Shown: positions 1 to 39,042 of the stretch, in pieces
Layout: every line of letters begins with the position of its first letter
Numbering within the stretch: the stretch's first letter is position 1
NCBI GenBank assembly: GCA_945872355.1
Contig: CAMBZU010000028.1
Span: 1 to 39,042 of the forward strand
Length of the DNA stretch: 39,042 nucleotides
From: Chitinophaga pinensis
GTDB taxonomy: Bacteria > Bacteroidota > Bacteroidia > UBA4408
Direction: 5' to 3'
The notes under the pieces: model-generated
What the model was told of the DNA's origin: nothing
The model's database searches: none
Seen by the model: the letters and a program-made list of their open reading frames with translations, nothing else
Position numbers and translations under genes: made by a program

Positions 1-484
1 TGAGTGCGCGCGCAATTGCAACACGTTGCTTTTGCCCACCCGACAGTTGATTGGGTGGTTTTAATGCTTCTTTTTCAATACCTAAAATTTTAAGTTTTTC
101 ATAGGCACGATGCTCAATTTCTTGCGAACTAAACTTCCCCAACTTTAATCCTGGGAGCATTACATTTTTTAATACACTAAATTCATTCAGCAAATAATGA
201 AACTGAAATACAAAGCCAATTTTTTCATTTCTTACAATGGCTAATTCATTTTCTTTTTTATTACGCATCAACATTCCATCAATCACCAAGTCGCCTTCGT
301 AATCAGTATCCATGGTTGATAAAATATAGAGCAAAGTTGATTTTCCACAGCCCGATTTTCCAATTACAGAAACAAATTCTCCTTTGTTGATGCTGAAGCT
401 GACCTCCTTCAAAATCTTCACGGTCACAGGGTCGTGAAAAGATTTAGAAATATTTTTTGCAGATAAAATAATATTGCTTTCCAT
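1..484 (-). CDS. ABC transporter ATP-binding protein (LolD/MacB type), 3' end missing
   Basis: This is the ATPase subunit of an ABC exporter. Its C-terminal part runs off the left edge, leaving 161 codons. The sequence shows a Walker A motif GKSGCGKST at residues 42-50, a Q-loop glutamine at residue 94 (FVFQFHYLL) and the ABC signature LSGGQ at 147-151. Walker B lies beyond the edge. The ATG (482-484) shares one base with the TAA of the upstream permease (TAATG), so the two are translationally coupled. The family (LolD, MacB, FtsE-like) hydrolyses ATP to drive mechanotransmission or lipoprotein and small-molecule export across the envelope. The adaptor and FtsX-type permease upstream support a MacA-MacB-like tripartite exporter with separate ATPase. 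The substrate cannot be told. Confidence 0.93.
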   Translation of the reverse strand, partial: MESNIILSAKNISKSFHDPVTVKILKEVSFSINKGEFVSVIGKSGCGKSTLLYILSTMDTDYEGDLVIDGMLMRNKKENELAIVRNEKIGFVFQFHYLLNEFSVLKNVMLPGLKLGKFSSQEIEHRAYEKLKILGIEKEALKPPNQLSGGQKQRVAIARAL

Positions 485-1743
485 TATTTTCCTCTAATAA
501 TAATAACAGGGTCAATTTTACTTGCTTTGCGCGAAGGAAAATAGCCCGCAAAATAGGTGGTAATTATAGAAAAGAGGGTGCCAATCAAATAAAATTTAGG
601 GTTGTAGTTAATTGGAAAGGTTTTAATGGTAGGCAATGCAGCTGTATTAAAAGGAATATTATCAATTAAAGATGAAAGTCCAAACCCAAAAAGCAAACCT
701 AACATGCCACCAAATAATCCGATAGTAATGGCAATGCCAATAAATATTTTTTGAACATCCTTTCCCGAAAATCCAGTGGCTTTTAAAATGGCAATAGAAT
801 CCATTTTTTCGTAAATCATCATGTTTAAAATGTTGTAAATACCAAAGCCTGCCACTATTAGCAAAGTGATGCCCACCGCATAAGAAATCAAACTTCTAAT
901 AGAACTACCTGTTTCAAATTGCGAATTGGCAGTTTGAATATCTATGGCATCAACATCAAATAGCTTAGCAAATTCTTTGGCAATGGCAGGTGCTTGTAAA
1001 ATGTCTTTTAATTTAACTTGAATATCCGTGACATAGGCACTTGATTCACCCAGTAATTTTTGTGTGGTAGCTATACTGGCATAGCTTTGTACCTTATCAA
1101 CATCTTGAATTCCTGATTGAAAATAGCCCACCACTTTTAATTGAACGCGCTCTCCTTTGGTGGTTGTAACTTGTATGATATCGCCAATATTTGCCAACAT
1201 TTTTTCTGCTGCTCCTTTGCCTAAAATGATACTATTTGGCGTGTTTTTTAAATCAATAAAATTGCCTGAAGTTACATAGTCTTTAAAGAAAAAAAGTCTG
1301 TTTTCTTCTTCTACATCAACACCGTTAATAACACCCGTAATGTCTATGGCACCTACATTGTAAAATACTTGTGCTGTAATTTTAGGCGCTATGCCTAATA
1401 CGCGTTTGTCTTTTTTAAGCATTTGCATAATAGCGCCACTATTTTGAATTTGCAGCAGCTCATTTTTTGGTTTAACAGCGCTTACAAAATTGTAATGATT
1501 TTTATATGTATCAAATAAATCAACAGGTTGCTTTGGGGATGGTTTTATTTCATTATACAATCTTACATGTGGGGTTCTATTTACTATTAAGCCATCTAAC
1601 ATATCATTTAAACCCGACATAAAACTAAGCAGGGTAATAAACATTGTTATACTAAAAGTTACACCAATAGCCGCCACAAGCGTTTGTTTCCAGCGCGCTA
1701 AGAGTAATGATTGAGAAATACTAGCCAATAGTTTTAGTTTCAT
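484..1743 (-). CDS. ABC transporter permease, FtsX/MacB (LolC/E-like) family
   Basis: This inner-membrane permease has 419 residues. One membrane segment lies near residues 18-45, followed by a large periplasmic core of about 230 residues (MacB_PCD-like). Three C-terminal membrane segments lie near 284-310, 333-358 and 385-405 and form the FtsX domain. It ends in the usual SRKASKIDPVIIIRGK tail of this family. The start codon ATG at 1743 overlaps the TGA of the adaptor gene (ATGA, 4 bp), and its stop overlaps the ATG of the ATPase gene, so the three genes form one tightly coupled operon. The topology and size fit LolC/E and MacB-type permeases. Because the ATPase is on a separate polypeptide, it is LolCE-like in layout, but the HlyD-type adaptor beside it points to export rather than lipoprotein sorting. 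Confidence 0.93.
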   Translation of the reverse strand: MKLKLLASISQSLLLARWKQTLVAAIGVTFSITMFITLLSFMSGLNDMLDGLIVNRTPHVRLYNEIKPSPKQPVDLFDTYKNHYNFVSAVKPKNELLQIQNSGAIMQMLKKDKRVLGIAPKITAQVFYNVGAIDITGVINGVDVEEENRLFFFKDYVTSGNFIDLKNTPNSIILGKGAAEKMLANIGDIIQVTTTKGERVQLKVVGYFQSGIQDVDKVQSYASIATTQKLLGESSAYVTDIQVKLKDILQAPAIAKEFAKLFDVDAIDIQTANSQFETGSSIRSLISYAVGITLLIVAGFGIYNILNMMIYEKMDSIAILKATGFSGKDVQKIFIGIAITIGLFGGMLGLLFGFGLSSLIDNIPFNTAALPTIKTFPINYNPKFYLIGTLFSIITTYFAGYFPSRKASKIDPVIIIRGK

Positions 1744-2819
1744 TGTTTTGGTACAATTAACTCATCATCAGCACTTAAACCACTAAGAATTTCAATTTTT
1801 TGATAATCTTTTAAGCCTGTTTTTACCAACACAGTATCGCCATTGGCCTTAATCACTAATGAATCGTGTATTAAGCAGTTGCGCGGAATAAGTAGCGTGT
1901 TTTGCTTTGTTTGTAAAACAATGTTTGCCTCAAATGATATGTTTGGATAAAGCAATTCGGGCGCATTTACAAATTCCGATTCCACTATAAAAGATTTGCT
2001 TCTTTCATTCATTAATGGGTTTATTTTGGTCACTTTGGCTTCAAAGCTTTTGCCTTTATAACTGTCTAATCTTACAATAACTTGTTGTCCTTTCTTAATT
2101 TTTAAAATATCATATTCATCCACTTGCATCTCTAAAATAAAATGTGTGGCATCGCCTAAAACTGCCAAAGGTGTTTGTGGGCTAATAATTTCTCCTTTAT
2201 TTTTATTAATGCTGTATACGATACCATCAATGTCGCTTTTTATGGCGAAGTCTTTTTCTAACTTATCTGAAATGGCTAAATTTCTTTGCGCAACGGAGGC
2301 ATTTAAATCTAACTGTCGCACCAAATCATTATATCTAACTTGTGCCGAATAATAAGCTGCTTTAGCATTTTGATAGCTCAACTCACGCTGTTCTAATTCT
2401 ACTTTTGTACCCACTTGTTGTTCCCACAAATGCTTTTGCCTGTAGAAAAGTGAGGAGTCGTTTTTCATTTTATTTTTTGCCAATTCAAGCAAAAGTTGGC
2501 CTTCATTTAGTTTTCCTTTGTTTGATTGGAGATCGGCAAAGGAAGCATTAAGTGCTGCGTTTTCTTTATTTAAACGCTGTGCTTCATCAACTAAAGCAAA
2601 CATCAAGGTGCCGGCTTTTACAGTATCGCCTTCAGCAACAAAAATATCTTTAATAATACCACTCACAGTAGTAAAAACCTGGTACTGATTTTTGCTTTTT
2701 ACCAAGCCAGAGGCATACACCGACGATGTAATTGATGACACACTTGGCTTTATTTTTTCGACTTTTGATTTGCAAGAAAAAATAAAAATTGGGAGGATGA
2801 ATAGAAGTAATTTTTTCAT
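1740..2819 (-). CDS. Periplasmic adaptor lipoprotein (HlyD/MacA family)
   Basis: This 359-residue membrane-fusion (adaptor) subunit is the first gene of the exporter operon. The N-terminus MKKLLLFILPIFIFSCKSK is a lipoprotein signal with the lipobox cysteine at residue 16. A biotinyl/lipoyl-like hairpin begins around VSGIIKDIFVAEGDTVKAG (residues 52-71). A helical coiled-coil segment follows at about 78-190, and the second lipoyl half is near DFAIKSDIDGIVYSINKNKG. The C-terminal half holds the beta-barrel and membrane-proximal region. Adaptors of this kind connect an inner-membrane ABC permease to an outer-membrane channel. No outer-membrane TolC-like gene is visible here, so that partner must be elsewhere or upstream of the edge. 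ATG at 2819 directly precedes the lipoprotein signal. Confidence 0.92.
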   Translation of the reverse strand: MKKLLLFILPIFIFSCKSKVEKIKPSVSSITSSVYASGLVKSKNQYQVFTTVSGIIKDIFVAEGDTVKAGTLMFALVDEAQRLNKENAALNASFADLQSNKGKLNEGQLLLELAKNKMKNDSSLFYRQKHLWEQQVGTKVELEQRELSYQNAKAAYYSAQVRYNDLVRQLDLNASVAQRNLAISDKLEKDFAIKSDIDGIVYSINKNKGEIISPQTPLAVLGDATHFILEMQVDEYDILKIKKGQQVIVRLDSYKGKSFEAKVTKINPLMNERSKSFIVESEFVNAPELLYPNISFEANIVLQTKQNTLLIPRNCLIHDSLVIKANGDTVLVKTGLKDYQKIEILSGLSADDELIVPKQ

Positions 2820-2826
2820 AACGTTG

Positions 2827-2865
2827 TAAAGATAAGTATATCCAATTTGTTACGAATCAAAATTA
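2827..2865 (-). promoter_or_regulatory. Possible promoter of the exporter operon
   Basis: On the minus strand, TAATTTTG (2865-2858) matches the Bacteroidota -7 consensus TAnnTTTG and lies about 38 bases before the adaptor ATG. A second near-match, TATCTTTA (2834-2827), lies closer and would have a TTTG 23 bases upstream, inside the first box. Which one is used cannot be decided by eye. Confidence 0.3.
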
Positions 2866-2953
2866 GATAAACATGATAAAAATCATAAAATGCAAGCAAA
2901 GTAAGGTGCGTTAATTAGCAAATATAGCAAGGTATAAAATCTTTGCTTCCAAT

Positions 2954-2986
2954 GATAGTCTTGACTGCAAAAAAAATCAAGCTATC
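2954..2986 (-). terminator. Imperfect hairpin downstream of the M1 peptidase gene
   Basis: GATAG(t)CTTGA at 2954-2964 pairs with TCAAGCTATC at 2977-2986, leaving one bulged base. The loop of 12 bases contains a run of A on the plus strand (T on the minus strand). It lies on the 3' side of the M1 peptidase gene but is now separated from it by the 143-bp element. It may have been the original transcript end. There is no clean T-run after the stem, so the call is weak. Confidence 0.3.
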
Positions 2987-2994
2987 ACTTTCAA

Positions 2995-3137
2995 CCCAAA
3001 TTAATCAATAGGAGATTTAAAAAATCGAACTACTTGATTTAGTTGGGTGAATCCCGATATAGAAAATGTTATCAGATTTGTAAAAATCTGATTTACAATT
3101 TCTTTATCGTTTACGCATTTCTAATGCGTAATCTGGG
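2995..3137 (+). mobile_element. 143-bp MITE-like element, copy 1
   Basis: This non-coding insertion has ends CCCAAATTA (left) and TAATCTGGG (right); the right end read inward is CCCAGATTA, giving 9-bp terminal inverted repeats with one mismatch. It is flanked by an exact 5-bp target duplication TTCAA at 2990-2994 and 3138-3142. A second copy of identical length lies at 20149-20291 and differs at three positions. Inside are two perfect hairpins: ATCAGATTT/AAATCTGAT at 3071-3092 (loop GTAA) and TTACGCAT/ATGCGTAA at 3111-3131 (loop TTCTA). It holds no open frame of useful length, so it must be moved in trans. This copy sits three bases beyond the stop codon of the M1 peptidase gene. The transposase family is unknown to me. 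Confidence 0.85.
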
Positions 3138-3145
3138 TTCAATCT

Positions 3146-6100
3146 TTAAAAAGCTTTATTAATACCAATCACCCATCTAAATTGTACAAATTGAGCTGCA
3201 CTGTTTGGGGTAGCACTTAAAAACAATGGAACATCAAATCTAACAGTTAAAGGTTGAATGGTTTGCATAGGACCAAATTTCTTGATAGTGATGGCTGTAC
3301 CAATACCGGCATCAGTTTTCACTAAATCTAAAATGTTGTATGATCTTAACTTATCAATTTGTACAATGCCTGCATCAGCAAACAGGTACAAATCATAATC
3401 AATTACATTTCTAATTTTAGAAGTTCTTTTTTTCCAAAGTCTGTCAAAGCCTAATTCTAAATTTACAGCAGCGCCTGAGTTAATTCTATAAGCCAATTGT
3501 TGATTACCAAGGGTATCCTCTAATGGCATTAAATAACCTGCATAACCTCTTAAATTTAAACCGCCTCCTTGTTGAAAATGGTTGGTACTAACATCATACT
3601 TACTCCAATTGCTTGGTACAAAAGCATCGGCTCTTGTGTATTTGTTATCCATTAATTGCTCCGGATTAGCGCCTGCAGCGTACAATTGCGATTCAAGCGG
3701 CGCATTGCTACCAGTGCCATATTGAACAAAAGTTCTAGTGTTAAAGTCGAAGGCGCCTAATTGCGTTTTATTAATTACTGTCAACGAAAGTTGGGTATAA
3801 TCATAATCGCTCAGTAACGAAGATGTTCTTAAATTAATATTAATCCATCCTGTTCCCTTTTTGTATTTATAAGTATGATCGAAACCTACATTTGCCGTAT
3901 TGTTCCATTTGTCGGTTAACCATAAATCTTTATAAATCAAGTAAATTAAATCAGTACTATCTTTTCTATACATGCTTTTTGCATAGCCATAAAAACGTGT
4001 GTTTAAATCATTCGATTTTTTCTCCACACCAATCACATTGTAAAACAAGCCATCTAACCACTTGCTGCTTAAAAACCATGCTGAATTTTTAGCTATTTGG
4101 TTAGTAGGATTTTTATAGTTGATTGAATAAGAAAATTTTTGCAATTCAAAGTTTTGATTTTTATCAGCAATGTTTTGGCCTATCATAGAGCTGAGCCAAA
4201 CTGTAGCATCAAATTGATGTTTGTATTTTAAATAATTGCCATTCATATGCGCTCCAATCTTAGCACCATCAAATCTATTATACCAAACATCTGGCCTTAA
4301 AAACAATTCATAATGATGGCGGTCAGAAGTGTTATTTAGTTGATGATCAAAATCTAAAACTACCTTATCCATTCTTTTATTATCAAGCATATTAATGTCG
4401 GCCAATCGCTTGCTTGGATCAATAACTACATTTTTAACACCACCAGGAACTGTAACAGTAGCAACATACATGGGCGCTAATTTGCCCCAGCCTATCCAAT
4501 GCGGTAATACTTTAGCATCAGTTTCTTTTACAAACCAATTGTTTGGAATATGAAAATGATAAACGGAATCGTTATTAGAAATAACATCAAAGTCAATTGG
4601 CATTTGCATTTCACCTTTTCTTTCAAAGGTAATATTGTAAAAATCGGTTCCTGCTTTTGGGTTAGGTTTTACGCATTTTATGCTGTAATCAATGGCTTTA
4701 TCTGTTTCAATCCATTGATCAAAAAACCAGTTTAAATCTACTTTTGTGTAAGAAGTAATACTGTTTCTAAAATCTTCAACGTAGGGATGACACATTTTCC
4801 ATTGGTTGAAATAATTTTTCATCGACATCAAGAAAAGACTATCGCCAAGCACATATTGTAAATTGTAAAGCATGCTTGCTGTTTTGTAATATACGTTTCT
4901 ATAACCTCCGCCGTGACCTAAGGCGCCATTAAAATCATCACTATGCACATTTAAAGGTGTAGCTGTGCCTCTTATTGCATCATTGGTATAAGGATTTAAT
5001 ACCCTTTGATCAATAACCAATTCATCGCGAATAAATTTATCAACGTATTTCGATTTTGGCGTGGCAATTAAAGTTGTATCTCCATCAATATTTACAACTG
5101 CCCAAGCAGTTAAAAATTGCGTAAAGCCTTCATCTAACATAGCTCTGTATGTTTCATTATTGCCTACCATGCCAAAAAACCAGTTGTGGCCAACTTCATG
5201 TGCAAATAAACTTCTGTAGCCAGGATCTTCACCTCCATCAAGTGTGAGCATTGGATATTCCATACCATCTCTAGCATCAGCCACAACCATCTTTGGATAG
5301 GCGTACATCCCAAAATCGCGCGAAAATGTTTTAATTACTTTACCTGTGTATTGTGCAGCGTTTATCCACCTTGAGGCATGTGGCTCCTGAACTAAGGCTA
5401 CAACTTTTATCTTTCCCCAAATAAACTCATCTATTCTATAGGTTGGATCTGATGTAAATGCAAAGTCATGCACATTCTCAGCATGATATTTCCATGTTTT
5501 TCTTTTGCTTTTATCGTAAGGTGTAATGACGGATGGGGCTGAGTTCCATGGTTTGGTTTTAAAATTAGCAATGTCAAGTTTTTCCCTTAATGCTTCTGGT
5601 AAAACTTCATCTTGATTGGTTAAATTACCTGTAGCTTCTACAACAAAATTAGCTGCAAAGGTCAACTCAACATCAAAAGCGCCAAAATCGCCGTAAAATT
5701 CTTTACCCAAATGCTGTTGCGTATCCCAACCAAATTTTGCATCATATACTGAAATCCTCGGATACCAATGCACACCATCATAATGCTTAAATCCAAAACT
5801 ATCAAAAGATTTCATTCTTCTGCGTGTGCTTCCAAAATCAAAATAGGTTTTAAAGTCAATGTCAAATGAAACAGTTTCGCCTGGTTTCAGCGGCTTTGTT
5901 AACCATACTTTTACAATGGTATTGTCGTATTCGGTTTTAAGCGCAGTGCCATTGCTGGTAATTTTTAAAATTTCGGTGCCTTTTTTATCTTTTTCATATT
6001 TACCATATTTGGCATTTACACCGTTTTCTTTTTGCAATTTATCAAGGTATGAAGCTGGTTGAAAAGCATTTTGATACAAATGAAAAAACACAAACTTCAA

Positions 6101-6352
6101 CTCATCAGGACTATTATTCCAATAAGTTAAATTCTCCTGTCCTTCAATAATATCGGTACTTTCATCAACGTTGGCTTTTATATTATAATATACATCCTGC
6201 TGCCAATAGCCAGGGTAGGGTGGGCGGTTTTTCCAGTAATAAGGGTTGTCGGAATTTCTATAAGTATTAGGCTTGTTTAGCGCATCAAAAGCCTGTCCAA
6301 AGCTTAAATTTAGTATAGAAATTGTAAAAAGTAAAGTAACTATTTTTCGCAC
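3146..6352 (-). CDS. Secreted M1-family zinc metallopeptidase with C-terminal barrel-like domain
   Basis: This 1068-residue protein has a Sec signal peptide (about residues 1-19, cut before or after Q20). Residues about 45-570 form an M1 (gluzincin) peptidase. The zinc motif HEVGHNW begins at H385, H389 is the second ligand and E408 the third, exactly HExxHx18E; E386 is the catalytic base. The usual GxMEN exopeptidase motif appears as DGMEYPM at 362-368, so the Asn is replaced by Tyr. The last 400 or so residues are rich in alternating aromatic/polar strands and end in VQFRWVIGINKAF, a terminal Phe as in outer-membrane barrels. M1 enzymes usually have 600-900 residues, so this one carries an extra domain. 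I infer a cell-surface peptidase anchored by its own barrel. An alternative is a soluble C-terminal beta domain. Confidence 0.88.
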   Translation of the reverse strand: MRKIVTLLFTISILNLSFGQAFDALNKPNTYRNSDNPYYWKNRPPYPGYWQQDVYYNIKANVDESTDIIEGQENLTYWNNSPDELKFVFFHLYQNAFQPASYLDKLQKENGVNAKYGKYEKDKKGTEILKITSNGTALKTEYDNTIVKVWLTKPLKPGETVSFDIDFKTYFDFGSTRRRMKSFDSFGFKHYDGVHWYPRISVYDAKFGWDTQQHLGKEFYGDFGAFDVELTFAANFVVEATGNLTNQDEVLPEALREKLDIANFKTKPWNSAPSVITPYDKSKRKTWKYHAENVHDFAFTSDPTYRIDEFIWGKIKVVALVQEPHASRWINAAQYTGKVIKTFSRDFGMYAYPKMVVADARDGMEYPMLTLDGGEDPGYRSLFAHEVGHNWFFGMVGNNETYRAMLDEGFTQFLTAWAVVNIDGDTTLIATPKSKYVDKFIRDELVIDQRVLNPYTNDAIRGTATPLNVHSDDFNGALGHGGGYRNVYYKTASMLYNLQYVLGDSLFLMSMKNYFNQWKMCHPYVEDFRNSITSYTKVDLNWFFDQWIETDKAIDYSIKCVKPNPKAGTDFYNITFERKGEMQMPIDFDVISNNDSVYHFHIPNNWFVKETDAKVLPHWIGWGKLAPMYVATVTVPGGVKNVVIDPSKRLADINMLDNKRMDKVVLDFDHQLNNTSDRHHYELFLRPDVWYNRFDGAKIGAHMNGNYLKYKHQFDATVWLSSMIGQNIADKNQNFELQKFSYSINYKNPTNQIAKNSAWFLSSKWLDGLFYNVIGVEKKSNDLNTRFYGYAKSMYRKDSTDLIYLIYKDLWLTDKWNNTANVGFDHTYKYKKGTGWININLRTSSLLSDYDYTQLSLTVINKTQLGAFDFNTRTFVQYGTGSNAPLESQLYAAGANPEQLMDNKYTRADAFVPSNWSKYDVSTNHFQQGGGLNLRGYAGYLMPLEDTLGNQQLAYRINSGAAVNLELGFDRLWKKRTSKIRNVIDYDLYLFADAGIVQIDKLRSYNILDLVKTDAGIGTAITIKKFGPMQTIQPLTVRFDVPLFLSATPNSAAQFVQFRWVIGINKAF

Positions 6353-6528
6353 AATAATGAGATTTAAATTTGATGTGCTAAAGTAAGGAAACTATTTATT
6401 TAATGGATGTATTATTCAAAAGTTATTAAACAATTGCTTGGCTATTTGCCTTGCAAAAGATTGTCCACTAAAAGCAAAGCTTTGTTTGGTTTTTCCTTCA
6501 TTTAGCTATCACGCTGCTTTACCCGCTC

Positions 6529-6550
6529 CCGCCAGCGTCATCGCTGGTGG
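6529..6550. repeat. REP-like hairpin upstream of the RAYT gene
   Basis: CCGCCAGCG at 6529-6537 and CGCTGGTGG at 6542-6550 pair over nine positions with one G-T wobble; the loop is TCAT. This GC-rich palindrome stands out from its AT-rich surroundings and lies 68 bases before the transposase start. RAYT genes are typically flanked by the REP palindromes they recognise, so this is a candidate REP. Confidence 0.5.
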
Positions 6551-6617
6551 TTTAGCATTATGGTTAACAATTTAATTTAGCCACTAAAAATTAAACGATA
6601 TTCATTAATTTTGAAGC

Positions 6618-7163
6618 ATGAGCAGAAATTATAAATTTCATAATAAAGAAGGCATTTACTTTGTAAGTTTTGCAACAGTATTTTGGATAGATGTTTTTGT
6701 TAGAAGAGTTTACTTTGATTATATAGTTGAAAATTTGAATAATTGCATTGAAAAAAAAGGAATGATTGTATTTGCATGGTGTATTATGCCCAGTCATTTA
6801 CACTTAATGTTTAAATCTACTATTCAAGCACCACATGATTTATTGAGGGATTTTAAAAGTTTTACTTCAAAAGGAATAGTAAAAAAAATTCAAGAAAATC
6901 CTCAAGAAAGCAGAAAAGAATGGATGTTAAATAGCTTTAAAAAAGCTGCATTAAATAATTCAAACAATACTTTAAATCAATTTTGGCAACAACATAATCA
7001 GCCCATTGAAGTATGGAGTAATGAAGTAATTGATCAAAAGAAAAACTATATCCATCAAAACCCAATTGAGGCAGGGTTTGTAGAAAATGATTATGAATAT
7101 TTATACAGCAGTGCGAGAGATTATGCTGATATTAAAGGATTAGTAAATATTGAGAAAATTTGA
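6618..7163 (+). CDS. REP-associated tyrosine transposase (IS200-like Y1 family, RAYT)
   Basis: This 181-residue single-strand DNA transposase looks complete for its family. The HUH motif is H60-L-H62 in IMPSHLHLMF, and the nucleophile is Tyr144 in KKNYIHQNPIEAGF. The N-terminus SRNYKFHNKEGIYFVSFATV and the YSSARDYA segment near the C-terminus are typical of a large Bacteroidota subgroup. Domesticated RAYTs nick and join REP hairpins; they do not usually carry IS605-type ends. Candidate REP hairpins flank it (6529-6550, 7183-7198). It is alone on the plus strand between two minus-strand genes, which fits insertion as a single-gene cassette. The reading frame is intact, with both motifs in place, so activity is possible. 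Confidence 0.9.
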   Translation: MSRNYKFHNKEGIYFVSFATVFWIDVFVRRVYFDYIVENLNNCIEKKGMIVFAWCIMPSHLHLMFKSTIQAPHDLLRDFKSFTSKGIVKKIQENPQESRKEWMLNSFKKAALNNSNNTLNQFWQQHNQPIEVWSNEVIDQKKNYIHQNPIEAGFVENDYEYLYSSARDYADIKGLVNIEKI

Positions 7164-7182
7164 AGAACAAAGTGTTGCAGCA

Positions 7183-7198
7183 CAAGCCAAGAGGCTTG
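7183..7198. repeat. REP-like hairpin downstream of the RAYT gene
   Basis: CAAGCC at 7183-7188 and GGCTTG at 7193-7198 form a perfect 6-bp stem with loop AAGA, set in a locally GC-richer stretch just past the RAYT stop codon. Position and form fit a REP recognised by the transposase. Its sequence differs from the upstream hairpin, so a shared recognition sequence is not shown. Confidence 0.4.
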
Positions 7199-7249
7199 CG
7201 GCAGCGATAGGGGGCATAAATCGTTACATGCAAACTTTAGTTTGCTATC

Positions 7250-9748
7250 CTAAAACTTTGTCACCAACTTCACATTCAACTGCCTATTGGTTAAATAATT
7301 TGGAATGGCATATTGGCGGTCGGTTATATCTTTTATCCATAAATAAGAAATGGTATTGTTAATGGCCAATAAGTTAAACACTTCAATACTTACCCACATC
7401 GATTTTAAGTAATGCAATGGATTTTTTTGTTTTATTTTTTGATCCTCTGAAATCAATTGCCATGAAAAACCAATATCAACCCTACGGTAAGAAGGCATTT
7501 TTAAAGTGTCTTTATAGCGATCATAGCTTGGCGGTCCAAAAGGAAAACCAGAGCCATAAAGCAAATTTAAATGCATTTTAAGTTTCGGAATTTTTGGCAC
7601 ATAATCCTGAAAGAAAATACCCACGTTAACGCGCTGGTCGGCTGGTCTTCTTATGTAACCCGGATTGTATTTAACACTATCCGATACCACTGTATTGGCG
7701 GTATAACCCGGGCGAATTCTTTCCTTATCAGTATTGTAATAAATATAATAATAATCGTTATTAATGTCCTCGGCCGTTTTCATTACTGATAATGAAAACC
7801 ATGATTCAATACCACTAATAAACTCACCGTTTAATTTCATATCTACACCAGTAGCATAGCCTTTTCCCAAATTTTCAGCATAATATCTAACTCTTACATT
7901 GTCTATTTCATAAGGCACTAAATTGCTCAATTGTTTGTAATAAAGTTCGGTCAATAGTTTAAAAGAACGGCCCCACATTTTAAAATTATAGTCGCTACCC
8001 AACACATAATGTATTGATTGCTGTGCTTTTAAATTCCTGTTAATTTCTCCTTTAAAATTTCTCAATTCTCTGTAAAAAGCTGGTTGCGAATAAATACCTG
8101 AAGAAAATCTTAATAATACATCTCTTTTCCAATTTGGCTTGAATGAAAAGGTGCCTCTCGGACTTAATAAAAGCTGATTGTTAAGCGTCCAATAATTGGC
8201 TCTTGCACCAACAGTTAAGCGATATTCTGAAGTATCTTTGCCATTCCAACTCCAATGGTTTTGGGCATAGCCCATCAATCGATCACTTTGTAAATCTATT
8301 TTTTGTTTAATCACTTCCTTCAATTCAAGTTCAGCTGTGTTTGTTTGTGGAATTGAATAACCTGCACTGTCAATGTTTTGCCACTCGCTTAAATTATCAT
8401 TAATAATTTCGTGCTGATATTTAGCACCCCAAGTGGCATTCTTATAAAAACCTTTGTGCTCAACATTCGCAACCGTTGAGGTTAAGTAATTTCGCGCATG
8501 ATTTAAAAATGTACCAACGCCTCTATTAAATTTTACATCGCCAAAATTAGGCTTGCTCAGGTCGGTCTCTAATTGGTCAATATAGTATTGTCCTTGTACG
8601 TCGTAGGTTTCAAACTCATAACTTCTAAATGCGGAGGCTATAAATTTTAACTTTAAATCTGCATTTGGTTTATAAATTCCTGTGAAAGCGCCTAAGTAGG
8701 TTTCAAAATCATTCAATTCCTGTCCATCAAAATAAACATTTAATTGCAAAGCATCATTCACGGTCCCAAACTTAGTTTGTCTGTTTTCGGGCACCATATT
8801 ATATCTATTTCTGCTATAGTTTCCTAAGGCTTGTATCGAAAATTCTGGAGTAAAATCATAATTTAATAACAATTGTCCATCAGCAAAAAATGGTTTATAA
8901 TCTCCTTTTGTATCTAATGTTTTCAATACATATTGATTGCTTCTGGTTCTAATTCCACCAATTGCACTAAACCTTGCATCTTTGCTAATGCCTTCTAAAT
9001 GCACACTTCCGCCAAGCAAACTGCCTTGCACGGTGCCGCCAAATGTTCTAGGATTACGATATTGTACATCAAGCACACTCGAAAGTTTATCGCCATATTT
9101 TGCATCAAATCCACCAGCCGAAAACAATATTGATGAAACCATATCTGAATTAATAAAACTAAGCCCTTCTTGCTGTCCGCTTCTAACCAAAAAAGGACGA
9201 TATATTTCTATGTCGTTCACATAAATCAAATTTTCATCATAATTACCACCTCTTACATTGTATTGCGAACTCAATTCGTTGTTAGATGAAACCCCAGGTA
9301 AAGTTTTTAATATAGCTTCAAAACCACCTGTGGTGGGCAAGGCGAAAATTAATTTCGGATCAATTCTAGATAGCGTAGAAGCGCGCGCTTGTTTGTCCTC
9401 AATTTGAACCGTATTTAAATTGTTAATGTTAGTTTCTAATGTAAAATCTAATGAGTTTTCAGTATCTTTAGCAAAGGTCTTTTTTAAATTGATTGGTTTA
9501 AAACCAAGATGATTGATCACAATTGTAATTTCCTTTGCTGCAGGCACTGTAATTTGGTATGCACCCAACGAATCGGTATTGGTATAACCAGGAATACCTT
9601 TAATGGCAACGGTAATTTCACCTATGCCTTGTTGGTTGTCTTTTTTATAAATATGCCCTTTTAAAATGGCAGTTTGCGCCAAAGCATTGAAACTTACTAA
9701 AGTAAATGCCAATAATAAAAGTGTAAATTGAAGGGGCTTAAATGTCAT
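7250..9748 (-). CDS. TonB-dependent outer-membrane receptor
   Basis: This 832-residue protein has a signal peptide (about 1-24, ending FNALAQ). A carboxypeptidase-regulatory-like (CarboxypepD_reg/DUF4480-type) domain lies at about 27-112. The plug domain at about 125-235 includes GGFEAILKTLPGV, YNVRGGNYDENLIYVNDIEIY and a following GGFDAKYGDKLSSV. The remaining 600 residues are barrel, ending in RQLNVKLVTKF with the terminal aromatic residue used by the Bam machinery. No SusD-like partner lies beside it, so it is not a SusCD polysaccharide pair. The substrate is unknown; siderophore, vitamin or peptide uptake are all possible. Its 3' end faces the RAYT cassette, with the stop codon 86 bases from the end of that gene. 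Confidence 0.92.
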   Translation of the reverse strand: MTFKPLQFTLLLLAFTLVSFNALAQTAILKGHIYKKDNQQGIGEITVAIKGIPGYTNTDSLGAYQITVPAAKEITIVINHLGFKPINLKKTFAKDTENSLDFTLETNINNLNTVQIEDKQARASTLSRIDPKLIFALPTTGGFEAILKTLPGVSSNNELSSQYNVRGGNYDENLIYVNDIEIYRPFLVRSGQQEGLSFINSDMVSSILFSAGGFDAKYGDKLSSVLDVQYRNPRTFGGTVQGSLLGGSVHLEGISKDARFSAIGGIRTRSNQYVLKTLDTKGDYKPFFADGQLLLNYDFTPEFSIQALGNYSRNRYNMVPENRQTKFGTVNDALQLNVYFDGQELNDFETYLGAFTGIYKPNADLKLKFIASAFRSYEFETYDVQGQYYIDQLETDLSKPNFGDVKFNRGVGTFLNHARNYLTSTVANVEHKGFYKNATWGAKYQHEIINDNLSEWQNIDSAGYSIPQTNTAELELKEVIKQKIDLQSDRLMGYAQNHWSWNGKDTSEYRLTVGARANYWTLNNQLLLSPRGTFSFKPNWKRDVLLRFSSGIYSQPAFYRELRNFKGEINRNLKAQQSIHYVLGSDYNFKMWGRSFKLLTELYYKQLSNLVPYEIDNVRVRYYAENLGKGYATGVDMKLNGEFISGIESWFSLSVMKTAEDINNDYYYIYYNTDKERIRPGYTANTVVSDSVKYNPGYIRRPADQRVNVGIFFQDYVPKIPKLKMHLNLLYGSGFPFGPPSYDRYKDTLKMPSYRRVDIGFSWQLISEDQKIKQKNPLHYLKSMWVSIEVFNLLAINNTISYLWIKDITDRQYAIPNYLTNRQLNVKLVTKF

Positions 9749-9795
9749 ACGTTATATGTTGCAAATAACGCAATTTTGCTTAAATTATTGATGCA

Positions 9796-9828
9796 AAAAA
9801 AGCCATTAGGGTGTGCTAATGGCTTTTT
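9796..9828 (-). terminator. Rho-independent terminator after the LVIVD/T9SS protein gene
   Basis: A perfect 9-bp stem, AGCCATTAG (9801-9809) and CTAATGGCT (9816-9824), has a 6-base loop. It is flanked by A-runs on the left and T-runs on the right, so the minus-strand transcript ends in a run of at least five U. It lies 17 bases past the stop codon of the gene ending at 9845 and separates it from the TonB receptor gene. Confidence 0.85.
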
Positions 9829-9844
9829 ATAATTTAAAAATAGA

Positions 9845-12238
9845 TTATTCTCCAAGAATAACTAATTTATTAGTGCTTATTTTTATGCCTTTGTGATAAA
9901 CATTAATCATATAGGTTCCTGCAGCTTGAGATTCATTAATGTTTAAACTTCCCTGTGCCGAATTTACATTGAATGATTGCACTGTTCTGCCTGCTAAATC
10001 TGTAATTGTAATCACATTATTATCGGCTTGCGCGATGTTGTAATGAATGGTTTTTGATTTAACCAATGGATTGGGATAGAAGTTTGATACCGTGTTTTCT
10101 TGAACTGATAAAAGCGCATTTACACTATCTGGCTCTACTCTAAAATGATCAAAACCTGCTTCTACTAAATGCCCTGGAATTGCATCAACAGCATATACAA
10201 TTATTTTCATGTTGTTGGTAAATGGAATTATTGCATTGGTTAAAAGTATATCCTTTTCAACCCAAGAGCTGCTGCCAGCAGTGCTTGCAGTAACAACTTC
10301 TAAGTCAACTGTCTGAATGCCATTAGTGATGCGTACAATTAAGCTGTCATTTACAGCACCTGCACCACCGCCATTGTAAAACCATCTTGCATATTTAATA
10401 TGTGGGTTAACAATACCACTCAAGTCAAAAACAGGAGAAGTTAACATGGTGTAACCATCATCAATATCGTCGGCGCCAACCGCTGCATTGTTATTACCGG
10501 TTACAAATGCTTTTCCACCACAATCGCCCGAAGCATCTACTCCCGGGTTTGAAATAAAATTTCCTTGCATAGTAATAGCAGGTGTAACACGTGTCCAAGC
10601 ACCTAAACTTGCAGTTCCGTTAATAGTCCAATTATAATCCAAAGCAAAGTCATCATAAATGCCATTTTGAAGTGCAATATTTATATTTCCATTAGATAAA
10701 TCAGCATTATTGCAGTAGGTTACATAACCCCATGTTCCCGCAAAAATATCGTAATTACCTGCTATTAAACCACACTGAGAAAAGTCGCCATTGTTATCGC
10801 TTGTATATGAGTAGGCATAGTTTGAATTTGTAATGGTGACAGGTATGTTTGAAATTGGACTGCCTGCGCCCGTTTGCACATTACCACTTAAACTTACCGA
10901 TTGCGTGCTAATCATTTGTACACTTAAATTGGTAACAATAGTATGATCTAAAACCACATTGTTTATGGTTACAGTATTGTAACCAGCTTTTTGAAAAGTA
11001 ACAGTATAAGTGCCAGCGTCTGGTGTTCCTGTTTTATATTCTCCAATGGCGTTTGTACTATCTAAAACGCCAGCGCCAACTATCGTTACTTTAACGCCAG
11101 CAATTGGGGCGCCACAAATACTGTCAGTTGCGCTTCCTTCCAAATAACATGCTCTAACATAATCGGGCGTAAGCACAAACAAGCCTTGCTGCATATCAGA
11201 AACAACCAATGTTCCAGAAGGCAAAAAAGGATACACCCCCCAGCAACCATCATAACCACTACCACTTAAAGGAGAAGTATCAAACCAACCCACGTTCACC
11301 AAATTTTGCGGACGATGCACATCGGTAATTACAATACCATCCTTATACCATGAGGTAACTGCATAATCATTTAATATGTGTGTATTATGCACAACACTCA
11401 ATGATCCTGCGTTTTGCGATTGAATTTTATCAATAAATTGTATATTATTTACATCCGAAACATCATAGGCTGCAAGGTAACTATTGTCAACCTCGTCAGT
11501 TGTAAATAAATAACGGCTATTATCACTCAACCAGCTATTATGCGAGAAATTATTTGGTGTGTTTTGCTGTGATAGCTGCACTGGATTTGCTTTGTCTGAT
11601 ACATCAATAGCACTAAAAAAACCATCATATATGTGGCAAGCCCAAACTGTATCATTTCTTACATAGCCATCATGCACATAATATCCATTATAAATACCAG
11701 CTGTAGCAGGATTCCAAGGGTCACTTAAATCACCAATTACAATACCATCTATACCACTGCCATTGTTAGCGCCATATAAATATACATATCCATTATCAAT
11801 ATGTAAGGCATGTATTGTACTTAATGTATAAGTTCCTACAGTAGTTGTAATGCTTGGGGCCCAGGTGTGGTAAGGTAAAACTGTACCTGGCAAATTTGTT
11901 AAATCAATAATTTGTAAACCCTGTGAACCTCCTTCTGTGGTTACATAGGCAAACTTTTGCCATACTTTTACTTCACGCCAAATTGAATTTGGTCCTGGAA
12001 TTTCTTGTACAATAAATGGATTGGCTGGGTCTTGAACATTCACAATCGAAAGTCCTGCTGAATGCCCTACTAAGGCATATTCATTCCCTAAACTGTCAAC
12101 ATAACCTCCAATATTTGAAAGTTGTTTTCCTGGATAAGTTAATTGACTTCTAAGAATAGTGTTTTTTTGAGCTGAAACCTTTGCAAAGCCTGCAAGCACT
12201 ATTAATAGCGCAACAATTAATTTTTTAGTGTTTTTCAT
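9845..12238 (-). CDS. Secreted LVIVD-repeat (choice-of-anchor B) protein with T9SS sorting domain
   Basis: From the chosen start the protein has 797 residues. The N-terminus MKNTKKLIVALLIVLAGFAK is a signal peptide ending ...VSAQ. Next comes a region of LVIVD-type beta-propeller repeats (for example LSIVNVQDPANP, LQIIDLTNLPG, GIVIGDLSDPWNP, FSAIDVSDKANP) over about residues 30-360. Two carboxypeptidase-regulatory-like domains follow (about 375-450 and 455-530), then a beta-sandwich module, and a C-terminal sorting domain of the NFYPNPLVKS...GTYMINVYHKG type. Such proteins are exported by T9SS and fixed to the surface; the function is not known. An in-frame ATG 16 codons upstream (12286) exists. 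However, a -7 box (TATCTTTG) lies between the two ATGs and the signal peptide begins properly only at the second, so I chose 12238. Confidence 0.88.
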   Translation of the reverse strand: MKNTKKLIVALLIVLAGFAKVSAQKNTILRSQLTYPGKQLSNIGGYVDSLGNEYALVGHSAGLSIVNVQDPANPFIVQEIPGPNSIWREVKVWQKFAYVTTEGGSQGLQIIDLTNLPGTVLPYHTWAPSITTTVGTYTLSTIHALHIDNGYVYLYGANNGSGIDGIVIGDLSDPWNPATAGIYNGYYVHDGYVRNDTVWACHIYDGFFSAIDVSDKANPVQLSQQNTPNNFSHNSWLSDNSRYLFTTDEVDNSYLAAYDVSDVNNIQFIDKIQSQNAGSLSVVHNTHILNDYAVTSWYKDGIVITDVHRPQNLVNVGWFDTSPLSGSGYDGCWGVYPFLPSGTLVVSDMQQGLFVLTPDYVRACYLEGSATDSICGAPIAGVKVTIVGAGVLDSTNAIGEYKTGTPDAGTYTVTFQKAGYNTVTINNVVLDHTIVTNLSVQMISTQSVSLSGNVQTGAGSPISNIPVTITNSNYAYSYTSDNNGDFSQCGLIAGNYDIFAGTWGYVTYCNNADLSNGNINIALQNGIYDDFALDYNWTINGTASLGAWTRVTPAITMQGNFISNPGVDASGDCGGKAFVTGNNNAAVGADDIDDGYTMLTSPVFDLSGIVNPHIKYARWFYNGGGAGAVNDSLIVRITNGIQTVDLEVVTASTAGSSSWVEKDILLTNAIIPFTNNMKIIVYAVDAIPGHLVEAGFDHFRVEPDSVNALLSVQENTVSNFYPNPLVKSKTIHYNIAQADNNVITITDLAGRTVQSFNVNSAQGSLNINESQAAGTYMINVYHKGIKISTNKLVILGE

Positions 12239-12255
12239 TTTATTTTTTGATTCGG

Positions 12256-12263
12256 CAAAGATA
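12256..12263 (-). promoter_or_regulatory. -7 promoter box TATCTTTG
   Basis: On the minus strand, TATCTTTG matches TAnnTTTG exactly and ends 17 bases before the ATG at 12238. No clear TTTG is seen at the -33 position. It supports transcription starting inside the longer open frame and so the shorter start. Confidence 0.4.
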
Positions 12264-12337
12264 TTATAAATTGGATTTAGCTGCATTTTATTATAAAATT
12301 GATAAAATTATATAGGTAGAATTCAAATTTTTATAGG

Positions 12338-13828
12338 TTAATCAACTTGCCTTTTCAATCCTGCCTTTGCTTTTTGATCTATGCTGCGCTGGTATTCATG
12401 ATTTTTCATCGTTAGGCATTGCTCAAAATAGTATTTGGCCTTCACATTGTTTTCAAGTTCTTCATAAATTAAACCCAAATTTAATGCGGCATTGGCCGAA
12501 AAATAATATGGATATGAAGCACCATTTTTTAGGGCTATTTGATAATAATTAATGGCTTTATTGTAGTTTTTCTTTTTATGCTGAATTCTGCCTAAACGGT
12601 AAATAAATTCGAGTTGCTCCTTGCTTGTTTTAAAATCTATTTTATTGGCTCTTATTAAACTGGTGTAAGATTCATTGTAATAACCTCCATCAAATAAAAG
12701 CCTGCTTTTTAACAAGTAAACATTTGGCGATCCACTGCCTTTTGATTCCTTTTCCGCTGCTTTGTCTTCGTCAGTAATTTCATTGCCATGTTTAGGTATT
12801 TCTTGCAAATAGTAGTTGTACTTTTCCTTGTTTTGATGCAGTAAATAATGATAAGCCAGCTTTAAATAAGCGGCTTTTAAAAAGGTTTTACCCTTAAATT
12901 CGTTCACATAATTTTCTAAATAAACGTTGGCATCAGCTTCCAGGTGGTATAGTTTGGCCATACCAAGCATGTAATTAAGGTAATGAAATTTAAAGTAAAT
13001 GTTTTCGGGATATTTATTTTTTAGTAAGTGATTCACAGCTTCTGAACTGTTGCCATTGTGCATACATATATCTGCATAAATAAAACTGAGCAAAGGGTTT
13101 TTTTGTTTTTGCTGATTAATTTGCAACAGTATTTTATTCAAATTGTCTTCATCTGGAATAAAGTTCAACTGAATAATGCCAAGCATAAGCGTAGCTTCGG
13201 TTTGATAACAATAATTTAAAGTATCGTTAAATGCTGCATTGTAAAATTGTTGTAACTCTTTATTACCTTGCTGCAAAGATCCTGAAAAACCCAGCAAATT
13301 TATAGCCCATTTATATTCGTCGGGCACAACGCCAATGAGGGAATGCAATAAGCCAATGGATTTATAATGTGGAGTAAATGAAGGAAATTTGTTGACATTT
13401 TTAGTGAGTATTTTATAGGCACGATTGATCTCTAAAACGCCTGTTAAATAGGCTCCTGTTTTAATATGCGCAAATGCCCATTGCATATTAATCTCGGCTT
13501 GAGCATATAAGTAATAAGGCGATTGCTCACTTTCTTTTTCAAGCAATTTAAGCCGCTCATCTTTTAGGCTGCCAAATTTATTGAGTTGTGCTTTGTTCTC
13601 GTTCAAAATAATTTCCATACAATCTCTGTAGTTTTCTGCTAAGAGCGTGAGTTTGTTGTTTGGATTATTTTTCTTTTCTAAATCTAAATATAAATTGGCT
13701 TTAGAAAATCTAAGGGCAGTAACGTGCTCATAGGCTTTTCTGCAATTGTAAGTAAAATCTAACGAAGCCAAAGCACTAGAAGCACTAAGTATAAAAAAGA
13801 GGAATATTTTGAAATTTATTTTTGGCAT
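12338..13828 (-). CDS. Secreted tetratricopeptide-repeat (TPR) protein
   Basis: This 496-residue protein has a signal peptide (about 1-21, MPKINFKIFLFFILSASSALA). The body is alpha-helical. C-terminal TPR units are recognisable in the stretch from about 370 to 490, for example KSRLLFDGGYYNESYTSLIRA, YRLGRIQHKKKNYNKAINYY and ALNLGLIYEELENNVKAKYY. Weaker helical repeats fill the N-terminal part. The protein probably acts in the periplasm as a binding scaffold. I do not recognise a specific function. It lies between terminators or gaps on both sides and appears to be transcribed alone. Confidence 0.8.
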   Translation of the reverse strand: MPKINFKIFLFFILSASSALASLDFTYNCRKAYEHVTALRFSKANLYLDLEKKNNPNNKLTLLAENYRDCMEIILNENKAQLNKFGSLKDERLKLLEKESEQSPYYLYAQAEINMQWAFAHIKTGAYLTGVLEINRAYKILTKNVNKFPSFTPHYKSIGLLHSLIGVVPDEYKWAINLLGFSGSLQQGNKELQQFYNAAFNDTLNYCYQTEATLMLGIIQLNFIPDEDNLNKILLQINQQKQKNPLLSFIYADICMHNGNSSEAVNHLLKNKYPENIYFKFHYLNYMLGMAKLYHLEADANVYLENYVNEFKGKTFLKAAYLKLAYHYLLHQNKEKYNYYLQEIPKHGNEITDEDKAAEKESKGSGSPNVYLLKSRLLFDGGYYNESYTSLIRANKIDFKTSKEQLEFIYRLGRIQHKKKNYNKAINYYQIALKNGASYPYYFSANAALNLGLIYEELENNVKAKYYFEQCLTMKNHEYQRSIDQKAKAGLKRQVD

Positions 13829-13910
13829 CTTAAGCCTTTAAATTTTTTTTTTGATAATGCCTTATCCAATCACACAAAACTAAAGGTTAAATTTAAAACA
13901 TCATTAAAAA

Positions 13911-13946
13911 AATAAGGGACTTCAAACCGAATTGAAATCCCTTATT
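13911..13946 (-). terminator. Rho-independent terminator of the NIF3 - zinc-ribbon operon
   Basis: AATAAGGGA-c-TTCAA (13911-13925) pairs with TTGAA-a-TCCCTTATT (13932-13946). The stem has 14 pairs with one mismatch and the loop is ACCGAA. The plus strand has a run of A just left of the stem, giving a U-run on the minus-strand transcript. It lies 20 bases past the stop at 13966. Confidence 0.85.
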
Positions 13947-13965
13947 TTAGTATCATTTAATTTTA

Positions 13966-14727
13966 TTATTGACTTAAAATTTCAGCATCAACTAAAATTC
14001 TTCCACAATGTTCGCAAACAATAACTTTTTTATGTGTACGAATATCCATTTGTGTTTGCGGTGGAATTTTATTGAAACATCCGCCACAAGCATCGCGCTC
14101 AACAGTAACAACACCTAAGCCGTTACGAGAGTTAGATCTAATTCTTTGATAAGCATTTAAAAGTCTAGCTTCAATAATTGTTTCAGCGTCTTTCGATTTT
14201 TTTAATAATCCTTTTTCTTCTTTTTCAGTTTCTGCAACAATGTCTTTCAATTCTGCTTTCTTGTGATCAAGATCGTTTTTTCTTTCAGTATAGTTTGCCT
14301 TTGCAGCATCTAAAACTTCATTTTTAATTGAAATAGCGGCTTTGTATTCTTTAACTCTTTTCTCACTCAATTGAATATCTAAAGTTTGATACTCCATTTC
14401 TTTGGTTATAGAATCATACTCGCGGTTATTTCTTACTTTTCCTTGTTGACTTTCGTATTTCTTAATCAACTCGGTAGCATCTTTCATTGAGATTTTGCGC
14501 TGGGTTATTAAATCCTCTAGCGCGTTCACTTCTTCAGTAAAATTCTTGATGCGAGTATCTAAACCTGCAACTTCATCTTCTAAATCGCTCACCTCTAAAG
14601 GTAATTCTCCTTGCACAATTCTGATTCTGTCAATGGCAGAATCTATTTGTTGTAGATTGTAAAGTGCTTTTAGTTTTTCTTCTACACTTACTTCTTTTTC
14701 AATAACTGCTCCTTTGGTTTTCGACAT
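13966..14727 (-). CDS. Coiled-coil protein with C4 zinc ribbon (CdsZ/DUF164 type)
   Basis: This 253-residue protein is almost entirely a charged coiled coil (about 15-190), followed by a C-terminal zinc ribbon with C214-G-G-C217 and C238-E-H-C241. This is the layout of the zf-RING_7/DUF164 family, known as CdsZ in Chlamydia, where it is linked to type III secretion. In Bacteroidota that link does not hold and the general role is unclear; nucleic-acid or protein binding is plausible. The gene follows the NIF3-like gene by 6 bases and ends before a strong terminator, so the two form one operon. NIF3 and this zinc-ribbon family are often found side by side, which suggests a shared housekeeping process. 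Confidence 0.88.
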   Translation of the reverse strand: MSKTKGAVIEKEVSVEEKLKALYNLQQIDSAIDRIRIVQGELPLEVSDLEDEVAGLDTRIKNFTEEVNALEDLITQRKISMKDATELIKKYESQQGKVRNNREYDSITKEMEYQTLDIQLSEKRVKEYKAAISIKNEVLDAAKANYTERKNDLDHKKAELKDIVAETEKEEKGLLKKSKDAETIIEARLLNAYQRIRSNSRNGLGVVTVERDACGGCFNKIPPQTQMDIRTHKKVIVCEHCGRILVDAEILSQ

Positions 14728-14733
14728 TTTTAT

Positions 14734-15834
14734 TTAATAATAATGAATAGGATTGGTATTATTTTTTGATAAACAGAGCGCGAAACTACTAAATTTTTTC
14801 TGAATTTCATTAAAAATCAATTCTTTAGTAAACTGCTCACTCTCATAATGTCCAATATCGGCTATAACAATTTGATTATCAGCATCAAAAAATTGATGAT
14901 ATTTAAAATCGGCTGTTACAAAAATATCTGCTCCGTTGTGCATGGCATCTTTTAGTAAAAAACTTCCAGAGCCGCCACATAAGGCTACTTTTTTTATTTT
15001 ATTACCGCCTAATGCAGTATGTCTAATGCTTCCACAACCAAATACTTTCTTTAAATGGGCCAAAAAATCTTTCTCCGGCATGGCTTCCTCCAAACTTCCT
15101 ATATATCCTGCGCCAGATTTTGCCCAGTGATTGTCTAATGGAATGATGTCATAAGCTACTTCTTCATAAGGATGTGCCATCATTAAAGAGGTCAACACCT
15201 GAGCTTCTAAATGGCTGGGAAAAATGGTTTCTATTTTAACTTCTGCTTCTGTATGCAATTGCCCGCGCATCCCAACATAAGGATTCGTTTTTTCATCTCC
15301 TTTAAAGGTACCTTGGCCTTCGCTGTTAAAGCTGCAGTTTTCATAATTGCCAATGTTGCCAGCACCTGCAGAAAATAAGGCATCACGAACAATAGCTGCT
15401 TTGTCTGTTGGGCAAAAACAAACAAGCTTTTTGAGCTTGCCGGCCTGAGTGCGCAAAATACGTCCGTCTTTCAATCCTATTTTTTGTGCAATCATTTTAT
15501 TTACACCTTCAATAATATTGTCCAAATTGGTGTGTAAGGCATAAATAGCAATATCATTTTTAATGGCCTTAATCAATGTTCTTTCTATCCAAGTGTTTGT
15601 GCTCAATTTTTTTAAACCACTAAAAATAAGTGGATGATGAGCTACAATTAAGTTGCAATTATTTTCAATAGCTTCATCAATAATGGCTTCTGTAACATCT
15701 AAGGCAATTAAGGCACCGGTAATAATGGTAGATTTAGAGCCAGTGAGTAAACCACAATTGTCATAACTTTCTTGCAAACTAAGCGGCGCAAATTCTTCGA
15801 GCAGATTGGTGATATCTCTAATGATTGTTGGCAT
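14734..15834 (-). CDS. NIF3-like dinuclear metal-centre protein (DUF34 family)
   Basis: This 366-residue protein is of the long NIF3/YqfO type: two NIF3 halves with an inserted PII/CutA-like domain at about 135-240. The first metal-binding motif is AHHPLIFSGLKKL with H66 and H67. The C-terminal motif DIGHYESEQF supplies further ligands. Family members have been labelled GTP cyclohydrolase I type 2, but the physiological reaction is not settled. The gene is the first in a two-gene operon with the zinc-ribbon protein, 6 bases apart. Its promoter region is shared with the terminator of the adjacent gene at 15884-15907. The length is normal for the bacterial three-domain form. Confidence 0.9.
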   Translation of the reverse strand: MPTIIRDITNLLEEFAPLSLQESYDNCGLLTGSKSTIITGALIALDVTEAIIDEAIENNCNLIVAHHPLIFSGLKKLSTNTWIERTLIKAIKNDIAIYALHTNLDNIIEGVNKMIAQKIGLKDGRILRTQAGKLKKLVCFCPTDKAAIVRDALFSAGAGNIGNYENCSFNSEGQGTFKGDEKTNPYVGMRGQLHTEAEVKIETIFPSHLEAQVLTSLMMAHPYEEVAYDIIPLDNHWAKSGAGYIGSLEEAMPEKDFLAHLKKVFGCGSIRHTALGGNKIKKVALCGGSGSFLLKDAMHNGADIFVTADFKYHQFFDADNQIVIADIGHYESEQFTKELIFNEIQKKFSSFALCLSKNNTNPIHYY

Positions 15835-15883
15835 AATATAAGGTGTGTTTTAACACGAATGGTAAGTTGTAAATATAGCAAAA

Positions 15884-15907
15884 AAAAACCGCTCGAAAGC
15901 GGTTTTT
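15884..15907 (-). terminator. Rho-independent terminator of the small T9SS protein gene
   Basis: AAAAACCGCT (15884-15893) and AGCGGTTTTT (15898-15907) form a perfect 10-bp stem around the tetraloop CGAA. Extra A residues to the left extend the U-run on the minus strand. It lies 21 bases past the stop at 15928 and would work in both directions. Confidence 0.88.
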
Positions 15908-15927
15908 AATTTCATTTAAATTAAATG

Positions 15928-16674
15928 TTAGTGATTTACACTCAATCTTTTAGTTACTGTTGTTTGTCCGTTAAACAAACTATAGAAATAGATGCCTTGT
16001 GGCAAATTAGCTGTATTCAATTCAACTTTGTTAGTACCCGGATTTCCGTTAGTTCTAATTTTTTGAACTTCTTTGCCTATTGCATTCATCAAACGAATTT
16101 CAACATCTGCTTTGCTTGTTAAAGTGTAATAAATATCACAAGCATTGTCAGATGGATTTGGTGTGCTTTGACTTACGCTAAAGGTGTTAGGATTTAAACT
16201 CTGCGTACTGTTTGCAGGATTAACAACAATTTTGTAATAACTGAGTGTTTCTTGTTGATAAGGTGTTGAAGGTAATCCAGGCACAAAGATTACCCATGGA
16301 GTAACTTTTATCGTTAAAACATATTCACCAACAGGATCATTGGTAGTTCCTGTAATAACCGCACAGTTGGTAGCTCCTGCAGGAAACTCACAATTACTGG
16401 GTAAACAAGAATACGTTAAACCTTGAGGCATGCCAGTGATAGTATCTAATACAAATTTGTCAAAAAACACTGTTCCAAGAATTGGTACTACAGTGTCATT
16501 TGGAACTTTAATGGTAATTAACTGATTGTATGCCTGACCTTGGTAGGCGGGCATAAAATTAGTGGCACTATCTGGATAAACTCCAGCATTGCCCACTGTA
16601 GCAGGCGTACATTGTGCAAATGAAGCAATAGAGGAAATTGCAATGAAGGATAATAAAAGTAAAGTTTTTTTCAT
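15928..16674 (-). CDS. Small secreted protein with T9SS sorting domain
   Basis: This 248-residue protein has a signal peptide (about 1-20, ending SIASFAQ). Residues 21-150 form a beta-rich domain containing two Cys (in SYSCLPSNCEFPAGATNC) of the kind seen in putative Ig-like surface modules (LTYSCLP, GEYVLTIKVTPW). The last 80 residues are a T9SS type-A-like sorting domain: VSQSTPNPSDNACDIYYTL ... ANLPQGIYFYSLFNGQ ... KRLSVNH. It is predicted to be exported across the outer membrane and either anchored or released. The function of the N-terminal domain is not recognised. It ends before a strong terminator and starts 41 bases after the STAS gene, so it may be co-transcribed with it. Confidence 0.85.
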   Translation of the reverse strand: MKKTLLLLSFIAISSIASFAQCTPATVGNAGVYPDSATNFMPAYQGQAYNQLITIKVPNDTVVPILGTVFFDKFVLDTITGMPQGLTYSCLPSNCEFPAGATNCAVITGTTNDPVGEYVLTIKVTPWVIFVPGLPSTPYQQETLSYYKIVVNPANSTQSLNPNTFSVSQSTPNPSDNACDIYYTLTSKADVEIRLMNAIGKEVQKIRTNGNPGTNKVELNTANLPQGIYFYSLFNGQTTVTKRLSVNH

Positions 16675-16715
16675 AGGGTTAATTTAATTTTTGGTTTTTA
16701 ATTTTTGTTTTCAAT

Positions 16716-17069
16716 TTATTCAGTGATAGCTACCGAAAGTAATTCTTCGGCTTGTTTGATGGTTGAGGTAATATTTAAAATAGAATCTAATTGTGATATG
16801 GCAATTAATTTTTTTATTGAATCTTGAATGTTTGAAAGTACAAATACACCACCGCTATTTTTGCATAGTCTGTTAGCTACCAAAATAGCACTTAGGCCAC
16901 TACTGTCGCAATATTTGGTATCCTGCATATTAATAATGATGTTTTTAACACCTTCTGCATTAAGCACCACCAAATGAGATTTCAGTAATGGCGAAATGGT
17001 ATTGTCCAATTTGTCAACCTTTAATTCTATTAAGGTAAACTTGTCATTTTTTAGCGTTTCGAAATTCAT
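16716..17069 (-). CDS. STAS-domain protein (anti-sigma factor antagonist-like)
   Basis: This 117-residue single-domain STAS protein resembles SpoIIAA/RsbV. The conserved phosphoacceptor loop is CDSSGLSAIL with the serine pair S56-S57 after D55. In the family, the unphosphorylated form binds an anti-sigma kinase and frees a sigma factor; phosphorylation of the loop serine stops this. No RsbW-type kinase or sigma gene lies beside it, so its partner is elsewhere. In Bacteroidota, such stand-alone STAS proteins may also serve in non-sigma partner switches. A full promoter match (TTTG-N19-TAGTTTTG) lies just upstream. Confidence 0.88.
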   Translation of the reverse strand: MNFETLKNDKFTLIELKVDKLDNTISPLLKSHLVVLNAEGVKNIIINMQDTKYCDSSGLSAILVANRLCKNSGGVFVLSNIQDSIKKLIAISQLDSILNITSTIKQAEELLSVAITE

Positions 17070-17089
17070 TTATTTATTTATGTAATGTG

Positions 17090-17120
17090 CAAAACTATAA
17101 AATGTTTGCTTAAAAACAAA
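17090..17120 (-). promoter_or_regulatory. Promoter of the STAS gene, TTTG-N19-TAGTTTTG
   Basis: On the minus strand, TTTG (17120-17117) is followed after 19 bases by TAGTTTTG (17097-17090), which fits the Bacteroidota primary sigma consensus (TTG/TTTG, spacer about 17-23, TAnnTTTG). The start codon lies 20 bases farther on. This is the best promoter match found in the window. Confidence 0.7.
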
Positions 17121-17138
17121 TTTTAGAAGCTAAAGGCA

Positions 17139-18065
17139 TTATTTAATTGCACCAGCCAAGAGATATAATACCGCCATTCGCACAGCAACGCCATTTTCAA
17201 CTTGTTGTAAAATAAGCGATTGTTTGCTGTCGGCCACATCGCTTGTAATTTCTATACCTCTATTGATAGGGCCCGGGTGCATAACTATAATTTCTTTTGA
17301 GAGATTGTTTAAGATTTCCTTGTTTAAACCATAGCGCATAACATATTCGCGCAAGCTTGGAAAAAATTTAATGTCCTGACGCTCCAATTGTATGCGCAGC
17401 ATATTTGCAACATCACACCATTCCAGTGCTTTTTTGAGTTCGGGTTCAACCTTTACACCAAGCTCATGTATGTATTTTGGAATTAGGGTTGCAGGCCCAC
17501 AAACCATTACTTCCGCACCTAGTTTTTGCAAACAAAAAATATTGCTTAAAGCAACCCTGCTGTGCAAAATATCGCCTACTATGGCTACTTTACAACCTTT
17601 TAAATCGCCAACTTTTTCTCGTATCGTAAAGGCATCTAAGAGTGCTTGTGTAGGATGTTCATGTGCGCCATCTCCAGCATTTATGATAGTTGCATTTACA
17701 TGTTTTGAAAGGAACTTAGCAGCTCCAGCATAGGGGTGGCGCATCACCACCATATCTACTTTCATGGCCAATATATTATTCACCGTGTCAATTAATGTTT
17801 CGCCCTTGCTCACTGATGATGAACTGGCTGCAAAATTAATAACATCGGCCGACAAGCGTTTTTCGGCTAATTCAAAAGATAGCTTGGTTCGTGTAGAATT
17901 TTCAAAAAATAAATTGGCAATCGTAATGTCTCGTAATGAAGGTATTTTTTTTATGGGCCTATTGATTACTTCTTTAAAAGTATCGGCCGTTTTAAATATC
18001 ATTTCAATATCATTGGCGTTGATATCTTTAATACCTAGCAAATGCTTCACACTTAATGCACTCAT
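17139..18065 (-). CDS. pyrB: Aspartate carbamoyltransferase catalytic subunit
   Basis: This enzyme of de novo pyrimidine synthesis joins carbamoyl phosphate and aspartate to form N-carbamoyl-aspartate in the cytosol. It has 308 residues, the normal length. The carbamoyl-phosphate loop is FENSTRTKLSFE (S57-T58-R59-T60), and HPTQALLDAFT (H137-Q140) is the second signature. The C-terminal aspartate domain includes MLRIQLERQ and MHPGPINRG. The start ATG overlaps the stop of pyrR by 4 bases, so the two are translated together. No pyrI regulatory subunit follows, so this is likely a class C-type or PyrR-linked enzyme as in Gram-positives. Confidence 0.96.
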   Translation of the reverse strand: MSALSVKHLLGIKDINANDIEMIFKTADTFKEVINRPIKKIPSLRDITIANLFFENSTRTKLSFELAEKRLSADVINFAASSSSVSKGETLIDTVNNILAMKVDMVVMRHPYAGAAKFLSKHVNATIINAGDGAHEHPTQALLDAFTIREKVGDLKGCKVAIVGDILHSRVALSNIFCLQKLGAEVMVCGPATLIPKYIHELGVKVEPELKKALEWCDVANMLRIQLERQDIKFFPSLREYVMRYGLNKEILNNLSKEIIVMHPGPINRGIEITSDVADSKQSLILQQVENGVAVRMAVLYLLAGAIK

Positions 18066-18619
18066 AGCTTAACTTGATTTTCGGTAATCATTAATACTTC
18101 ATCTTTACCATCAACTTCATTCCATTTTACTTTTACATTGTCAGAAGTAATGGTGTCAACTACTTTGCCTACATAATCGGGCTGTATTGGTAAATGTCGG
18201 CTGTATCTTCTATCTATCAAAACCATTAGTTCTACTTTTTTAGGACGGCCAAATGCTAATAAAGCGTCCATCCCAGCTCTAATGGTGCGCCCTGTATAAA
18301 GCACATCATCCACTAAAATCACATTTTTATCTTCAATAATAAAGTCAATTTGAGTGCGATTAGGGACTAAAGGATTTTCGCGTCTTCTAAAGTCATCTCT
18401 GTAAAAGGTAACATCTAAATGGCCATTCGGAATATTTTTTAATCCAGTAATGTGTACCAATTCCTCACAAATTCTACTGCTTAAAAAAATACCTCTTGGC
18501 TGCAAACCTATAATTACTGTGTGCTCAAAATTATTGTGATTCTCAATCAACTCATAGCACAAACGTTTAATAGTGTGATTAAAGGCATCTGCATTTAAAA
18601 GTTGTAACTGAGCGCTCAT
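18062..18619 (-). CDS. pyrR: Bifunctional pyr operon regulator / uracil phosphoribosyltransferase
   Basis: From ATG 18619 the protein has 185 residues, the normal PyrR size. The PRPP-binding motif is ILVDDVLYTGRTI at 101-113. The N-terminal NHTIKRLCYELIENH and PRGIFLSSRI segments are typical of PyrR. PyrR converts uracil and PRPP to UMP; in Bacillus it also binds pyr mRNA to cause attenuation. A longer open frame begins at 18673, but the 18 extra residues are not PyrR-like, and a -7 box (TATTTTTG) with a TTG 21 bases upstream lies inside it, so I set the start at 18619. The stop overlaps the start of pyrB (ATGA). Confidence 0.93.
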   Translation of the reverse strand: MSAQLQLLNADAFNHTIKRLCYELIENHNNFEHTVIIGLQPRGIFLSSRICEELVHITGLKNIPNGHLDVTFYRDDFRRRENPLVPNRTQIDFIIEDKNVILVDDVLYTGRTIRAGMDALLAFGRPKKVELMVLIDRRYSRHLPIQPDYVGKVVDTITSDNVKVKWNEVDGKDEVLMITENQVKL

Positions 18620-18637
18620 AGATATAATGTATGGGTG

Positions 18638-18669
18638 CAAAAATATTATTTTTTTTTTAGCCGTGGCAA
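18638..18669 (-). promoter_or_regulatory. Promoter of pyrRB, TTG-N21-TATTTTTG
   Basis: On the minus strand, TTG (18669-18667) and TATTTTTG (18645-18638) are 21 bases apart, matching the Bacteroidota consensus. The ATG of pyrR is 18 bases from the -7 box, leaving only a leader of roughly a dozen bases. That is too short for a Bacillus-style attenuator ahead of pyrR. Confidence 0.6.
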
Positions 18670-18771
18670 TCAATCTTTTAGCAAGTAATTAACAGGCCTT
18701 TCATTTAGCCTTGTTTTTTTTGTCCTTCACAAAAAAAAATTGCTTTTATTTGCGAACAGCAATACTTTTTG

Positions 18772-19842
18772 ATGAAACCGACTATCATTTTTTTATTTCC
18801 TTATCCCCTTAACGAAGCGCCAAGTCAGCGCTTTCGTTTTGTGCAGTATTTGGATATTTTAAAAAAGGAAGGCTATGAATTTGAAACACATGCCTACTTA
18901 AGCGATAACGCTTGGAAAATGTTATACCAGCCCGGGCATTTTTTTAGCAAATTCTTACGTATTGTTAGAGGGTATTTCAACCGTTTGTTTTTGCTACCTA
19001 AAATAAACAAATTCGATTATGTATTTATACACCGTGAGGCTGCGCCTTTGGGTCCGCCTTTGATAGAGTTTTTAATTGCTAAAGTGCTAAGAAAAAAAAT
19101 TATTTATGATTTTGATGATGCTATTTGGTTGCCAAATTTTTCTGAAAGCAATAAGTTTTTTTCATTTATAAAATGGTATTCAAATAGTAAAGTACTTTGC
19201 AAATGGGCTTATAAAGTTTCTTGTGGCAACGAATACCTTTGCAATTTTGCCAAACAATTTAACCAAAATGTTGTATACAATCCCACAACTATTGACACTG
19301 AAAACTATCATAATCAAATCAGTAATCAACATAAAGAAAAGTTTGTGATTGGTTGGACAGGGAGTCACAGCACCACGCGCTACTTGAATGAAATAGTTGA
19401 GGTGTTAATACGATTAGAGCAAAAGTATAATTTCGAATTGCAAGTGATTGCTGATATTTCGCCCGAATTAGCTTTAAAATCTTTTAAGTTTGTGAAGTGG
19501 CAAAAGGAAAATGAAATTAAAGATTTATTAAATTTCAATATTGGTATTATGCCGCTTATAGATGATACTTGGGCTGCGGGCAAATGTGGCTTTAAAGCTT
19601 TACAATACATGGCTTTAGGCATACCAGCATTGGTTTCACCTGTTGGTGTAAATACTAAAATTGTTGATCATGGTGTTAATGGTTTCATTTGTAAAACACC
19701 TCAAGATTGGGAAATAGCCATCGAAAAACTGATACAAGATCATGAAATGTTGCTGGTAATGGCAAAGAATACACGAAATAAAATTATTGAATATTATTCT
19801 GTGCAATCAAATACAGCCAACTTTTTAAACTTGTTTTCTTAA
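18772..19842 (+). CDS. Glycosyltransferase, GT4-like
   Basis: This 356-residue protein is predicted to be a GT-B fold transferase. The N-terminus MKPTIIFLFPYPLNEAPSQR and RFRFVQYLDIL is a common start in Bacteroidota group-1 transferases. The C-terminal donor half contains FVIGWTGSHSTTRYL, IGIMPLIDDTWAAGKCGFKALQYMALGIPAL and VGVNTKIVDHGVNGF, which hold the usual nucleotide-sugar-binding features (K-x-G-F-K and E/Q-x7-G). It probably builds cell-surface glycan or a glycolipid; donor and acceptor cannot be told. It is not in a polysaccharide cluster here. I start at ATG 18772; a TTG one codon upstream is less likely. The gene is divergent from pyrR. Confidence 0.88.
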   Translation: MKPTIIFLFPYPLNEAPSQRFRFVQYLDILKKEGYEFETHAYLSDNAWKMLYQPGHFFSKFLRIVRGYFNRLFLLPKINKFDYVFIHREAAPLGPPLIEFLIAKVLRKKIIYDFDDAIWLPNFSESNKFFSFIKWYSNSKVLCKWAYKVSCGNEYLCNFAKQFNQNVVYNPTTIDTENYHNQISNQHKEKFVIGWTGSHSTTRYLNEIVEVLIRLEQKYNFELQVIADISPELALKSFKFVKWQKENEIKDLLNFNIGIMPLIDDTWAAGKCGFKALQYMALGIPALVSPVGVNTKIVDHGVNGFICKTPQDWEIAIEKLIQDHEMLLVMAKNTRNKIIEYYSVQSNTANFLNLFS

Positions 19843-19976
19843 TCTTGATTTTAAATGTTAGCTTTAGAATTTTGCTTCACATTTTTATGCTAAAGCAATC
19901 CCTTTTTTCGATTGTAATAAGTAGTATCTGCATTAACCATTACTTATTTCACATCGGTATAAAATAGTGAGCCTCT

Positions 19977-20430
19977 TTATTTTAGTTTTCTTTTTTTAGG
20001 GTTTTGACGATTTGAAAAAAATGAAATTATCTCTATCTGGTTTTTAAAATAGCGATAGTATAAAGTATTATGTTTGAGTATAACAACGCTTCGAATTTCT
20101 TTTTCTATAGCTGATACTTGAAATAAATTAGGATTTTGAGAGATTAAACCCAAATTAATAAATAGGAGATTTAAAAAATCGAACTACTTGATTTAGTTGG
20201 CTTAATCCCGATATAGAAAATGTTATCAGATTTGTAAAAATCTGATTTACAATTTCTTTATCGTTTACGCATTTCTAATGCGTAATCTGGGTTAAACTAA
20301 GTGTTTCTTCAAGTTTTAAAAATAAAACACCCAATTCTTTTTCTGTCCAGTTTTCTTGAAGATAATCAATTGTTTTTTCTAATTCTGCTAACGCAAAATC
20401 TGTCCAAAGGATTTTAAAGCCACTTTTCAT
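19977..20430 (-). pseudogene. parE/relE-type toxin gene, split by the 143-bp element
   Basis: The toxin reading frame starts at 20430 (MKSGFKILWTDFALAELEKT), overlapping the antitoxin gene by 17 bases. It runs 46 codons to TLSL and is then broken by the element at 20149-20291, whose sequence adds TQITH and a TAG stop (20275-20277), leaving a 51-residue peptide. The rest lies beyond the element: ISQNPNLFQVSAIEKE ... VILKHNTLYYRY ... IEIISFFSNRQNPKK, ending with TAA at 19977. Removing the element and one TTAAA copy joins the halves in frame as a 101-residue protein, the usual ParE size, including the C-terminal NTLYYR and FFSNRQNP motifs of the superfamily. The truncated product lacks the C-terminal strands and is unlikely to be toxic. 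Confidence 0.87.
20149..20291 (+). mobile_element. 143-bp MITE-like element, copy 2 (inside parE)
   Basis: This copy has the same length and ends as the copy at 2995-3137. There are three base differences, all in the left half: one near position 12 and two near positions 53-55 of the element. It is flanked by the 5-bp duplication TTAAA at 20144-20148 and 20292-20296. The hairpins at 20225-20246 and 20265-20285 are unchanged. Both copies lie in the same orientation relative to the window. Since the interrupted gene is otherwise undamaged, this copy's boundaries are defined to the base, apart from the usual ambiguity of the duplication. Confidence 0.9.
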
Positions 20431-20614
20431 ACAATTTCCTTGCTTTTGAATGTGGATTTAGTTTTCCTGCATTAGCCTCGTTTAAGCCTTGTTCAATAGC
20501 ACTTTTTTCATCAGCAGAAATTGAATTCCACCAATCTTTGTTTTCAACTTTTCTTAATTCGATAATTTTCTCAATTGTAGCTATGTCCTGAACTGTTGAG
20601 AGCCATTGAATCAA
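20414..20614 (-). CDS. Antitoxin-like protein of a ParE/RelE-type TA pair
   Basis: This small protein has 66 residues if started at TTG 20614. The sequence IQWLSTVQDIATIEKIIELR, then DWWNSISADEKSAIEQGLNEA and a basic, Tyr-rich end (ARKLYEKWL), resembles small Bacteroidota antitoxins found directly before ParE-type toxins. It overlaps the toxin start by 17 bases, the usual antitoxin-first arrangement. The start is doubtful: the only in-frame candidate after an upstream TAA is TTG. The bases just before (ATAACAAAAATTAGAATTG) could be a decayed ATG start with one extra A in the A-run. So the antitoxin may be slightly truncated at the N-terminus or no longer well expressed. The C-terminal part that would bind the toxin is complete. 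Confidence 0.6.
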   Translation of the reverse strand: MIQWLSTVQDIATIEKIIELRKVENKDWWNSISADEKSAIEQGLNEANAGKLNPHSKARKLYEKWL

Positions 20615-20731
20615 TTCTAATTTTTGTTATTTAAAGGTACAAATTATTTTCAATATTTATTTTAATGATTAGAGAGTGAATTGAAAAGCAAGGTATATTG
20701 GATATTTTAGCTTGAATGATTTAAATTGAAA

Positions 20732-20739
20732 TATTTTTG
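20732..20739 (+). promoter_or_regulatory. Possible -7 box upstream of gcvT
   Basis: TATTTTTG matches TAnnTTTG and has a TTG 17 bases upstream (20712-20714). It lies 115 bases before the gcvT ATG, so if used it gives a leader of about 105 bases. I see no glycine-riboswitch structure in that leader by eye. Confidence 0.3.
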
Positions 20740-20853
20740 CTGCTTTTTGTCTTATTTCAAACACATTTAATTATTTTGTTAATAATTGATTTGCTGCTTT
20801 TTCATAAAAAAATGGCAAATTGCGCCACAATAATTTTTTAAAAAACAATATCA

Positions 20854-21939
20854 ATGATAAAGAATACCGCCTTAACAGATGTTCATATTCAATTAAATGC
20901 AAAAATGGTTCCTTTTGCTGGATACAATATGCCCGTTTCCTACGAAGGAATAAATGCAGAGCACGATACAGTTAGAAATGCTGTGGGCGTTTTTGATGTT
21001 TCGCACATGGGAGAATTTATACTAAAGGGTAAAGATGCGCTCGACTTAATTCAAAGGGTTACAAGCAATGATGCATCAGTTTTAACCGACGGAAAAGTGC
21101 AATACAGCTGTTTGCCAAACGAGCAAGGTGGTATTGTTGACGATTTATTGGTTTATAGAATGACCGAAGAATCATACATGCTTGTGGTAAATGCATCAAA
21201 TATTGATAAAGATTGGGCATGGATTAGCGAACGTAATACAAATGGTGTTGAAATGCACAATATTAGTGAAAAGACTTCCTTGTTAGCGATACAAGGCCCC
21301 AGGGCAGCAGAGGCTTTACAAGCCTTAACCAATATCAATTTGGCAGCTATGGTTTATTATACCTTCGAAAAAGGAAAATTTGCTGGCATTGATAATGTGT
21401 TGGTTTCTGCAACTGGCTATACTGGTGCTGGTGGTTTTGAAATTTATTTTGAAAACGAACATGCCGATAAAATTTGGGAAGCAATATTTACAGCAGGTGC
21501 CGCATATGGTATAAAGCCAATTGGTTTAGGCGCTAGAGATACCTTGCGTTTAGAAATGGGTTTCTGCTTGTATGGCAATGATATTAATGATACTACTTCA
21601 CCTATTGAAGCTGGCCTAGGATGGATTACAAAATTTACAAAAGAATTTACAAACAGTAAAAATTTACTCGCTCAAAAAGAAGCTGGTGTAACTAAAAAAT
21701 TGGTTGGCTTTGAATTGATAGATCGTGGTATACCACGTCACGACTATGAAATTTGTGACGCTGCCGGCAATAATATTGGTGTTGTTACTTCCGGAACCCA
21801 ATCGCCAACTTTGCAAAAAGGCTTGGGCATGGGTTATGTGCAAACAGCTCACACAAAAACAGGTACTGAAATATTTATAAAAGTACGTGATCGTTTGTTG
21901 AAAGCAGCAATTGTAAAAGTACCATTTTTAAAGAAATAA
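20854..21939 (+). CDS. gcvT: Aminomethyltransferase (glycine cleavage system T protein)
   Basis: The T protein takes the aminomethyl group from lipoylated H protein, releases ammonia and makes 5,10-methylene-tetrahydrofolate. It has 361 residues, normal for the family. The N-terminus [20 protein letters not shown] is typical. Folate-site features include [26 protein letters not shown] and [24 protein letters not shown]. The C-terminal OB-like domain ends with [21 protein letters not shown]. The gcvH and gcvP genes are not beside it; in many Bacteroidota they are scattered. The next gene starts 14 bases later and is likely co-transcribed. Confidence 0.96.
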
Positions 21940-21953
21940 TTAGGCATTCATTG

Positions 21954-22670
21954 ATGTCAGAAAAAGCCCAAATTGATGTATGTTTTTCTCCTTTTTTATA
22001 TCCAGTATATGAAAAGGAAGGCCAAATTGTTGTTGTAATTGATGTGTTAAGAGCTACCTCGGCCATTTGTACAGCTTTTCAGCATGGGGTAGAAAAAATG
22101 ATACCCGTTGCAACTGTTGAAGAAGCATTGGTATACAAACAACAAGGTTATTTGGTAGGAGCAGAGCGCAATGCCATTGCCATAGAAGGTTTCGACTTTG
22201 GCAATTCGCCCTACAGTTATATGACAGATAAAATTAAAGGACAAACAGTTGTAATTACCACTACAAACGGCACACAAGCCATTGAAGCTGCAAAAAATGC
22301 ACATGCTGTGGTGATTGGCTCTTTCTTAAATATCTCAGCCCTTTGCGATTGGCTTTTAAAAGAAAATAAATCTATTTTACTTCTTTGCAGCGGTTGGAAA
22401 AATAAGTTTAATTTAGAAGATACTTTGTTTGCAGGTGCTGTTGCTGAAATATTAAGTAAGCATCAAGCTTTTGATATATTAGATGGCGCTCTAGCCACAA
22501 AATATCTTTATCAACAAGCGCATCAAAATCCTTATAAGTTTTTAAATTATTCATCACATAAAGAACGCCTTTCTGCCATGGGCCTAAAGGATGATATCAA
22601 GTATTGTTTGACCTTAAATCAAACCAATGTAATTCCTGTTTTGCAAGGAAAGTATTTGGTGTTGAAGTAA
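21954..22670 (+). CDS. ComB-like 2-phosphosulfolactate phosphatase family protein
   Basis: This 238-residue protein belongs to the ComB family (2-phosphosulfolactate phosphatase). ComB was defined in coenzyme M synthesis in methanogens. Recognisable family segments are VVVIDVLRATSAICTAF (Mg2+-binding Asp), GAERNAIAIEGFDFGNSPY, VVITTTNGTQAIEAA, ILLLCSGWKNKFNLEDTLFAGAVAE and the C-terminal NYSSHKERLSAMGLKDDIKYCL. Members occur widely in Bacteroidota that do not make coenzyme M, where the role may be in sulfolactate metabolism, sulfonate lipids or housecleaning; this is not settled. The start is set at ATG 21954, one codon after a TTG. It follows gcvT by 14 bases. Confidence 0.9.
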   Translation: MSEKAQIDVCFSPFLYPVYEKEGQIVVVIDVLRATSAICTAFQHGVEKMIPVATVEEALVYKQQGYLVGAERNAIAIEGFDFGNSPYSYMTDKIKGQTVVITTTNGTQAIEAAKNAHAVVIGSFLNISALCDWLLKENKSILLLCSGWKNKFNLEDTLFAGAVAEILSKHQAFDILDGALATKYLYQQAHQNPYKFLNYSSHKERLSAMGLKDDIKYCLTLNQTNVIPVLQGKYLVLK

Positions 22671-25096
<2,426 letters not shown>

Positions 25097-25098
<2 letters not shown>

Positions 25099-25116
25099 GT
25101 TTCAAGAAACCTTTTT
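25097..25116 (+). terminator. katG terminator 1, overlapping the stop codon
   Basis: AGGTTT (25097-25102) and AAACCT (25107-25112) form a 6-bp stem with loop CAAG, followed by a T-run through 25116. The stem begins inside the TAG stop codon of katG. Confidence 0.65.
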
Positions 25117-25125
25117 AACTGGAAG

Positions 25126-25173
25126 ATTCATATCTAATTTTAGTTTGTCTAATTTTAGGTATGAATTTTTTTT
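25126..25173 (+). terminator. katG terminator 2
   Basis: ATTCATATCTA (25126-25136) pairs with TAGGTATGAAT (25156-25166), 11 positions with one T-G wobble, and is followed by seven T. The 19-base loop contains part of a direct repeat (TCTAATTTTAG occurs twice). It is a second, longer candidate terminator only 10 bases past the first. Confidence 0.5.
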
Positions 25174-25209
25174 ATGGCATATTTGTCGGAATAGTAGTTT
25201 TTAGATTGC

Positions 25210-25217
25210 TATTTTTG
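25210..25217 (+). promoter_or_regulatory. Possible -7 box of the zinc phospholipase/nuclease-like gene
   Basis: TATTTTTG lies 17 bases before the ATG at 25235. A TTTG lies 24 bases upstream (25182-25185), slightly farther than the usual spacer. Confidence 0.35.
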
Positions 25218-25234
25218 TTTCTTAATAAAATTAC

Positions 25235-26221
25235 ATGACCAAGAAATTTTTTACCGTATTCATTTGTTTATTGCTTATTTGCTTAAACCGCGAAGAGACC
25301 TTTTCTTGGGGTTTTTTTGGTCATAAACGCATTAACAAAATGGCTATCTTAACATTGCCTGAAGGGATGATTGGTTTCTATAAAAAGCACATGGATTATA
25401 TTAGCGAACATGCTGTTGATCCCGATAAAAGAAGATATGCAGTGGCTGCAGAAGGCGCAAGGCATTATATAGATATAGATCATTATGGTGAAAATGCTTT
25501 TGAGCTTGTACCAAAACGCTGGAATGAAGCAGTTAAAAAGTTTACCGAAGATACGCTACAAGCCTATGGTATTGTGCCTTGGCACATCGAAAAAATGGTG
25601 AACAGATTAACAGAGGCTTTTAAGAAAGAAAATTTAGATATGATTTTGCATGTTTCAGCCGATTTAGGTCATTATGTTGCCGATTCGCACGTGCCTTTGC
25701 ATACCACCGAAAATTATAATGGTCAAAAAACAAATCAATATGGCATACATGGTTTTTGGGAATCGCGCATACCAGAGTTGAAAGCCGAGGATTATGATTA
25801 TTTTGTTGGTAAGGCTGCCTTTGTAGATAATGTGTTGGAAATGGCTTGGGCTAACGTAAAAACAAGTCATGTGGCTGTTGATACTGTGCTTGACTTTGAA
25901 GCCAAACTAAATAAAGAATTTCCATCCGATAGAAAATATAGTTATGAAAACAGAGGTGCAGCTTTAACCAAAGTTTATTCCGAAGAATATGCAACAACCT
26001 ATGATGAAAGAATGAGTGGAATGGTTGAAAGACGCATGCGACAATCTATATTAGCAGTTGGTTCATTGTGGTTAACTGCATGGGTTAACGCAGGGCAGCC
26101 TAATTTAAATAGGTTAGAAAGTACAGCAGTTTCTGATTCATTAAGAAAAGCACAATTGGCAGAAGAAATCCTTTGGAAAACAGGCAAAGTGCAAGGTTCA
26201 GGAAATGGACACGATGATTAA
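25235..26221 (+). CDS. Secreted zinc-dependent phospholipase C / S1-P1 nuclease-like protein
   Basis: This 328-residue protein has a signal peptide (about 1-24, ending ETFS). Cleavage would leave Trp25 as the new N-terminus (WGFFGH). The trinuclear zinc set of the S1/P1-phospholipase C fold can be placed as W25, H30, D62, H77, H146, D150, H156, H172 and E176. The W1-H6 spacing and the D-15-H spacing are those of S1/P1 nucleases, while the final E matches phospholipase C. The motif HYVADSHVPLHTTENYNG carries H146, D150 and H156. It likely cleaves phosphodiesters outside the inner membrane; whether the substrate is lipid or nucleic acid is open. All zinc ligands are present. Confidence 0.88.
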   Translation: MTKKFFTVFICLLLICLNREETFSWGFFGHKRINKMAILTLPEGMIGFYKKHMDYISEHAVDPDKRRYAVAAEGARHYIDIDHYGENAFELVPKRWNEAVKKFTEDTLQAYGIVPWHIEKMVNRLTEAFKKENLDMILHVSADLGHYVADSHVPLHTTENYNGQKTNQYGIHGFWESRIPELKAEDYDYFVGKAAFVDNVLEMAWANVKTSHVAVDTVLDFEAKLNKEFPSDRKYSYENRGAALTKVYSEEYATTYDERMSGMVERRMRQSILAVGSLWLTAWVNAGQPNLNRLESTAVSDSLRKAQLAEEILWKTGKVQGSGNGHDD

Positions 26222-26260
26222 ATCTGCAACTTTTACCTGCTATAATTGAAAATCTTTGGA

Positions 26261-27460
26261 ATGAAAAAACAGATGCAAGCAAAGCCATTTCAAAAGGTAA
26301 GTAAATATTTTCTGCAGTTTATAAAAACGCAACAATTTGGAGGTGTGCTATTGCTGGCTTGTACATTGTTTAGTATTATCATTAGCAATTCGTTATTTGG
26401 CCAAAGCTACATACACTTTTGGCACACATCTTTTCAAGTAATTATTAACGATACTATTTTTTCTAAAAGCCCAACCTTTATTATTAATGATGGTTTAATG
26501 AGCATCTTTTTTTTATTGGTAGGCATCGAAATTAAAAGAGAATTAACTGTTGGCGAATTGAATACACTTCAAAAAGCCACCTTGCCGTTGGCAGCTGCAT
26601 TTGGTGGAATGATTATTCCTGCATTTATTTTTTATTTTTTTAATAAAGGAACTGCAGCCACCGCAGGATGGGGGATTCCAATGGCAACTGATATTGCTTT
26701 TGCACTTGCCGTGTTAGCTTTAGTTGGTAAAAAAGTTCCCTTGGCATTAAAAGTATTTTTAACGGCTTTGGCTGTGGTTGATGATTTAGGTGCTATTGTG
26801 GTGATTGGATTGTTTTACAGTAGTGGAATACAACTTATTTATGCTTTGATGAGTTTAGGTATCATTATCTTTCTTTTTGTATTAAATAAATTAAAAGTGA
26901 ATTACAGTATTGTATACATTGTGCTGGGATTTGTTTTATGGTTTACGCTCCATCGCATGGGCATACATGCAACAATTGCTGGCGTATTGCTGGCCTTTAC
27001 CTTGCCAACATTTCAAAAAAAAGAAATGCCCTCTGTCTCAAATCGTGTAGCGCATTTTTTACATGTTCCTGTTAATTTTATGATAATGCCCTTATTTGCT
27101 TTGGCCAATACTTGTATTGTTTTTGGGAGTGTTGTTGTTGATAGTACAACAAGCAATTTGGTTGTTGGAATTATGGCTGGTTTGTTTTTAGGTAAACCTA
27201 TAGGCATTTTGCTGTTTAGTTATATTGCGATTAAATTAAATTGGGCCACCATGCCGCGTGGTGTTGATTGGAATTTATTACTTGGCGCAGGTTTTTTAGG
27301 TGGAATAGGTTTTACAATGTCGGTATTTATTACTTTGCTTGCTTTTAGTTTGCCAGAAATGGTGAATGCTGCAAAAATTACAATCGTAATAGCATCTTTA
27401 TTAGCTGGATTGATTGGTTTTATTTGGCTTAGCGTGGCTTTGAATAGGAGGAAACAATGA
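26261..27460 (+). CDS. nhaA: Na+/H+ antiporter NhaA
   Basis: This inner-membrane antiporter expels Na+ (or Li+) in exchange for protons and controls pH and salt. From ATG 26261 it has 399 residues and about 12 membrane segments. The key residues are present: D144 in PMATDIAFALAVLALVG and the D174-D175 pair in LAVVDDLGAIVVIGLFY, equal to D133, D163 and D164 of the E. coli protein. GIEIKRELTVGEL is the typical loop after the second segment. I use the ATG rather than an in-frame TTG five codons upstream (26246). The stop overlaps the start of the next gene by 4 bases, so the two are coupled. Confidence 0.95.
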   Translation: MKKQMQAKPFQKVSKYFLQFIKTQQFGGVLLLACTLFSIIISNSLFGQSYIHFWHTSFQVIINDTIFSKSPTFIINDGLMSIFFLLVGIEIKRELTVGELNTLQKATLPLAAAFGGMIIPAFIFYFFNKGTAATAGWGIPMATDIAFALAVLALVGKKVPLALKVFLTALAVVDDLGAIVVIGLFYSSGIQLIYALMSLGIIIFLFVLNKLKVNYSIVYIVLGFVLWFTLHRMGIHATIAGVLLAFTLPTFQKKEMPSVSNRVAHFLHVPVNFMIMPLFALANTCIVFGSVVVDSTTSNLVVGIMAGLFLGKPIGILLFSYIAIKLNWATMPRGVDWNLLLGAGFLGGIGFTMSVFITLLAFSLPEMVNAAKITIVIASLLAGLIGFIWLSVALNRRKQ

Positions 27461-28350
27461 AACAAAAAGGTACATTTTTATTTATTATAAATCCAAAAGC
27501 AGGGGCCAAAGCCAAGCATGATTTAAATAAATTGATTGATGAAAAGGCCAAAGCATTTAATGCCGCTTATGAAATTATTTATACCACACATAGGAACCAT
27601 GCTTTTGAAATTTCATCGCATGCAGATGTTAGTAAATATCACGTAATTGTAGCTGTTGGTGGTGATGGAACTATCAATGAAGTTGGGAGAGGATTGATTC
27701 ATAAATCAATTGGTTTGGCCATTGTTCCAATGGGCTCAGGTAATGGTTTAGCACGATATTCTAAAATTCCATTATCAACAGTAAAAGCCATAGAACTTGT
27801 ATTCACAGGTAAATTTAAGGCCATGGATGTGATTCAAATAAATAATCATTATTCTTTTAATGTGAGCGGTATTGGTTTCGATTCGGCTGTGGCACATCAG
27901 TTTCAACATCTTGATAAACGTGGTTTTTGGGGCTATTTTAAAGTAGTGATGAAACAAGTTTTTCAGTTTAAACCGGTTGAAATTACGATTGAATTGTTAA
28001 CGAAGGAAGGCTTCAAAAATATCAAGTGTCCAGCTTTTTTATTGGCTGTTGCTAATAGTAACCAATTTGGGAACAATGCTATTATTGCGCCTTCGGCCGA
28101 TGCGCGTGATGGAAAGTTTAATATTGTAATAGTAAAACCTTTTAGTTGGATTAAAATGCCTTATTATGCATTTATGATGTTTGCCAATAAGTTTGATAAA
28201 ATAGGCGCAGTACTTAATTATGAAGCTACAAAATGCATTATTCACACAAGTACAAAAGAATGGCATATTGATGGAGAGCCGCTTGCTTTAAATGCGCCAA
28301 TTGAAATTAAAATTTTACCTTTAGCCATTAAAATCATAGTACCTCAATAG
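27457..28350 (+). CDS. Diacylglycerol kinase-like lipid kinase (YegS/DagK family)
   Basis: This 297-residue protein has the DAGK catalytic domain. The N-terminus FLFIINPKAGAKAKHDL and the phosphate-binding motif AVGGDGTINEVGRGL (GGDGT at 68-72) are diagnostic. IVPMGSGNGLARYSKIP is the second nucleotide-loop segment, and a C-terminal domain contains FNIVIVKPFSW and WHIDGEPL. It transfers phosphate from ATP to a lipid alcohol (diacylglycerol, a sphingoid base, or another lipid). In Bacteroidota, which may make sphingolipids, the substrate could be a sphingoid base, but nothing here decides it. It overlaps nhaA by 4 bases (ATGA) and is followed by the SUI1 gene after 8 bases, forming a three-gene operon. 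Confidence 0.92.
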   Translation: MKQKGTFLFIINPKAGAKAKHDLNKLIDEKAKAFNAAYEIIYTTHRNHAFEISSHADVSKYHVIVAVGGDGTINEVGRGLIHKSIGLAIVPMGSGNGLARYSKIPLSTVKAIELVFTGKFKAMDVIQINNHYSFNVSGIGFDSAVAHQFQHLDKRGFWGYFKVVMKQVFQFKPVEITIELLTKEGFKNIKCPAFLLAVANSNQFGNNAIIAPSADARDGKFNIVIVKPFSWIKMPYYAFMMFANKFDKIGAVLNYEATKCIIHTSTKEWHIDGEPLALNAPIEIKILPLAIKIIVPQ

Positions 28351-28358
28351 ATTTTGTT

Positions 28359-28697
28359 ATGAGCAAAAAAAACAAACAAGTAACCAACGTAGTTTATAGT
28401 ACCAATCCCAATTTTAGCTATCAGTTTGAGCAAGAAGAGGAAGCACAAACATTGGAGCCAAACAAACAAAACCTACGTTTATTATTAGATAAGAAAAATA
28501 GGGCAGGAAAGTCAGTAACGCTCATTACAGGATTTGTTGGTAAAGTAGAAGATTTAGAAGCCTTAGGTAAAATGCTAAAAAATAAATGTGGTGTTGGAGG
28601 AAGTGTAAAAGATGCTGAAATTATATTGCAAGGCGATTTTCGGTTGAAGGCAGCGGAAATATTGACAAAGGCTTTGTATAAAGTGAAAGTGATTTAG
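28359..28697 (+). CDS. SUI1/eIF1-family translation factor (YciH)
   Basis: This 112-residue protein has a basic N-terminal extension (MSKKNKQVTNVVYS) followed by the SUI1 domain at about 40-112: RLLLDKKNRAGKSVTLITGF, LGKMLKNKCGVGGSVKDAEI and LQGDFRLKAAEILTKALYKVKVI. Bacterial YciH homologues of eIF1 bind the small ribosomal subunit and affect start-site fidelity under stress. It is the third gene of an operon after nhaA and the lipid kinase, with an 8-base gap. Its stop codon overlaps that of the convergent acpH-like gene by 4 bases, so no terminator separates the two. Confidence 0.93.
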   Translation: MSKKNKQVTNVVYSTNPNFSYQFEQEEEAQTLEPNKQNLRLLLDKKNRAGKSVTLITGFVGKVEDLEALGKMLKNKCGVGGSVKDAEIILQGDFRLKAAEILTKALYKVKVI

Positions 28698-29269
28698 TAC
28701 AAATCACCGAAGTGTTTTCTTGCGTCTTCAAAAAATAATTTAAATTCTTGATCAAAATCTTGGTAATGCAATTCTAGTTCTTCGGTAGCAAATTGCATGT
28801 TTGAAACAAAGCTTGTTCTGCTTGCCATTCCAGTGAGCGTGCTTTGTATGCCTTCAATTTTGCTGTAATTTAATAACCAATTGTGTTGAATCATATAAGG
28901 CAACATATATTGTGTTTTTGCAGGCAAACTTGGTAAATGTTGATGCATTAATTGATACACCTTATCAGCAAAATCAGCCAAGCTTTCGTGATGATAATGG
29001 TTCCAATTGGCTGCTAAAAAATGGTCGTAAAAAACATCTATAATGACCCCTGCATACTTTTTATATCTTGGCATTAAGCGAGCTGCACTTATTTTTGTGA
29101 TATGATGTTTATCGGTGAAAGCATCAATCTCGCGATGCATTTTTATGCCTTGAATAACGCCAGGGGAGAAGGCTTCAAAGTTTTTACCTTTAACCGCATC
29201 GGCAATAAAATTACCAATCATGAGCTCTTCTTCATGTTTGGATAGGTATTGATGGGCAAGGAAGTTCAT
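28694..29269 (-). CDS. Acyl carrier protein phosphodiesterase (AcpH-like)
   Basis: This 191-residue all-helical protein is of the ACP phosphodiesterase (AcpH/HD-like) family, which removes the 4'-phosphopantetheine group from acyl carrier protein. Family landmarks are MNFLAHQYLSKHEEELMIGNF, IADAVKGKNF, GIKMHREIDAFTDKHH with the metal-binding His and Asp, and VFYDHFLAANW. The length is that of the E. coli enzyme. The gene ends tail-to-tail with the SUI1 gene with a 4-base overlap. It has no obvious operon partner. Substrate has not been shown for Bacteroidota members. Confidence 0.88.
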   Translation of the reverse strand: MNFLAHQYLSKHEEELMIGNFIADAVKGKNFEAFSPGVIQGIKMHREIDAFTDKHHITKISAARLMPRYKKYAGVIIDVFYDHFLAANWNHYHHESLADFADKVYQLMHQHLPSLPAKTQYMLPYMIQHNWLLNYSKIEGIQSTLTGMASRTSFVSNMQFATEELELHYQDFDQEFKLFFEDARKHFGDLY

Positions 29270-29311
29270 AAGATAATTTTACTTTTTTTTACTTTTATTT
29301 TTCGATAATTT

Positions 29312-29329
29312 TTTGGCGTCCTCGCCAAA
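29312..29329. repeat. REP-like hairpin beside the RAYT remnant
   Basis: TTTGGCG (29312-29318) and CGCCAAA (29323-29329) form a perfect 7-bp stem with loop TCCT. It lies 14 bases from the end of the transposase remnant. A related sequence in inverse orientation, TTGGCGAGGATGCC, occurs at 29584 on the other side. Confidence 0.55.
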
Positions 29330-29343
29330 GCAACACATCTCAT

Positions 29344-29526
29344 TTATAATGTTTCATTTATTTGAGTTAAAAATTTGAAATCATCCAATTCAGTTTCATA
29401 GCACAAAGCTGATGAATAATAATACTTGCTTGGCTCTGTTGCTAATTTCCATCTTTCATGACAAGGATTAGAATGAATGTATTCAAGTTTTTGCCAACTA
29501 TTGATTGTTGCAGTATAAAAATACAT
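29344..29526 (-). pseudogene. C-terminal remnant of a second RAYT (Y1 transposase)
   Basis: This 60-codon fragment reads NSWQKLEYIHSNPCHERWKL ... YYYSSALCYETELDDFKFLT, which is the end of a Y1 transposase: the catalytic Tyr and following IHSNP are intact, as is the tail typical of a Bacteroidota RAYT subgroup different from that of the gene at 6618. The HUH half is absent; just upstream, the frame is closed by two TAA codons and the 200 bases beyond do not encode the rest. It is bracketed by REP-like sequences on both sides, so it is the wreck of a former RAYT cassette. It cannot be functional alone. Confidence 0.75.
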
Positions 29527-29581
29527 GAATTCTTAAAATTAAAAGCAGTCGAAATTAGTATAACTAAATCAAATAAAAAAA

Positions 29582-29700
29582 GGTTGGCGAGGATGCCAAA
29601 CCCTGGTCGCCATTCCTTGGACGCATAACTTTGTTCATCGAATTTGATTTGGTTAATGTACTGGAATAATAAAAGGTTGAAGAGGAAGCAAAACCTTCAC
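29582..29700. repeat. Two diverged REP-like units
   Basis: GGTTGGCGAGGATGCCAAACC begins at 29582 (inner stem TTGGC/GCCAA, 29584-29599). A second related unit, GGTTGAAGAGGAAGCAAAACC, begins at 29675 and has lost most of its pairing. Both follow short A-runs. The first matches, in inverse orientation, the hairpin at 29312-29329 over 12 of 13 bases. Confidence 0.5.
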
Positions 29701-29747
29701 CATGGTGACATATTCAGTTAACTCAATTTTGTAGCCAAGAAAACAAA

Positions 29748-30401
29748 TCAAGGTGATAACCTTTCAATCTTCCAATTGCTATTCTCTAAAGAATATCTCA
29801 ATCGGTCATGCAATCTGCTTGGGCGGCCTTGCCAAAATTCTATACTTGTTGGTTTGATGTTGTAACCGCCCCAGTGCTCGGGCTTTGGAATAACTGCTGA
29901 ATCTTTAAATTTTTCTGTGTAATGCAAAAATGCATCTTCAACCACTTTCCTGTTGGCAATCACCGCACTTTGTATGGAAGCCCATGCTCCAATTTGGCTT
30001 TCGCGCGGGCGGCTATGAAAATAAGCGGTAGAAATTTGTTGGTCTATTTTTGCAATGCTCCCTTCAATTCTTATTTGACGCTCTAAATCGGGCCAAAAGA
30101 AATTTAAACAGGCATACTTATTTTGTGCCATATCGTTTCCTTTATGGCTGCTGTAATTGGTGTAAAATACAAAACCATTTTCATCAAATCCTCTTAGCAA
30201 AACTATCCTTGAACTTGGTTTTCCTTCTGCAGAAACCGTAGAAACTGTCATTGCATGTGGTTCCAAAATTTCGGCTTCGACCGCTTGCTGCATCCATAAT
30301 TCAAATTGTTTAAAAGGGCTTTGATTTACATCTTCCTCATTAAGAAAAGCACTGCTGTATTCTTTTCTTAATGATACAATTTTACTATTGATGGTTTCCA
30401 T
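29748..30401 (-). CDS. pdxH: Pyridoxamine 5'-phosphate oxidase
   Basis: This FMN enzyme makes pyridoxal 5'-phosphate from pyridoxine or pyridoxamine phosphate. It has 217 residues, the normal length. Recognisable parts are the N-terminal FKQFELWMQQAVEAEILEP, MTVSTVSAEGKPSSRIVLLRGFDENGFVFYTNYSSHKG for FMN and substrate, FHSRPRESQIGAWASIQS, and the closing GGYNIKPTSIEFWQGRPSRLHDR...IERLSP signature. It lies 6 bases after the POT transporter gene, and so is the last gene of a three-gene unit with two transporters. There is no direct functional link known. Confidence 0.97.
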   Translation of the reverse strand: METINSKIVSLRKEYSSAFLNEEDVNQSPFKQFELWMQQAVEAEILEPHAMTVSTVSAEGKPSSRIVLLRGFDENGFVFYTNYSSHKGNDMAQNKYACLNFFWPDLERQIRIEGSIAKIDQQISTAYFHSRPRESQIGAWASIQSAVIANRKVVEDAFLHYTEKFKDSAVIPKPEHWGGYNIKPTSIEFWQGRPSRLHDRLRYSLENSNWKIERLSP

Positions 30402-30407
30402 GATTGC

Positions 30408-31886
30408 TTATTTTACGCCGTGCATTAATTTTTTCATTAACGTTGAAATTAAGATAAGCACCACTCCGCAAATTAGCGCATAAATAGCCAATTGCTTGTA
30501 ACCATCTGTATAAGCCATAAGTTTTTCAATTTTGCTGGCCTTATCATTTAGTGTGCTCATGCCTGCACCTAAAATACCTGCTACATATTGTCCGTAAGCA
30601 CTTCCTAAAAACCAAAGTCCCATCATCATACCTGATAAATGTTTAGGAGATAATTTAGTGATGATTGATAAACCAATAGGGGAGAGGCATAGTTCGCCTA
30701 TGGTGATTACCAAATAAGCCAAGGTGAAAATGTTTAATGATGCAACACCTTCAATATTTGCAAAGAAACGTGTGTAATAAAAAACGTAGAAAGCAGCACT
30801 CAAAAACAAAAAACCTAAACCGAATTTGATGACTGTATTTGGTTCTAATTTTCTTTTGTTCATCCATATCCAAAGCAAGCCTAGCAATGGGCTAAACAAG
30901 ATCACAAATAATGAATTGGAAGTGTTGTTTACAATGTTTGGATCGATATGGAAAAACAATAAGGAGTCACTTAAATTATTTGCAGCAAACAAACTTAAAG
31001 AACCACCACTTTGCTCAAAAAAAGCCCAAAATAAAATAGAAAATGCAATGAATAAAAAGGCAGCGAGTAATCTAGATTTATCTGCCGAGTTTTTCAATTT
31101 CATTAATTCAAACAAAAAGTAAATAATAGCTACAGGACCAATAATGTACATAAACATATCAGTGTAAGCAGTATTTTTTACCATAATTAAAATCAGCGGG
31201 ATGCTAATTAAAGAGCCTACATAAACCATTATCTCTCTGGTTTTACGTTTTGAATCGGGTAAATGCAACAATGGTGAATCTCCAATAGGACCTAATGTTT
31301 TCTTTGTGAATGCAAAAGTGATTAATCCTATAATCATTACAATTGCTGCCGATAAAAAAGCCAAGCTCCAAGAATGATATTTACCTAAGTAAACACAAAT
31401 AGCACCTCCTAATAAAGCACCAATATTTATACCTGAGTAAAATAATCCAAATCCTGCATCTCTTCTAGGATCATCTTCGCGGTATAGTGCCCCAACCATT
31501 GATGAAATGTTTGGTTTAAAAAAACCAGTGCCAATGATTGAAAGCGTGATTCCAAAATAAAATAAATCTTGTGGAGAAAATGCAATAATTAAATTACCGG
31601 CAATCATTACCAAACCACCAAAAAACAATGATTTTTTAAAGCCTAAAATTTTATCAGCAAAGATACCTCCAATAAAAGTAAAAGCATACACAAATGCTTG
31701 TATGGCACCGTATTTAAGATTAGATTCTTTATCAGTTAAGTTTAGTTGACTTACCATAAAAATGGCTAATACACCGCGCATGCCATAAAAACAAAAGCGC
31801 TCCCACATTTCGGTGAGAAATAAATACCACAGTTGTTTAGGATATTTGCCTTTAAAATTTTGTATATTTTCTAATGTGTATTCCAC
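30408..31886 (-). CDS. POT/PTR2-family peptide transporter (first of two)
   Basis: This proton-coupled oligopeptide transporter has 492 residues and about 14 membrane segments of the MFS fold. The proton-coupling motif ExxERFxxYG is E26-M-W-E29-R30-F-C-F-Y-G (about residues 26-35). The PTR signature FYSGINIGALLGG and GTGFFKPNISSMVGALY are typical. Members import di- and tripeptides. It follows the second POT gene, separated by 27 bases, and precedes pdxH by 6 bases. The two transporters share the same layout but have clearly different sequences, so the duplication is old. Confidence 0.94.
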   Translation of the reverse strand: MEYTLENIQNFKGKYPKQLWYLFLTEMWERFCFYGMRGVLAIFMVSQLNLTDKESNLKYGAIQAFVYAFTFIGGIFADKILGFKKSLFFGGLVMIAGNLIIAFSPQDLFYFGITLSIIGTGFFKPNISSMVGALYREDDPRRDAGFGLFYSGINIGALLGGAICVYLGKYHSWSLAFLSAAIVMIIGLITFAFTKKTLGPIGDSPLLHLPDSKRKTREIMVYVGSLISIPLILIMVKNTAYTDMFMYIIGPVAIIYFLFELMKLKNSADKSRLLAAFLFIAFSILFWAFFEQSGGSLSLFAANNLSDSLLFFHIDPNIVNNTSNSLFVILFSPLLGLLWIWMNKRKLEPNTVIKFGLGFLFLSAAFYVFYYTRFFANIEGVASLNIFTLAYLVITIGELCLSPIGLSIITKLSPKHLSGMMMGLWFLGSAYGQYVAGILGAGMSTLNDKASKIEKLMAYTDGYKQLAIYALICGVVLILISTLMKKLMHGVK

Positions 31887-31913
31887 AAGAATGTTAGTTT
31901 GAAATGTGTAAAA

Positions 31914-33620
31914 TTATTTTACTTCATGCATCATTTTTTTTAACTTAGGGCTAATTGCCAGTAAGACAATACTAGCAACCCCGCAAAGCACCACAAATAC
32001 CATAAAAAATTCGTATAGGTTATGAATCGTAAAGCCTGCAAATTCAGTGTAAACAGAACTAATTTGGTTTTTATTGAGTAGCTCCAATTGCTCTGCTGTT
32101 GGCACTATTTGTTTATCAAGCACAGCTTGCAAATCAATTCCCAATTCCTTTGCTTTAAGAAATTTTTCACCTGTTGATGGTAATATAGCACCTAAAGAGC
32201 CGGCTAAAGCGTAACCTGATGCATTAGAAATGAAAAATACACCATATAATAAGGAAGCAAAACGTTTTGGAGCAAGTTTTCCTACCAATGATAATCCAAT
32301 TGGAGATAAACAAAGTTCACCAAAAGTTTGAATTAAATAAAGTAATATCAGCCACTTGATAGCCAACAATCCCGAATCACCTAAATCCTTTACATTATGG
32401 GCAATAATAAAATAACTCAAAGCAATCAAAGCTAATCCGATGGCTTGCTTAACAGGAGAAATAGGTTCCTTTCCTTTTGCCCTCATTTTATCCCACATTA
32501 AACTGAATGGAAGTGCAAAAATAACTACAAAAAGGCCATTGAAAATTTGAACCATGGAGGCCGGCATTTCCCAGCCAAACATGAAATGCCTGTCGGTTTG
32601 ATTCGAAGCAATAAAAGTTAATGATGACCCTGCCTGTTCAAATGCAGCCCAGAAAAATATGATAAAGAAAGAGATGATATATATTACAAGGATTCTTTCT
32701 GTTTCAATTTTAGTTAAGGTAGAATCCAATAGTATGAGTAAGGCTAAAGAAATGCCTGCACCGTATATTATTGGATAAATAATACCTTTAACAAGGGTGC
32801 TTATTTCAAAATTATTGAAGCCAAATTCACCTACATGTAGGTATCTGAAAACAAAAAATAAGACCAAAAATAAGCAGCTTACAATACCAATTGATTTATT
32901 TGAAAATATAGCCTGGTCAACTATTTCACCTGTTGCAACATCTTTATTTGGTTTAGCTCCTATAGGCGCACCTGTAGGCGAAATAACGTATTTATTTTTA
33001 AGAAAAAAGAACAAGGTTGTACCTAATATCATTGCGATGCCTGCCATTAAGTAACCCCATTTAAATACAGTAGGGTCTTGAATTCCATCTGTTTTTACAT
33101 CCGCAAAAAGAGGTACAAAGTATTGGCTCAATAATGCACCAATATTAATTCCCATATAAAATATAGTAAAGGCCGAATCTAATTTAGATTTTTCTTCCTG
33201 AGGATATAAGCTTCCAACCATACTTGAAATGTTAGGTTTGAAAAAACCATTTCCAAAAATAATTACCAATAAACCAAGCCAAAAAACAATTTTTGAAAGC
33301 TCTAAATTACTGGCATAAGTAAGCGCACTGTAAAACAATAAAAACTGTCCTATAGCCATTAGTGTACCTCCGAGCATAATACAATTTCTATTTCCAAGAT
33401 ATTTATCAGATATATAACCTCCCATCAATGGAGTGAGATAACACAAGGCCAAGAATCCACCATAAATAATTGAAGCATTAGATTCACCCAACATTAATGC
33501 ATGCACCATAAATAAGGACAAAATAGCCCTCATACCATAAAAATTGAATCGTTCCCACATTTCGGTACCAAATAATACCCAAAGTCCTTTAGGATGCTTG
33601 CTAGCTTGATTAGTTGTCAT
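31914..33620 (-). CDS. POT/PTR2-family peptide transporter (second of two)
   Basis: This 568-residue member of the same family begins the operon. It has E-M-W-E-R-F-N-F-Y-G (about residues 19-28) for proton coupling, GNGFFKPNISSMVGSLY and the PTR signature IFYMGINIGALLSQY. It is about 75 residues longer than its neighbour. The extra length lies mainly in the loop before the C-terminal bundle (ISPTGAPIGAKPNKDVATG, about 212-230) and before the last membrane segment. It probably takes up small peptides, perhaps with a different range. Peptide uptake fits the nearby secreted peptidase only loosely, since the loci are far apart. Confidence 0.94.
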   Translation of the reverse strand: MTTNQASKHPKGLWVLFGTEMWERFNFYGMRAILSLFMVHALMLGESNASIIYGGFLALCYLTPLMGGYISDKYLGNRNCIMLGGTLMAIGQFLLFYSALTYASNLELSKIVFWLGLLVIIFGNGFFKPNISSMVGSLYPQEEKSKLDSAFTIFYMGINIGALLSQYFVPLFADVKTDGIQDPTVFKWGYLMAGIAMILGTTLFFFLKNKYVISPTGAPIGAKPNKDVATGEIVDQAIFSNKSIGIVSCLFLVLFFVFRYLHVGEFGFNNFEISTLVKGIIYPIIYGAGISLALLILLDSTLTKIETERILVIYIISFFIIFFWAAFEQAGSSLTFIASNQTDRHFMFGWEMPASMVQIFNGLFVVIFALPFSLMWDKMRAKGKEPISPVKQAIGLALIALSYFIIAHNVKDLGDSGLLAIKWLILLYLIQTFGELCLSPIGLSLVGKLAPKRFASLLYGVFFISNASGYALAGSLGAILPSTGEKFLKAKELGIDLQAVLDKQIVPTAEQLELLNKNQISSVYTEFAGFTIHNLYEFFMVFVVLCGVASIVLLAISPKLKKMMHEVK

Positions 33621-33752
33621 ATAATATTTTGTATTAATTTTTGAATTAAATATTCTTTAAGAGTGTAAACAAAAGAAAAATATTAGAAAGCATCAATATT
33701 TTAACGCACAATCTATAAACATACGTTGATAACTCTTTAGAAATAGCAATTG

Positions 33753-34985
33753 TTACTCATTGCGAAGCGCTTCAACAGGGTCGAGTTGTGAAGCTTTTAT
33801 AGCAGGATAAATGCCAGCAATTAAGCCAACAGTAAGGCAAATAATTAAACCACTAATTATCCAAAACCATGGTACAATAAATCCAGCGCCTACAAAATAA
33901 GATGTAACATTGCCAGTAGCAATACCTAAAATTATTCCGAGTAATCCGCCTAATTGGCAAATAACAACAGCCTCTACCAAAAATTGAAAGCGAATATTTT
34001 TACTTGTGGCACCTAAAGATTTTCTAATGCCAATTTCCCTTGTTCTTTCGGTAACTGAAACCAACATAATGTTCATTAAACCTATAGCGGCACCTAACAA
34101 AGTGATAAAGCCAATAACGGTAGCAGCAATAGTTACATACTTAATATTATCAATTAAAATATTGGCCAAACTATCACTTTTCACAATTTCAAAATTATCT
34201 GGTTGTCCTAGTTTTACATGTCTTATTTGACGCAACAATCCTTTTGCTTCACCTTCTGAAATTTCCATTTCTTGCGGATTTTCTGATGTTACATTCAGCA
34301 CATAACTCATGCTTTCATTGCCAAAGTATTGACGGCCATTGGTAATTGGGATAATAATTACCTTGTCTCCACCCATGCCCATGCTTGCTCCTTTCTCTTT
34401 TAAAACGCCTACTATTTTATATTTTCCAACACCAATGTTTACAATTTCATTGATTACGTTTTTTTGTCTTGGAAATATTTTCTTTAGTATTTCTTGTCCA
34501 ATAATTACAACATTGGCGCTTCTTTCCACTTCATTTACAGAAAAATTACGGCCTTGACTTAATTCATATCCACCACTTTGTAAATAGTTTTCATCGCCAG
34601 CAAAAACAGTGATATTGGGATTGGTTTTTAAACTTTTATATTTTAACGATGCTCCTCTTGAAGCCACAGTTGATATAGAAACTACGGATCTAAAGGTGAA
34701 TAAATCTTTAAATCTTGTAGCCTGTTCAAAAGTAATATCGGCATACTTTTTAGGTTTTTTGCCACCGCGTCCAATGCGCACAACAAGCTCTCTATTTCTT
34801 ATGGTAAAAGTATTTGCGCCTAAACTTGTAAAGTTTGAATTGATACTTTGTTTAATTGAATCGATGGCAGTTAAAATACCAACTAAGGCTGTAATGCCAA
34901 TGGCAATAATAAGCATGGTAAGAATTGACCTAAGTAAATTACTACTTATGGCATTAAGCGCAATTTTAATGTTTTCTCTAAACAC
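33753..34985 (-). CDS. ABC transporter permease, MacB/FtsX family, without adjacent ATPase
   Basis: This 410-residue permease has the MacB_PCD core and FtsX domain: N-terminal segment near 18-40 (LLRSILTMLIIAIGITALVG), a periplasmic part to about 270, then membrane segments near 285-310, 330-360 and 375-395. It ends with AGIYPAIKASQLDPVEALRNE, the usual signature. ERTREIGIRKSLGAT is the coupling helix that contacts an ATPase. No ATPase or adaptor gene is next to it: it has pyrophosphatase upstream and a POT transporter downstream. It must use an ATPase made elsewhere, or be a remnant of a larger locus. It is not closely similar to the permease at 484-1743. Confidence 0.92.
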   Translation of the reverse strand: MFRENIKIALNAISSNLLRSILTMLIIAIGITALVGILTAIDSIKQSINSNFTSLGANTFTIRNRELVVRIGRGGKKPKKYADITFEQATRFKDLFTFRSVVSISTVASRGASLKYKSLKTNPNITVFAGDENYLQSGGYELSQGRNFSVNEVERSANVVIIGQEILKKIFPRQKNVINEIVNIGVGKYKIVGVLKEKGASMGMGGDKVIIIPITNGRQYFGNESMSYVLNVTSENPQEMEISEGEAKGLLRQIRHVKLGQPDNFEIVKSDSLANILIDNIKYVTIAATVIGFITLLGAAIGLMNIMLVSVTERTREIGIRKSLGATSKNIRFQFLVEAVVICQLGGLLGIILGIATGNVTSYFVGAGFIVPWFWIISGLIICLTVGLIAGIYPAIKASQLDPVEALRNE

Positions 34986-35020
34986 TTTTTATTTCAGTGA
35001 AGTAAGTAATTTATATAAAA

Positions 35021-35635
35021 TTATAAAGTAGGCTTTATTTCTAAATTGTAATCATTGTGTGCTCTCTTAATTACTTCAAAAGCTTCTGCTTGCCCATAGG
35101 CTTCGCTAATTTCGCAAACATGCTCTTCAACCCCAGGCATATTTTTATAAGTTAAAAAATAATGTTTCAATCTATTTACAATTGCTTCTGGGCAGTCGCT
35201 TAAATCTTTAAACTCTTTATAAACTTCATCATTCGCCATTACGGCAATGATCTTGTCATCTGCTTCTCCATTATCAATTAGTCTAAAACCGCCTATAGGA
35301 ATAGCGCGTAATAAAATATCACCATGTGTAATATTTCTTTCGCTCAGCACACAAATATCTAGCGGGTCACCATCGCCTTTCAGCCCTGGCTTACCCGTTT
35401 TTTGAGCACTTAACTCTGCTACAGTTTTACCACAATAAGTTTGAGGAATAAAACCATACAAAGCGGGAATAATGTTAGAAAACTTTTGTGGGCGGTCTAT
35501 TTTTAAATATCCACTTTCTTTATCGATTTCATACTTAACAGTATCTGTTGGAACAATTTCAATATACACATTAATTAAATTTGGATAGTTATTTCCAATT
35601 GCTATACCATGCCAAGGGTGGGCTCTATATTTCAT
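35021..35635 (-). CDS. ppa: Inorganic pyrophosphatase, family I
   Basis: This cytosolic enzyme splits pyrophosphate and so drives biosynthetic reactions. It has 204 residues. The metal-binding motif DGDPLD carries D88, D90 and D93. Other family segments are VYIEIVPTDTVKYEIDKESG, ALYGFIPQTYCG and RAIPIGGFRLIDNGEADDKI. The length is slightly above that of the E. coli enzyme because of an N-terminal MKYRAHPWHGI and a C-terminal extension. It starts 31 bases after hutH and has its own candidate promoter in the gap. Confidence 0.94.
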   Translation of the reverse strand: MKYRAHPWHGIAIGNNYPNLINVYIEIVPTDTVKYEIDKESGYLKIDRPQKFSNIIPALYGFIPQTYCGKTVAELSAQKTGKPGLKGDGDPLDICVLSERNITHGDILLRAIPIGGFRLIDNGEADDKIIAVMANDEVYKEFKDLSDCPEAIVNRLKHYFLTYKNMPGVEEHVCEISEAYGQAEAFEVIKRAHNDYNLEIKPTL

Positions 35636-35654
35636 TAGTGCAAGATTATTTTTT

Positions 35655-35662
35655 CAAATATA
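35655..35662 (-). promoter_or_regulatory. Possible -7 box of the pyrophosphatase gene
   Basis: On the minus strand TATATTTG matches TAnnTTTG and lies 20 bases before the ATG at 35635, just after the hutH stop. No -33 TTG is seen at normal spacing. Confidence 0.35.
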
Positions 35663-35666
35663 GGTA

Positions 35667-37166
35667 TTATAATGTTGAAGGGAATTTAAAACTATTGTGC
35701 TTGATAAACTCAATACTCTTTTTAATTTCGGGGTACATGATCACATCTTCCTCAATAAAGGCAATTTTATTTCTAAAGTTAGTTTTTAAATTTTCGATGA
35801 TTGGGGAAGAAGGTGTTGGTTTTCTGAAATCTAGCGCTTGCATGGCATTTAGTAATTCTATACCTAAAATAGTATATGTGTTTTCAACCACTTTTGCGCA
35901 CTTAACAGCTGCATTAGCGCCCATGCTCACATGATCTTCTTGTCCGTTACTCGAAACAATTGAATCGACACTTGCAGGACTGCAATACTGTTTATTTTGA
36001 CTCACCACAGAAGCAGCAGTGTACTGAGGAATCATAAAGCCAGAATTTAAACCAGGATTAGCCACTAAAAATGCTGGTAATTTTCTACTTCCAGCAATTA
36101 ATTGGTAGGTTCTACGTTCCGAAATATTTCCCAATTCAGCTAAAGCAATACAAAGTATATCAAGCGCAATGGCCAATGGTTGTCCATGGAAATTACCACC
36201 CGATAAAATTTCATCTTCTTCAGGAAATACAGTTGGATTGTCGGTTACAGCGTTTATTTCTATTAAAAAAGTTTTTTCGGCATAGTCAATGGCATCTTTT
36301 GAAGCGCCGTGCACTTGTGGAATACATCTGAACGAGTAGGGGTCTTGCACATGTTCTTTTTTTCTATTAATAAGTGCACTACCTTCTAATAAATGGCGCA
36401 TATTGCTTGCTGTATTTATTTGGCCAAGATGAGGTCTGATGCTATGCAAGTGAGGTTTAAAAGGTTCAATTCTTCCATCAAAAGCATCTAATGAAACAGC
36501 CGCTGTATAATCTGCAACTGCATTTAATTTTTTTGCATTTAACAAACACCAAGTGCCATACGCACTCATAAATTGTGTGCCATTTAACAAGGCCAAGCCT
36601 TCTTTAGATTGTAGTTCAATGATGCTCAAGTTGAGCGATTGCAGCACATCTGCTGCTGCTTTTCTTTCATTATTGTAATTTACTTCGCCTAAGCCTATAA
36701 GTGGGAGGCAAAGATGCGCTAAAGGAGATAAATCACCACTTGCACCTAATGAACCTTGTGAATAAACAACAGGTAAAATATCATGATTGTAAAGATCTAT
36801 TAAACGCTCAACAGTAAGCAATTGAACAGCAGATTTGCCATAGCTTAAGGATTGTATTTTAAGCAATAGCATCAACTTTACAATTTCTTGGGGCACTTCA
36901 TCACCTGTGCCGCATGCATGCGACATCATTAAATTTTTTTGTAATTGCGATAAATCCTCAGCTGCAATTGTAACATTGTAAAGCGAACCAAAGCCAGTAT
37001 TTATGCCGTAAATAGGGTCAGGGTGTGTTTTAATTTTAGCATCCAAATAGTTTCTGCATGCAACTATTTTTTCTTTTGCTTTATCAGAAAGTTGAAGTTT
37101 AATTTTGGAATGAATTATCTCTTCAATACGCTCAATAGTTAATGTTTCACTTGATATTAGATGCAT
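35667..37166 (-). CDS. hutH: Histidine ammonia-lyase
   Basis: This MIO-dependent lyase removes ammonia from L-histidine to make urocanate. It has 499 residues. The self-made MIO cofactor comes from A142-S143-G144 in GSLGASGDLSPLAH. The active-site Tyr is Y53 (YGINTGFG). Substrate selectivity is read from MSHACGTG at 81-88: the Ser-His pair (S82-H83) is the histidine-type motif; tyrosine or phenylalanine lyases have other residues there. It is not next to hutU, hutI or hutG, so the rest of the pathway is elsewhere or absent. The next gene upstream is hisS, 53 bases away, which also concerns histidine, but this may be chance. Confidence 0.93.
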   Translation of the reverse strand: MHLISSETLTIERIEEIIHSKIKLQLSDKAKEKIVACRNYLDAKIKTHPDPIYGINTGFGSLYNVTIAAEDLSQLQKNLMMSHACGTGDEVPQEIVKLMLLLKIQSLSYGKSAVQLLTVERLIDLYNHDILPVVYSQGSLGASGDLSPLAHLCLPLIGLGEVNYNNERKAAADVLQSLNLSIIELQSKEGLALLNGTQFMSAYGTWCLLNAKKLNAVADYTAAVSLDAFDGRIEPFKPHLHSIRPHLGQINTASNMRHLLEGSALINRKKEHVQDPYSFRCIPQVHGASKDAIDYAEKTFLIEINAVTDNPTVFPEEDEILSGGNFHGQPLAIALDILCIALAELGNISERRTYQLIAGSRKLPAFLVANPGLNSGFMIPQYTAASVVSQNKQYCSPASVDSIVSSNGQEDHVSMGANAAVKCAKVVENTYTILGIELLNAMQALDFRKPTPSSPIIENLKTNFRNKIAFIEEDVIMYPEIKKSIEFIKHNSFKFPSTL

Positions 37167-37219
37167 AAATATTTTATTACAAATTGGTATTTAGGGGTAG
37201 TTTTTTATTGAATTTAAAT

Positions 37220-38611
37220 CTAATTTGTTTTTAATTTAGTTGTGATTTGATAGATGCTTAACAACTCCTGTTCACCTGTTTGCATATTTTTAATTGAAGC
37301 TTTTTCTTGTTTCATTTCATCTTCACCAATAATAATAACGTAAGGAATATTTAAGGCATCGGCATATTCGAATTGCTTTTTCATTTTCACTTCTTCGGGG
37401 TAATAAACCGCAGAAATGCCTTGCTGTCTTAATTTATGTAATAAGCGCAAACAAAAGTCAGCACTTGTATTTCCAAAGTTAGCAATCAATACTTTAATGT
37501 TATTTAAGTTATTTGATGGAAACAAATTTAACTCCTCCAAAGCATCATAAATTCTATCGGCGCCAAAAGAAATTCCCACTCCCGAAAGGTTTGGCAGTCC
37601 AAATATACCAGTGAGGTCATCATACCTTCCTCCGCCCGATAAACTGCCTGTGAAAGTACTTTTTTCTTCATTTATTTTTACTTCAAAAATAGCGCCGGTG
37701 TAATAATTTAGGCCTCTGGCTAGCGTTAAATCGAATTCAAATTTAGCCGTTTGTAATGGTATTTTTAGGGTGTAATTGAATATTGCTTCCAACTCTTCAA
37801 TTCCTTTTTTACCTATTGCAGTAGCGCCAATTAAATTATCTAAATAAGCAGATGTTTCTTTGCCCATTACAGTGATTGGTTTAAAATCTAACAAAGGTTC
37901 TACTTTAATTAATGCCTCATCGCTAAGTCCTTTTTCTTTAAGCTCTTCAATTACTTTATCTTTTCCAATTTTATCAAGTTTGTCAATTGCAACTGTAATG
38001 TCGGTAATCATTTCAGCAGCACCAATGTATTCGGCAATACCAGATAATATTTTTCGGTTATTTATTTTAATAACCACATTTAAGTTCAATCGTGTAAAAA
38101 CCTCATCTAAGATTTGCACCAATTCAAATTCATTCACCAAAGAGTTACTGCCAATAATATCTGCATCGCATTGGTAAAACTCTCTGTAGCGTCCTTTTTG
38201 TGGGCGATCGGCACGCCAAACAGGTTGTATTTGAAAGCGTTTAAAAGGAAAAGAAATGTCATTTTTGTGCATCACCACATACCTTGCAAAAGGCACTGTA
38301 AGATCGTAACGCAAAGCTTTTTCGGCTATTTTAGGGAGCAATGTTTTAGCATCTAATGCAAGGTTGCTGCTAATGTCTGTTTTGTCTAGAAAATCGCCAG
38401 AATTAAGCACCTTAAAAATCAAGCGGTCGCCTTCATCACCATACTTTCCAGTAAGTGTGGTAAGGTTTTCCATAGCAGGTGTTTCTATTGGTAAAAAACC
38501 AAAACGTTGAAAACAATCTTTAATAATATCAAAAATATAATTGCGTTTAATCATTTCCGAAGGGGAAAAATCACGCATTCCTTTAGGTATAGTAGGTTTT
38601 ATTGAGGCCAC
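37220..38611 (-). CDS. hisS: Histidyl-tRNA synthetase
   Basis: This class II synthetase charges tRNA-His. It has 463 residues. Motif 1 is near IETPAMENLTTLTGKYGDEGDR, motif 2 is FKRFQIQPVWRADRPQKGRYREFYQCDADIIG, and the histidine A motif is LARGLNYYTGAIFEV, with motif 3 at GGRYDDLTGIFG...GVGISFGADRI. The C-terminal anticodon-binding domain begins near residue 370. The start codon is GTG at 38611 (read VASIKPTIPKGMRDFSP). No in-frame ATG lies close by and the IPKGMRDF context fits the family N-terminus, so I accept GTG. Confidence 0.95.
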   Translation of the reverse strand: MASIKPTIPKGMRDFSPSEMIKRNYIFDIIKDCFQRFGFLPIETPAMENLTTLTGKYGDEGDRLIFKVLNSGDFLDKTDISSNLALDAKTLLPKIAEKALRYDLTVPFARYVVMHKNDISFPFKRFQIQPVWRADRPQKGRYREFYQCDADIIGSNSLVNEFELVQILDEVFTRLNLNVVIKINNRKILSGIAEYIGAAEMITDITVAIDKLDKIGKDKVIEELKEKGLSDEALIKVEPLLDFKPITVMGKETSAYLDNLIGATAIGKKGIEELEAIFNYTLKIPLQTAKFEFDLTLARGLNYYTGAIFEVKINEEKSTFTGSLSGGGRYDDLTGIFGLPNLSGVGISFGADRIYDALEELNLFPSNNLNNIKVLIANFGNTSADFCLRLLHKLRQQGISAVYYPEEVKMKKQFEYADALNIPYVIIIGEDEMKQEKASIKNMQTGEQELLSIYQITTKLKTN

Positions 38612-38639
38612 TTTTAAATGTGTTTTTAAATCTAAAGTG

Positions 38640-38647
38640 CAAAATTA
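38640..38647 (-). promoter_or_regulatory. Possible -7 box of hisS
   Basis: On the minus strand TAATTTTG matches TAnnTTTG and lies 28 bases before the GTG start. No -33 element at normal spacing is visible. Confidence 0.35.
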
Positions 38648-38866
38648 TCATTTCAAATTTAATGGGAGTTAAAATTGAATTCTTAATTTTTAATTCTTAA
38701 TTGTGAATTGTGAATTCTTAATTTTTAATGTGCTTATCCGTTTTTGTACCCGTAAAATCAAATTTAAATTATTTCTTAAACATCGAATACATACTAATTG
38801 ATATTCGGTTTCAGCTCATTTTGCTATTAAATTAGGAAGTTCTAATTAGCTTTAGTGCTGGCAAAA

Positions 38867-38892
38867 CTTACTTTTTTACGAAAAAAAGTAAG
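38867..38892. repeat. 11-bp hairpin at the right edge
   Basis: CTTACTTTTTT (38867-38877) pairs fully with AAAAAAGTAAG (38882-38892); the loop is ACGA. The stem contains its own T and A runs, so it could end transcription from either side or belong to a dispersed repeat. No gene in the window ends here. Confidence 0.5.
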
Positions 38893-39042
38893 CAAAAATT
38901 CGTGGAATCGATAAAACAAGGCAATTGGCATCAAAGCACTAGTGCGCTAAGATGCCATCGCAGCTCATTGTTCGCATTTGATAAACATGCTGCTACATGT
39001 ATTAGTTTTACAGTCCATGCTCGGCAATGACTACTATTGCTG

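What the first reader, a model, noticed from the sequence alone, without database searches (positions are those of the whole stretch)
19977..20430. ParE toxin gene cleanly split by the mobile element; removing the insert restores a 101-residue frame
Seen: the toxin N-terminal 46 codons lie right of the element and the last 55 codons left of it, both on the minus strand. Deleting 143 bp plus one TTAAA copy rejoins them in frame with no stop or frameshift. The two halves together have the length and the C-terminal NTLYYR and FFSNRQNP features of ParE/RelE toxins. Inference: the insertion is recent because the dead half shows no decay. It disarms the toxin while the antitoxin gene is left in place, a natural example of mobile-element capture of a toxin-antitoxin locus.
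Basis: partly seen in the sequence, partly recalled or inferred. Interest (0 to 1): 0.7.

Follow-up and report, generated by a model that had tools for sequence, protein, structure and literature searches.

The report
Tiny transposon splits a ParE toxin gene
A 143-base non-coding mobile element of the IS1380 type, present in about 38 copies in this Bacteroidota genome, has landed inside a ParE-type toxin gene and cut it in two, which is real but an ordinary gene-inactivation event, and the neighbouring antitoxin gene also looks damaged.

Summary
The insert is a 143-bp MITE (window 20149-20291) flanked by a true 5-bp target duplication, TTAAA (20144-20148 and 20292-20296). About 38 near-identical copies lie in the same genome; 25 of 32 with both flanks have matching 5-mers, including TTTAA, TTCAA, ATAAA and ATAAT. 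The toxin halves were not joined: aligned separately to intact homologues, the N-half covers residues 1-46 and the C-half continues from the same leucine. Intact homologues pass the Pfam ParE_toxin cut-off. New here: 1.4-kb elements with the same terminal repeats encode an IS1380-family transposase (NCBIfam 256 bits, cut-off 180); a same-genus relative is flanked by TTTAA on both sides. None was found in the window's own assembly. Three corrections apply. The antitoxin has no ATG and lacks roughly its first 9-11 residues, so 'left in place' is doubtful. Absence of stops is weak evidence of recency; near-absence of the element from three congeners is better. 'Capture' overstates it: the toxin-antitoxin locus is missing between the same two genes in three congeners, and the MITE later broke it. 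No empty-site allele was found. Ordinary inactivation; low interest.

The parts
20149..20291 (+). 143-bp non-coding MITE core, CCCAAATTA...TAATCTGGG, imperfect terminal inverted repeats (13 of 20), strong internal hairpins
   Evidence: (fold z -7.2)
20144..20148 (.). left copy of the 5-bp target duplication TTAAA
20292..20296 (.). right copy of the 5-bp target duplication TTAAA
20293..20430 (-). N-terminal half of the ParE-type toxin (46 codons); its ORF runs on 5 codons into the element and stops at 20275
19977..20147 (-). C-terminal half of the ParE-type toxin plus stop codon; no native start
20414..20626 (-). cognate antitoxin body (70 codons from the upstream stop; 66 aa if TTG 20614 is used); native ATG and first 9-11 residues missing; overlaps toxin start by 17 nt
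2995..3137 (+). second MITE copy in the window, TTCAA on both sides

Best explanation
A ParE-type toxin-antitoxin pair, probably gained in this lineage between a glycosyltransferase gene and gcvT, was inactivated when a 143-bp MITE transposed into codons 46-47 of the toxin gene. The MITE has no gene of its own; an IS1380-family transposase acting in trans most likely recognised its ends, cut a TTAAA target with a 5-bp stagger and produced the duplication. The disrupted gene can only yield a 51-aa N-terminal fragment lacking the conserved C-terminal half, so no active toxin is expected; the antitoxin, no longer needed, then lost or is losing its start. Shown: insertion, target duplication, copy number, homology of both halves, IS1380 elements with the same ends. 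Inferred: mobilisation in trans, loss of toxicity, order of events.
For: About 38 copies; duplicated 5-mers varying in step on both sides; halves contiguous on intact homologues; homologues hit ParE_toxin above cut-off and ParE crystal structures; IS1380 transposase in 1.4-kb elements whose right terminal 20 bp are identical to the MITE's; same-genus IS1380 element with similar ends and TTTAA on both sides; congeners have glycosyltransferase and gcvT adjacent without the toxin-antitoxin pair.
Against: No IS1380 transposase in the window's own assembly, though several contigs of that assembly end inside MITE copies and repeats may be missing. Three other 1.4-kb elements (L124, L157, L160) do not have matching direct 5-mers. 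The left end of the MITE matches the IS ends less well than the right. No empty-site allele was seen.
Confidence: 0.88

Rival explanations
1. The insert is a REP/BIME-type hairpin element moved by the REP-associated tyrosine transposase encoded at 6618-7163 in the window.
For: The element has two strong hairpins and a RAYT-like gene is 13 kb away.
Against: Y1 transposases make no target duplication (general knowledge); here the 5-mers vary in step on both sides. The right end is identical to those of IS1380-family elements.
Confidence: 0.04
2. The toxin was already dead or silent when the MITE landed, so the insertion had no functional effect.
For: The antitoxin start is missing, and the closest homologue found (G055, L062) has a truncated toxin without a detectable C-half, so these loci decay by other routes.
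Against: Both toxin halves are free of stops and frameshifts and retain the conserved W, Y, E, R and P positions of the family. Losing antitoxin before toxin would be harmful if the toxin was expressed.
Confidence: 0.15
3. The insertion is reversible: precise excision in some cells restores the locus, making it a switch.
For: A clean target duplication is present and the frame is retained.
Against: No evidence of excision was available; DDE-type insertion sequences are not generally known to excise precisely at high rate (general knowledge); the antitoxin start is missing, so a restored toxin would be poorly countered.
Confidence: 0.04

Closest known systems
IS1380-family insertion sequences (ISEcp1 is a member)
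   Same: Partner transposase belongs to the family by NCBIfam NF033539 and Pfam PF13701; 5-bp AT-rich target duplication, as reported for ISEcp1 (5-bp TATGA, PMC2887853)
   Different: The window element is 143 bp and codes for nothing; its target preference is TTAAA/TTTAA
Bacterial MITEs
   Same: Short, non-coding, multicopy, terminal inverted repeats and target duplications
   Different: This family was not found described in the papers searched; among the window's genome and three congeners only the window's genome has full copies
ParDE type II toxin-antitoxin modules
   Same: Toxin homologues match ParE_toxin (PF05016) and PDB ParE chains 5cw7, 5czf, 3kxe; antitoxin gene precedes and overlaps the toxin gene
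   Different: The antitoxin matches no curated family above cut-off; the toxin is split and the antitoxin lacks its ATG

Membership tests
MITE | short non-coding element in many copies | tested here: met
   143 bp, about 38 copies
MITE | terminal inverted repeats | tested here: met
   13 of 20 terminal bases, CCCA(A/G)ATTA outermost
MITE | target-site duplication | tested here: met
   25 of 32 copies match; permutation maximum 23 in 100,000
IS1380 family (as mobilising partner) | autonomous element with the same ends codes for an IS1380 transposase | tested here: met
   L124 and L157 transposases 256 and 257 bits, cut-off 180; terminal 20 bp identical to MITE right end
IS1380 family (as mobilising partner) | transposase present in the same genome | tested here: not met
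   no match in the own assembly, which is broken at repeats; present in same-genus G001
IS1380 family (as mobilising partner) | transposase moves the MITE | not testable with these tools
   needs a transposition assay
ParE toxin (PF05016) | profile match above curated cut-off | tested here: inconclusive
   neither half alone matches; four intact homologues, about 38-58% identical to the halves, do
ParE toxin (PF05016) | gyrase inhibition by the intact protein | not testable with these tools
   no biochemical test possible
REP element moved by RAYT | no target duplication | tested here: not met
   5-bp duplications present

The most novel reading that the evidence does not exclude
MITE insertion is a favoured route by which this lineage detoxifies an acquired toxin-antitoxin pair, with antitoxin loss following: a two-step domestication caught midway.
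Probability: 0.12. Interest if true: 0.4.

Novelty: new member of a known kind. Interest (0 to 1): 0.22.

Why it matters
It gives a clean example of a non-autonomous element breaking a toxin-antitoxin pair and ties a Bacteroidota MITE family to IS1380-family transposases. It warns against annotating the remaining antitoxin as part of a working system. It does not change general understanding.

Tried and rejected
Single halves against Pfam and NCBIfam: no family hit, so homologues were used instead. Rfam: nothing above gathering score. The right-end-only copy at G000:C3:77822-77866 looked like the end of an autonomous element, but upstream lies an ordinary 349-aa gene that resembles mutY. Other CCCARATTA elements in the genome gave no transposase. 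A first tabulation script returned nothing because of a bad BLAST setting and was redone. Searching congeners for an empty toxin site failed because they lack the toxin-antitoxin pair. Literature searches for an IS1380-derived MITE in Bacteroidetes or Flavobacterium, and for a MITE inserted in a toxin gene, found no direct precedent in the held library. RAYT mobilisation rejected because of the target duplications.

Full report
What was checked. The window holds, on the minus strand, an antitoxin-like ORF (20414-20626), a 46-codon piece starting at ATG 20430, and a C-terminal piece ending at 19977. Between the two pieces lies 143 bp bounded by TTAAA on each side.

The insert is mobile. A search of the window's own genome gave about 38 copies, most 93-98% identical to the window copy. 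Tabulating 5-mers on both sides of 32 copies gave 25 exact matches: TTAAA 16, TTTAA 5, TTCAA 2, ATAAA 1, ATAAT 1. Shuffling the right-hand 5-mers gave a mean of 13.4 matches and never more than 23 in 100,000 trials. The strand folds strongly as DNA (z -7.2). Most copies have no ORF of 60 codons or more running into them, or sit at stop codons; the window copy is one of few that split a gene.

What moves it. A pattern made from the element's right end found 1.4-kb elements in other Bacteroidota. They encode a 439-448 aa transposase that is IS1380 family (NF033539, 256-257 bits against a cut-off of 180; PF13701). The right terminal 20 bp of three of them are identical to the MITE's. A same-genus genome (G001) has a 1,399-bp relative with TTTAA on both sides. 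The own assembly has no such transposase, but several of its contigs end inside MITE copies, so a missing repeat is possible. A 5-bp AT-rich duplication fits the IS1380 family: ISEcp1 makes a 5-bp TATGA duplication (PMC2887853). Three of the four full-length elements do not show matching direct 5-mers, which is unexplained.

What was hit. The halves were kept apart throughout. Relatives carry intact genes of about 97-102 aa. The N-half aligns to residues 1-46 and the C-half continues from the same leucine. Intact homologues pass Pfam's ParE_toxin cut-off, and their profile finds ParE chains 5cw7, 5czf and 3kxe in the PDB. Neither half alone reaches any family.

The antitoxin. Its body is 63-66% identical to three homologues, but those begin with ATG 9-11 residues earlier. 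In the window the frame has a TAA just before QKLELIQW, no Met at all, and no ATG in about 90 nt upstream. Only TTG 20614 could start it near the expected place. It may be weakly expressed, N-terminally truncated, or dead. Because loss of antitoxin before toxin should be harmful, toxin loss first is the more likely order (inference).

Age. The window copy differs from the family consensus at 2 of 143 bases, like its siblings. At that divergence 306 neutral toxin bases would stay free of stops with probability about 0.74, so an open frame is weak evidence of recency. The element is absent or barely detectable in three same-genus genomes, which supports a species-level expansion.

Neighbourhood. 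In three congeners the glycosyltransferase and gcvT genes are about 70-80 bp apart with no toxin-antitoxin pair; the window has 1,011 bp there. The pair is best read as gained in the window's lineage, although loss in the congeners is not excluded.

Verdict. 'Recent because undecayed', 'antitoxin left in place' and 'capture' need correction. It is a new member of a known kind, of low interest.

Noticed in passing
window 2995-3137: Second copy of the same MITE in the window, with TTCAA on both sides.
   Followed up: yes
window 6618-7163: REP-associated tyrosine transposase-like gene (just under the NCBIfam cut-off, over the Pfam Y1_Tnp cut-off).
   Followed up: partly
L034 (G000:C39:12211-12361): Copy whose right-end hairpin loop reads TTAGAAA instead of TTTCTAA, as if the loop were inverted.
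   Followed up: no
L042, L043, L045 (G000): Diverged non-coding elements with related CCCAGATTACGC ends; L042 and L043 share about 165 bp at 75% identity, suggesting a second MITE family.
   Followed up: partly
L062 (G055:C26): Closest toxin homologue is truncated (open frame of 67 codons) and its C-half was not found downstream.
   Followed up: partly
L036 (G000:C4:1443-1610): Copy with a 15-bp internal insertion that contains a short palindrome (158-bp core).
   Followed up: no
L096-L175 (genome contigs): The 20-bp terminal repeat CCCAGATTACGCATTAGAAA occurs in many Bacteroidota, including Flavobacterium columnare, davisii and covae; many pairs lie 143-600 bp apart with TTTAA on both sides, so related MITEs look widespread.
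   Followed up: partly
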